Source: Bacteroidota bacterium
GTDB taxonomy: Bacteria; Bacteroidota; Ignavibacteria; Ignavibacteriales; Melioribacteraceae
NCBI GenBank assembly: GCA_021801605.1
Contig: JAJYXU010000105.1
Coordinates: forward strand, 1-45,449
Direction: 5' to 3'
DNA length: 45,449 bases
The notes beneath the pieces are model-generated. The model had not been told where the DNA came from, did no database searches, and worked only from the letters and a program-made list of their open reading frames with translations. Positions 1 through 45,449 of the stretch are shown one piece after another. A program made the position numbers and the translations under genes. Numbering within the stretch: position 1 is the first letter of the stretch; every line of letters starts with the position of its first letter.

Positions 1-154
1 AGACTTTCAGAATAATGATGAACATTTCCACTATTTATAAAATACGTTTAGTTTTTTTTGACTGTGCTATTCCTAAAAATTTCAACTGGAATTTACAAAT
101 TATGACTCATGCGTAACTTCAGTTACTTTATAGAGAATTTCCTTTCGCCATATA

Positions 155-517
155 ATGAAGTTCCTAATTGATAAGAATCTATCTCCGACTCTCTCAACAT
201 CCTTAAATGAACATGGATTTGATTCAATTCATGTCAAGCATTTGAATAAATCATCTGCATCGGATGAAGAGATTTTTCAAATTGCTTTTGAAGAAAATAG
301 AATCATCATAACAGCAGATGTTGATTTTGGATATATCCTATCGAAGTGGAAGCACAATTTACCATCTGTCATTATTTTCCGGTTTTTCCCTTACAATCCG
401 GTAATTCAATTTAGTAATATTATTAAGATTATTGAAGAATTTGGCAGCGATCTAATTAACGGGAGTTTAGTTGTTATCGAGCCATCTCGAATTAGAATAA
501 AACAGTTACCATTTTGA
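155..517 (+). CDS. DUF5615-family PIN-like protein (putative toxin-type nuclease)
   Basis: 120 aa ORF; N-terminal MKFLIDKNLSPTLSTSLNEHGFDSIHV and IIITADVDFGYIL match the DUF5615/Mut7-C PIN-like pattern. Confidence 0.75.
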   Translation: MKFLIDKNLSPTLSTSLNEHGFDSIHVKHLNKSSASDEEIFQIAFEENRIIITADVDFGYILSKWKHNLPSVIIFRFFPYNPVIQFSNIIKIIEEFGSDLINGSLVVIEPSRIRIKQLPF

Positions 518-589
518 AATTTTCATCTATTTAGTTTTCCATTCTCTTTTCATAATTTGCATACAAAATAATAACCAACCGAGGCAGCA

Positions 590-2623
590 ATGAAGTACTT
601 CGTTCGTTTTATAATTTTAGTTCTCACACTAACATCAATTAACGCACAGCAAAAGCGCGCAATGACTGTGGAAGATATGTGGAATATGAAACGCGTAGGC
701 AGTTTCGATATTTCCCCCGATGGAAAGACAATTGCATTCGCCACAACTTCTTATAACATGGAAACAAACAAGTCCAATTCCGATATTTGGTTGATTGATT
801 CTGACGGAAAAAATATCCGTGTATTCAAAAATTCCGACGTGAGCGAAAGTTCTCCAAAATTTTCACCGGATGGAAAAAAGATTGCATATTCCAAGAAAGG
901 GCAAATCTGGATTAGCAACATAGATGGTTCGGATGATCAACAATTGACCGATTTCTACACAGGTGCTTCCGGAATGGTATGGTCTAATGATGGAAAGAAA
1001 ATTTTATTCGTATCGGAAGTTTACCCGGGTTGCGCGACACAAGATTGCAATAAACAAAAAGATGAAGCGGCAGAAAAAAGTTTAGTCAAAGCATCAATCA
1101 TAACGGAATTGATGTACAGAAATTTTGATCACTGGCGTGGTGAGAAACGAAGTCACTTATTTTTATATGATCTTGAAAAAAAGGAATATGCGGATTTAAC
1201 ATTCGGCAGCACATTTGAAGTTCCTCCGGTTGATCTCGGTTCAGATAATGATTACTCCTTCTCACCTGACGGAAAAGAAGTTGCCTTTACAATGAACACT
1301 GATAAAGTTGTAGCCACAAGCACTAATAACGATATCTTTGTTATTAAACTTAACGAAGTAAAAAAGGATGCCGCAACACCGTATAAACTAATTTCAAAAA
1401 GTAAAGGAAGTGATTCTCAACCGGTTTATTCGCCCGACGGAAAGTATATTGCATTTACATCAATGGCTCGTGCTGGATTTGAAGCCGATAAAAAATCGAT
1501 TGTACTTTTTAACCGCGCTACAGGCGAATTAAAAAATCTTACAGAGAAAATTGATCTGACAGCAGGGCAAATAATCTGGTCACCCGATTCAAAATATATT
1601 TATTTCGATGCACCGAATGAAGTTTACAATTCAATCTACAAAATCAATATCGAAACTGGAAAAAATGAGGTTATTGTTAAGGAAAACGGAAATTCAACTT
1701 TGGCAATTTCACCGGATGGTCAGACGTTGTTTTTCAAGAAACAAAAATCAACATTGCCTTACGAAATTTTCTCTGTCAATGCTAACGGCGGAACACAGAA
1801 ACAATTGACTTTTGTAAACAAAGATTTGCTTTCGCAACTTGAAATGAATGAGATAGAAACTTTTTGGAGTAATGGAGCTAAAGGCGCTAAGGTTCAGTCA
1901 ATTCTTGTTAAGCCACCGTTCTTCAATCCGGCTAAAAAATATCCGTTTATTTTTCTAATTCACGGTGGACCGCAAGGTCATTGGCTTGATGAATTTCATT
2001 TTAGATGGAATGTTCAAATGTTTGCTGCAAAAGGTTATGTTGTTGTTGCAACAAATCCAAGAGGCAGTCAAGGTTACGGACAAAAATTCTGCGATGAAAT
2101 TTCGCGCGATTGGGGTGGTAAAGTTTATACAGATCTGATGAATGCGTGTGACTTCGCGATCAAAAATTATAAATCCATTGATGAGAAAAATACTTTTGCT
2201 GCCGGTGCATCTTACGGCGGTTATATGATAAACTGGATAGAAGGTCACACAGACAGATTTAACGCGCTTGTAAGTCATGACGGGGTTTTCAATCTTGAAA
2301 GTATGACCGGATCAACTGAAGAATTGTGGTTTCCTCTGTGGGAATACGGCGGCACTTATTGGAATAATAGAACCGATTATGAAAAATTTTCTCCGAACCG
2401 TTTTGTAAAGAATTTCAAAACTCCAATGCTTATTGTTCATGGCGGACATGACTTCCGGGTTCCGGAAAGTCAAGCAATGGAATTATTTACAGCGTTGCAA
2501 CTCATGAATGTTGAAAGTAAATTTTTGTATTTCCCGGATGAAACACACTTTGTTCAAAAAGCTCAGAATGCGCGTTTATGGTGGAATACAGTTTTTGATT
2601 GGTTCAATCAACATAAAAAATAA
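590..2623 (+). CDS. S9 family peptidase (prolyl oligopeptidase type, TolB/PD40 beta-propeller N-terminus)
   Basis: Signal peptide; repeated SPDGK motifs; GASYGGYM nucleophile elbow; C-terminal alpha/beta hydrolase with HGGHDFRVP and DETHF. Confidence 0.92.
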   Translation: MKYFVRFIILVLTLTSINAQQKRAMTVEDMWNMKRVGSFDISPDGKTIAFATTSYNMETNKSNSDIWLIDSDGKNIRVFKNSDVSESSPKFSPDGKKIAYSKKGQIWISNIDGSDDQQLTDFYTGASGMVWSNDGKKILFVSEVYPGCATQDCNKQKDEAAEKSLVKASIITELMYRNFDHWRGEKRSHLFLYDLEKKEYADLTFGSTFEVPPVDLGSDNDYSFSPDGKEVAFTMNTDKVVATSTNNDIFVIKLNEVKKDAATPYKLISKSKGSDSQPVYSPDGKYIAFTSMARAGFEADKKSIVLFNRATGELKNLTEKIDLTAGQIIWSPDSKYIYFDAPNEVYNSIYKINIETGKNEVIVKENGNSTLAISPDGQTLFFKKQKSTLPYEIFSVNANGGTQKQLTFVNKDLLSQLEMNEIETFWSNGAKGAKVQSILVKPPFFNPAKKYPFIFLIHGGPQGHWLDEFHFRWNVQMFAAKGYVVVATNPRGSQGYGQKFCDEISRDWGGKVYTDLMNACDFAIKNYKSIDEKNTFAAGASYGGYMINWIEGHTDRFNALVSHDGVFNLESMTGSTEELWFPLWEYGGTYWNNRTDYEKFSPNRFVKNFKTPMLIVHGGHDFRVPESQAMELFTALQLMNVESKFLYFPDETHFVQKAQNARLWWNTVFDWFNQHKK

Positions 2624-2635
2624 TTTGGGGTGAAA

Positions 2636-2995
2636 ATGAATTATGACGATAAGGATTTTTGGGTTTCTCCGGTCTTAAAAGAAAAACAGTTCGATACCGA
2701 AGAAGAGGTTGAACGCGGTACTGAATATGTTGAAGAGCGTCTTTGGAATAAAGTTGAACGTGAAGGAAGCAAAATCCGTTTTGCTAAAGATGTAAAAGCG
2801 TTGTACCGGTATATGAGAGATAAACATGTTCCGTGGTATCGTAAATCAATCGTAGTTGCTGCTCTTATTTATTTCATCAGTCCAATTGATGCTATTCCCG
2901 ATTTCACACCATTGTTCGGATTTCTTGATGATCTTGGAGTCATTGTAGCGGCAATCAAATATTTAGGAAGTGAGATTGTTCCATACTATGATTAA
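2636..2995 (+). CDS. YkvA/DUF1232 family membrane protein
   Basis: YFISPIDAIPDFTPLFGFLDDLGVI is the characteristic DUF1232 motif; ATG at 2636. Confidence 0.85.
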   Translation: MNYDDKDFWVSPVLKEKQFDTEEEVERGTEYVEERLWNKVEREGSKIRFAKDVKALYRYMRDKHVPWYRKSIVVAALIYFISPIDAIPDFTPLFGFLDDLGVIVAAIKYLGSEIVPYYD

Positions 2996-3011
2996 TTAAT
3001 TGATAATTGCG

Positions 3012-3057
3012 AATTAAGAATTGAGAATTATTTTTCCATTATCAATTCTCAATTACT
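3012..3057. repeat. AATTGAGAATT/AATTCTCAATT inverted repeat in intergenic AT-rich repeat
   Basis: gaattgagaattatttttccattatcaattctcaatt; 11-nt complementary arms. Confidence 0.55.
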
Positions 3058-3069
3058 TTGAAAGGTATT

Positions 3070-3611
3070 ATGAATTATAAATCGATTTATATAAAAATAT
3101 TTTTCTTTGGAATACTAATGTGTTTATTTGGCTGCGGTTCATCTAACTACGCTCCTCTTGATATGTTGTTGATAAAGTTGATGTAAACCGCTATATAGGT
3201 AAATGGTACAAGATTGCAATGTTGCCTAATAGTTTCCAAAAAGGATGCAATTGCACCACCGCTGAATACAGCATTATTGATGCAGAAACAATACGTGTAA
3301 TTAACTCTTGCAGAAAAGACAGTACTACCGGTGAACTTGATCAGGTAAATGGAAAAGCATTTGTTGTTGAAGGTTCGAACTACGTGTACAATTCTTTTGG
3401 CCTTTCCGAGGCGATTACTGGATTATTGATCTCGACAAAGAAAATTATCAGTATGCTGTAGTCGGCGCACCAAGCAGAAAATATTTGTGGATTCTTTCCC
3501 GTAAAACCAAGGATGGATGAACAACTTTTCAATTCACTTGTTGATAAATGTAAATCAAAAGGATTTGATGTGAACAAACTAGTAAAGACGAATCAAGAGT
3601 GTTATCAATAG
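3070..3611 (+). pseudogene. Lipocalin (Blc-like) outer-membrane lipoprotein, degraded by three frameshifts
   Basis: Signal with lipobox LFGC; VDVNRYIGKWYKIAMLPNSFQKGCNCTTAEY, then VQFFWPFRGDYWIIDLDKENYQYAVVGAPSRKYLWILSRK, then MDEQLFNSLVDKCKSKGFDVNKLVKTNQECYQ, in successive different frames. Confidence 0.85.
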
Positions 3612-3892
3612 AGGGCGTCTCAAAAGTAATATTTTGTTATAGAATAGCCCGCGGATGACACGGAATAAATTGACATGCCTTCCGGTAGAGTGTGTTGCAC
3701 AAGGAAGCATGTCATTTCGAAGGAGTTCCATTTTGTGGAACGACTGAGAAATCTTACGATAATGTTACATAAAGATTTATCACCACAAAAAACGTGGTTC
3801 GAAATGACAGTGAAAAGAGTTCTGCAACATGCTCGGCAGGCAGGTTTTCGCAGATTATTTTATTGTATAATTACTTGTGAGACACCCCCTAT
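3608..3892. mobile_element. MITE-like element with about 23-nt terminal inverted repeats
   Basis: ATAGaGGGcGTCTCAaAAGTAAT at 3608-3630 is the inverted counterpart of ATTACTTGTGAGACACCCCCTAT at 3870-3892 (3 mismatches). Confidence 0.6.
3674..3847. repeat. Dispersed intergenic repeat copy A (gtgttgcaca...gtcatttcgaa...gttctgcaacatgctcggcaggcagg)
   Basis: Inverted-repeat ends; related copies at 20338-20492 and 33007-33106. Confidence 0.65.
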
Positions 3893-3963
3893 CTCCTCTA
3901 AAAGCTTCAAAGACTTTTTTACAAAGATTTCTTAATATTTCAAAACATCATTCGAAAAACTTT

Positions 3964-5499
3964 TTATTCCTTAAAATTGAGAGAATAAATATCCAGTCTT
4001 CTGTCTTGCCAATTTAAAACACTACCCGATTGTTTATGCTTTTTGAGAAGTTCTATATCAACATCATCAATAATCACCATTTCAACATTAGGAGTTGTCT
4101 CGGCTTGTATAGCGTCCCGCGCAAACGGAATGTCCGATGGAGTGAATATTGCCGATTGTGCATAATTAATATCAAGATTTTCTACAAACGGTAGATTGCC
4201 CACCGAACCGGCGATGATAGTATAAACATGGTTTTCAATGCACCGTGCTTGTGCGCAGTAGCGAACCCGTAAATAAGCATAACGTTCATCGGTACAGAAA
4301 GGAACAAAGATTAATTGAGTTCCTTTTTCAACAGCTATGCGGGAGAGTTCCGGAAATTCAATATCATAACAAATTAGTATAGAAATTTTTCCTCTATCGG
4401 TATCAAAAACCTCTACTTTATTGCCGGGCTCAACACCCCACCATTTTTTTTCATTCGGAGTTATGTGTAGTTTATATTGTTTATCTATCTTTCCGCTTCG
4501 ATGAAATAAATATGAAATATTATAAAGATGATCATTCTCAATCGTAAAATGCGAGCCGCCTATAATGTTAATATTATACTTAATTGCCAGATTGGAAAAA
4601 GCATTGAGATATTCCGGTGTAAATTGAGAAAGTCTTCTTACAGCTAAGTCCGGACGTTCAGCAGGAAGGAATGATAAAAGCTGTGTTGTAAATATTTCTG
4701 GAAAAAGAATAAAATCGCATTTATAGTCCGATGCCACATCAATAAAGTAGCCGCATTGTTTTATGAACTCCTCAAAATTCTCGATGGGTCTCATCTGATA
4801 TTGTACAGCACAAATTCTTACCGGGTGAGTAGGAATAAAAATACGGGAAGTATCCGGCTTAAAATCTAAATTCGTCCATTCCAAAAAAGTCGCGTATCCT
4901 TTTGAATCCTCATCCGACGTTAAATAATTTGGAATCAATCTTTTGAGAACAAATCCGTTTGATAATTGAGTGGTAAGCACAGGATCAAATAAAGTTTTAT
5001 CCATAACTTTTTCAACATATTCTCTGGCGCTTATTTTTTCTGCATGCTTGCCATAACCAGGAATTCTTCCGCCGATAATTATCCTCATTAAATTATTCTT
5101 TACGCATAATTCTTTTCTGGCTTCATAAAGACGGCGTGCTAGTTTTAATCCGCGAAATTCAGGATCAACCATTATTTCAATTCCGTAAAGAGTATTTCCT
5201 TTGGAAGTGTGATTTCTTATATATCCGCTGTCAGCAATTTCTTTCCAGCTATGCCACTCTGAGTACAAAGTAAAATCGAGAATTAAACTGCTTGATGAAG
5301 CGACAAGTTTTTTATTATAAATAATTCCAATTTGTCCATCCGGAAAAATTGAAATTTGACTTTCGAACTGCTCTTTTGTCCATGTTGTCATTCCAGGAAA
5401 ACATTTTTCCTGAAGTTTAACAACTTCCGGATAATCTGCTGGTTGAAGCAGACGGACTTTAATTCTATTTGGTGATATTATTCGATGTTCTTTCTCCAT
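3964..5499 (-). CDS. Bifunctional GNAT N-acetyltransferase / carbon-nitrogen hydrolase (nitrilase superfamily)
   Basis: N-terminal GNAT pattern ([22 protein letters not shown]); C-terminal nitrilase with [17 protein letters not shown] and [14 protein letters not shown]. Confidence 0.9.
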
Positions 5500-5625
5500 A
5501 GAATTCTCCTTTACTATTTCTATAAACGGGATATACCGATTTAACTTTTATAAGGTAATGAAGTATGATCTATAATTCAATTTATCTTGCAATGAATTAT
5601 ATTTGTAATAAAAATAGGACGAAAA

Positions 5626-6159
5626 ATGAATTTCACTGTAAGCAAAACCAATATAGTTTTTCAAGGAAAAGTTTTTGACGTTAAGATTGATGAAATAGAA
5701 TATAACGGAAGCGGAAATAAAAGTTTTAGGCAGGTGGCTTTACATCCCGGAGGCGCGGTTGTTCTTCCATTAAAGAGCGACGGAAAAATTATTTTAGTAT
5801 CTCAATACCGTTATCCTCATAACGAAGTTCTTCTTGAACTTCCTGCGGGAAAACTTGAAAAAGGAGAAGACCCGTTAAATTGCGCAACAAGAGAACTGAC
5901 TGAAGAAACAGGATACACATCCGATAAAATTTCCAAACTTGGAAAAATTTATACCACTCCCGGTTTCTGCGATGAAGTTTTACATATTTATCTTGCAGAA
6001 GATCTTACAGCCGGAGATCATGCCCGCGAGGAAGGTGAAGAAGGAATGGAGATAGTTGAATTGACACTTAATGAGGTCGAGGCAAAAATCCGCTCTGGTG
6101 AGATTGTTGACGCTAAAACAATCTGTGGAATCACTTACTACAAATTAATGGAACGCTGA
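5626..6159 (+). CDS. NUDIX hydrolase, ADP-ribose pyrophosphatase-like
   Basis: Nudix box GKLEKGEDPLNCATRELTEETGY. Confidence 0.92.
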   Translation: MNFTVSKTNIVFQGKVFDVKIDEIEYNGSGNKSFRQVALHPGGAVVLPLKSDGKIILVSQYRYPHNEVLLELPAGKLEKGEDPLNCATRELTEETGYTSDKISKLGKIYTTPGFCDEVLHIYLAEDLTAGDHAREEGEEGMEIVELTLNEVEAKIRSGEIVDAKTICGITYYKLMER

Positions 6160-6209
6160 TCATTATGATTATTTAAGATGTATTAAGATCATAAAAAATC
6201 ATAATCATC
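6158..6209. terminator. Inverted repeat between convergent genes, possible bidirectional terminator
   Basis: gatcattatgattattt / aaaaaatcataatcatc arms between the NUDIX and murI stops. Confidence 0.5.
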
Positions 6210-6233
6210 ATAAAAATCTGCGTCTATTATAAC

Positions 6234-7061
6234 CTATTCGTTTGTCAATTCATCCAATTCAACTTTATGAAGGTGAGTAATTTTCTTACCGAGAAATCTT
6301 TCGGCTACTTCACGGAATTTTGCCGGTATATCACTCACATAAAATTCGCTCTGACCATGATGAACAGACTGATTTCTTAATTGTCTTCCATTCAAATAAT
6401 CTTCTACTAATCTTGCAGCCGGAGTACCGGAATCAATCAGCTTAACATTTTTCCCCACAACTTTTTGAATAACGCCCGCAAGGATTGGATAATGAGTACA
6501 GCCGAGAATTAAACTGTCAATTTTCTTTTTATGAAGTTCTCCCAGATATTCTTTAGCAATGAGTTCAGTTACTTTATGATCGAGCCATCCTTCTTCTGCA
6601 AGCGGAACAAACAACGGGCATGCTTGTTCATAAACTTTCACTTTTGGATCTAATTTCTTCAACTCGTGCGCATATGCTTTGTTGTTAATTGTGGCGCGGG
6701 TTCCAATAACTCCAACCACTCTATTCTTCGATTCTTGCAGCGCCATCTTTGCCCCCGGTTCAATCATACCTATAACCGGAATTGTTAAAAATCTTCTTAA
6801 TTCTTTTAATGCAACAGATGAAGCAGTATTGCACGCAACAACAAGCAGTTTAATATTTTTTCTTAAAAGAAAATTTGCCGCTTGAATGGAATATTCCACA
6901 ACCGTTTCATTCGACTTTGATCCGTAAGGAACACGAGCCGTGTCGCCAAAGTAAATAATATTTTCATTCGGCATTAACCGGGCAACAGACTTAACAACAG
7001 TCAAGCCGCCGATACCGGAATCAAAAAATCCAATTGGATTTGTTCTGTTCATGAAATTCAA
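6234..7061 (-). CDS. murI: Glutamate racemase
   Basis: GFFDSGIGGLTV, YFGDTARVPYGSKS, VVACNTASS, LGCTHYPIL. Confidence 0.95.
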   Translation of the reverse strand: MNFMNRTNPIGFFDSGIGGLTVVKSVARLMPNENIIYFGDTARVPYGSKSNETVVEYSIQAANFLLRKNIKLLVVACNTASSVALKELRRFLTIPVIGMIEPGAKMALQESKNRVVGVIGTRATINNKAYAHELKKLDPKVKVYEQACPLFVPLAEEGWLDHKVTELIAKEYLGELHKKKIDSLILGCTHYPILAGVIQKVVGKNVKLIDSGTPAARLVEDYLNGRQLRNQSVHHGQSEFYVSDIPAKFREVAERFLGKKITHLHKVELDELTNE

Positions 7062-7069
7062 ATTATCAC

Positions 7070-9625
7070 CTATAACATTTCTTCTATTGTTTGAGTTAAT
7101 TCGTGAGTGATAAGCTCATTTACGTCGGGAGAGATTTTTTTTCTGTTACGATCAAGTATATAGAATGAATCCACAACGTCGTCTCCCTTTGTAGAAATTT
7201 TTGCGAAGTATATTGAAAGACCAAGTTCATTCATCTTTTTTGTAATCTGATAAAGCAAGCCAAGGCGGTCAGGCGAGTAAACATCAATGATTGTAAATTT
7301 ATCATGTTTTTCAAACGCAATTTTGATTTTTCCTTTCCGTTTAAAAAGCTTGTTTTCAATCCGCCACCATTTAGATTTTATTTGACTAAACTCTTTTGTG
7401 ATTTGCAATTCGTTTTCGACAGCGAGATAAACATCATTTGTAATTTTAGGATAACGTTCTTCTTCAACGGTTCCGCCTGTTCTGAAATCGGAAACATTAA
7501 AACTGTCAATTACAATTCCATCTTTACGTGTAAATATTTTTGCATCGTGAATATTAAGATCATTTATTGAAAGCGCACCGCACATTCTTGATAGCAAAGC
7601 TTCGGAATCCCGCGTAATTATAGTAACTACTGTAAAAGCGCCGTCCTCCTTAAAGAAGACAGAAACAGGCGAACCTTTTTCAATCTCTTCTATATGCTGA
7701 TTAATTTCTTCAGGAGAAAAATGGTGTAGATAACTCAAATCATTTATCGATTCGATATGATCCTTGAATGAATCTTCAGAATACATTTCCGAACCGTTTA
7801 TAATTTCTTGCAAATCGTAAGCGAGTAAATCATGCCCGGTTATTCGTTCATCCAGCATTGTTTTGGTTTTACGGTAGAGCTCGCTGAGAAGATCGCTTTT
7901 CCATTGGGTCCACACTACTTGCGAGACCGCCGAGAGATCAGCGTAAGTTACTAGATATAGCAGATCAAGCAGTTCGGAATTTGGAAATAGCGTTGCAAAA
8001 TTGTTGAGAGTTGATGCATCATTCAAATTGCGGCGGAAGGCAACTTGTTCCATTGTTAAATGATGATGAACAAGAAACTGAACAGTTTCAATTTCTTCTA
8101 ATCCGTAACCAAGCCGCTCCATTATAGAGTTTGCAATTTCTGCACCGATAATCTCGTGTCCCGACAAACTAATTGGTTTTGCAATATCATGAAAAAGAAT
8201 TGCTAGTAATAAAATATCTTTATCGCGCAATCCTTGAAACAATTTTCCAAGTGTAGAACTTTCAAAGGAAAGTTTTTCAACATTGTTTAATGCAATTAGT
8301 GTGTGTTCATCTGCAGTATAACAATGATATACGCCGGGTTGAAAAAACCCAACCAACTCTTTGAACTCAGGTAGAAAAGCACCCAGCACCCCAACCTCAT
8401 TCATTGCCATCAAAGTTTTTCCAACATTCCTGGGCAGTTTAAGTATCTCACGAAAGAAAACCGAAGATTGAGGTTCGAACAATTGTGTTTCTTCATGATC
8501 AATTACAGCTTCTATAATTTGAGAGCGTAAGTTCTCTTCGAACCGTGCATCATGCAATCCGCGGTAATAATAAGCACGAAGAATTGTAGATAACGATAAT
8601 TTTTTTTCATGCATTAAAGAGATACGTTTTCCTTTGAGAGAAAAATCATCATCGAGTTGAATAGAAAGGTAATTGCTTAACGGCGGAGTGAGTTCCTCTT
8701 CGAATCGTTTCATCATAGTAATTGAAAATCTTTTTACAACATTCGCAGCGTCAAAATATTTACGCATGAATGCGTGCCAGCCGTCTCCTGTATATCCAAG
8801 AACATTTGCAATCTTTTCCTGATAAATAAATTCCAGCCGGTCATTCTTAATTCCGCTTAAAAGATGCAGATGATTCCTTGTGTTCAGAATTTGGCGGTAG
8901 CTTTCCTGCAAACGAGCAACACCTCGCGGAATTAAAATTTTATTTTGTTTTAGAACACCCATGAAGTTTTGTATCTGTGTAATTTCCTCCTGCGACGTAA
9001 GCATCAAATTGTTTTGAAGTATATAAATCCACTCTACTACTTGAAGATCGCGGAGTCCTCCTGCAGTATATTTTACATTTGGCTCCAAAACTTTTGCAGA
9101 GTTACCGTATTTGTCATAACGTAGTTTTATATCATCGAAGAATTCGACTACCAGTTTTTGCTTGTAATCATCCGTAATGGTTTCAAATACTTTTTTGTTC
9201 CACTTCAAATAAAGTTTTTCATTGCCGAGAATATAACGCGTCTCGAAGTATTGTGTGAAAGCGTGTAAATCTTCATCAAGAAATTTTTGTATATCTGAAA
9301 ACTCGCGCACTGTGGAAGAGACTTCAATACCCGAATCCCATAGAAGAGTAACACAATCTTTTATAGTTTGTTCGTGTCCTTCAACTTTTTCAAAAATAAA
9401 CATCAGATCAATATCGGAGTACGGTGAAAGTTCCCGTCTGCTGAAACTTCCAACCGATGCAACTGCACAGTTGAGTTTAATTCCTTTTAAGATTTTTTGT
9501 ATATATTCTTCAACAAGCAAGCTCCATTTAACACTGAACTTGAACGGATCTTTTAGAAGTTCCTCGTCGTTGAAAATACGGTTACGATCTTCAAAAAATT
9601 TTTCTTTTAGTTTGAGTGAGGTCAT
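7070..9625 (-). CDS. glnD: [Protein-PII] uridylyltransferase / uridylyl-removing enzyme
   Basis: GSFSRRELSPYSDIDLMFIF nucleotidyltransferase motif, HDIAKP HD domain, two C-terminal ACT domains; start likely ATG at 9625 rather than GTG at 9637. Confidence 0.9.
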   Translation of the reverse strand: MTSLKLKEKFFEDRNRIFNDEELLKDPFKFSVKWSLLVEEYIQKILKGIKLNCAVASVGSFSRRELSPYSDIDLMFIFEKVEGHEQTIKDCVTLLWDSGIEVSSTVREFSDIQKFLDEDLHAFTQYFETRYILGNEKLYLKWNKKVFETITDDYKQKLVVEFFDDIKLRYDKYGNSAKVLEPNVKYTAGGLRDLQVVEWIYILQNNLMLTSQEEITQIQNFMGVLKQNKILIPRGVARLQESYRQILNTRNHLHLLSGIKNDRLEFIYQEKIANVLGYTGDGWHAFMRKYFDAANVVKRFSITMMKRFEEELTPPLSNYLSIQLDDDFSLKGKRISLMHEKKLSLSTILRAYYYRGLHDARFEENLRSQIIEAVIDHEETQLFEPQSSVFFREILKLPRNVGKTLMAMNEVGVLGAFLPEFKELVGFFQPGVYHCYTADEHTLIALNNVEKLSFESSTLGKLFQGLRDKDILLLAILFHDIAKPISLSGHEIIGAEIANSIMERLGYGLEEIETVQFLVHHHLTMEQVAFRRNLNDASTLNNFATLFPNSELLDLLYLVTYADLSAVSQVVWTQWKSDLLSELYRKTKTMLDERITGHDLLAYDLQEIINGSEMYSEDSFKDHIESINDLSYLHHFSPEEINQHIEEIEKGSPVSVFFKEDGAFTVVTIITRDSEALLSRMCGALSINDLNIHDAKIFTRKDGIVIDSFNVSDFRTGGTVEEERYPKITNDVYLAVENELQITKEFSQIKSKWWRIENKLFKRKGKIKIAFEKHDKFTIIDVYSPDRLGLLYQITKKMNELGLSIYFAKISTKGDDVVDSFYILDRNRKKISPDVNELITHELTQTIEEML

Positions 9626-9630
9626 AAAAT

Positions 9631-9698
9631 GTAACACAGATTTTTAATCTATGCTATAAGTTAATTATTAAAAAGCGCAGATTAGAAATCTGCATTAC
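9631..9698. repeat. Inverted repeat, 24-nt arms, GTAA...TTAC termini
   Basis: gtaacacagatttttaatctatgc (9631-9654) versus gcgcagattagaaatctgcattac (9675-9698). Confidence 0.6.
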
Positions 9699-9705
9699 AA
9701 ATAAA

Positions 9706-11091
9706 TTATAGTTTTTTAAATCTTGCCTGGAAAAATCTTAAATACTTCGGTTCGTAAACCATTTTCAAACCTTTCATACTTTTCCGTTTATCAAAAACAT
9801 GAGCAATAGATTCTACCATTACATCAATATGAGATTGAGTATAAACACGGCGCGGGAAAGTTAAACGAACCAATTCAAGTTTGGGATAACGATTCTCGCC
9901 CGTTTGCGGATCGCGTCCGGATGAAACAAGTCCGCGTTCCATTCCGCGTACACCGCTGTCAACATAAATTTCCGCAGCAAGTGTTTGAGCTGGAAATAGA
10001 TCTTGCTTCAAATGCGGCAAGAATCTTTTTGCGTCAAGGAATATCGCATGCCCGCCGTACGGAGAAACAAGAGGAATTCCGTATTTCTCAAGTTCGGCGC
10101 CGCAGTATTCAACTTGACGAACTCTCATACTTATATTTTCGAACCGCACCATCTCTTCAAGACCGCGCGCCATTGCTTCCATATCGCGCCCGGCAAGACC
10201 GCCGTAACTGTGAAGCCCTTCATAAATAACAACCATGTTACGTGCTTCTTCAAAAACTTTTTTGTTGCGTGTTGCTAAGAAGCCGCCGATGTTAACCATC
10301 AAATCTTTCTTTGCACTAACCCATAAGCCGTCAAAGTAAGAGCACATTTCTAAAAGAATTTGTTCAATTGATTTTTTCTCATACCCTTTCTCTTTCATCT
10401 TGATGAAATATGCATTCTCGGTTGCACGTGTCGCATCGAACCATAGTTTAACACCATATTTTTGCGTGAGTTTAGAAATCTCTTTTAGGTTAGCCATTGA
10501 GAATGGTTGACCTCCAGCCATATTAACCGGACCTGCCATGCTGACGTACGGAATTTTTTTCGCGCCAACTTTTTTGATCAACGCTTCAAGCTTTTGTGGA
10601 TCAATATTACCTTTGAATGGATGTTTGTTCTGAGCATCATGAGCTTCATCAATAATAACATCAACGAATGTTCCGCCGGCAAGTTCTTGGTGAACGCGCG
10701 TTGTTGTGAAATACATATTGCCGGGAATAAAATCACCCGGTTTAATCATAATTTTAGAAATCATATGTTCGGCTGCGCGTCCTTGATGAGTTGGAACAAA
10801 GTAAGGCATACCGTAATACTTTTTTACGTTTTCCCACAAGTAATAAAAATTTCTGCTACCCGCGTAAGCTTCATCGCCGAGCATAATACCCGCCCATTGA
10901 TAATCGCTCATAGCGTTTGTACCACTGTCTGTTAAGAGATCTATATAAACGTCCTCGCTCTTAAGCAGAAACGTATTGTAACCGGCTTCCTTTGCTGCTT
11001 TTTCGCGGTAGCTACGAGTTGTCATTTTAATCGGCTCGACCATTTTTATCTTGTACGGTTCAGCCCAACTTTTTTTAATTATTTTAGACAT
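9706..11091 (-). CDS. Beta-eliminating lyase, tyrosine phenol-lyase type
   Basis: TDSGTNAMSDYQWAGIMLGDEAYAGSRNFY, YFTTTRVHQE, SAKKDLMVNIGGF, GVRGMERG, LRFFQARF; residues at the TPL Thr124 and Arg381 positions retained. Confidence 0.85.
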   Translation of the reverse strand: MSKIIKKSWAEPYKIKMVEPIKMTTRSYREKAAKEAGYNTFLLKSEDVYIDLLTDSGTNAMSDYQWAGIMLGDEAYAGSRNFYYLWENVKKYYGMPYFVPTHQGRAAEHMISKIMIKPGDFIPGNMYFTTTRVHQELAGGTFVDVIIDEAHDAQNKHPFKGNIDPQKLEALIKKVGAKKIPYVSMAGPVNMAGGQPFSMANLKEISKLTQKYGVKLWFDATRATENAYFIKMKEKGYEKKSIEQILLEMCSYFDGLWVSAKKDLMVNIGGFLATRNKKVFEEARNMVVIYEGLHSYGGLAGRDMEAMARGLEEMVRFENISMRVRQVEYCGAELEKYGIPLVSPYGGHAIFLDAKRFLPHLKQDLFPAQTLAAEIYVDSGVRGMERGLVSSGRDPQTGENRYPKLELVRLTFPRRVYTQSHIDVMVESIAHVFDKRKSMKGLKMVYEPKYLRFFQARFKKL

Positions 11092-11155
11092 GTTTTTTCC
11101 TTTGTCATTAATAAGTTACTTGTTTATTGTTATCATGTTTTCAAGTAACCACCCG

Positions 11156-11530
11156 TCAAACAAACTTTTTCTTAAGTTTCTTTTTTTTCTGTTCTGCAAT
11201 TATCTCCGATGAGATTCCGCCGCGTGTATTGAAGTTTGCAGTTATTTTGATATAACGTGGTTTCATGACTTCGATAAGATCGTTTAGAATCCGGTTTGTT
11301 ACTGCCTCAAAGTAGATTCCATCATTGCGGAAGGATTGCAGATAAAATTTATAGCTCTTCAGTTCAACACAAATTTTTTCGGGAATGTATTCGAGAACGA
11401 TGGTTGCAAAATCCGGTTGACCGGTTACCGGGCACACAGAAGTAAACTCCGGCGCTGTGTGTATAATTGTGTAATCCCTCTCCGGATTTGGATTAGGAAA
11501 TGTTACGAGTAATTTTTGTTTGTCGTTCAT
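11156..11530 (-). CDS. queF: NADPH-dependent 7-cyano-7-deazaguanine reductase
   Basis: EFTSVCPVTGQPDFATI, CVELKSYKFYLQSFRNDGIYFE. Confidence 0.93.
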   Translation of the reverse strand: MNDKQKLLVTFPNPNPERDYTIIHTAPEFTSVCPVTGQPDFATIVLEYIPEKICVELKSYKFYLQSFRNDGIYFEAVTNRILNDLIEVMKPRYIKITANFNTRGGISSEIIAEQKKKKLKKKFV

Positions 11531-11733
11531 AAGTTTCTCATTAATCTGTCTTTTGATTTTAATCCCAAGGTTAGGAAAGTATTTTGAATACTATCAAACC
11601 ATGGAATATTGTCTCCAAGTTTATCGATTACTTTTTTTAACTCTTTGTTATTCAGCTTCCTTTCCATCATTGCTTCAGCAACAGTTTGAACATCCTCCAC
11701 AGAGAGTTGATAAATGATTTTATCTTTTCTCAT
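11527..11733 (-). CDS. Small conserved-type protein of unknown function (MRKDKIIYQLSVEDVQTVAEAMMERKLNNKELKKVIDKLGDNIPW...)
   Basis: Lies between the REase stop and queF start; TGA stop overlaps queF ATG (ATGA). Confidence 0.7.
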   Translation of the reverse strand: MRKDKIIYQLSVEDVQTVAEAMMERKLNNKELKKVIDKLGDNIPWFDSIQNTFLTLGLKSKDRLMRNL

Positions 11734-11734
11734 T

Positions 11735-12517
11735 TTAACCTCTGTTAAATTTCGAAAAATATTCATCTATTTCATTTCTCATTTCAATTCCGACCCTTTC
11801 AAAACAATCTAATAAATCTTCATACGCTCCTTCACCACCTACAAAGTCCCAAAATTCTTTTGCGACTTTAAGTTCATGTTCCAAATCCAACATCCCAGCC
11901 ATTGTCCACCGGCTGTAAGGTTTTGGTTCATAAGGGTTATATGGAATTGCAATATAAGTACTCACTATTGCTTTCGGATTTTCTGCAAGCACAACGCCTA
12001 CCCATTCTAAAAGTGTTCTTTTGAATTCTTTGAAACCGCCTCTATTTGGTTTTACAGTTTTCAAATCAAACAGAAAAATCTCTCCAGATTCATTTTCAAG
12101 ATACAAATCAACTAGCGTTGGTTTTACTTTTCTGAGTTGCGGTTCATTGGCTACCTTACGGATTGCCTGAGCTTCAAACAGCTTGTTTGGTTTTTCTGAT
12201 GCTGATATAAGACTATCCATTATTTTTTGAATCTCATAAAGAGCTTTTTCGCTTATTTGATTTCCAGCTACCGTATGATTTTTTGCTATCTTAAATCTAG
12301 ACGAAGCCAATGTAACAGCAACCGGTTCAAAGATGCTTGTACCAAAATTTGTACTTAATGAGTGAATGAAAGAATATAGCGCAAGACGGTCTTTGCCTAA
12401 AAGTCTAGTATGAAAAGGCATAGAATCGGTTTCCGGTTTGTAGGTTTCAAATTTATGCCGAAGACTTTGTTTCAAAATATTTTCTATCGAATCAAGTTGT
12501 ATTTTTGTAAGACTCAT
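11735..12517 (-). CDS. Type II restriction endonuclease, probable TdeIII family
   Basis: ATGA overlap with upstream methyltransferase; PTLVDLYLENESGEIFLFDLKTVKPN (PD-(D/E)xK-like D..LxDxK) and IAIPYNPYEPKPYSRWTMAGM. Confidence 0.65.
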   Translation of the reverse strand: MSLTKIQLDSIENILKQSLRHKFETYKPETDSMPFHTRLLGKDRLALYSFIHSLSTNFGTSIFEPVAVTLASSRFKIAKNHTVAGNQISEKALYEIQKIMDSLISASEKPNKLFEAQAIRKVANEPQLRKVKPTLVDLYLENESGEIFLFDLKTVKPNRGGFKEFKRTLLEWVGVVLAENPKAIVSTYIAIPYNPYEPKPYSRWTMAGMLDLEHELKVAKEFWDFVGGEGAYEDLLDCFERVGIEMRNEIDEYFSKFNRG

Positions 12518-14109
12518 TGAATTTGTTCCCCTTTATCTTTCAAATGGAATATGCTTTCCGAATATGCACCTTTATCTTTCTCTGTTCTGTTCAATACGGG
12601 ACGCTTAAATTGCTGAACTATTCTCATCCCAGATTTTTCAGCAATTATTGGGTACATGTTATATTTATCGTTAGCTACCAATAGCACGTTGTAATCATCA
12701 GCAAAAAATCTTTTGCAATTATTCAATACCGCAGAAATTCCTTCTATATATGATTCCTTTGCCTCTCTACCTTGCCCTTTTGATAAAGGACCGATTTCCA
12801 GCTCGTCTTTCCTATCTAAACCGAACAAATCATAAGCATAGGCATGCTGTTCATGATAATCAATCAAACCAACATAAGGCGGACTTGAGAATATTCCGTT
12901 GATTTTTTCTTTCCTAAGTCGCTTTGCAAATTCTGGATTCACTTTTTCACTAGCCGAGAATAGATCAATAGTTCTACTATCACCAGTAAAACAGTGTTGA
13001 TAAGTTTCAGTTCTCAATGAATTAAATTCAGCTAAACGATTCAAGGTGTCTTTTGAATATCTTTCCCACCAACTCAAAATTGAGAATAAGGGTTTACAAA
13101 TTTTCCCATGTTTAGAGCAATAGTATGTTGTGCTTATTGGTTCGACGAGTGTGGCTAAATCTGAATGAGTTGTAGCACGGCAAGAACGAATTGTACGACT
13201 GAGAATGATACTTATAATTCTTTTATTGTTCTTATTGCTAATTTTTTTAATCAAATTAAAGACAAAATCAATTTCGGTTCTTACGTGTTGAAGAAACCAT
13301 TTATCTAAGAAACTATCAGATAGATCTTGATTTAATCCAATATTAAATTCCTTAACCAACTTTTTATAGATTGGCAAAAATTCTTTTTCTTTCTGACGTC
13401 CGTATTGTTCTTCGTCAACCAACTTATTTTTCACTCTGACTTTGAATTCCGGTGAGGGGAAGTATTCATAATTAAATTCTGAAAGTTTTTTTAGTAATTG
13501 TTGCTCAAACCTAATTGTGTTAGAATCAACTATATATTTTTTTAACGCCTCGGTGATTTTTTTGAGTTCTTTGTTCAGCTCTACCAAATTATATTTTCCA
13601 ACTTTAGCATTACTCATCAAGGAATTAAAAATGGAAACATCAACTCCAATAGCATTCATTCCAAGCTCACTTGCTTGTACTAATGTTGTTCCGCTTCCAC
13701 AGAAAGGGTCTAAAACGATATCATCACTCTTAAAATAAACTTCTTTCTTAAATTCATCTGTATGATCATCCAAAAAATACTCAACTAGCTGAGGAATGAA
13801 TTTCCCTTTGTAAGGGTGAAGTCTGTGTACATGTTTAGTTGTTTCTGCCTCTTTATATTGCTCGAAAGATAAATGCCAGTCTATATCATCACCAAGTTTC
13901 TCTTTCCAGTTTAATTGCCGATTACCATAATATGAATCATAATATTCTAACAATTCGTCTCTGCTAACTAAAGTATTTCCATTATCAGCAAATTTTTGGA
14001 TGCGTCCATAGTTTACCAAATAAGAGATATTCGACGGGGTGACATTCTTCTTAAACTGAATGCTGATCCATTCACTTGCTTCTTTAATTGTCAGTAATTC
14101 ACTCTGCAT
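12514..14109 (-). CDS. DNA methyltransferase (N4/N6 amino type) with N-terminal MerR/excisionase-like HTH
   Basis: DPFCGSGTTLVQASELGMNAIGVDVS SAM motif; SSPPYVGLIDYHEQ catalytic motif; N-terminal LTIKEASEWISIQ...NYGRIQKFADNGNTLVSRDELLEYY. Confidence 0.85.
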   Translation of the reverse strand: MQSELLTIKEASEWISIQFKKNVTPSNISYLVNYGRIQKFADNGNTLVSRDELLEYYDSYYGNRQLNWKEKLGDDIDWHLSFEQYKEAETTKHVHRLHPYKGKFIPQLVEYFLDDHTDEFKKEVYFKSDDIVLDPFCGSGTTLVQASELGMNAIGVDVSIFNSLMSNAKVGKYNLVELNKELKKITEALKKYIVDSNTIRFEQQLLKKLSEFNYEYFPSPEFKVRVKNKLVDEEQYGRQKEKEFLPIYKKLVKEFNIGLNQDLSDSFLDKWFLQHVRTEIDFVFNLIKKISNKNNKRIISIILSRTIRSCRATTHSDLATLVEPISTTYYCSKHGKICKPLFSILSWWERYSKDTLNRLAEFNSLRTETYQHCFTGDSRTIDLFSASEKVNPEFAKRLRKEKINGIFSSPPYVGLIDYHEQHAYAYDLFGLDRKDELEIGPLSKGQGREAKESYIEGISAVLNNCKRFFADDYNVLLVANDKYNMYPIIAEKSGMRIVQQFKRPVLNRTEKDKGAYSESIFHLKDKGEQIQ

Positions 14110-14143
14110 TCTACATTCTCAATTCTAAATTCTAAATTCTCAA

Positions 14144-14833
14144 TTAATCATATTTCGGTCTAACTTTATAAGAGATCGGATCTTCCACACCCGCCTGTTC
14201 AAAACCACGCAGACGGAATGCGCAACTATCGCACACACCGCATGCTTCATCTTCATTTTGATAACAAGACCATGTAAGATTCAACGGCGCATTTAATTCA
14301 ATTCCCTTCTTAACAATTTCTGCTTTGGAAAAATGTATAATCGGCGTTTCAATTTTAATTTTTGTTCCCGGTTTGGTGCCAAGATCAACCATCTTTTCAT
14401 ATGCCTCAAAAAATTCGGGACGGCAATCCGGATAGCCGCTGGCGTCTTCGTAAACAGCGCCTATAAAAACAGCATCTGCACCTATCACTTCTGCCCAGCT
14501 TACACATGCACTTAATATATTAGCATTACGGAACGGCACATAAGAACTTGGAATCTCCTTACTACCAAGGTCAGCTTTTGTAACTTCAATTGATCTATCT
14601 GTTAAAGATGAACCGCCGATTTTTGTAAAATGTCCGAAGTCTATTACTAATCTTTTCTCCGCATTATAAAAATCGGCTATATCATGAAAAGCTTTCAGTT
14701 CACGAGTCTCAGTGCGCTGTCCGTAGTTGATATGAATTAATGCAAGTCGGTTGGTTTGATTTGCAATTGCAGCAGTTACACAGCTATCCATTCCGCCGCT
14801 TACGGCAACGACTGCTAATTTATCTTTGGTCAT
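14144..14833 (-). CDS. queC: 7-cyano-7-deazaguanine synthase
   Basis: VVAVSGGMDSCVTAAIA PP-loop; TWSCYQNEDEACGVCDSCAFRLRGF zinc site. Confidence 0.95.
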   Translation of the reverse strand: MTKDKLAVVAVSGGMDSCVTAAIANQTNRLALIHINYGQRTETRELKAFHDIADFYNAEKRLVIDFGHFTKIGGSSLTDRSIEVTKADLGSKEIPSSYVPFRNANILSACVSWAEVIGADAVFIGAVYEDASGYPDCRPEFFEAYEKMVDLGTKPGTKIKIETPIIHFSKAEIVKKGIELNAPLNLTWSCYQNEDEACGVCDSCAFRLRGFEQAGVEDPISYKVRPKYD

Positions 14834-14902
14834 AATAAATTCTTATTAAATCCTTGCGAAAAATAGCAAATTGGACTCTGATAATGAAAAGTTGAATAAT
14901 TA

Positions 14903-14984
14903 ATGGCACACAGATTTAACAGACCGGACGGATTTTAACTGATCAGTTTCAATCTGTTTAATCAGTTCGATCTGCGTGCTATTG
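14903..14984. repeat. Inverted repeat of the gcacacagat...atctgcgtgc type
   Basis: atggcacacagat... and ...atctgcgtgctat ends; related sequence at 45370-45449. Confidence 0.55.
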
Positions 14985-16134
14985 TTTTAAAACTTATAAG
15001 AACAATTGCAATTATCAACGATACAATTGACGAAAGCAGGAATGGTACTTGCGCTCCGAAGCGATCCCATAAAATTCCGGTAAGAAATGAACCGAACATA
15101 ATTGCAAAACTTGAAAGCGCTGTGAGTAATCCTATTGCTGAACCGCGGAATTCATCAGGAACAAGATCGGATACCCACGCTTTGGAAATTCCCTCTGTGG
15201 AAGAAGCATAAATTCCATAAAGCGCAAAAAGAATCCAGACGATTATATTATCATGGTTCATTGCAAAACCAAAATAAACAGCAGAAAAAATTATCAAGCC
15301 AAAGATGAAAATGTTTTTCTTGCCGAATTTATCTGAGAGAATTCCAATGGGATAGGATGAGAGAGCGTAAATTAAGTTATAGAACACATAACCAAGAATA
15401 GCTGTCGTATCCGAGTGAGATATTTGTTTTGACTTCAAAATTAAAAAAACATCGCTGCTGTTAACCAATGAAAACAACGTGAATACAAGAAGAAGAATTT
15501 TGTAATCTAAGGGTGCGTTGTTCCAAAACTCCCGGTACATTTTCTTTTTAGAATTTTTTGATGTGTTCTTCGCATCTTTAACCACAAAGGTAAAACCAAT
15601 TGCGAAAAATGAAGGAATTAGAGCAAACAAATAAATCCAGCTATACTTACCGGGGAAAAAGTAAAGAAGAACAATTGCCGCAATGGGTCCGGCAACCGCG
15701 CCCAAAGTATCCATAGCCCTATGAAATCCGAACACCGCGCCGGTGTTTCCGTTTGCATAACTTGCAAGCAGTGCATCGCGCGGAGCGGTACGAACTCCTT
15801 TACCAATTCTATCAATAATACGCGCAGATATTACAGATGGAATGGTTGCTATCAATCCGGGAAGAGATTTAAACAATCCGGAAAGACTATAACCGATAAT
15901 AACAAAAATTGAACGCTTGCCGATTTTATCTGAGAGCGATCCGAAGTATCCTTTTAATAGTCCTGCAGTAACTTCAGCAATGCCTTCTATCAATCCAACC
16001 ATCGACATCGAGGCACCGAGAATTGAAGTTAGAAAAATTGGAGTTATTGGATAAAGCATCTCGCTGGCAAAATCCGTGAAGAAGCTGACCAATCCAAGTA
16101 TTACAACCGGGCGTGATATGTTTTTAAATTTCAT
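14962..16134 (-). CDS. MFS transporter
   Basis: 12-TM-like hydrophobic protein; GSLSDKIGKRSIFVIIGY and GILSDKFGKKNIFIFGL loops. Confidence 0.88.
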   Translation of the reverse strand: MKFKNISRPVVILGLVSFFTDFASEMLYPITPIFLTSILGASMSMVGLIEGIAEVTAGLLKGYFGSLSDKIGKRSIFVIIGYSLSGLFKSLPGLIATIPSVISARIIDRIGKGVRTAPRDALLASYANGNTGAVFGFHRAMDTLGAVAGPIAAIVLLYFFPGKYSWIYLFALIPSFFAIGFTFVVKDAKNTSKNSKKKMYREFWNNAPLDYKILLLVFTLFSLVNSSDVFLILKSKQISHSDTTAILGYVFYNLIYALSSYPIGILSDKFGKKNIFIFGLIIFSAVYFGFAMNHDNIIVWILFALYGIYASSTEGISKAWVSDLVPDEFRGSAIGLLTALSSFAIMFGSFLTGILWDRFGAQVPFLLSSIVSLIIAIVLISFKTIARRSN

Positions 16135-16306
16135 CTAAATAAAATATTTGTTAATTCAATTTCTTCAAACCAATTCAAAATTCCAAAATGTTCTGTTGAC
16201 TATTTATTTTTATATTCCATTTTCTTAAAAACAAATTAGTGGAACTTAGATAGAACTTCATATAAAATCTTCATAACTTATTCAGTGATTTAAGAAAGGA
16301 ACAGCG

Positions 16307-16921
16307 ATGGAATATTATGAATTGCATTCGATAACACCGCAGATGCGTTACATCAATAAAGCTGTAGATGTGTTGAAAAATGGCGGTGTAATAATTTATC
16401 CGACAGATACTGTTTACGGATTTGGCTGCGATATTTTTAACAAAGAAGCTCTAGAACGTATTTACACAATTAAACAAGATGCTGAAACAAAGTTGTTTAG
16501 TTTCATCTGTCCTGATCTAAAAGATATTGCGAAGTATGCTAAAGTTTCTGATTATGCATATAAGAGCATGAAAAAATTATTGCCGGGTCCTTATACTTTT
16601 GTTCTACCGGCAGCACGCGAAGTTCCTAAAAAACTTTGGACAAAAAGAAAGACAGTTGGAATCCGCATTCCGAATAATAATATTGCTCTGACGCTCGCAA
16701 AAGAATTAGGCAATCCAATAATCAGTACAAGCGTAACAAATCATAAAGGAAATATTTTGTTTGATCCACTTGAAATACAAGCGGTGTTTAATTCACGGGT
16801 TGATTTGATGCTTTCATCCGGAGCGTTAGAAGGAAAGACATCAAGTATTGTTGATCTGAGCAGAGAGGAACCGGAAATTTTACGCGAAGGCGCAGGCGAT
16901 GTGAGTATGTTCTATTCTTAA
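16307..16921 (+). CDS. Sua5/YciO/YrdC family protein, YciO-like
   Basis: VLKNGGVIIYPTDTVYGFGCD, LLPGPYTFVL, TVGIRIPNN, REGAGDV. Confidence 0.88.
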   Translation: MEYYELHSITPQMRYINKAVDVLKNGGVIIYPTDTVYGFGCDIFNKEALERIYTIKQDAETKLFSFICPDLKDIAKYAKVSDYAYKSMKKLLPGPYTFVLPAAREVPKKLWTKRKTVGIRIPNNNIALTLAKELGNPIISTSVTNHKGNILFDPLEIQAVFNSRVDLMLSSGALEGKTSSIVDLSREEPEILREGAGDVSMFYS

Positions 16922-17027
16922 ATAAATCTTCTTAAGGGAAAATATAAATTGGCGGGATCCTAGATTTTAGGATTTGTGTTTTCTGAAAGCTGACTAATAG
17001 TCAAAGGGAATTGCATATTTATTATAA

Positions 17028-17264
17028 TCAACCAATCCAATTCTCAGAAGTATGAGAGAATGGTCTGCTTCTTTTATCTGATTTTTGTGATTCGGTTTTT
17101 GAAAGTGTTTTTTTTACTTCATCAGCCGGTGAGGGAAACTCAGAGACAAAAGAAGACGATCCCTTACCTTTCGTTAAAGTAAACCGATCTTTTTTCTCAG
17201 CAATATTGTGAAGCTTTGACCACTCTAACTTTGGATTTGATTGGTTGATAGTCAGTACGTTCAT
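17028..17264 (-). CDS. Hypothetical small protein
   Basis: 78 aa ORF in otherwise empty intergenic region with weak AGGAAC upstream; no family recognised. Confidence 0.4.
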   Translation of the reverse strand: MNVLTINQSNPKLEWSKLHNIAEKKDRFTLTKGKGSSSFVSEFPSPADEVKKTLSKTESQKSDKRSRPFSHTSENWIG

Positions 17265-17514
17265 TTGTAGTTCCTATTAATAATTGTTTAAGAGAAGAAG
17301 GACTGGATCAAATAAAGGGGTGAAATTCTCTTTGGAAATATACAAAAATTGAAGGACAGAAGTAACTATTAACACCAGGAGAATAAATACGGTATATCAT
17401 TATTAGGAATTTATTTTGAATAATTCCAAGTCGAAAAAATATTTTTAAAAATGATTTCTCTATTCAAAATTGACTTTTCCTATAATAAAAAATTCTTCCA
17501 CCAAACTTTCTAGA

Positions 17515-18297
17515 TTATTTGGTCTCCTCCTCTCTGTATGACACAGTTGCCGATGCTTGTCTTGCAGCAAGAAGAGTGATTTCGGCAATATTAACATGTG
17601 GGGGTCGTGTCGCACAAAATATAATGGCATCAGCTACATCATCACCGGTCAGCGGAGTTAAACCTTTATAAACATTTTTAGCTTTCTCTTCATCACCATA
17701 AAAACGGACTTTGCTGAATTCGGTTTCTACCAAGCCGGAATCAATTGTACTTACAAGAATATTTTTATCAATTATATCCATCCTCAATGACCTGGTAATA
17801 GCATCTACAGCATGTTTAGTTGCACAATAAACCGCGCCTTTAGGATAAGCTTCGCGTCCGGCAATTGAACCAATATTAATAATATGTCCGCTTTTCCTTT
17901 CTAACATTCCATGAAGAATTGCATGAGTAACATTAAGCAGCCCTTTTACATTTGTATCTATCATTTCATCCCAGCCGTCAGGATTGTCCTCATAAAATTT
18001 ATTAAGACCACGACCGAGACCGGCATTATTGATGAGAATATCAATCTTCTTAAATTCTTCTGGTAACGATGCAACTGCTTTAATCACATCCACACGTTTA
18101 CTTATATCTAAACTGAAAGTATAAACTTTTACACCAAATTTTTGCCGGATATCATTAGCAATTTCGTTTAGTAAATTTAATCTGCGGGCGCAGATGATAA
18201 GGTTAGCTCCTTGCATGGCAAATGCATACGCTGATGATTTTCCTATTCCTGAAGTTGTACCTGTAATAAAAACAGTCTTACCTTTTAATGATTCCAT
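17515..18297 (-). CDS. SDR family oxidoreductase
   Basis: VFITGTTSGIGKSSA, NNAGLG, YCATKHAV. Confidence 0.93.
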   Translation of the reverse strand: MESLKGKTVFITGTTSGIGKSSAYAFAMQGANLIICARRLNLLNEIANDIRQKFGVKVYTFSLDISKRVDVIKAVASLPEEFKKIDILINNAGLGRGLNKFYEDNPDGWDEMIDTNVKGLLNVTHAILHGMLERKSGHIINIGSIAGREAYPKGAVYCATKHAVDAITRSLRMDIIDKNILVSTIDSGLVETEFSKVRFYGDEEKAKNVYKGLTPLTGDDVADAIIFCATRPPHVNIAEITLLAARQASATVSYREEETK

Positions 18298-18601
18298 ATA
18301 CTCCTCAAAAATTTTTTAAGTAATTTCCGGCACAAAGTTAACATAATTACAATAAATTTTTAATGAGCAATTAGAAGTCGGATTTTTGTTTTTTATTTTA
18401 GTTCGCCGGGTCATTTTTCTATTTCTTACCCATGAATTTTTTACTTTAATAACACAAAAACAGATTAACATGCAATCATTTATTCATCGGAACTATATAA
18501 AATTATCATAGATCACATCTTTCAGATAAAATTAGAATTTGGTTACTCTCTTTGGTTTATTTTCTTAAATTACATTTGAAAAAAATCTTCAAAAAATCAT
18601 A

Positions 18602-19213
18602 ATGCACAAATCGCACCTTCAGCAAGTAGAGGATTATGTTCTTTCCATTCTTACCGAAAGAACTCCAATTCAAAATAGATATCACAGTGTTGCTCATACT
18701 CAAGACGTAGTTAATTCCAGCATCGAAATAGGGATTGGCGAAAAATTGACTCCAGACGAAATGGAAATTGTTCAAATTGCCGCTTGGTTTCACGACATCG
18801 GTTACATCGAAAAATCAGAAGATCATGAAGAGATCAGCGCTATGTATGCCAGCAATTTTTTGTCCGAAGATAATTATCCGGCTGATAGAATTGAACCAAT
18901 CATTGACTGTATTCTTGTTACCAAGGTTCCTCAAAAACCAAAAAATAAATTAGAGAAAATAATTTGCGATTCGGATCTCAATCATATCGGCAGAAAAATA
19001 TTTTTTGAACGTAATGATATATTCAGACTTGAGTATGAGAATCACATGAAGCGCAAACTAACAGAGTATGAATGGATAACAAAGACAATTGATTTTGTGA
19101 CGCGCCATCGATTCTTTACAGAATATGCATTGAAGAATTTTTCGGAACAAAAGAAAGAAAACCTTAGAATTCTACAAGAACAGCTTGATCAAATAATTAA
19201 TCAATCCGGTTAA
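18602..19213 (+). CDS. HD-domain phosphohydrolase-like protein
   Basis: RYHSVAHTQDV, AAWFHDIGYI, CDSDLNHIG. Confidence 0.85.
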   Translation: MHKSHLQQVEDYVLSILTERTPIQNRYHSVAHTQDVVNSSIEIGIGEKLTPDEMEIVQIAAWFHDIGYIEKSEDHEEISAMYASNFLSEDNYPADRIEPIIDCILVTKVPQKPKNKLEKIICDSDLNHIGRKIFFERNDIFRLEYENHMKRKLTEYEWITKTIDFVTRHRFFTEYALKNFSEQKKENLRILQEQLDQIINQSG

Positions 19214-19254
19214 TTTTATTACTGCAAACTGCCTGCTGTTAACCGCTAAATCTT

Positions 19255-19755
19255 ATGAAAATACTTTATCTAATTCGTCATGCTAAATCAAGCTGGGATA
19301 ATCAAGACCAAACCGATTTTGAACGCCCGCTCAATAAACGCGGTGAACACGATGCGCCTTTAATGGCAAATATTTTAAATAAGAAAAAAGTTGAACCCGA
19401 TTTAATAATCAGCAGTCCGGCTAAACGTGCATTTTCAACTGCGCTAATATTTGCCGAAAAATTAGACTACAATCTTAATTCTGTTAAAACTGATGATCGA
19501 ATTTATGAAGCCGGTATGCGAGAGTTGATGACTCTCGTCCGCGAAATTGACGACCGGAATAAAACTGTAATGATCTTCGGGCATAATCCGGGATTAACTT
19601 CTTTTACAAATTTACTTGGCGATAAATTTATTCCTGGGATGCCGACTTGTTCAATTGTCGGGTTGGAATTTGATGCTACTAAGTGGGCTCAAGTAGAAAG
19701 ACATAGCGGAAAAATATTTTTGTTTGAGTATCCTAAGAAACAAAAAATCAATTAA
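19255..19755 (+). CDS. SixA-family histidine phosphatase
   Basis: LYLIRHAKSSWDN (RHG-like), SSPAKRAFSTA, FGHNPGL. Confidence 0.92.
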   Translation: MKILYLIRHAKSSWDNQDQTDFERPLNKRGEHDAPLMANILNKKKVEPDLIISSPAKRAFSTALIFAEKLDYNLNSVKTDDRIYEAGMRELMTLVREIDDRNKTVMIFGHNPGLTSFTNLLGDKFIPGMPTCSIVGLEFDATKWAQVERHSGKIFLFEYPKKQKIN

Positions 19756-19766
19756 CAATTGTAAAA

Positions 19767-20330
19767 CTATTTAACCAGTTTTGAGATTGCCTTAAACTCT
19801 TCAGTACCGCAAACATTAAGCAACTCGAATAACACGGATTCAGTCAAAGTAATTTCTGCACCATTACTCTCCATACGGCGAAGTGCAATCTCGTAATCAA
19901 ATTTTCTGCGTGAAGAAACAGCATCCGCAGCAACATGAACTTGAAATTCCTCTGCAAGCAAATCCAATACTGTTTGTAAAACGCATACGTGCGACTCAAC
20001 ACCGCAAACAACAACTTGTTTAATTCTTTTTCTTTTAAAGTCTTGGAACAAATCGCCGGCACCGCTGCAACTAAACGTCATTTTATGAATTGCTTCGGTA
20101 TTATCAAGTGCGGATTTGATTTTCGATTCTGTCGATCCGAGTCCTTTTGGATATTGTTCGGTGTAGTAGATTGGAGCAGATAAAATTTTAAAACCGTTTA
20201 TCAGCTTCAGCGTATTTTCAACAACCCGTTCATACTTCAGTATAACAGGAAGAATTCTTTCCTGAATATCAATTATAAGAAGTGCCGAACTATTTCTTTG
20301 TAGGATATATTGATTTCTTCCCATTCTCAA
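19767..20330 (-). CDS. Isochorismatase-family cysteine hydrolase
   Basis: ALLIIDIQERILPV, VVVCGVESHVCVLQTVLDLL. Confidence 0.9.
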   Translation of the reverse strand: MRMGRNQYILQRNSSALLIIDIQERILPVILKYERVVENTLKLINGFKILSAPIYYTEQYPKGLGSTESKIKSALDNTEAIHKMTFSCSGAGDLFQDFKRKRIKQVVVCGVESHVCVLQTVLDLLAEEFQVHVAADAVSSRRKFDYEIALRRMESNGAEITLTESVLFELLNVCGTEEFKAISKLVK

Positions 20331-20337
20331 TTATCAA

Positions 20338-20492
20338 CTTGCCTGCCAGCAGAGTCTGTTGCACAACCAAAAAATTGTCATTTCGAACCCGATTTATCGG
20401 GTAAGAACTCTTTCTTTTCATATAAATTAAGACCTCTCACTTCGTTCGAGGTGACACCAGTATGGTTCTGCAACACGCTCAGCAGGCAGGTT
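20338..20492. repeat. Dispersed intergenic repeat copy B
   Basis: cttgcctgccagcagagtctgttgcacaacc ... ggttctgcaacacgctcagcaggcaggtt, inverted ends. Confidence 0.65.
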
Positions 20493-20497
20493 CTAAA

Positions 20498-21334
20498 TTA
20501 ATAGATCGGATTCATTCCATATTTACCACAAGAATACATCATCAAAATAGATGCAAGGTCAATCGCAGCGCGCTTCTCATCATCTTCCGGAACAACCAGG
20601 TCATACACTTCAGCAATGACTTTCATATTTGCCAATATTTTTTTCAACTCGGAATAGGTTGGTTCGCCATGCCAGTTAGCAACGCGCTTAACTAAATTTT
20701 CTTCATTACGCCGTAGGAACTCTGAAAATGTAATGATGTTATAACTCAACTTTGTACGGGGTTTACAAATGTTAATTAAATCGTTTGTGTATTGATCCCA
20801 CTTCTTAGCGATGTCTTCATTTTTATCATACATCACTTCTTTGGCACTATCTAAAGTAAATTTTGCGCGTGTTTGAACTTTGAATTTTGGAAGAAGTGCA
20901 TAACCGTCAAAACTTTTTATACCGGTTCCCTTCTCTACATATTTCCACATTCTTGCAAGCTGAGCTGCTGTCTGGATTGAAACAACTTTATCCAGTTCGC
21001 TATCTATTACAACAAACTTTCCCTGCTGGTAATTTACAACCGTGCACCAATGTTCCCAATTTTTTACACTTAAAATGCACGGATGCCCTTTCTTGAGTTC
21101 GCTTATCAACATTCTGCGTGCATCATCGGGATTACTTGATTGAAAATGTTTCAGTTTGCAACTGAACCTTCTTGCTGCGCGGGAAAGACCTATCTCATCT
21201 GTACCAGACCACCACGTGCTTCCGGCAATAGTTCCAATCTGGTCTTCATCTTTAAAAATACCAAGCATTACAAGAGCGTACTTTAAAGCAAATGGCCCGC
21301 ATTGATATTTGTTTGGTTGTGGATAGAAACTCAT
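20498..21334 (-). CDS. C39-like (papain-fold) cysteine peptidase domain protein
   Basis: NKYQCGPFALKYAL (Q/C), WEHWCTVVNY (H), VVIDSELDK (D). Confidence 0.75.
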   Translation of the reverse strand: MSFYPQPNKYQCGPFALKYALVMLGIFKDEDQIGTIAGSTWWSGTDEIGLSRAARRFSCKLKHFQSSNPDDARRMLISELKKGHPCILSVKNWEHWCTVVNYQQGKFVVIDSELDKVVSIQTAAQLARMWKYVEKGTGIKSFDGYALLPKFKVQTRAKFTLDSAKEVMYDKNEDIAKKWDQYTNDLINICKPRTKLSYNIITFSEFLRRNEENLVKRVANWHGEPTYSELKKILANMKVIAEVYDLVVPEDDEKRAAIDLASILMMYSCGKYGMNPIY

Positions 21335-21434
21335 TTGTTGAAATATTCATCCTTCATGTTCGGAGGCAAAAATAACAAAACTTTTGATATGCAAAACAAA
21401 ATTGTCTAACTTTCTAAAAAAAAATAAGCATAAA

Positions 21435-22487
21435 ATGAAAGTTGCAATAGTTTACAACGAAGTTAACCCTGACTTATACCAAAAGAAAAAAGGGAGAGCA
21501 AAGGACCTGGACTTTAAGCCCGTTTTTGGATTGGAAAGTTTGAATCCCATCTCAGAGTATGAAGATATGGCTAAATCGTTGCAAAAAGCCGGTTATGAAG
21601 CATACACGCTGAATATAATTGACAGTCTTCAACTTCTTATTAAGGATTTAGAAAAGAGCAAACCGGATGTTGTTTTCAATTTGGTTGAAATATTCAAGGA
21701 TCAGCCACGACTTGAGATGAGCTTCACTGGAATCTTGGAGCTTCTAAATATAACCTATACCGGCGCACCGCCAATGGCTCTTGGTACATGTCAAAATAAA
21801 ACACTAACAAAAAGAATCCTTGGTACTCTGGGAATTCGCACTCCGAGATATAAAATAATTAGAAACATGGATCGATCATTTCGGCTTGGTCTACGCTATC
21901 CTCTTATTGTAAAACCGGCATGGGAAGATGCAAGTGTTGGTATAGAGAATGATTCAATTGTAAATAATGTTGACGCATTGAAGAAAAGAATTGAATATGT
22001 TTTTAATTCTTTCAAACAGCCGGCTCTTGTTGAAGAATTTATTGTTGGTAGAGAATTAAATGTTTCTGTCTTCGGTGATAAAGATCCATTTGTTTTACCA
22101 ATTAGTGAAATTGATTTCTCACGCATGCCGGAAAATTTACATCCCATTGTAAGTTTTCAAGCAAAGTGGGATCCTACGCATGAAGCATATCATAAAACAA
22201 TTCCAATTTGTCCCGCGATTCTTCCGGATGAAATACGAGAAGAAGCTGAAAGAATGGCTTTGCAGTGTGTACGTGCCGTTGGCACGCGTGATTACTCGCG
22301 TGTTGATATGCGTCTTTCGAAGGATGATAATAAACTTTATGTGCTGGAAGTGAACCCAAATCCTGATTTGACTGAGGGTGCGGGATTTATGCGCTCTGCT
22401 AAAAATGCCGGATATTCGTACAAAAAAACTTTAAAGATGATCGTAGATTTTGCATATGAGAGAAAGCAATTAGCTATAAGCCGTTAG
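21435..22487 (+). CDS. ATP-grasp ligase, D-alanine-D-alanine ligase-like
   Basis: ALGTCQNKTLTKRIL, YPLIVKPAWEDASVGI, LVEEFIVGRELNVSV, DYSRVDMRL, VLEVNPNPDL. Confidence 0.85.
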   Translation: MKVAIVYNEVNPDLYQKKKGRAKDLDFKPVFGLESLNPISEYEDMAKSLQKAGYEAYTLNIIDSLQLLIKDLEKSKPDVVFNLVEIFKDQPRLEMSFTGILELLNITYTGAPPMALGTCQNKTLTKRILGTLGIRTPRYKIIRNMDRSFRLGLRYPLIVKPAWEDASVGIENDSIVNNVDALKKRIEYVFNSFKQPALVEEFIVGRELNVSVFGDKDPFVLPISEIDFSRMPENLHPIVSFQAKWDPTHEAYHKTIPICPAILPDEIREEAERMALQCVRAVGTRDYSRVDMRLSKDDNKLYVLEVNPNPDLTEGAGFMRSAKNAGYSYKKTLKMIVDFAYERKQLAISR

Positions 22488-22517
22488 CTTTTAGTTAAGA
22501 GCAAATTGCTAATAGCT

Positions 22518-23051
22518 TTAAGATTCTATTCCCTTGCGTGATAAAATTCCTTTTTGATAGTAATGTTTGAGTTCATTCATTTCAGTTACAAGATCTGCCC
22601 GGTCAATAAGAATTTGCGGACAATATCTTCCTGTCAGAATCAATTCAACATTTTCCGGTTTGGCATCGAACATTGGTAAAACATCTTCTACGGTAAATAG
22701 ACCGAAATAAATAGCAACGCAGATTTCATCAAGAATAATCAAGTTATAATCACCACTCATCATTTTTTGTTTTGCGGATTGGAGAGCAAGTTTGGCTTTA
22801 TCAACTTCTTCTTGCGGGGGCAGTTCTTTTCTAAAAACATAATCATCCTTTCCTACCTTTTCTATTGTTATCCACTCACTTAATTTCTTCAAACTATTCG
22901 ATTCATTATAAGGAAAATCTTTCATGAATTGGATGATATAAGATTTAAGCCCGGCACCTGCAGCCCGCACCGCTAAACCAATTGCCGCAGTTGTTTTTCC
23001 TTTGCCGTTTCCGGTATAAATCTGAATGAATCCCCGTTCAAGTTTCTTCAT
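22518..23051 (-). CDS. cobO: Cob(I)yrinic acid a,c-diamide adenosyltransferase
   Basis: IYTGNGKGKTTAAIGLAVRAAGAG P-loop; LIILDEICVAI; LILTGR. Confidence 0.93.
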   Translation of the reverse strand: MKKLERGFIQIYTGNGKGKTTAAIGLAVRAAGAGLKSYIIQFMKDFPYNESNSLKKLSEWITIEKVGKDDYVFRKELPPQEEVDKAKLALQSAKQKMMSGDYNLIILDEICVAIYFGLFTVEDVLPMFDAKPENVELILTGRYCPQILIDRADLVTEMNELKHYYQKGILSRKGIES

Positions 23052-23251
23052 TGCAGTAAATGTCTATTTTTTCTTAATGATAATTTTCGAATTTCAGCTT
23101 GCTGTATAACCTGATTTCTTTCTTCAATTGTGAAATGGGTCCATTGAATTATCTCTTCTATTGTGCGGAAACATCCTTTACAATAATTTGTCACCGGATC
23201 CATAATACATTTTTTATTACATGGTGAAATTTGATTTTGGCTGGAATGCAT
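23048..23251 (-). CDS. DUF1289 domain-containing protein
   Basis: SPCNKKCIMDPVTNYCKGCFRTIEEIIQW; overlaps cobO by 4 nt. Confidence 0.85.
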   Translation of the reverse strand: MHSSQNQISPCNKKCIMDPVTNYCKGCFRTIEEIIQWTHFTIEERNQVIQQAEIRKLSLRKNRHLLQ

Positions 23252-23334
23252 TCATTCCCTTTCTCTCTCTAAGTTTTCTCCACATTCCTTTAACAATAAA
23301 TTAGCCAATAAAAGTTTCAATAGAAGATAAAGAA

Positions 23335-23440
23335 AGGTTGTCTCATAAGTAATTATTCAAATAAAAAATCTATGAAAATCTGTTTAATCTGTGTTTATCA
23401 GCGGTCTATTATTTAAAAAATTTTACTTATGAGACAACCT
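23335..23440. mobile_element. 106-bp MITE-like element with perfect 18-bp terminal inverted repeats
   Basis: AGGTTGTCTCATAAGTAA (23335-23352) and TTACTTATGAGACAACCT (23423-23440). Confidence 0.65.
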
Positions 23441-23477
23441 CTTTTTATATTCTAAGTTTTGATTCCTAAATTTTTTT

Positions 23478-25661
23478 TTACTTCATCTTACCATTTTTTA
23501 ATTCATCGGCAAGACGATCGAATTTGTAAACGTTTTTTATTGCTTCATACATACCTTTGGAATCAACAGCAACAGTTCTATTGTAGGTTGGTAAATAGAT
23601 GAAATTGCCCTGTAAACTTTCAATGTTGCCGTCAAATGCAAGTCCAATAATTTCTGCGTTTTTATTGATCACTGCACTTCCTGAGTTTCCACCAACAATA
23701 TCATTCATCGCAACAAAATTAATAGGAGTGGCTAAATCAAAATCCTTAGGAATTGTTTTCCATCTCTCGGGAAGATTAAACGGATATTTTCCTTCGAAAC
23801 CGTAAAAGCGATCATACAGCCCGAAGAAAGTTGTTTTGATTGGAGCAATCGTACCATTGTAACCATAACCTTCCATAAGACCATCGCTTAATCTCAATGT
23901 TCTGTTTGCGTCGGGTGTAACAGACGTTCCGTAAGTCTTGTACAGAATCTGCCCGAGCAATCCGAATGCGATATTTTCCGTATCCATAATTTCTTTTTGC
24001 TGATTTCTTAACGGTTCAATTTGAGGATCGACTTTTACATAAAATTGAACGAACGGATCTTCGAGAGCTAAAATTTCTTGAGGAGTTTTTTTGAATAATT
24101 CCTCTACGGCAGCTTTATCTTTGAAAAGTGATTTAGCAATCAAATCCTTTGCTGCCTCTTTGCCGGATTTAGCGCCGAAGAATTTTGTAACAACTGCATC
24201 GTTCTTACCAAGATTCATTATAATAAAATCAATGTTGATCTCGAGCTTTGCTTCTTCAAGAATAGAATCGAAATTATCCGGATATAAATTATCTCTGAAT
24301 CCTTGTTGTGTACCACCGCCTCTCATATCACCGCCCGGTCTTCCTGCCTCTCTTTGGCTTTGGGCTTCGGCTAATTCTTTCTTCTTATCTTCGGGAAGCA
24401 TCTGATATTTTGCGTACGCAACTAAAGCATTTGCAATTTGCAAATAACGTGATGCGTATTGTGGATTTACACTATATGCTGCAAGCTTTGGTTCAACTTC
24501 TCTCAATTCGCTGCGTGTTGTTTCAATTGTCTTCCAGACGTGTCCATATTGTTTGTTCAATTCAGGATCGTTAAAAACAACTTTCTGCAGCTTCTTTTCA
24601 AAATCTTTTTTACGTGCGATTAAGTAAGGGTCATTCAACGCTTTGTATGTGTTAACTGTGTTCTTCCAGCCATTGCTGAATGCTAACCTCAATCTTTCAT
24701 ATTCATCTGCCATTTTAGGGTTAACAGATTTTAATTGTTCTAGACGGTTGTAAAGGTTATCGGATTGGAATGCATTATTGCGGAAAGTAACATCCCGCAA
24801 ATATTCAAGCTGTGCGACTGTTCTTAATCTGTTTGTAGACCCGGGATTTCCAACAGTAAAAACTAATTCGCCAGGAGTTGCGCCGTTTGCACTCCACTTG
24901 AAATAATGATCTGTCTTAATCGGTTTTCCGTCATCACCATAAATTCTTAAAAATGTGCAATCGAGATCGTAACGGGGATATGTGAAATTATCCGGATCTC
25001 CGCCGTAAGATGCAATTTGTTCTTCCGGCTGAAATACTAAACGAATATCAGTATAAGTTTTGAATCCTTGAACGAAGAATAAACTTCCGTTGTAATATGA
25101 AACAACATCACATTTAAGTTTGGTTTCTTTTTCATATTGATCTTTCAATTCTTTCATCTTGGCATCGCGGAGAGCAATTTTTTCATTTTCATTTTTTCCG
25201 GCTTGAAGAGCTGAGATAACTTCTTTAGTTACATCTTTCAGCATAACTAATTGCTCTGCGGTATAGTTTGGTACTTTTCTCTCATCCGCTAAAGTAGGGG
25301 CAAAGAAAGCTGTGCCGGCAAGGTCTTCTCCCTCTTTCTGAATGAGTCTTCTTGTTCCGCGTGAACAATGATTGTTTGTCATTATCAGTCCGTCTTCAGA
25401 AACGAATGAAGCCGTGCATCCTGGAATTCTCAGTGCTGATAAACGAACATCGTCAAACCATCCCTGTGTAGCTTTGAATCCATATGTTTTTTCTAAATAA
25501 TCGAAAGGAGGAAATTCAAAAGTCCACATCTTTCCGGTATCAAGTTTTTGCGATTTGACTGTATCTTGATTGATAGTCTGAGCGTTGAACTGAAACGCGA
25601 AAACAACAATCAATAAAAGAGACACAGTTAAATATCTCTTGACATTTAAAAAGTTTTTCAT
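23478..25661 (-). CDS. S46 family dipeptidyl-peptidase (DPP7-like)
   Basis: Signal peptide; SEDGLIMTNNHC (His), NFTYPRYDLDCTF (Asp region), NDIVGGNSGSAV (Ser), LAFDGN. Confidence 0.93.
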   Translation of the reverse strand: MKNFLNVKRYLTVSLLLIVVFAFQFNAQTINQDTVKSQKLDTGKMWTFEFPPFDYLEKTYGFKATQGWFDDVRLSALRIPGCTASFVSEDGLIMTNNHCSRGTRRLIQKEGEDLAGTAFFAPTLADERKVPNYTAEQLVMLKDVTKEVISALQAGKNENEKIALRDAKMKELKDQYEKETKLKCDVVSYYNGSLFFVQGFKTYTDIRLVFQPEEQIASYGGDPDNFTYPRYDLDCTFLRIYGDDGKPIKTDHYFKWSANGATPGELVFTVGNPGSTNRLRTVAQLEYLRDVTFRNNAFQSDNLYNRLEQLKSVNPKMADEYERLRLAFSNGWKNTVNTYKALNDPYLIARKKDFEKKLQKVVFNDPELNKQYGHVWKTIETTRSELREVEPKLAAYSVNPQYASRYLQIANALVAYAKYQMLPEDKKKELAEAQSQREAGRPGGDMRGGGTQQGFRDNLYPDNFDSILEEAKLEINIDFIIMNLGKNDAVVTKFFGAKSGKEAAKDLIAKSLFKDKAAVEELFKKTPQEILALEDPFVQFYVKVDPQIEPLRNQQKEIMDTENIAFGLLGQILYKTYGTSVTPDANRTLRLSDGLMEGYGYNGTIAPIKTTFFGLYDRFYGFEGKYPFNLPERWKTIPKDFDLATPINFVAMNDIVGGNSGSAVINKNAEIIGLAFDGNIESLQGNFIYLPTYNRTVAVDSKGMYEAIKNVYKFDRLADELKNGKMK

Positions 25662-25771
25662 AAACCACCTGTGTGTTAATTGTTGAATAACTATAATGAG
25701 ACCTCTGAAAAAATAAGATAGCCGCTGTTGCCAACCAATTAAGTTGCCGGAGTGAATTGTTAAATTTTGTT

Positions 25772-25805
25772 AAAAAAAAGCTGCCCTTGAGAGGCAGCTT
25801 TTTTG
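25772..25805 (-). terminator. Rho-independent terminator after S46 paralogue 2
   Basis: aaaaaaaagctgcc cttgaga ggcagctttttt hairpin. Confidence 0.85.
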
Positions 25806-25814
25806 GAAGGATTA

Positions 25815-27935
25815 TTATTTCATTTTTCCGTCTTTTAATTCATCGGCAAGTCTTTCGGCTTTGTAAATTTTATCAATCGCATGAACTAAAGCCCGGGCAT
25901 CAACAGCTACACAGCGGTTATTATGCGGCATATAAATAAAATTTCCAACAATGCTGTCCATATTACCATCAAATGCAAGACCGACAACTTCCGCCTTCTG
26001 ATTGATAATTGCACTGCCTGAATTACCACCGACAATATCATTTGTTGAGATGAAATCGAATGGAGTATCAAGATTGAAATCTGCCGGAACTTTTTGCCAT
26101 CTTTCATGAAGATCCCATGGGTATTCTTTTCCGAATGAGTACCAGCGGTCATACAAACCATAAAAAGTTGTAAAGAGTGGGGCTTTTGTTCCATTGTAAT
26201 CCCAACCTTTTAATACACCATCGCTAATTCTGAGTGTGAAATTTGCATCAGGTGGAATTGAAGTACCATAAACTTTGAAGATTGCCTGACCGAGCATGTC
26301 GTCAAAAACTTGTTCTGTGCTTGTGACTTCTCTTGCCATTTTTTGAAGTTCCGGTAATTTATCCTGTGTTTCTTTTATAAAATAGATGAAAGGATCTTCC
26401 GATTTCATAATTGCATCGGCACCATTTTTTGCAAGATCAATCACTTTATCTCTGTTCACAAAGATTGAATTAGCCAGAATATAATTTACGGCGTCTTTTC
26501 CTTTTTTATCGCCAAATAATTTTTTAACGATAGGATCGTTATCGCCAAGATTCATCCGAATTAGTCCTGCTTGAATCTCAAGTTTGGTATCTTCCATTAA
26601 CTTATCGAATTTTTCTGGATAGACGGCGTTTACAGTTGAATCGAGTTTAGTTGTTCTGTATTGAGCCGCTCTTTGATCTTCCGGCTTCTGTAATTCTTTT
26701 GCGAGGTCCATCAAATTTTTTGCTATAGTAAAATATTTAGCAGAGAAAAGAGGATTCAAGCTGAACGCGGTAATTTTTGGTCCATATTTTCTCATTTCAC
26801 TGCGTGTCTTCTCAATGTTTTCCCAAACCATTCCGTATTGAGATTTTAATTCTGGATTATTCCAAACTGCTTCTTGAAGTTTTTTCTGGAAATCTTTTTT
26901 TCTCGCCATCAAATACGGATCAATCAAACCATTGTAAATACTTGAAATCACTTTCTGACTGTTTCCAATGTTAACTCTAATCTTTTCAAATTCATCCGCT
27001 CGTTTTGGCTCAACTGATTTTAACTTCTCTAATAAATCGTAATAAGTATTAAGAATGTATGCTTGATTTTTATAAGTCACATCACGGTAATATTCAAGCT
27101 GTGCAACGGTTTTCAATCTTTGTGTGGTACCGGGATTACCAACTGTAAATATCGGTTCTCCCGGTTTTATTCCCGCTAGCGAAAATTTATAAAAGTGTTC
27201 CGATGAATTAACCGGTTTATCATTTTCATAAGCGCGGAAGAATGAACAGTCTAAATTGTAACGTGGATATGTAAAGTTATCAAAGTCACCGCCAAAGTAC
27301 GCTATCTGCATATCCGGGGCAAACACAAGACGAATATCTGTATATCTTTTGTAACCGTATAAAGAAAATTTTGCGCCGTTAAAAAGAGAAACGACCTGAG
27401 CAATTAGTCCTGATTCTTTAGTAAGGTTATCTGTAATCTCTTTTATTTTTGCCGCTTTATTTTTTGCTTTTTCTTCCGCATTAGCTCCGGTTTCAGCCGC
27501 TTTCTGTACTTCATCTGTTACATCTTTTATCAAAACTAATTGATCTGCATAGTAATTAGGAATTTTTCTTTCTTCTGCCAAAGTCTTAGCAAAGAAACCG
27601 TTCTTTACTAAATCCTCTCCATCTTTTTTCAAGAGATCCAAAAGTCCGCGTGCACAATGATGATTAGTCATCATTAATCCATCCTCAGAAACAAATGATG
27701 AGGTACAATTGGGAAGCCTCAATGCCGATAGACGTACATCTTCAAACCATGATTCATCGGGTGTAATTCCGTAAGTCTGTTTGAAAAATTCGACCGGAGG
27801 GTAATCGAAAGACCACATTTTACCGGTATCAAACTTTTGAGATTTTACAGTATCAAGATTAACCTGAGCTTGTAGCGGTAAAACAAATGCAAAAAGTATC
27901 AACATCATTGTTGATATGAGTAATGCTTTTTTCAT
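25815..27935 (-). CDS. S46 family dipeptidyl-peptidase (DPP7-like), tandem paralogue
   Basis: SEDGLMMTNHHC, NDIVGGNSGSAI, LAFDGN; co-linear with 23478-25661 throughout. Confidence 0.93.
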   Translation of the reverse strand: MKKALLISTMMLILFAFVLPLQAQVNLDTVKSQKFDTGKMWSFDYPPVEFFKQTYGITPDESWFEDVRLSALRLPNCTSSFVSEDGLMMTNHHCARGLLDLLKKDGEDLVKNGFFAKTLAEERKIPNYYADQLVLIKDVTDEVQKAAETGANAEEKAKNKAAKIKEITDNLTKESGLIAQVVSLFNGAKFSLYGYKRYTDIRLVFAPDMQIAYFGGDFDNFTYPRYNLDCSFFRAYENDKPVNSSEHFYKFSLAGIKPGEPIFTVGNPGTTQRLKTVAQLEYYRDVTYKNQAYILNTYYDLLEKLKSVEPKRADEFEKIRVNIGNSQKVISSIYNGLIDPYLMARKKDFQKKLQEAVWNNPELKSQYGMVWENIEKTRSEMRKYGPKITAFSLNPLFSAKYFTIAKNLMDLAKELQKPEDQRAAQYRTTKLDSTVNAVYPEKFDKLMEDTKLEIQAGLIRMNLGDNDPIVKKLFGDKKGKDAVNYILANSIFVNRDKVIDLAKNGADAIMKSEDPFIYFIKETQDKLPELQKMAREVTSTEQVFDDMLGQAIFKVYGTSIPPDANFTLRISDGVLKGWDYNGTKAPLFTTFYGLYDRWYSFGKEYPWDLHERWQKVPADFNLDTPFDFISTNDIVGGNSGSAIINQKAEVVGLAFDGNMDSIVGNFIYMPHNNRCVAVDARALVHAIDKIYKAERLADELKDGKMK

Positions 27936-28108
27936 ACAACACCTTTTGTTATTGATTGTAAGTGTAATAGTTATTTTGATTTGCCTTAAAAATAAAACAG
28001 TTCGGAATGATAACCAAGATATCCGAGCCTAAATTTAGACGAAGCAGAAGTGAGTATCCCTCAATAAATGAATTTCTTCTTTAGAACTTGTAAGAAAAGA
28101 TTTAAAGC

Positions 28109-28134
28109 AAAAAAGGACGACCATACAGTCGTCC
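28109..28134 (-). terminator. Rho-independent terminator after marR-like gene
   Basis: Minus strand: GGACGAC tgtatg GTCGTCC TTTTTTGC. Confidence 0.8.
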
Positions 28135-28164
28135 CGAAGAATAGAAGAATAAATTGATGAGCAG

Positions 28165-28611
28165 TTATCCTCGCAGCTTATCCAAAAGTTCATTTAATTT
28201 TTTTGATTCGGTCGAAGAAAGATTTTCGAAAATGGAGTCATGCTTTTCGTTCAGTTTATCCATTTCTGAAAGAAGTTTCAAACCTTTATCCGTAATGATT
28301 ACATCAACACAGCGTCTATCGTGTGAAGAAAGATCTCTCTTTACTAATCCCTTAACACGTAAACGCTCAACAAGCCGGGACGCATCCGACATTTTATCAA
28401 GCATTCTTTCTTTTAACAAATTTATAGTTGCAGAATTTGGATACTGTCCTCTAAGTATGCGCAGAATATTGTATTGATTACTAGTTATTTGATACTTGGT
28501 GAACAGTTTAGATTGTGAATTCATAAGCCAGCCGTAAGTGTATATAACATTTACGGCAAGCTTGTGATACTCATTGCGAAACTTTTGCTGTTTTATTTCT
28601 TCTAGCTTCAT
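28165..28611 (-). CDS. MarR family transcriptional regulator
   Basis: wHTH: QYNILRILRGQYPNSATINLLKERMLDKMSDASRLVERLRVKGLVKRDLSSHDRRCVDVIITDKG. Confidence 0.92.
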   Translation of the reverse strand: MKLEEIKQQKFRNEYHKLAVNVIYTYGWLMNSQSKLFTKYQITSNQYNILRILRGQYPNSATINLLKERMLDKMSDASRLVERLRVKGLVKRDLSSHDRRCVDVIITDKGLKLLSEMDKLNEKHDSIFENLSSTESKKLNELLDKLRG

Positions 28612-29195
28612 TTCGATTTTTGTAGTTCAAGATCAACAATCATTTGAACTGTTTTACCCACAACCGCACCGCCGGCTTCTATTAGCGTATTCCATTTCAA
28701 ATTATAATCGAAACGGTTTATTTCGCCTTTAACTTTGAATCCGGCTTTTATATTTCCCCACGGATCTTTTACCGAACCGTTATAAATAACATCGAGAGAT
28801 ACTTCTTTTGTTACGTCACGAATTGTAAGATCGCCAACCAGTTTGTAATTCTTATCTCCTACTTTCTTAAAAGATTTTCCTTTGAATGTCAGTTTCGGAA
28901 ACTTCTCGGCGTTGAAAAAATCATCTGATTTAAGGTGCTTATCGCGCGCCTCATTATCAGTACTGATACTGTTAACATCTGCAGAGAAATCAATTTTGGC
29001 ATCGGTAAAATCATCTTTGGATGATTCAACAGTTGCATCAAAAGATTTAAACTCTCCGGTCACTTCCGATATTATAAGGTGAGTAACTGTAAACTGAACT
29101 TTTGAATGAGCTTTATCTACAGTCCATTTTGTTTGTGCATTTATAGTCATGAGACTAATTAACGCTAGAATTGCTGCAAAACGAAGTTTTGCCAT
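28608..29195 (-). CDS. YceI family protein
   Basis: WTVDKAHSKVQFTVTHL...KLTFKGKSF...GDLTIRDVTKEVSLDV. Confidence 0.93.
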   Translation of the reverse strand: MAKLRFAAILALISLMTINAQTKWTVDKAHSKVQFTVTHLIISEVTGEFKSFDATVESSKDDFTDAKIDFSADVNSISTDNEARDKHLKSDDFFNAEKFPKLTFKGKSFKKVGDKNYKLVGDLTIRDVTKEVSLDVIYNGSVKDPWGNIKAGFKVKGEINRFDYNLKWNTLIEAGGAVVGKTVQMIVDLELQKSK

Positions 29196-29427
29196 TTGAA
29201 CCTCCTATTAGATTGTTGAAATTTATTACGAGTTCGCATATATGTTGCGACATCTAATGTTATAATGTAAATATGATTGGAGAAGTTCCCGGATGAACAA
29301 AATAGATTGGTGACAAATTGAAAGAGTTTTAATGAACCTCCTCGCCGCAATCCACCCGAAGGCGGAGCGAGATTTCTTGTCATGCCCGAATGTTTTTATC
29401 GAGCATCCACTATTAAAACACTTTTGA

Positions 29428-29736
29428 CTACATAAACAACTCCGGATACATAAACGGTTGTATTCTCCTTTCATCCTCAAATGTGCCATTGCAGAGATGA
29501 CACTTTCGAGTATAGAAGACTATCGGCTCTTCAGGTTCTTCAAGAGAAAAGAAATTTACAATCGAATGACAGTTACTGCATTGAACGATATGATGAGTAT
29601 TTAACCGCTTGACGCAATCAGGGCAAAGGAAATCAGTATCTGAATATTTATCCTTTAACCCGATTGGAAAAATTGAATTGCAGTTTGAATTGCTACAACA
29701 AGTGAATTTTTGCAGACTTGTAAAAATTGATTCGAT
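29428..29736 (-). CDS. Uncalled zinc-ribbon-like ORF without ATG/GTG/TTG start
   Basis: Open frame 29428-29748: ...FTCCSNSNCNSIFPIGLKDKYSDTDFLCPDCVKRLNTHHIVQCSNCHSIVNFFSLEEPEEPIVFYTRKCHLCNGTFEDERRIQPFMYPELFM*; AGGAGG at 29742-29747 about 5 nt before an ATC codon. Confidence 0.5.
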   Translation of the reverse strand: MESIFTSLQKFTCCSNSNCNSIFPIGLKDKYSDTDFLCPDCVKRLNTHHIVQCSNCHSIVNFFSLEEPEEPIVFYTRKCHLCNGTFEDERRIQPFMYPELFM

Positions 29737-29883
29737 AACAACCTCCTCTTAGAAAAGCGCTGTAAATATACTTTAGCAACCAATTCATTTCGATGCAAAA
29801 ATTAATCCTATGAGGTTAGTAAATTCTTTTGATTTGATTAAATTTGCCCAGTAAAAAGTTTTAGAAAATTTTTGGAGAAATCG

Positions 29884-31230
29884 ATGGAAAGAATTCAGTC
29901 TTTCAAAGCGTATGATATTAGAGGTAAAGTACCCGATGAATTGAACACTGACCTCGCTTATAAAATTGGTCGTACAATTGTAAAATATTTGAATGCAAAA
30001 TCAATTGTGATTGGCAGAGATGTTCGCAAATCATCACCAGATCTTTCATATGCGCTTACAGCGGGATTAATCGATGCCGGCTGCGATGTTTTCGATCTTG
30101 GATTATGCGGAACAGAGATGATCTACTTCGGCACCCCATTCCTTAATGCTGACGGCGGAGTAATGATAACTGCAAGCCACAACCCGCCAGAATACAATGG
30201 ATTGAAATTCGTAAAAAAAGGTTCTGTCCCGATGGGTTACGATTCCGGTTTAGATGTGATTGAAAAGATGATTCTTAAGGATGAGTTTGGTGAGATGGCT
30301 ACGGTGAAAGGGAAAGTAATTCAAAAAAATATTATGAATGAATTTATTTCTAAAGTAACACAATTTTTTGATGCAAAGAAAATTCAACCATACAAGGTAG
30401 TCGTGAATGCAGGCAATGGATGTGTAGGACCAGCTCTCGATGCTCTGGAAAAATATTTACCTATTAAAATGATAAAAATTTTCCCCGAACCGGATTCAAA
30501 TTTTCCGAATGGAGTACCTAACCCACTGCTTCCAGAAAACCGTCAGCCAACTATTGACGCAATTATAAAATATGGCGCCAATCTTGGAGTTGCGTGGGAT
30601 GGCGATTACGACAGATGTTTCTTTTTTGATGAACGGGGAAGTTTTATTGAAGGATATTATATAGTTGGCTTGCTTGCCAAATCAATTTTAAAATTAAACC
30701 CGGGAGGAAAAATTGTTCACGATCCCCGCCTCATCTGGAATACTGTTGATATTGTTAATAAAGCCGGCGGAGAAGCGGTAGTCTCCAAGAGTGGTCATGC
30801 TTTTATCAAACAGAAAATGAGAGAAATTAATTCAATCTACGGTGGAGAAATGTCGGCTCATCATTATTTCCGTGATAATTTTTATTCGGATAGCGGGCTT
30901 ATTCCATTTGTTCTAATTCTTCAATTAATGTCGGATGAGAAATCCAAACTTTCCGACCTCGTCGGAGAAATGATAAAATCTTATCCTTGTTCAGGGGAAA
31001 TTAATTCAACTATTCAGGAACCAGCGTTAATGATCGAGAAATTGAAAGAAAAATATTCAGACGGGATTTTAGATGAATTGGACGGAGTAAGTATTGAGTA
31101 CCCAAATTGGCGTTTTAACGTCAGAATGAGCAATACAGAGCCGCTTCTTCGATTAAATGTTGAATCGAAAAAAGATGAAAAATTAATGCAAAAAAAAACT
31201 GATGAACTCTTGAAATTTATTCGAGGATAG
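29884..31230 (+). CDS. Phosphomannomutase/phosphoglucomutase
   Basis: FKAYDIRGKVP, MITASHNPPEYNGLK, AWDGDYDRCFFFDE, MSNTEPLLRLNVE. Confidence 0.94.
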   Translation: MERIQSFKAYDIRGKVPDELNTDLAYKIGRTIVKYLNAKSIVIGRDVRKSSPDLSYALTAGLIDAGCDVFDLGLCGTEMIYFGTPFLNADGGVMITASHNPPEYNGLKFVKKGSVPMGYDSGLDVIEKMILKDEFGEMATVKGKVIQKNIMNEFISKVTQFFDAKKIQPYKVVVNAGNGCVGPALDALEKYLPIKMIKIFPEPDSNFPNGVPNPLLPENRQPTIDAIIKYGANLGVAWDGDYDRCFFFDERGSFIEGYYIVGLLAKSILKLNPGGKIVHDPRLIWNTVDIVNKAGGEAVVSKSGHAFIKQKMREINSIYGGEMSAHHYFRDNFYSDSGLIPFVLILQLMSDEKSKLSDLVGEMIKSYPCSGEINSTIQEPALMIEKLKEKYSDGILDELDGVSIEYPNWRFNVRMSNTEPLLRLNVESKKDEKLMQKKTDELLKFIRG

Positions 31231-31291
31231 TTATATTTGTATGGAACAATTGAAAAGTGTTGGCGTATAAAGACCAAAAAGGTAAATCTAA

Positions 31292-31510
31292 ATGCCTAAT
31301 GAACAAGAAAAAGCGATTGATGTTGATAAGCTTTTGAAGAATAAATTAAAAGCAGTAAGTGTTGGTTCTTTAGAGAATGCCATTTCGAAAGTTGTTAGTG
31401 ATATGGTTGGTGAAGATTACAAATGCACTATTGGAGAAGTTAAATATACGATGTTCAGCGGTGCAGATTTTCACATTAAAATTGAATTAAGTTATAATCC
31501 AGAGCAATAA
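31292..31510 (+). CDS. Hypothetical small protein
   Basis: 72 aa ORF between convergent genes; no recognised family. Confidence 0.55.
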   Translation: MPNEQEKAIDVDKLLKNKLKAVSVGSLENAISKVVSDMVGEDYKCTIGEVKYTMFSGADFHIKIELSYNPEQ

Positions 31511-31514
31511 AGTT

Positions 31515-31579
31515 TAGGGAGTTGCGGCTGGGCTTAGGTCTCCCCCCAACCTGGGTCTGGCTCTTCTCCCTAGTTTTTT
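31515..31579 (+). terminator. Long hairpin followed by a T-tract; terminator and/or structured RNA
   Basis: 7-bp outer stem TAGGGAG/CTCCCTA, 13-bp inner stem GCTGGGCTTAGGT/ACCTGGGTCTGGC (5 G.U), loop CTCCCCCCA, then TTTTTT. Confidence 0.65.
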
Positions 31580-32717
31580 ATCTCCCATCAATAATTTTTC
31601 CTAACTCTTTAACAACTTTTTCAATCTCTTCATTTGTATTATAAAAATGCGGCGAAAACCGGATCATCCCTTCACGTACTGCGGAATATATTTTTCTCTT
31701 CTCTAATTCATCATAAATTCTTTTTGAATCTTCATGCCGGAAGGTTACAATTCCTGCTTTATTACTTTCAGCAACATTTTCTAGAATAGTTTTGATTCCA
31801 ATTCCAGATAATTTTTCGATAAGGAAATTTGTGTTAACCAATATTTTATTTTCAACATTCTGCATTCCGAAATCGAGGAATAGATCCAGCATTGAATCAA
31901 ATATTGCAACACCAAGAGCATTTATAGTTCCATTCTGAAAACGGTCAGCGCTTGATTTTAGTGTGAGATCATAATCAAGAAGATTCCAAGCATTATCAAC
32001 TGAAGTCCAGCCGACATTTTTTTGATCGATCCTATTTTGCAATTCTTCGGTTAGATAGATATATGACAATCCTTGACTGCTCATCAACCATTTTTGTGTT
32101 CCGCCGGAGAGAAAATCAATTTTAGATTTGTTTACATCTATCCGCACCACACCAGCGCCTTGAATCGCATCGACACAAAAAATAATTCCATGCCGCTTGC
32201 ACAACTCACCTATTGCGTCAATATCCGCACGGTAACCGGAAAGGAATTGAACTAAGCTGATCGAAATTAATTTTGTCCTTGGTGTAATCACATTTTCAAT
32301 ATCTTCAAGATCAACAACTCCATTGCGCGATTTTATCAGATCAATTTTAACACCTTGCTTTTGTAAATTTAGAAAGGGATAGATGTTTGATGGAAATTCA
32401 ATGTCATTCAAAATAATTCTATCACCTGCTTTCAAATCCAGCCCTTGAGCCAATATATTTAATCCATTTGATACATTATCAACCCATGCAAGACGGTCTG
32501 GTGTTGTTCCAAGAATCTTTCCAAGTTTTTCTTTCGCACTGCTGTCCCATTTAAGGAAGGATTGATAATTATCTATCTTAGCACCGCACCGCTGTTGCGC
32601 ATATTCATTTATACGATTTAAAACTAGAGAAGACCAGGGTCCTTTTGCGGCATGATTAAAATAGATCTGATCGGTTTCTAAATGAGGGAATAATTTTCGG
32701 ATTTCAATAATGTTCAT
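31578..32717 (-). CDS. Aminotransferase class V-fold PLP-dependent enzyme
   Basis: FNHAAKGPWS, NVSNGLNILAQGL, FCVDAIQGAGV, LSGGTQKWLMSSQGLSY; start placed at MNIIEIRK. Confidence 0.9.
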   Translation of the reverse strand: MNIIEIRKLFPHLETDQIYFNHAAKGPWSSLVLNRINEYAQQRCGAKIDNYQSFLKWDSSAKEKLGKILGTTPDRLAWVDNVSNGLNILAQGLDLKAGDRIILNDIEFPSNIYPFLNLQKQGVKIDLIKSRNGVVDLEDIENVITPRTKLISISLVQFLSGYRADIDAIGELCKRHGIIFCVDAIQGAGVVRIDVNKSKIDFLSGGTQKWLMSSQGLSYIYLTEELQNRIDQKNVGWTSVDNAWNLLDYDLTLKSSADRFQNGTINALGVAIFDSMLDLFLDFGMQNVENKILVNTNFLIEKLSGIGIKTILENVAESNKAGIVTFRHEDSKRIYDELEKRKIYSAVREGMIRFSPHFYNTNEEIEKVVKELGKIIDGR

Positions 32718-32800
32718 ATTTTTTCCATTGAATTTGATTTTAACCTCTCTAAAATTATAGAAACTTTTCGATAATAAGATTAGAAATAAACGGAATTGAG

Positions 32801-32995
32801 ATGAACAAACTATTAGAAATTGCCCGGGCGTTTTACGGAGTATTGGTTCCAAGAAAATATCAGAAAAACTTTTTGCGTTTTGCAGAAGAATATTTGGATG
32901 AAAGATATTCAGTAGAAACTGCTATTGGTTTAGCACTTAGAAAGATAAACTTGAATCAGAAATTGAAGTTACCAAAACAATATTTCTCCGATTAA
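32801..32995 (+). CDS. Hypothetical small protein
   Basis: 64 aa ORF, divergent from aminotransferase; MNKLLEIARAFYGVLVPRKYQKNFLRFAEEYLDERYS. Confidence 0.5.
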   Translation: MNKLLEIARAFYGVLVPRKYQKNFLRFAEEYLDERYSVETAIGLALRKINLNQKLKLPKQYFSD

Positions 32996-33006
32996 ATATT
33001 CGGTTC

Positions 33007-33106
33007 TGTCATTCCGGTAAAAGCTTGCCTATCGAGCGTGTTGCAGAACTTGTCATTCTAAATGAATCCGGCATTAGCCGGAGAAATGAAGAATCTCTGT
33101 AAAAAA
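33007..33106. repeat. Dispersed intergenic repeat copy C (partial)
   Basis: cttgcctatcgagcgtgttgcagaacttgtcattctaaatgaatccggcattagccggagaaatgaagaatct. Confidence 0.6.
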
Positions 33107-33110
33107 AAGC

Positions 33111-33147
33111 GAGAAGTAAATTTTAAATACTTCCCGCCTCTAACTTC
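33111..33147 (-). terminator. Rho-independent terminator after SSS symporter
   Basis: Minus strand: GCGGGAAGTA...TACTTCTCGC followed by T8. Confidence 0.8.
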
Positions 33148-33156
33148 TAGCTTCAA

Positions 33157-35280
33157 TTACATTTCTTTTTCTGCTTCTAATATTTTTCCTTCAACAAAAA
33201 GACCTTTTCCTAAATGTAATTTTCTCAAGTAAACTATTCCGTCTTCATTATGCGGTTCGCCATAGGTGGAATGACAAGATTTTAATCCGCCGAGCCATTT
33301 ACGTGCATCTGAAATATAAACCAGATCACCTTTTTCAGCAGACATTTTGTGCATATCCTTTTTAGAAAAGTTTATCACATCGTTGTCATCGCTTTCATTC
33401 AGTTTCCAATTAATCTTTATAATTTCACCTTCGCGCTCATTTAATTTTCTTCCTTTAAACCATTCTTTTGCTTTATGAATTGACCAAACAGTTAAACCCG
33501 TAGTTTGAGCTTCCGCATTATACTTAACATAGAAAGTTGTAATCAATGCGACGAATGCCGAAGCAAAGATTGTAGCCCAGAATAAAATTCCCAATGAACC
33601 GATCTTGAATATGAAGATTGCATCCAAAATATCTATAAGAACAACTACAACACTAAATACAACCATAGAATACATAATTGCAGTATGGTTAGGATTTTTT
33701 TTGATCTTTGCCGCAAAATGTTTCAGCTTGTTTTGGGAAAGAGTAACCAATACTGCAACGCCTGTACAAACAATCAAATTATATAATGCTGCCATGTATG
33801 TAAAAGGATGAACCGGATCATAAGGAGTACCGTGAGCTAGTGGTCCTATTAATTCTAATGGATACCTATTCCCAAGGAGCATAAATGCAATTCCGCCAAT
33901 TACAGTAGTTATTAAACCAGCCGGAGTAAATTTTTTCCAGAAAGCGCCAAAGAAAATCGCGATCATTAAAGGAGGCGTAAGTGTTGCATGGAAAAATGCA
34001 TGTGCTTGATATACTGTTGGATAAGAATTGAATGCGTAAACAGCTAAAACGCCAAGCACAGTAAACGCAACCGTAGATGTTCTTGCTACAACCATTGCTC
34101 TCTTTTCATCAACCGGCGCTTCACGATTTATTTTTTTTAACCAAATTCTTATTGGTCTATCTACATCATTCACCCAAATTGCTGCTGTTGCATTGAGAAG
34201 TGTGCTGACAGTTGACATCAATGCTGCGGCTATTGCCGCAATTACAAATCCAAAAACACCGGGACCGGTTATAATGTTAGATACAACAACAAAGACACTA
34301 TCAGGGTTAACATCTGGAGGAAGAAGACTTGGAAACTTTACAGAAATTGCTTTAGCAACCCACCCGCCACCGCCAACAACTATTGCAGATATCGGAAGCA
34401 TGAAAAGAATATTTATTGTCGCCGCTTTTCTTCCTTCATGAACATTCTTTGTTGCCATGAATCGCATAATCAATCCCATGTTCATAAAAAGAAATCCAAC
34501 TGAACCGGCAATTCCATCTTCCCAAAACGTTCCTACTGAATTAAATTCTGCCGGAGAATTAAACCCGGCAAAAGGAAGTTTCCAACTGGCAGGTAAGAGA
34601 TGCCAAAATGAATCCCATCCGCCGACATAATAAACGCCTACAACAAAAACCATCAAACCTGCAAAGAGAAGCATTAATCCTTGAACAAGATCGGTGAAAA
34701 TAACAGCTGTTTGTCCGCCGAAGGTAATATATATTCCTGTAATGACTGCGGTAACCCAGATCAATCCCATCAATGTAACGTGTATTTCAAAACCGAATAT
34801 TGTGAAATGCTCTGGCATCAATGGCATAATTGCTTTGCCCATTGTAAGGAAACCAATGCCAACATAACCAACCAGATACGTCAGTTGAAGAATTGTAACA
34901 AAGAATCTTGCCGAAGGAGAAAATCTTCTTTCGAAATATTCCGGAATAGATTTAATTCTTGAATAGATTATAATAGGCAGCCATCCGAACAGAAAGAATG
35001 GAACAAAGAACCAATCATTCATATATGACATCGAAGAGGAAAAGCCATATTTAAAGCCCATAGCAGAATATTTTACAAAGCTATGGCTGCTAATTCCGGT
35101 AGCGACTATTGACATGGCAATTAACCACCATGTAAATCGTCTGCCTCCAAAGAAAAAATCGTTAGTATCTTTATTATATTTTGCAAAGTAGCTTCCAAAC
35201 AATAGCATAGCAACCATATAAATTACAAGTACTATCCAATCGAGTTCACTACCTATGTTATGTATTTGTTCCATCATCAT
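33157..35280 (-). CDS. Sodium:solute symporter (SSS) family transporter
   Basis: Multi-TM; SIVATGISSHSFVKYSAMGFKYG, GGQTAVIFTDLVQGLML, TATAAIW-type core. Confidence 0.9.
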   Translation of the reverse strand: MMMEQIHNIGSELDWIVLVIYMVAMLLFGSYFAKYNKDTNDFFFGGRRFTWWLIAMSIVATGISSHSFVKYSAMGFKYGFSSSMSYMNDWFFVPFFLFGWLPIIIYSRIKSIPEYFERRFSPSARFFVTILQLTYLVGYVGIGFLTMGKAIMPLMPEHFTIFGFEIHVTLMGLIWVTAVITGIYITFGGQTAVIFTDLVQGLMLLFAGLMVFVVGVYYVGGWDSFWHLLPASWKLPFAGFNSPAEFNSVGTFWEDGIAGSVGFLFMNMGLIMRFMATKNVHEGRKAATINILFMLPISAIVVGGGGWVAKAISVKFPSLLPPDVNPDSVFVVVSNIITGPGVFGFVIAAIAAALMSTVSTLLNATAAIWVNDVDRPIRIWLKKINREAPVDEKRAMVVARTSTVAFTVLGVLAVYAFNSYPTVYQAHAFFHATLTPPLMIAIFFGAFWKKFTPAGLITTVIGGIAFMLLGNRYPLELIGPLAHGTPYDPVHPFTYMAALYNLIVCTGVAVLVTLSQNKLKHFAAKIKKNPNHTAIMYSMVVFSVVVVLIDILDAIFIFKIGSLGILFWATIFASAFVALITTFYVKYNAEAQTTGLTVWSIHKAKEWFKGRKLNEREGEIIKINWKLNESDDNDVINFSKKDMHKMSAEKGDLVYISDARKWLGGLKSCHSTYGEPHNEDGIVYLRKLHLGKGLFVEGKILEAEKEM

Positions 35281-35281
35281 C

Positions 35282-35494
35282 TCACAAATAAAGAGCAGCA
35301 ATTATTAAAAAGGCGTGTATTGCCATAAAGTAGAAAAATCCAAAAATCATGGCTTTCCACCAAAAACGATCTCGTTTAAGTCGCATATCAATTGCTTTTG
35401 TTTTGCGGATGAGGATCAAACCGGCAAGAAAAAACAATCCACCACCTACATATAAATATATAAACGGTAACCAACTGTTAAAAAAGGAGGGCAT
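35282..35494 (-). CDS. Small membrane protein upstream of SSS symporter
   Basis: 70 aa, two hydrophobic segments, stop abuts symporter start. Confidence 0.7.
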   Translation of the reverse strand: MPSFFNSWLPFIYLYVGGGLFFLAGLILIRKTKAIDMRLKRDRFWWKAMIFGFFYFMAIHAFLIIAALYL

Positions 35495-35668
35495 TTATAA
35501 ATCCTTAAAATTTGCTGCACAAATTAGGCGGCACTCGCTTTAGACGCAAATGATTTTTTCAATTATTTAAGGCGGAATTACTAAATAAACAAAAATTGCA
35601 TTTGAAAGGTGGTTACTCTAAATTTAGCCCCTAAAATTTTACTATTTCTAAATCGGAGGTTGTGTTTT

Positions 35669-37753
35669 ATGCCTATGATGGCCAGAATGAGGAGTTTAGC
35701 TCCGTGGTTTATGCTTACTGTTGGCGGTGTTTTTGTTTTGTTCATGGTTCTTTCTGATTCCAAAGTGACAGATTTAATACATCAACAAAAACAGAACGTT
35801 GGCTCAATTGATGGTGAAGAAGTTACTTACCAGGAATATTCTACTGCAGTTGATAATCTAAAAAAACAGCAGGAACAAGCCGGTCAGACTATTGATGAAT
35901 CGCAGATGGATTTTTTTAGAGATCAGGTTTGGGACTATATTGTTGCTCAGAAGCTGATTGATAAAAAAATTAAAGAATTTGGAATTATTGTTACAGATGA
36001 TGAAGTTAGAAATACATTGCTCGGACCAAACCCACCGGCACAATTAACCCAGCAGTTTAAAGACTCGACGGGAAATTTTAATAGACAAGCTTATGAAGGG
36101 GCATTAAGAGATCCACGAAACAAGCAGATTGTTATAACTGTTGAAGATCAGATTAGACAACAGCTAATTCAGCAAAAATTACAGAGTTATGTCTCAGCTT
36201 CAGTTACGGTTAGCGATGCAGAAGCTAAAGATCAATATTTCAAACAAGCTATTAAAATGAAAGCCAGCTATGTTTTGGTTGATGCAAATACAATTCCAGA
36301 TGCAGATGTGAAAGTAACAGATGCAGAGATAAAAAAATATTATGATGAACACCCGGAAGATTTTAAACAAGTTGCAGCAAGAAAGTTAAAGTATGTTCTC
36401 TTTCGCAAAGAACCCTCACAAAGTGATTCTATAGCGATTAAAAAAAATCTTGAAGCAATTGTAACAAAAATAAAAGGGGATACTGCTTCGTTTAAGAGCT
36501 ATGTTCAAATCTATTCTGAACGACCATATTCAAAAGACACAATCTCATTATCAGCTATTCCGCAGCAAGTTCGCGATGAAATGGTTAAAGGAAAAAACGG
36601 TGAAATTTTTGGACCGGTTTCAACGGTTGAAGGTTATGTAGTTTACAAATTGATTGACAAGGTCAAATCTAAAAAGGAACAAGTGAGAGCTTCTCATATT
36701 CTGGTTAAATCAACCGGAAATGATAAAGCCGATCTTCAAAAAGCGAATGACATTTATAATCAATTAATGAAAGGCGCCGACTTTGCATCTGTTGCAAAAG
36801 AAAAATCTGACGATGGAAGTAAATTCCAAGGCGGAGATCTCGGCTGGTTTGGGCGCGGACAGATGGTCAAACCATTTGAAGATGCTTCCTTTAACGGAAA
36901 AGTTGGAGTGATTCAAAAACCTGTTAAATCACCATTCGGTTATCATATAATTAAAGTTACAGACCGTTCAAATCAGGACTTTGTGGTTGAAAAAATTGTA
37001 AACAAAATTCAGCCATCAGCTACAACTACAGATAAACTTTATCAAGATGCTCAAGATTTTTCTTTCATCGCAAAAAAAGATGGATTTGAGAGTGAAGCTA
37101 AAGTGATGAAGTACGCTGTAATTGAAACCCCATCTTTCGATGAAGAAGCACAGGGAATTCCCGGTATTGGTGTAAATAGAGCGCTTGTAAAATTTGCATT
37201 CGATAATAGTGTAGGAGAAGTGAGCGATGTTTTTAGAGTTGCTGCGGGACATGTTGTAGTAATGGTTTCTGATGTAACTAAGCCGGGATTAAAAAACTTT
37301 GAAGAAACAAAAGCGCAGATTAAGAATACTCTTTTACTTAAAATGAAGTTGGACAAAGCTGCTTCTATTGCAAAAGAAATTCGTTCTAAAATTGGGGACA
37401 ACGGAGACGGTAATATTGCAAAAACTGTTTGGGCTGCGGCAAGAGTTGATACAACTACCGAGTTTACAACGTTTGGCAGTATACCAGGTATTGGTCGCGA
37501 CTATGCTTTCAGCGAATATTCTACTAAAGGCGATTTAAACAAATGGTCCCAGCCGGTTAAAGGTACATCGAATGTTTATTTGATTAAGGTTAATTACAGA
37601 ACCAAGTACGATCCGTCTTTATTCGAGGCACAAAAAGCAGAAATTAAAAAACAACTTTTGTTCTCTAAGAAGTCTAACTTTTACGGTCAGTGGATTCAAG
37701 ATCTAAAAAAAGAAGCAGATATTGTTGATAATCGCTTTCAGTTTTATAGATAA
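35669..37753 (+). CDS. Peptidylprolyl isomerase, PpiD/SurA-like
   Basis: N-terminal TM then SurA_N-like region; parvulin domain VRASHILVKSTG...GGDLGWFGRGQMVKPFEDASF...FGYHIIKVTD; SD ggagg before ATG 35669. Confidence 0.92.
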   Translation: MPMMARMRSLAPWFMLTVGGVFVLFMVLSDSKVTDLIHQQKQNVGSIDGEEVTYQEYSTAVDNLKKQQEQAGQTIDESQMDFFRDQVWDYIVAQKLIDKKIKEFGIIVTDDEVRNTLLGPNPPAQLTQQFKDSTGNFNRQAYEGALRDPRNKQIVITVEDQIRQQLIQQKLQSYVSASVTVSDAEAKDQYFKQAIKMKASYVLVDANTIPDADVKVTDAEIKKYYDEHPEDFKQVAARKLKYVLFRKEPSQSDSIAIKKNLEAIVTKIKGDTASFKSYVQIYSERPYSKDTISLSAIPQQVRDEMVKGKNGEIFGPVSTVEGYVVYKLIDKVKSKKEQVRASHILVKSTGNDKADLQKANDIYNQLMKGADFASVAKEKSDDGSKFQGGDLGWFGRGQMVKPFEDASFNGKVGVIQKPVKSPFGYHIIKVTDRSNQDFVVEKIVNKIQPSATTTDKLYQDAQDFSFIAKKDGFESEAKVMKYAVIETPSFDEEAQGIPGIGVNRALVKFAFDNSVGEVSDVFRVAAGHVVVMVSDVTKPGLKNFEETKAQIKNTLLLKMKLDKAASIAKEIRSKIGDNGDGNIAKTVWAAARVDTTTEFTTFGSIPGIGRDYAFSEYSTKGDLNKWSQPVKGTSNVYLIKVNYRTKYDPSLFEAQKAEIKKQLLFSKKSNFYGQWIQDLKKEADIVDNRFQFYR

Positions 37754-37770
37754 TATTAATTGTTGATTTG

Positions 37771-37806
37771 AAAAACCGTCCCGGTAAATCTGGACGGTTT
37801 TTTTTT
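37771..37806 (+). terminator. Rho-independent terminator
   Basis: aaaccgtcc cggtaaatct ggacggtttttttttt. Confidence 0.88.
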
Positions 37807-37850
37807 GCACTTTCAATTGGCAGTTCAATTTATCAAATTTCATCAAAGAT

Positions 37851-38555
37851 ATGATGAAGCTAATTTCAAAAATAATTTTATTTTTTTTCGTTATAACGAT
37901 TTCAATTCCAGCACAGTCTAACGGAAAAAATTCCGGCGTTTCATTCAACATTAACTATACATCTACCTCTAAACTTTATCTTCAGCCGAATGCCGCAGAT
38001 CCATTCATTCGCAATACTCACTTAAATCTTGATGGGATCACAAGCTATTCATTCGATCTGCGTTATCAAATTTCGGAGTCAATCATTATCGGGGCGGGAT
38101 CGGAATTAATTGAAAAGACTTTTGATAGTTCTATGAATTTGGGCGGAACTAGAGCCAAGATGAAAGACGGTTATAAAATGATTCCGATCGAGCTATCTGT
38201 ATTTTATCTTATTCCATTTTCTACCGAGCGTTTTAAATTTTTCCTGGGCGGGGGATTTGGAATTTACATAGGAGAGCAAATTCGAGAACTGGGCGATGTA
38301 ACAATTTCTAATGAATCAAAAAAAATTGGCTACGGAATTCATGTAGCAATTGGAATGGACTACGTAATAAATGATTTTATTTCTGTGCGCGGGCAAATGC
38401 GTTCCCGCGATCCGGAATTTGAAATGACAAGTAAATATTCCAATCCGGTTGTTAACTACAACGATGTTAAATACACGTTTCCATCTCAAACTTTCAACTC
38501 TAAAGTAAATATAGATGGAGTTACATTTACACTCGGGGCTGTAATTAATTTCTGA
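37851..38555 (+). CDS. Outer membrane beta-barrel-like protein
   Basis: Signal peptide; alternating amphipathic strands; FKFFLGGGFGIYIGEQ, VTFTLGAVINF C-terminal aromatic. Confidence 0.75.
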   Translation: MMKLISKIILFFFVITISIPAQSNGKNSGVSFNINYTSTSKLYLQPNAADPFIRNTHLNLDGITSYSFDLRYQISESIIIGAGSELIEKTFDSSMNLGGTRAKMKDGYKMIPIELSVFYLIPFSTERFKFFLGGGFGIYIGEQIRELGDVTISNESKKIGYGIHVAIGMDYVINDFISVRGQMRSRDPEFEMTSKYSNPVVNYNDVKYTFPSQTFNSKVNIDGVTFTLGAVINF

Positions 38556-38695
38556 TTCTCCGGTAGATGGGGTAATTTGGTGCTTGTGCCCTTCATCTCA
38601 AAACAGTATCATTTTAGCATATTCTGCAACATTATTCAAAAACTTCCTTTTCGTTTAATTATATTGTGTTCCGAATACTATCATATAAATAATTA

Positions 38696-39247
38696 ATGAA
38701 AGAAAAACGAATTTACTTAACCGGATTTATGACAAGCGGTAAAAGTACGATTGGACCAATCTTAGCAAACGTGCTGGGACTGGAATTTTTTGATCTTGAC
38801 AAGGTAATTGAGAGTAAAGAGAGACAAACGATTGTAGAAATATTTGAAAAGAAAGGAGAAGCATATTTCCGGGAAATTGAATTTGGAGTATTGCAAAATC
38901 TTTCTGAGCGGGCAGGTGTTGTAATCTCTCTTGGTGGAGGAACTCTAACCAGTCAAACAAATTTTGATCTTTTGAAATCGACCGGGAAAATAATTTATCT
39001 CAAAGTTTCACCAAATAATTTATATAAAAGATTGAAAAATAAAATCGACCGCCCGCTGTTTCGCGATCTAGTACTTGGAGAAAAAAATGAGGAAGATTTT
39101 TTAGAAAGAATAAAAGAACTTCTCGAAAAAAGGCGTTTGTATTATGAAAAGGCGGATTTAATTATAAATACAGATTTACAACCTCTTGGAAGAACAGTTG
39201 ATAAAATTGCAAAAAGGATTTCGGTACTAATAAATGAAAAAGATTGA
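38696..39247 (+). CDS. aroK: Shikimate kinase
   Basis: IYLTGFMTSGKSTIGPILA, FFDLDKVIE, EAYFREIE, VISLGGGT. Confidence 0.94.
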   Translation: MKEKRIYLTGFMTSGKSTIGPILANVLGLEFFDLDKVIESKERQTIVEIFEKKGEAYFREIEFGVLQNLSERAGVVISLGGGTLTSQTNFDLLKSTGKIIYLKVSPNNLYKRLKNKIDRPLFRDLVLGEKNEEDFLERIKELLEKRRLYYEKADLIINTDLQPLGRTVDKIAKRISVLINEKD

Positions 39248-40331
39248 AATAAATATTCCCGGTAAAGAATACCCGGTTTACATTGGAATTAATATTTTTG
39301 ATTCGCTCGATAAAATAATCCGCTCAAAAAAATTATTTAGAAATTTGTTCTTGGTAATTGACCGGAATGTGATGAATCTTCATCGCGAGGATATAAAAAG
39401 ATTTACTTCAAATTTTTCGGGTAAAGTATCTGTACACGAATTTGCCGCGAGTGAAGTCGAGAAAAATTTTGTTTCTCTATCAAAATTAGTAGATGATCTT
39501 ATTACAAAAGGTTTCGGCAGAGACACCCTTATTATTGCTGTTGGCGGAGGAATTACCGGAGACATTGCCGGTTTTGCCGCAGCTACATTTATGCGTGGTG
39601 TCAAATTTATTCAGGTGCCTACTACACTTCTTGCCGCAGTGGATAGTTCAATTGGCGGAAAAACCGGAATCAATTCCGGCGATACCAAAAATACTGTTGG
39701 AGCGATATACCAGCCGGAGTTTGTATTAATAGATACCGAATTTTTGAAAACATTGCCAGAAGAGGAAATCATTTGTGGTGTTGGCGAAATTGTGAAGTAT
39801 GCTTTTCTAATTGATCCAAAATTTTTCCTCACATGTAAAAATTATTTGCCAAAACTTCTTAAAACAGATTCAGCAGTAGCTTTGAAAATTATTGATACGT
39901 GTATTAGTTTCAAAGGAGACGTTGTTTCTGAAGATGAAAAAGAAAACGGTCTGAGAAAGATTTTGAATCTTGGACATACATTTGCGCATGCGGTTGAAAT
40001 TGAGCAAAATTTTAAGATTAAGCACGGGCAGGCAGTTATAATTGGATTAGTATGCGCTCTTGATCTTTCTAAACGTATCGGATTGTTGGATGAAAAACTT
40101 TTTAACGAATATTTAAAACTTCCCCTGATGCTTAAAGACAAAATTGTTTTAAGAAAATTTGATACTGCACGTATTTATGAAATTATGAAACGTGATAAGA
40201 AAGGACGCGATCACAAAATAAAATTTGTGCTGCTGCACGATGTAGGAAATGTTGTGGTTGATGTTGAAGTTTGCGAGAGCGATGTAACTCAATCTATACA
40301 ACAGGGAATGAATTATTTTATTCAACAGTAA
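39234..40331 (+). CDS. aroB: 3-dehydroquinate synthase
   Basis: VGGGITGDIAGFAAATFMRGVKFIQVPTTLLAAVDSSIGGKTGIN; LNLGHTFAHAVE. Confidence 0.96.
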   Translation: MKKIEINIPGKEYPVYIGINIFDSLDKIIRSKKLFRNLFLVIDRNVMNLHREDIKRFTSNFSGKVSVHEFAASEVEKNFVSLSKLVDDLITKGFGRDTLIIAVGGGITGDIAGFAAATFMRGVKFIQVPTTLLAAVDSSIGGKTGINSGDTKNTVGAIYQPEFVLIDTEFLKTLPEEEIICGVGEIVKYAFLIDPKFFLTCKNYLPKLLKTDSAVALKIIDTCISFKGDVVSEDEKENGLRKILNLGHTFAHAVEIEQNFKIKHGQAVIIGLVCALDLSKRIGLLDEKLFNEYLKLPLMLKDKIVLRKFDTARIYEIMKRDKKGRDHKIKFVLLHDVGNVVVDVEVCESDVTQSIQQGMNYFIQQ

Positions 40332-40348
40332 TCGTTTGGGAACAACTG

Positions 40349-42061
40349 ATGAAGATAAAATCGTTTCTGGTTTTTGCAGTATTCCTAATCTTTACTGGTA
40401 ATGTATTCTCACAAATCGAAAGAGAAACTCGTGCGGTTTGGGTTGCTACAAATTTTAGATTAGATTGGCCTCCTCAGACATTTGACCAGGAAAAACAGAA
40501 ACGTGCGCTCATCGAAATTTTAGATAACATCAAGTCCAAAAATCTAAACACAGTTTATTTTCAAGTCGGCAGCAACGGTACAGTATTATTCAAATCTTCA
40601 TTCGAACCTTTTTCTCCTTATATAACCGGAGAGGTTGACGGAGCCGCATCATACGACCCACTTCAATTTGCGGTTGAACAAGCGCACAAGCGCGGCTTGG
40701 AAATTCACGCTTGGGTTAATGTTGTTAAATGCTTCAGCGGAACTGAGTCAAACATTTTAAACAATCCAAATCATATTTTTAAAAGAAAACCTGAATGGAT
40801 TGTTGAAGACATTCGAGACGGGCAAAAAAGTTTATGGCTCGATCCCGGTCTTCCTGAAGTGCGCGAATATATCTCTGAAATGATTGCCGAGATGGTTGAG
40901 AATTATGATATTGACGGCGTTCATCTGGATTACATTCGTTATCCCGGTAAAAATTTTGAAGATGAATTTTCTTACAGCGTTCATGGAACCGGTCTATCGC
41001 GCGATGAATACCGCAGAAAAAATATTACAGATCTTGTTGAACTGATCAGCAAAAAAATCAAAGCGGTTAAACATTACATCAAACTTGGCGTGGCTCCGAT
41101 CGGTATTTATAAAAATCAAAAAGGTTCAAACGGTTGGGAAGGATACACGGAAGTGTATCAGGATTCGCGTGAGTGGCTGAAGCGCGGAATAATTGATTAC
41201 GTTGCGCCGCAAATTTACTGGGGCTTCAATGATAACCCGCGGTTTGGTGCTGTTGCAAAAGATTGGGTGGAAAATTCTTATGGGCGGAGTGTTGTGCTTG
41301 GTATTGGAGCTTACAAACCAAGCGTTAAACCGGATATGGATCAAATGATACAGTATGCGCGTTCAATCAATGCAGACGGCGTATCATTCTTCCGTTACGA
41401 AAATATTAAAGAGACGGAATTCAACCCGTTCCAATATAAAACTTATCCGGCTGTAATGGCATGGCTGGATGGAATTTATCCCGAACCGCCTGCAAATCTC
41501 AAGTACATGAAAAATGAATCAGCACAAAATTTATTTTCACTGAGCTGGGATTATCAAAAAATGAAATCGGGAAACGACAGCATTAGATATTTCGCTTTGT
41601 ACAATCTCCCTAATTCCAATTCAGAATTGCTTGCAGATTATCTGTTTGATGTCATTCCAGCCGATAGATATTCCGTTACACTTGCTATTGATAAACCGAA
41701 ACGCGTGAATTATTATTTTACATTGAAATCCGTAAGCAAATTGTGGAATGAAAGCATTGAATCATCGAACGTGATCTCAATTAAATTTCCGCAATTGATT
41801 GCGCTTGCAGAAGTTGACAACATACTGAGCAAACCAGTATTAATTAAAGAGGTGAATCGGAAATCAACTATTCTTCTTTATTCAAAAGAGAAAGAGAAAA
41901 TTGAGATTACCGGTATAAAAGAAAAAGTGAATGATATTCTACTTTCGGGAAACATATTGCCCGGTAAAAATGTATTATCGCTTGGAAATGATTTATCCGG
42001 TTACCGTTCAATAAAAATTTCATTTAAGTCGTCCCATAGAGAAGTTGAGTTAAAGCTATAA
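40349..42061 (+). CDS. Family 10 glycosylhydrolase-like (DUF187) protein
   Basis: Signal peptide; RAVWVATNFRLDWP, HAWVNVVK, LDPGLPEVREYI, DGVHLDYIRYPG, APQIYWGFN. Confidence 0.9.
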   Translation: MKIKSFLVFAVFLIFTGNVFSQIERETRAVWVATNFRLDWPPQTFDQEKQKRALIEILDNIKSKNLNTVYFQVGSNGTVLFKSSFEPFSPYITGEVDGAASYDPLQFAVEQAHKRGLEIHAWVNVVKCFSGTESNILNNPNHIFKRKPEWIVEDIRDGQKSLWLDPGLPEVREYISEMIAEMVENYDIDGVHLDYIRYPGKNFEDEFSYSVHGTGLSRDEYRRKNITDLVELISKKIKAVKHYIKLGVAPIGIYKNQKGSNGWEGYTEVYQDSREWLKRGIIDYVAPQIYWGFNDNPRFGAVAKDWVENSYGRSVVLGIGAYKPSVKPDMDQMIQYARSINADGVSFFRYENIKETEFNPFQYKTYPAVMAWLDGIYPEPPANLKYMKNESAQNLFSLSWDYQKMKSGNDSIRYFALYNLPNSNSELLADYLFDVIPADRYSVTLAIDKPKRVNYYFTLKSVSKLWNESIESSNVISIKFPQLIALAEVDNILSKPVLIKEVNRKSTILLYSKEKEKIEITGIKEKVNDILLSGNILPGKNVLSLGNDLSGYRSIKISFKSSHREVELKL

Positions 42062-42155
42062 TGCATAAATATTCTTAAATTATTTCTGTGTCTTTGTTTG
42101 AAAAAAGATTCCGTTTAGAATACATAGAATTTCAAAATAAAAATCAAAACCGACT

Positions 42156-42707
42156 ATGGCTAAGAAAAAAAATCAACCAAGAAAAAATCTATTGATGCAG
42201 ATTGGAGTTGTTATTCTTCTGATTGCATTTGTCGCATATTTTATTTTATCTAACGTATTGGTTAGAAATGAAACATCAAACAAAGATCTGGATAAAGCAG
42301 TGGGCACTAAAACGGCATTCTCGTTCGTAAAGGAAGGTGAATTATTATTCACCAATTCAAAAGGCGATACCATTACCAAAATTGATATTGAAATTGCCGA
42401 TGATTCTGCAAAGCGAGAAACCGGTTTAATGTACCGTGATAAAATGGATGAGAACCAGGGGATGCTTTTCATTTTTGATTCCGAAGAGTTGCAGGCATTC
42501 TGGATGAAAAACACAATCCTTCCGCTCGATATCATCTTCGTAAACGCTAAAATGGAAATTGTAAAGATTCAGAAGAATGCGGAGCCGTACTCAGAAAAAT
42601 CGTTACCCTCAATAAAACCCGCTCAGTATGTTGTTGAAGTTAATGCCGGCTACTGCGAAAGACATGGAGTGAAAGAGGGCGATAAGATTGCGTGGAGAAA
42701 GGAATAA
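42156..42707 (+). CDS. DUF192 domain-containing protein
   Basis: N-terminal TM; ETGLMYRDKMDENQGMLFIFDSEELQAFWMKNTILPLDIIFVNA. Confidence 0.92.
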   Translation: MAKKKNQPRKNLLMQIGVVILLIAFVAYFILSNVLVRNETSNKDLDKAVGTKTAFSFVKEGELLFTNSKGDTITKIDIEIADDSAKRETGLMYRDKMDENQGMLFIFDSEELQAFWMKNTILPLDIIFVNAKMEIVKIQKNAEPYSEKSLPSIKPAQYVVEVNAGYCERHGVKEGDKIAWRKE

Positions 42708-42747
42708 TTTATGTGAAAGATGAAACGGAAGACGTGAACGGTGAAAA

Positions 42748-42775
42748 GCAAGAAGCTAGAGGTTTTACTTCTCGC
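42748..42775 (-). terminator. Possible terminator hairpin overlapping the end of the T9SS gene
   Basis: Minus strand: GCGAGAAG...CTTCTTGC followed by TTTTC. Confidence 0.45.
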
Positions 42776-45075
42776 TATTTGAGTAACAACATTTTTTTGC
42801 CAGCAGTATAATTGCCAGCTCTTAGAATATAAAAATAAACACCGCTTGGTAGAGCGATTCGGTGAATCGCTCCTACATTAAACATAACAGAATAATTTCC
42901 TGGTGGTTGTTCTTCATTTACAAGTGTTGCAACTTCCCCTCCAAGTACATCAAAAACTTTTAAAATAACATGTTGTAAAGACGGAACATGTCCCGTCTCT
43001 ACTGATGGAATTGTATATGAAATTGTTGTTGATGGATTGAAAGGATTGGGATAATTCTGACTGAGCGAAAATTCTTTTGGCAAATCGATGTCTCGAACAT
43101 CTGTCACTGTAACACTTGCCTCGTTGCTGTATCCTGATCCCGCAACATCGGTGTATGCCTTAATTCTATAACTATATGTATAACCCTCTGCGACTTTATT
43201 ATCAATATATAACGTTTCAATAGTGTGCACAGTATCAATCACAGTATAGTTGTTATTATTTATTTTTCTCTCAACGATAAAACCAAATTCACCATTTGAG
43301 TTATCGCGCCATGTTAGTTTTACTTCTTTAGAATTTGTTAGCATTGCAGTTAGTTGATCCGGCTGCGGAATAATCGTAACGAAATTCCAGACATCGGACA
43401 TCTGGCTTGTGCCTGCCGTGTTCTTGGCTCTTATCCGCCAATAATATCTCTTGCCATGATTTACTAATGTTATTTGTTTAACAGTATCCGTCAAAACGGA
43501 ATCACTAACCAATACTTGATTGAATGCTACATCACTCGCTATTTCACATCGATAGCTATCCGCATACGTTGTTTTATGCCACATCAAGTTTAATTGAGTC
43601 TGCAAATTATTTTGACCGTTAGACGGGTAAACAAGTGTTGGCTTATTCGGCACAGTTGCAACTTCTTCAACGTAGATTGGAACGGAAGAAAGTGCTAAAG
43701 TTACCTGCCCATTCGTAACGGACGCAGTTGAAGTGTTGAATGTCGGATTACCGGAATTATCAAGTATAACACTTCCGTTTCCGTCAAGCTGAGGAACACC
43801 TTTTGTAGTTTTCACACTAGCAGTAGAAATACCGGATAAAGTAACATTCCCGTTTGCATCGTCCCACAAAAGATAAATCGGTTTTCCTGCTGCTGTGAAT
43901 TTGAAATTCCCTGAAGTTTGGTACTGTCCGGACTCAGCGTATGCATTCTGTAATGCTGAAGAATAAGCGTCAATTTTATCCGCCATGAGCTTGTGTGAAT
44001 AGTACACCGCTTTTTTAGTTGTCTTGTCTATATTTACGAATGCAACCTTGCTTCTCCAATCCGTTTGATCGGAATAATAGAATACCCAGAATAATTTAGA
44101 GACACCGTTCGCAAGCGCATAAGAAGCTTGCTTAATCCACCATCCCGCCTGATATGTTGTAGATTGGTTGGGCCATGTTGTTCCATCCAAATTGGAAGCG
44201 GTACCTGAGTATGTGCCTGTTTCTGTAAGCCAAATTTCTTTTCCCGACAAACCATACACAGATAAAAGCTGCTTCCAGTAGTCAATATAAACTGAAATAT
44301 CCTGTGAATATTCACCGACAAAAAAGTGGAAATTAAAAATGTCGAAATAGCTTCCGGCGTTTGAGCGATTTAAAGCTCCTTTCCAAAATGAATCTACTTG
44401 ATTTAGAAATCCACGCGAGTCATATATTGGCGTTGCGCCTGCAATAACTATCTTGACATTGGGATAAACAATTTTTGCGGTATCACGAGCAGCCTTAACA
44501 GTCTCCATAAAATCATTATACGTTCCCGGTGCATCCCCGAAAGTTTGTAACTCAGGCTCGTTACCTATTTCATAGTACCTGATAGGATATAAAAGTCCCG
44601 GCATATCATTGACACCGTCGCCGTCATATCGTTCAACTAGTTTTGCTATGAAACGTTTAAATGCAGTCATGTTGTTCGGCTTATCGTAATTCATATCGTT
44701 CTTACCGGGCTGATCCCACTGAGCGAACGGGTGAACAAGAACGAGCAATTGCAGACCTTCAGCTTGGATCCTATTTACAAATGCATCCGGCTTAGACCAA
44801 TCGTAAGTTCCTTGAACCGCCTCAACAACGTTCCATCTAAATTGTCCGCCGGTAGGACTAAGAGTTCTGTTCCATGCCATGTTCATGTTTCTCAAACCGG
44901 AAGCTTCCCATCTGTAGGCGTTGTCCAATTGCTGTGGTGTAAGAAGAAAGAAATCAGCAGTCTCAAATCCATCTACACCAAAGTGTGATGATTCGGAAGG
45001 AGTCCATGTCTGAGCAATCGAATTCAAAGCTAAAAAAGTAAAGACAATGAAAAATAACAATCTCAATCTTTTCAT
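42775..45075 (-). CDS. Clan GH-A glycoside hydrolase-like protein with fibronectin-type modules and T9SS type A C-terminal sorting domain
   Basis: Signal peptide; YYEIGNEPEL and IWLTETGTY; FnIII-like modules; SQNYPNPFNPSTTISYTIP...LPSGVYFYILRAGNYTAGKKMLLLK. Confidence 0.88.
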   Translation of the reverse strand: MKRLRLLFFIVFTFLALNSIAQTWTPSESSHFGVDGFETADFFLLTPQQLDNAYRWEASGLRNMNMAWNRTLSPTGGQFRWNVVEAVQGTYDWSKPDAFVNRIQAEGLQLLVLVHPFAQWDQPGKNDMNYDKPNNMTAFKRFIAKLVERYDGDGVNDMPGLLYPIRYYEIGNEPELQTFGDAPGTYNDFMETVKAARDTAKIVYPNVKIVIAGATPIYDSRGFLNQVDSFWKGALNRSNAGSYFDIFNFHFFVGEYSQDISVYIDYWKQLLSVYGLSGKEIWLTETGTYSGTASNLDGTTWPNQSTTYQAGWWIKQASYALANGVSKLFWVFYYSDQTDWRSKVAFVNIDKTTKKAVYYSHKLMADKIDAYSSALQNAYAESGQYQTSGNFKFTAAGKPIYLLWDDANGNVTLSGISTASVKTTKGVPQLDGNGSVILDNSGNPTFNTSTASVTNGQVTLALSSVPIYVEEVATVPNKPTLVYPSNGQNNLQTQLNLMWHKTTYADSYRCEIASDVAFNQVLVSDSVLTDTVKQITLVNHGKRYYWRIRAKNTAGTSQMSDVWNFVTIIPQPDQLTAMLTNSKEVKLTWRDNSNGEFGFIVERKINNNNYTVIDTVHTIETLYIDNKVAEGYTYSYRIKAYTDVAGSGYSNEASVTVTDVRDIDLPKEFSLSQNYPNPFNPSTTISYTIPSVETGHVPSLQHVILKVFDVLGGEVATLVNEEQPPGNYSVMFNVGAIHRIALPSGVYFYILRAGNYTAGKKMLLLK
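42849..42876. repeat. 28-nt palindromic repeat inside CDS (type gtagagcgattcggtgaatcgctcctac)
   Basis: Near-perfect inverted repeat; encodes VGAIHRIAL on the minus strand. Confidence 0.8.
42975..43002. repeat. 28-nt palindromic repeat inside CDS (type gtaaagacggaacatgtcccgtctctac)
   Basis: 17-nt overlapping arms with 2 mismatches; encodes VETGHVPSLQ on the minus strand. Confidence 0.8.
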
Positions 45076-45369
45076 TTCGTTACCTCCGATCCTTAGCGTT
45101 ATAGCGCCTAGAATGAAAGGAAGGAACAGCTAACTTGCCAACCGTTTTATACTGCAGGTATTTAGACCGAGGTGCTAAAACGCAAAGAATTATTTGAGTA
45201 ATATATTTTATATAACATATTAAGAGAAATCATTTTGTAACTCTAAGATGAAGACTCAAACAATTTCATTTTATCAACAATTGAGGTTTTTCACAGTGAG
45301 AAAAGGTTTTTGATTTCTAATCGAGACCTCTGAAAAATAGAATTGTACAGGACTGCAACATTTTTAATA

Positions 45370-45449
45370 GCACACAGATGACGCAGATTTGGCAGATTTT
45401 CGCGGATTAAATCTGCGTTAATCCGTTTAATCTGTGTCATCTGCGTTCT
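45370..45449. repeat. agcacacagatgacgcagattt...aatctgtgtcatctgcgt inverted/dispersed repeat, truncated by window end
   Basis: Inverted ends; shares gcacacagat with 14903-14984 and aatctgtttaatctgtg-like core with 23371-23395. Confidence 0.6.

Follow-up and report, generated by a model that had tools for sequence, protein, structure and literature searches.

What is a 28-nt palindrome doing within the codons of a secretion signal, and why does one sorting domain hold two of them? The initial annotation of this locus described a palindrome encoding VGAIHRIAL at 42849-42876, quoting the coding strand of a gene that lies on the minus strand, and the element is present there as described. Within the window (the whole stretch of DNA that was analyzed, 45,449 nucleotides long), the following features bear on the question.

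42775..45075, minus strand: host gene, an open reading frame for a 766-aa protein with a signal-peptide-like N-terminus, a glycoside-hydrolase-like domain, Fn3 and a T9SS sorting domain
42778..43056, minus strand: T9SS type A sorting domain, 93 aa counted from NYPNPFNP
42975..43002, minus strand: first palindrome, GTAGAGACGGGACATGTTCCGTCTTTAC, a 28-nt double-foot GTAG REP encoding VETGHVPSL(Q) in loop b2-b3
42934..42951, minus strand: loop b3-b4 (DVLGGE), free of inserts and reported to be essential for T9SS recognition in P. gingivalis
42849..42876, minus strand: second palindrome, GTAGGAGCGATTCACCGAATCGCTCTAC (coding strand), encoding VGAIHRIAL in loop b5-b6

The glycoside-hydrolase-like domain of the host protein gave a weak match to GH39, and the SprA translocon is encoded in this genome. 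Uninterrupted sorting domains of the genome are 80 aa long, 13 aa shorter than that of the host gene, which scored 19.8–26.2 bits against Pfam PF18962 (cut-off 27) and 20.6 against TIGR04183 (cut-off 23) with its inserts in place. Removal of both inserts raised the PF18962 score from 26.2 to 34.2 bits. Because palindrome inserts lower profile scores in this way, repeat insertions account for some sorting domains falling below the cut-offs, and hence for their missed annotation.

The second palindrome is composed of GTAG, a 9-bp stem, a 3-nt loop and TAC, and is imperfect in that its 3' foot lacks the C of CTAC. The first, 126 bp away measured from start to start, ends in TTAC. As single-stranded DNA the second palindrome has a folding energy of -9.0 kcal/mol, whereas its shuffled versions average -1.96 (z = -5.4), and 0 of 200 shuffles reached that value. 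In the host protein VGAIHRIAL is flanked by NYSVMFN and PSGVYFY, where the annotation had expected native ASxL, in agreement with the uninterrupted domains. The net change relative to ASxL is only +5 aa, so the event was something other than a simple addition of 28 nt.

The GTAG palindrome family and associated transposases

The repeat origin that the annotation proposed depended on the genome holding other GTA...TAC palindromes of about 28 nt. A census by model and pattern searches of the own genome (3.24 Mb, 189 contigs) found them: a covariance model of the class recovered, with E <= 0.01, 21 distinct sites, of which most are GTAG/CTAC palindromes, although this model (R1) misses the second palindrome of the window and may under-count the 29-nt type. 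The pattern GTAG-purine-C ... G-pyrimidine-CTAC matched 9 sites, compared with 1 for the reversed control, and the 28-nt family to which the first palindrome belongs has about 20 recognizable copies.

Sorting domains hold 10 of the 21 sites, in eight genes (two on contig C87 with two REPs each, and genes on C29, C123, C130, C153, C33 and C73, the last with a truncated domain). Three sites lie within Y1 transposase ORFs (C33, C35 and C174), two adjoin such ORFs and six are elsewhere. The 61 copies of the sorting domain make up ~0.44% of the genome, and the number of REPs expected there is ~0.1 of the 21. This excess is large, even if the first-site copies of five genes, which have a flank of ~10–20 nt in common on both sides and may stem from one insertion followed by duplication, are counted as a single insertion. 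Relatives also carry the family, with matches in 27 of 39 genomes and in 11 of the 12 of the same genus (the own genome counted; one without a match). About 5 of some sixty top-scoring palindromes of the relatives were in sorting domains, a share smaller than in the own genome and still high, and 3 further ones were in a VELTSF-type Fn3-like domain. In other secreted proteins (L131, L134 and L196) a VELTSFTA-type Fn3-like domain also carries in-frame GTAG REPs in one of its loops.

The annotation called the cores of the two palindromes unrelated, and here its description needs revision, as they represent two families, the 28-nt GTAGAGAC and a 29-nt GTAGGRGCG type, of one class with shared GTAG/CTAC feet. 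The 29-nt type is laid out as GTAG, stem, 3-nt loop, stem and CTAC. A search of the own genome for the core of the second palindrome gave no further copy within 3 mismatches, and the class-wide pattern, run on 146 genomes of the order, returned beside the second palindrome only one element in genome G111 and one on contig C73. Both of these relatives end in CTAC. The C73 relative is 29 nt long and lies in the truncated sorting domain, and two more (C173 and L100) are 28 nt long and in frame. In G111 the core GGGGCGATTCACCGAATCGCCC recurs within a transposase ORF (G111:C89), where it is read as AIHRIAPTL. The in-frame 29-type copies of sorting domains (window, C173 and L100) are each one base below 29, and the second palindrome looks like the 29-nt type minus one C of its 3' foot, a one-base loss that gives 28 nt and thereby keeps the reading frame; this deduction draws on three copies that are possibly not independent. 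Copy number offers no support for recent mobility of this type, its exact core being single in the own genome.

The second palindrome has the 5' GT[AG]G foot on a stem-loop that marks the REP class, and ends in TAC where the class has a C[TC]AC 3' foot. Linkage to, or location inside, a tnpA_REP gene was found both for the 28-nt family (C35, C33, C174 and relatives) and for the second core (the G111 ORF). REPs lie on either side of the C35 Y1 transposase ORF (35733 and 36389) and one lies within it (36069). In C174, C33 and ten transposase ORFs of relatives, an in-frame REP directly follows the HUH motif (MPNHIHG), as in MPNHIHGIIIINPA[VETRHASSLQ]NKSITLSNIVGSFK. Double-foot REPs, which have GT[AG]G at one foot and the complement at the other, are the hallmark of TnpA_REP subclass 2.4, or RAYT group 4, whose REPs sit in frame inside the transposase between HUH and Y (PMC6006769). 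The transposases found here carry MPNH[IFL]HG, for which group 4 has NH[IFV]H, along with WQ and an internal REP, and their best NCBIfam match is the REP-associated tyrosine transposase (REP_Tyr_transpos). The link to RAYT group 4 indicated by these motifs is strong; it stops short of formal membership because the NCBIfam score is below the cut-off and the Y motif is YIEQNP (YIHLNP in C35), compared with YIxNNP of group 4. The second palindrome is best explained as a double-foot GTAG REP, a class tied to RAYT group 4 / TnpA_REP subclass 2.4.

Two other arrangements were observed among these elements. One Y1 transposase gene of a relative (L195, G038:C1:558000-559700) has several tandem REPs after HUH (VETGHAVETGHAVETGHA). 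Next to a gene end in the own genome (G000:C83:25225-25282) lies a GTAG...CTAC element of 58 nt whose inner hairpin is longer (GGGGCATC...GATGCCTC type), possibly a REP dimer or a nested insertion.

Loop tolerance, recurrence and turnover

An AlphaFold2 model of the host sorting domain has seven strands (mean pLDDT 83) and places both inserts in loops: the first (residues 29-38) separates strands 2 and 3, and the second (residues 71-79), where model confidence is lowest, separates strands 5 and 6. Weak fold matches of the modeled domain include T9SS substrate structures and the RgpB/mirolase CTDs, and a PDB sequence search gave no relative. Among 72 domains, the segment between the b3 end and the b4-b5 turn was 17 residues long in all 71 scorable by the glycine landmark, so that loop b3-b4 is constant in length, and the b2-b3, b5-b6 and b6-b7 loops vary in length by steps. 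Work on P. gingivalis found loop b3-b4 and the C-terminus to be essential, and enlargement of the RgpB b5-b6 loop from 3 residues to 11 left export, cleavage and anchoring unchanged (PMC11285876). The loops that are tolerant in nature agree with those tolerant in that experiment. The annotation's proposal that both palindromes are repeat-derived and lie in β-sandwich loops able to bear such peptides has thus stood up, on the family, the model and the published mutants.

Native b5-b6 loops of the own genome (L066, L068, L069 and L073) are of 4 aa (ASNL) or 9 aa (GTDNFGGKV), and the palindrome peptides, at 9 aa, match the longer of the two, an agreement in length that may help the loop to accept them. 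In other sorting domains (L101, L113, L078, L114 and L118) loop b2-b3 is occupied by two unrelated long in-frame palindromic repeats, PLNPSPYQGEGxRER from CCCTCTCCTTACCAAGGAGAGGG and HTPTFGFPSREGNTRGVF from CCCCTCTCGAGAGGGG. Because unrelated palindrome families share the same loops, tolerance is favored over the target of one enzyme, and selection would act on whatever inserts, though some site preference may contribute. In the b2-b3 loop of L120, a second palindrome, CCTGCCTGCCGGTAGGCAAGG, is nested in the middle of a GTAG REP with the frame intact (VETHLPAGRQGRDASLL). Other recurring peptides (SSPDKSGSEF, DTSLRSVF and PSAGSGQGF) are found in loop b6-b7 (L114, L118, L101, L078 and L124), and DNA resembling that for SSPDKSGSE also occurs at the own-genome loci L091 and L093.

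When 84,980 species were scanned for a palindrome followed by SGVYF codons, with a pattern that itself fixes the right junction, the frame and the 5' GTAG, 26 cases emerged. Nearly all were from Ignavibacteria (Melioribacter, Ignavibacterium, Stygiobacter and others), and most were good hairpins in intact sorting domains. In the unbiased set, 13 of 13 sorting-domain copies were in frame 0. The left junction at the second site takes one of three positions: after Y, where the length is unchanged, after FN, which adds 5 aa, or after FNx, which adds 6 aa. The cores of second-site hairpins covary, with 40 both-side changes against a shuffled mean of 12.8, and are 97% paired. In the named-genome set the 3' ends are skewed toward TTTAC, but this skew does not count as evidence of codon selection, as the search pattern required 5' GTAG.

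The orthologue comparison rests on one species of the same genus (G010), whose host protein is 84% identical; the contig of G003 stops before the domain, and the locus of G016 was followed only to a point before the C-terminus. At the first site the G010 insert has decayed (GTAGAGACAGGGCGCGTCTCTTCCCAAC), with its pairing gone and its length and frame kept. The second site of G010 is 15 nt shorter and is occupied by another element (from GTAGAGACGTTCCATGGAACGTCTTTAC), whose junction is of the Y class. Because both element and junction differ, the second site was filled or refilled separately. And because the first insert lost its pairing while keeping its length, it is frame and length that are preserved and not the hairpin itself. 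The annotation had reasoned that orthologues keeping the residues without palindromy would count against a repeat origin; that situation is partly seen at the first site of G010, where it fits the decay of an old insertion and not its absence. The annotation's view that the two insertions were independent is likewise sustained in part. In its favor, G010 keeps the first insert in decayed form and has another element and junction at the second; on the other side, the five first-site copies with shared flanks may reflect one insertion and duplication.

Explanations and known systems

In our judgment it is very probable that a GTAG double-foot REP of the RAYT group 4 kind, a small mobile element without a transposase of its own, entered the codons of the sorting domain, and was kept because it lay in frame in a dispensable surface loop. 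The sequence of the hairpin assigns it to a class of mobile palindromes. A RAYT would have copied it, as is suggested by the REPs that flank and lie inside RAYT genes, and comparison with uninterrupted domains shows that its insertion replaced native codons. Only in-frame survivors confined to loops are seen, and we infer that selection explains this pattern. VGAIHRIAL would be a passenger in b5-b6, and since it spares the strands, the essential b3-b4 loop and the C-terminus, secretion should still work, so that proteins with inserts are probably exported as in the analogous P. gingivalis mutant. The DNA hairpin would have no job in the host gene, serving the copying of the element and decaying afterwards. 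None of the sites compared was both empty and identical to the ancestor, and the account therefore does not extend to how insertion proceeds chemically (target, loss of native codons and fixed right junction).

The alternative that survives best, which we consider possible but clearly the lesser one, is that a single ancestral REP at each site was spread by duplication of the sorting domain and gene conversion, its cores diverging while palindromy was kept by hairpin-templated correction (template switching), a history that would call for hardly any new insertions or for none. The shared flanks of the five first-site copies, the constant right junction at the second site, and the clustering of insert presence on the domain tree (9 changes compared with 23.7 when shuffled) all agree with such a history. 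However, the tree of 58 columns is too short to decide, and the three left-junction classes, the two element lengths at the second site, and the different element and junction in the sister-species orthologue (G010) speak against it.

We find it rather unlikely that a RAYT prefers these positions, in CTACCAAG or AACATGT contexts, in place of random insertion followed by purifying selection. The same two codon positions recur in the same frame, as in the 13 unbiased copies, the right junction is nearly fixed, and other copies have a weakly A-rich outward flank. Yet flank composition at 46 non-domain copies revealed this weak A-rich preference only and no target motif; the C that directly follows CTAC in the second-site context is the rarest base elsewhere (4/92); the left junction varies; and the occupation of the same loops by unrelated palindrome families points to tolerance. 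An extended form of this idea, in our opinion similarly doubtful, is that group 4 RAYTs of Ignavibacteria direct REPs to b2-b3 and b5-b6 loop codons as a safe harbor in common with the post-HUH loop of the transposase, with the open VETxxxxSL / VGAxxRxAL frame and the targeting having evolved for life in protein loops. If so, mobile palindromes would diversify secretion signals while living in protein loops.

Retention of the hairpin for regulation or mRNA stability near the 3' end of the gene seems quite improbable to us. The hairpin is stable, ~75 nt separate it from the stop codon, and the literature credits REPs of other bacteria with an ability to stabilize mRNA; but the first palindrome of G010 is unpaired with length and frame retained, most sorting domains are without a hairpin, and the positions follow the protein loops and not the distance from the stop codon. 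Neither palindrome is a chance product, and an origin by codon usage or as an ordinary loop peptide motif has next to no probability, for while short palindromes are common in AT-rich DNA, twenty simulated windows (second-order Markov) yielded 10 comparable 28-nt palindromes and 0 with GTA...TAC, the folding energy and the covariation also oppose this reading, and the genome-wide GTAG family refutes it.

In-frame palindromes within genes are already known from Rickettsia (PMC2229807) and from REPs (PMC3733652). The elements described here resemble the subclass 2.4 double-foot REPs (Quentin et al. 2018, PMC6006769) in their GTAG 5' foot and, apart from the C missing in the second palindrome, in the complementary 3' foot; that paper reports self-insertion, and other genes only generally, whereas the host in Ignavibacteria is, repeatedly, the sorting domain of secreted proteins. 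GTAG-tagged REPs (Di Nocera et al. 2013, PMC3733652) are likewise hairpins of 20–40 nt, some of them intragenic and in frame, but the copies reported from within genes occupy replication/repair genes and others, and Ignavibacteria are absent from the text of that paper. Rickettsia palindromic elements (Ogata et al. 2000; PMC2229807) are also in-frame palindromic repeats tolerated as extra peptides. They are 105–146 nt long, unrelated in sequence and without a RAYT link, in contrast to the 28-nt second palindrome with its GTAG feet, and identity with them was rejected on length, sequence and organism group, which leaves an element that works alike without being a member. The T9SS CTD (PF18962 / TIGR04183; PMC11285876) is, like the host domain, a seven-strand β-sandwich with a conserved b3-b4 loop and C-terminus; the difference lies in the two repeat-derived loop insertions and the Pfam score just under the cut-off.

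Among the open-licence papers listed, none describes palindromes or REPs hosted by T9SS sorting domains, and peptide and DNA words returned only unrelated primers. Repeated colonization of this domain therefore appears to be undescribed. It carries group 4 REPs beyond self-insertion in their transposase, into a large family of secreted proteins that belongs to a different phylum. For mobile DNA the sorting domain acts as a safe landing pad, providing a natural case in which mobile palindromes would persist in coding DNA only where the domain bears them. The repeated insertions would also give a readout of the tolerant and intolerant loops of T9SS sorting domains, one that matches the mutational map from P. 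gingivalis.
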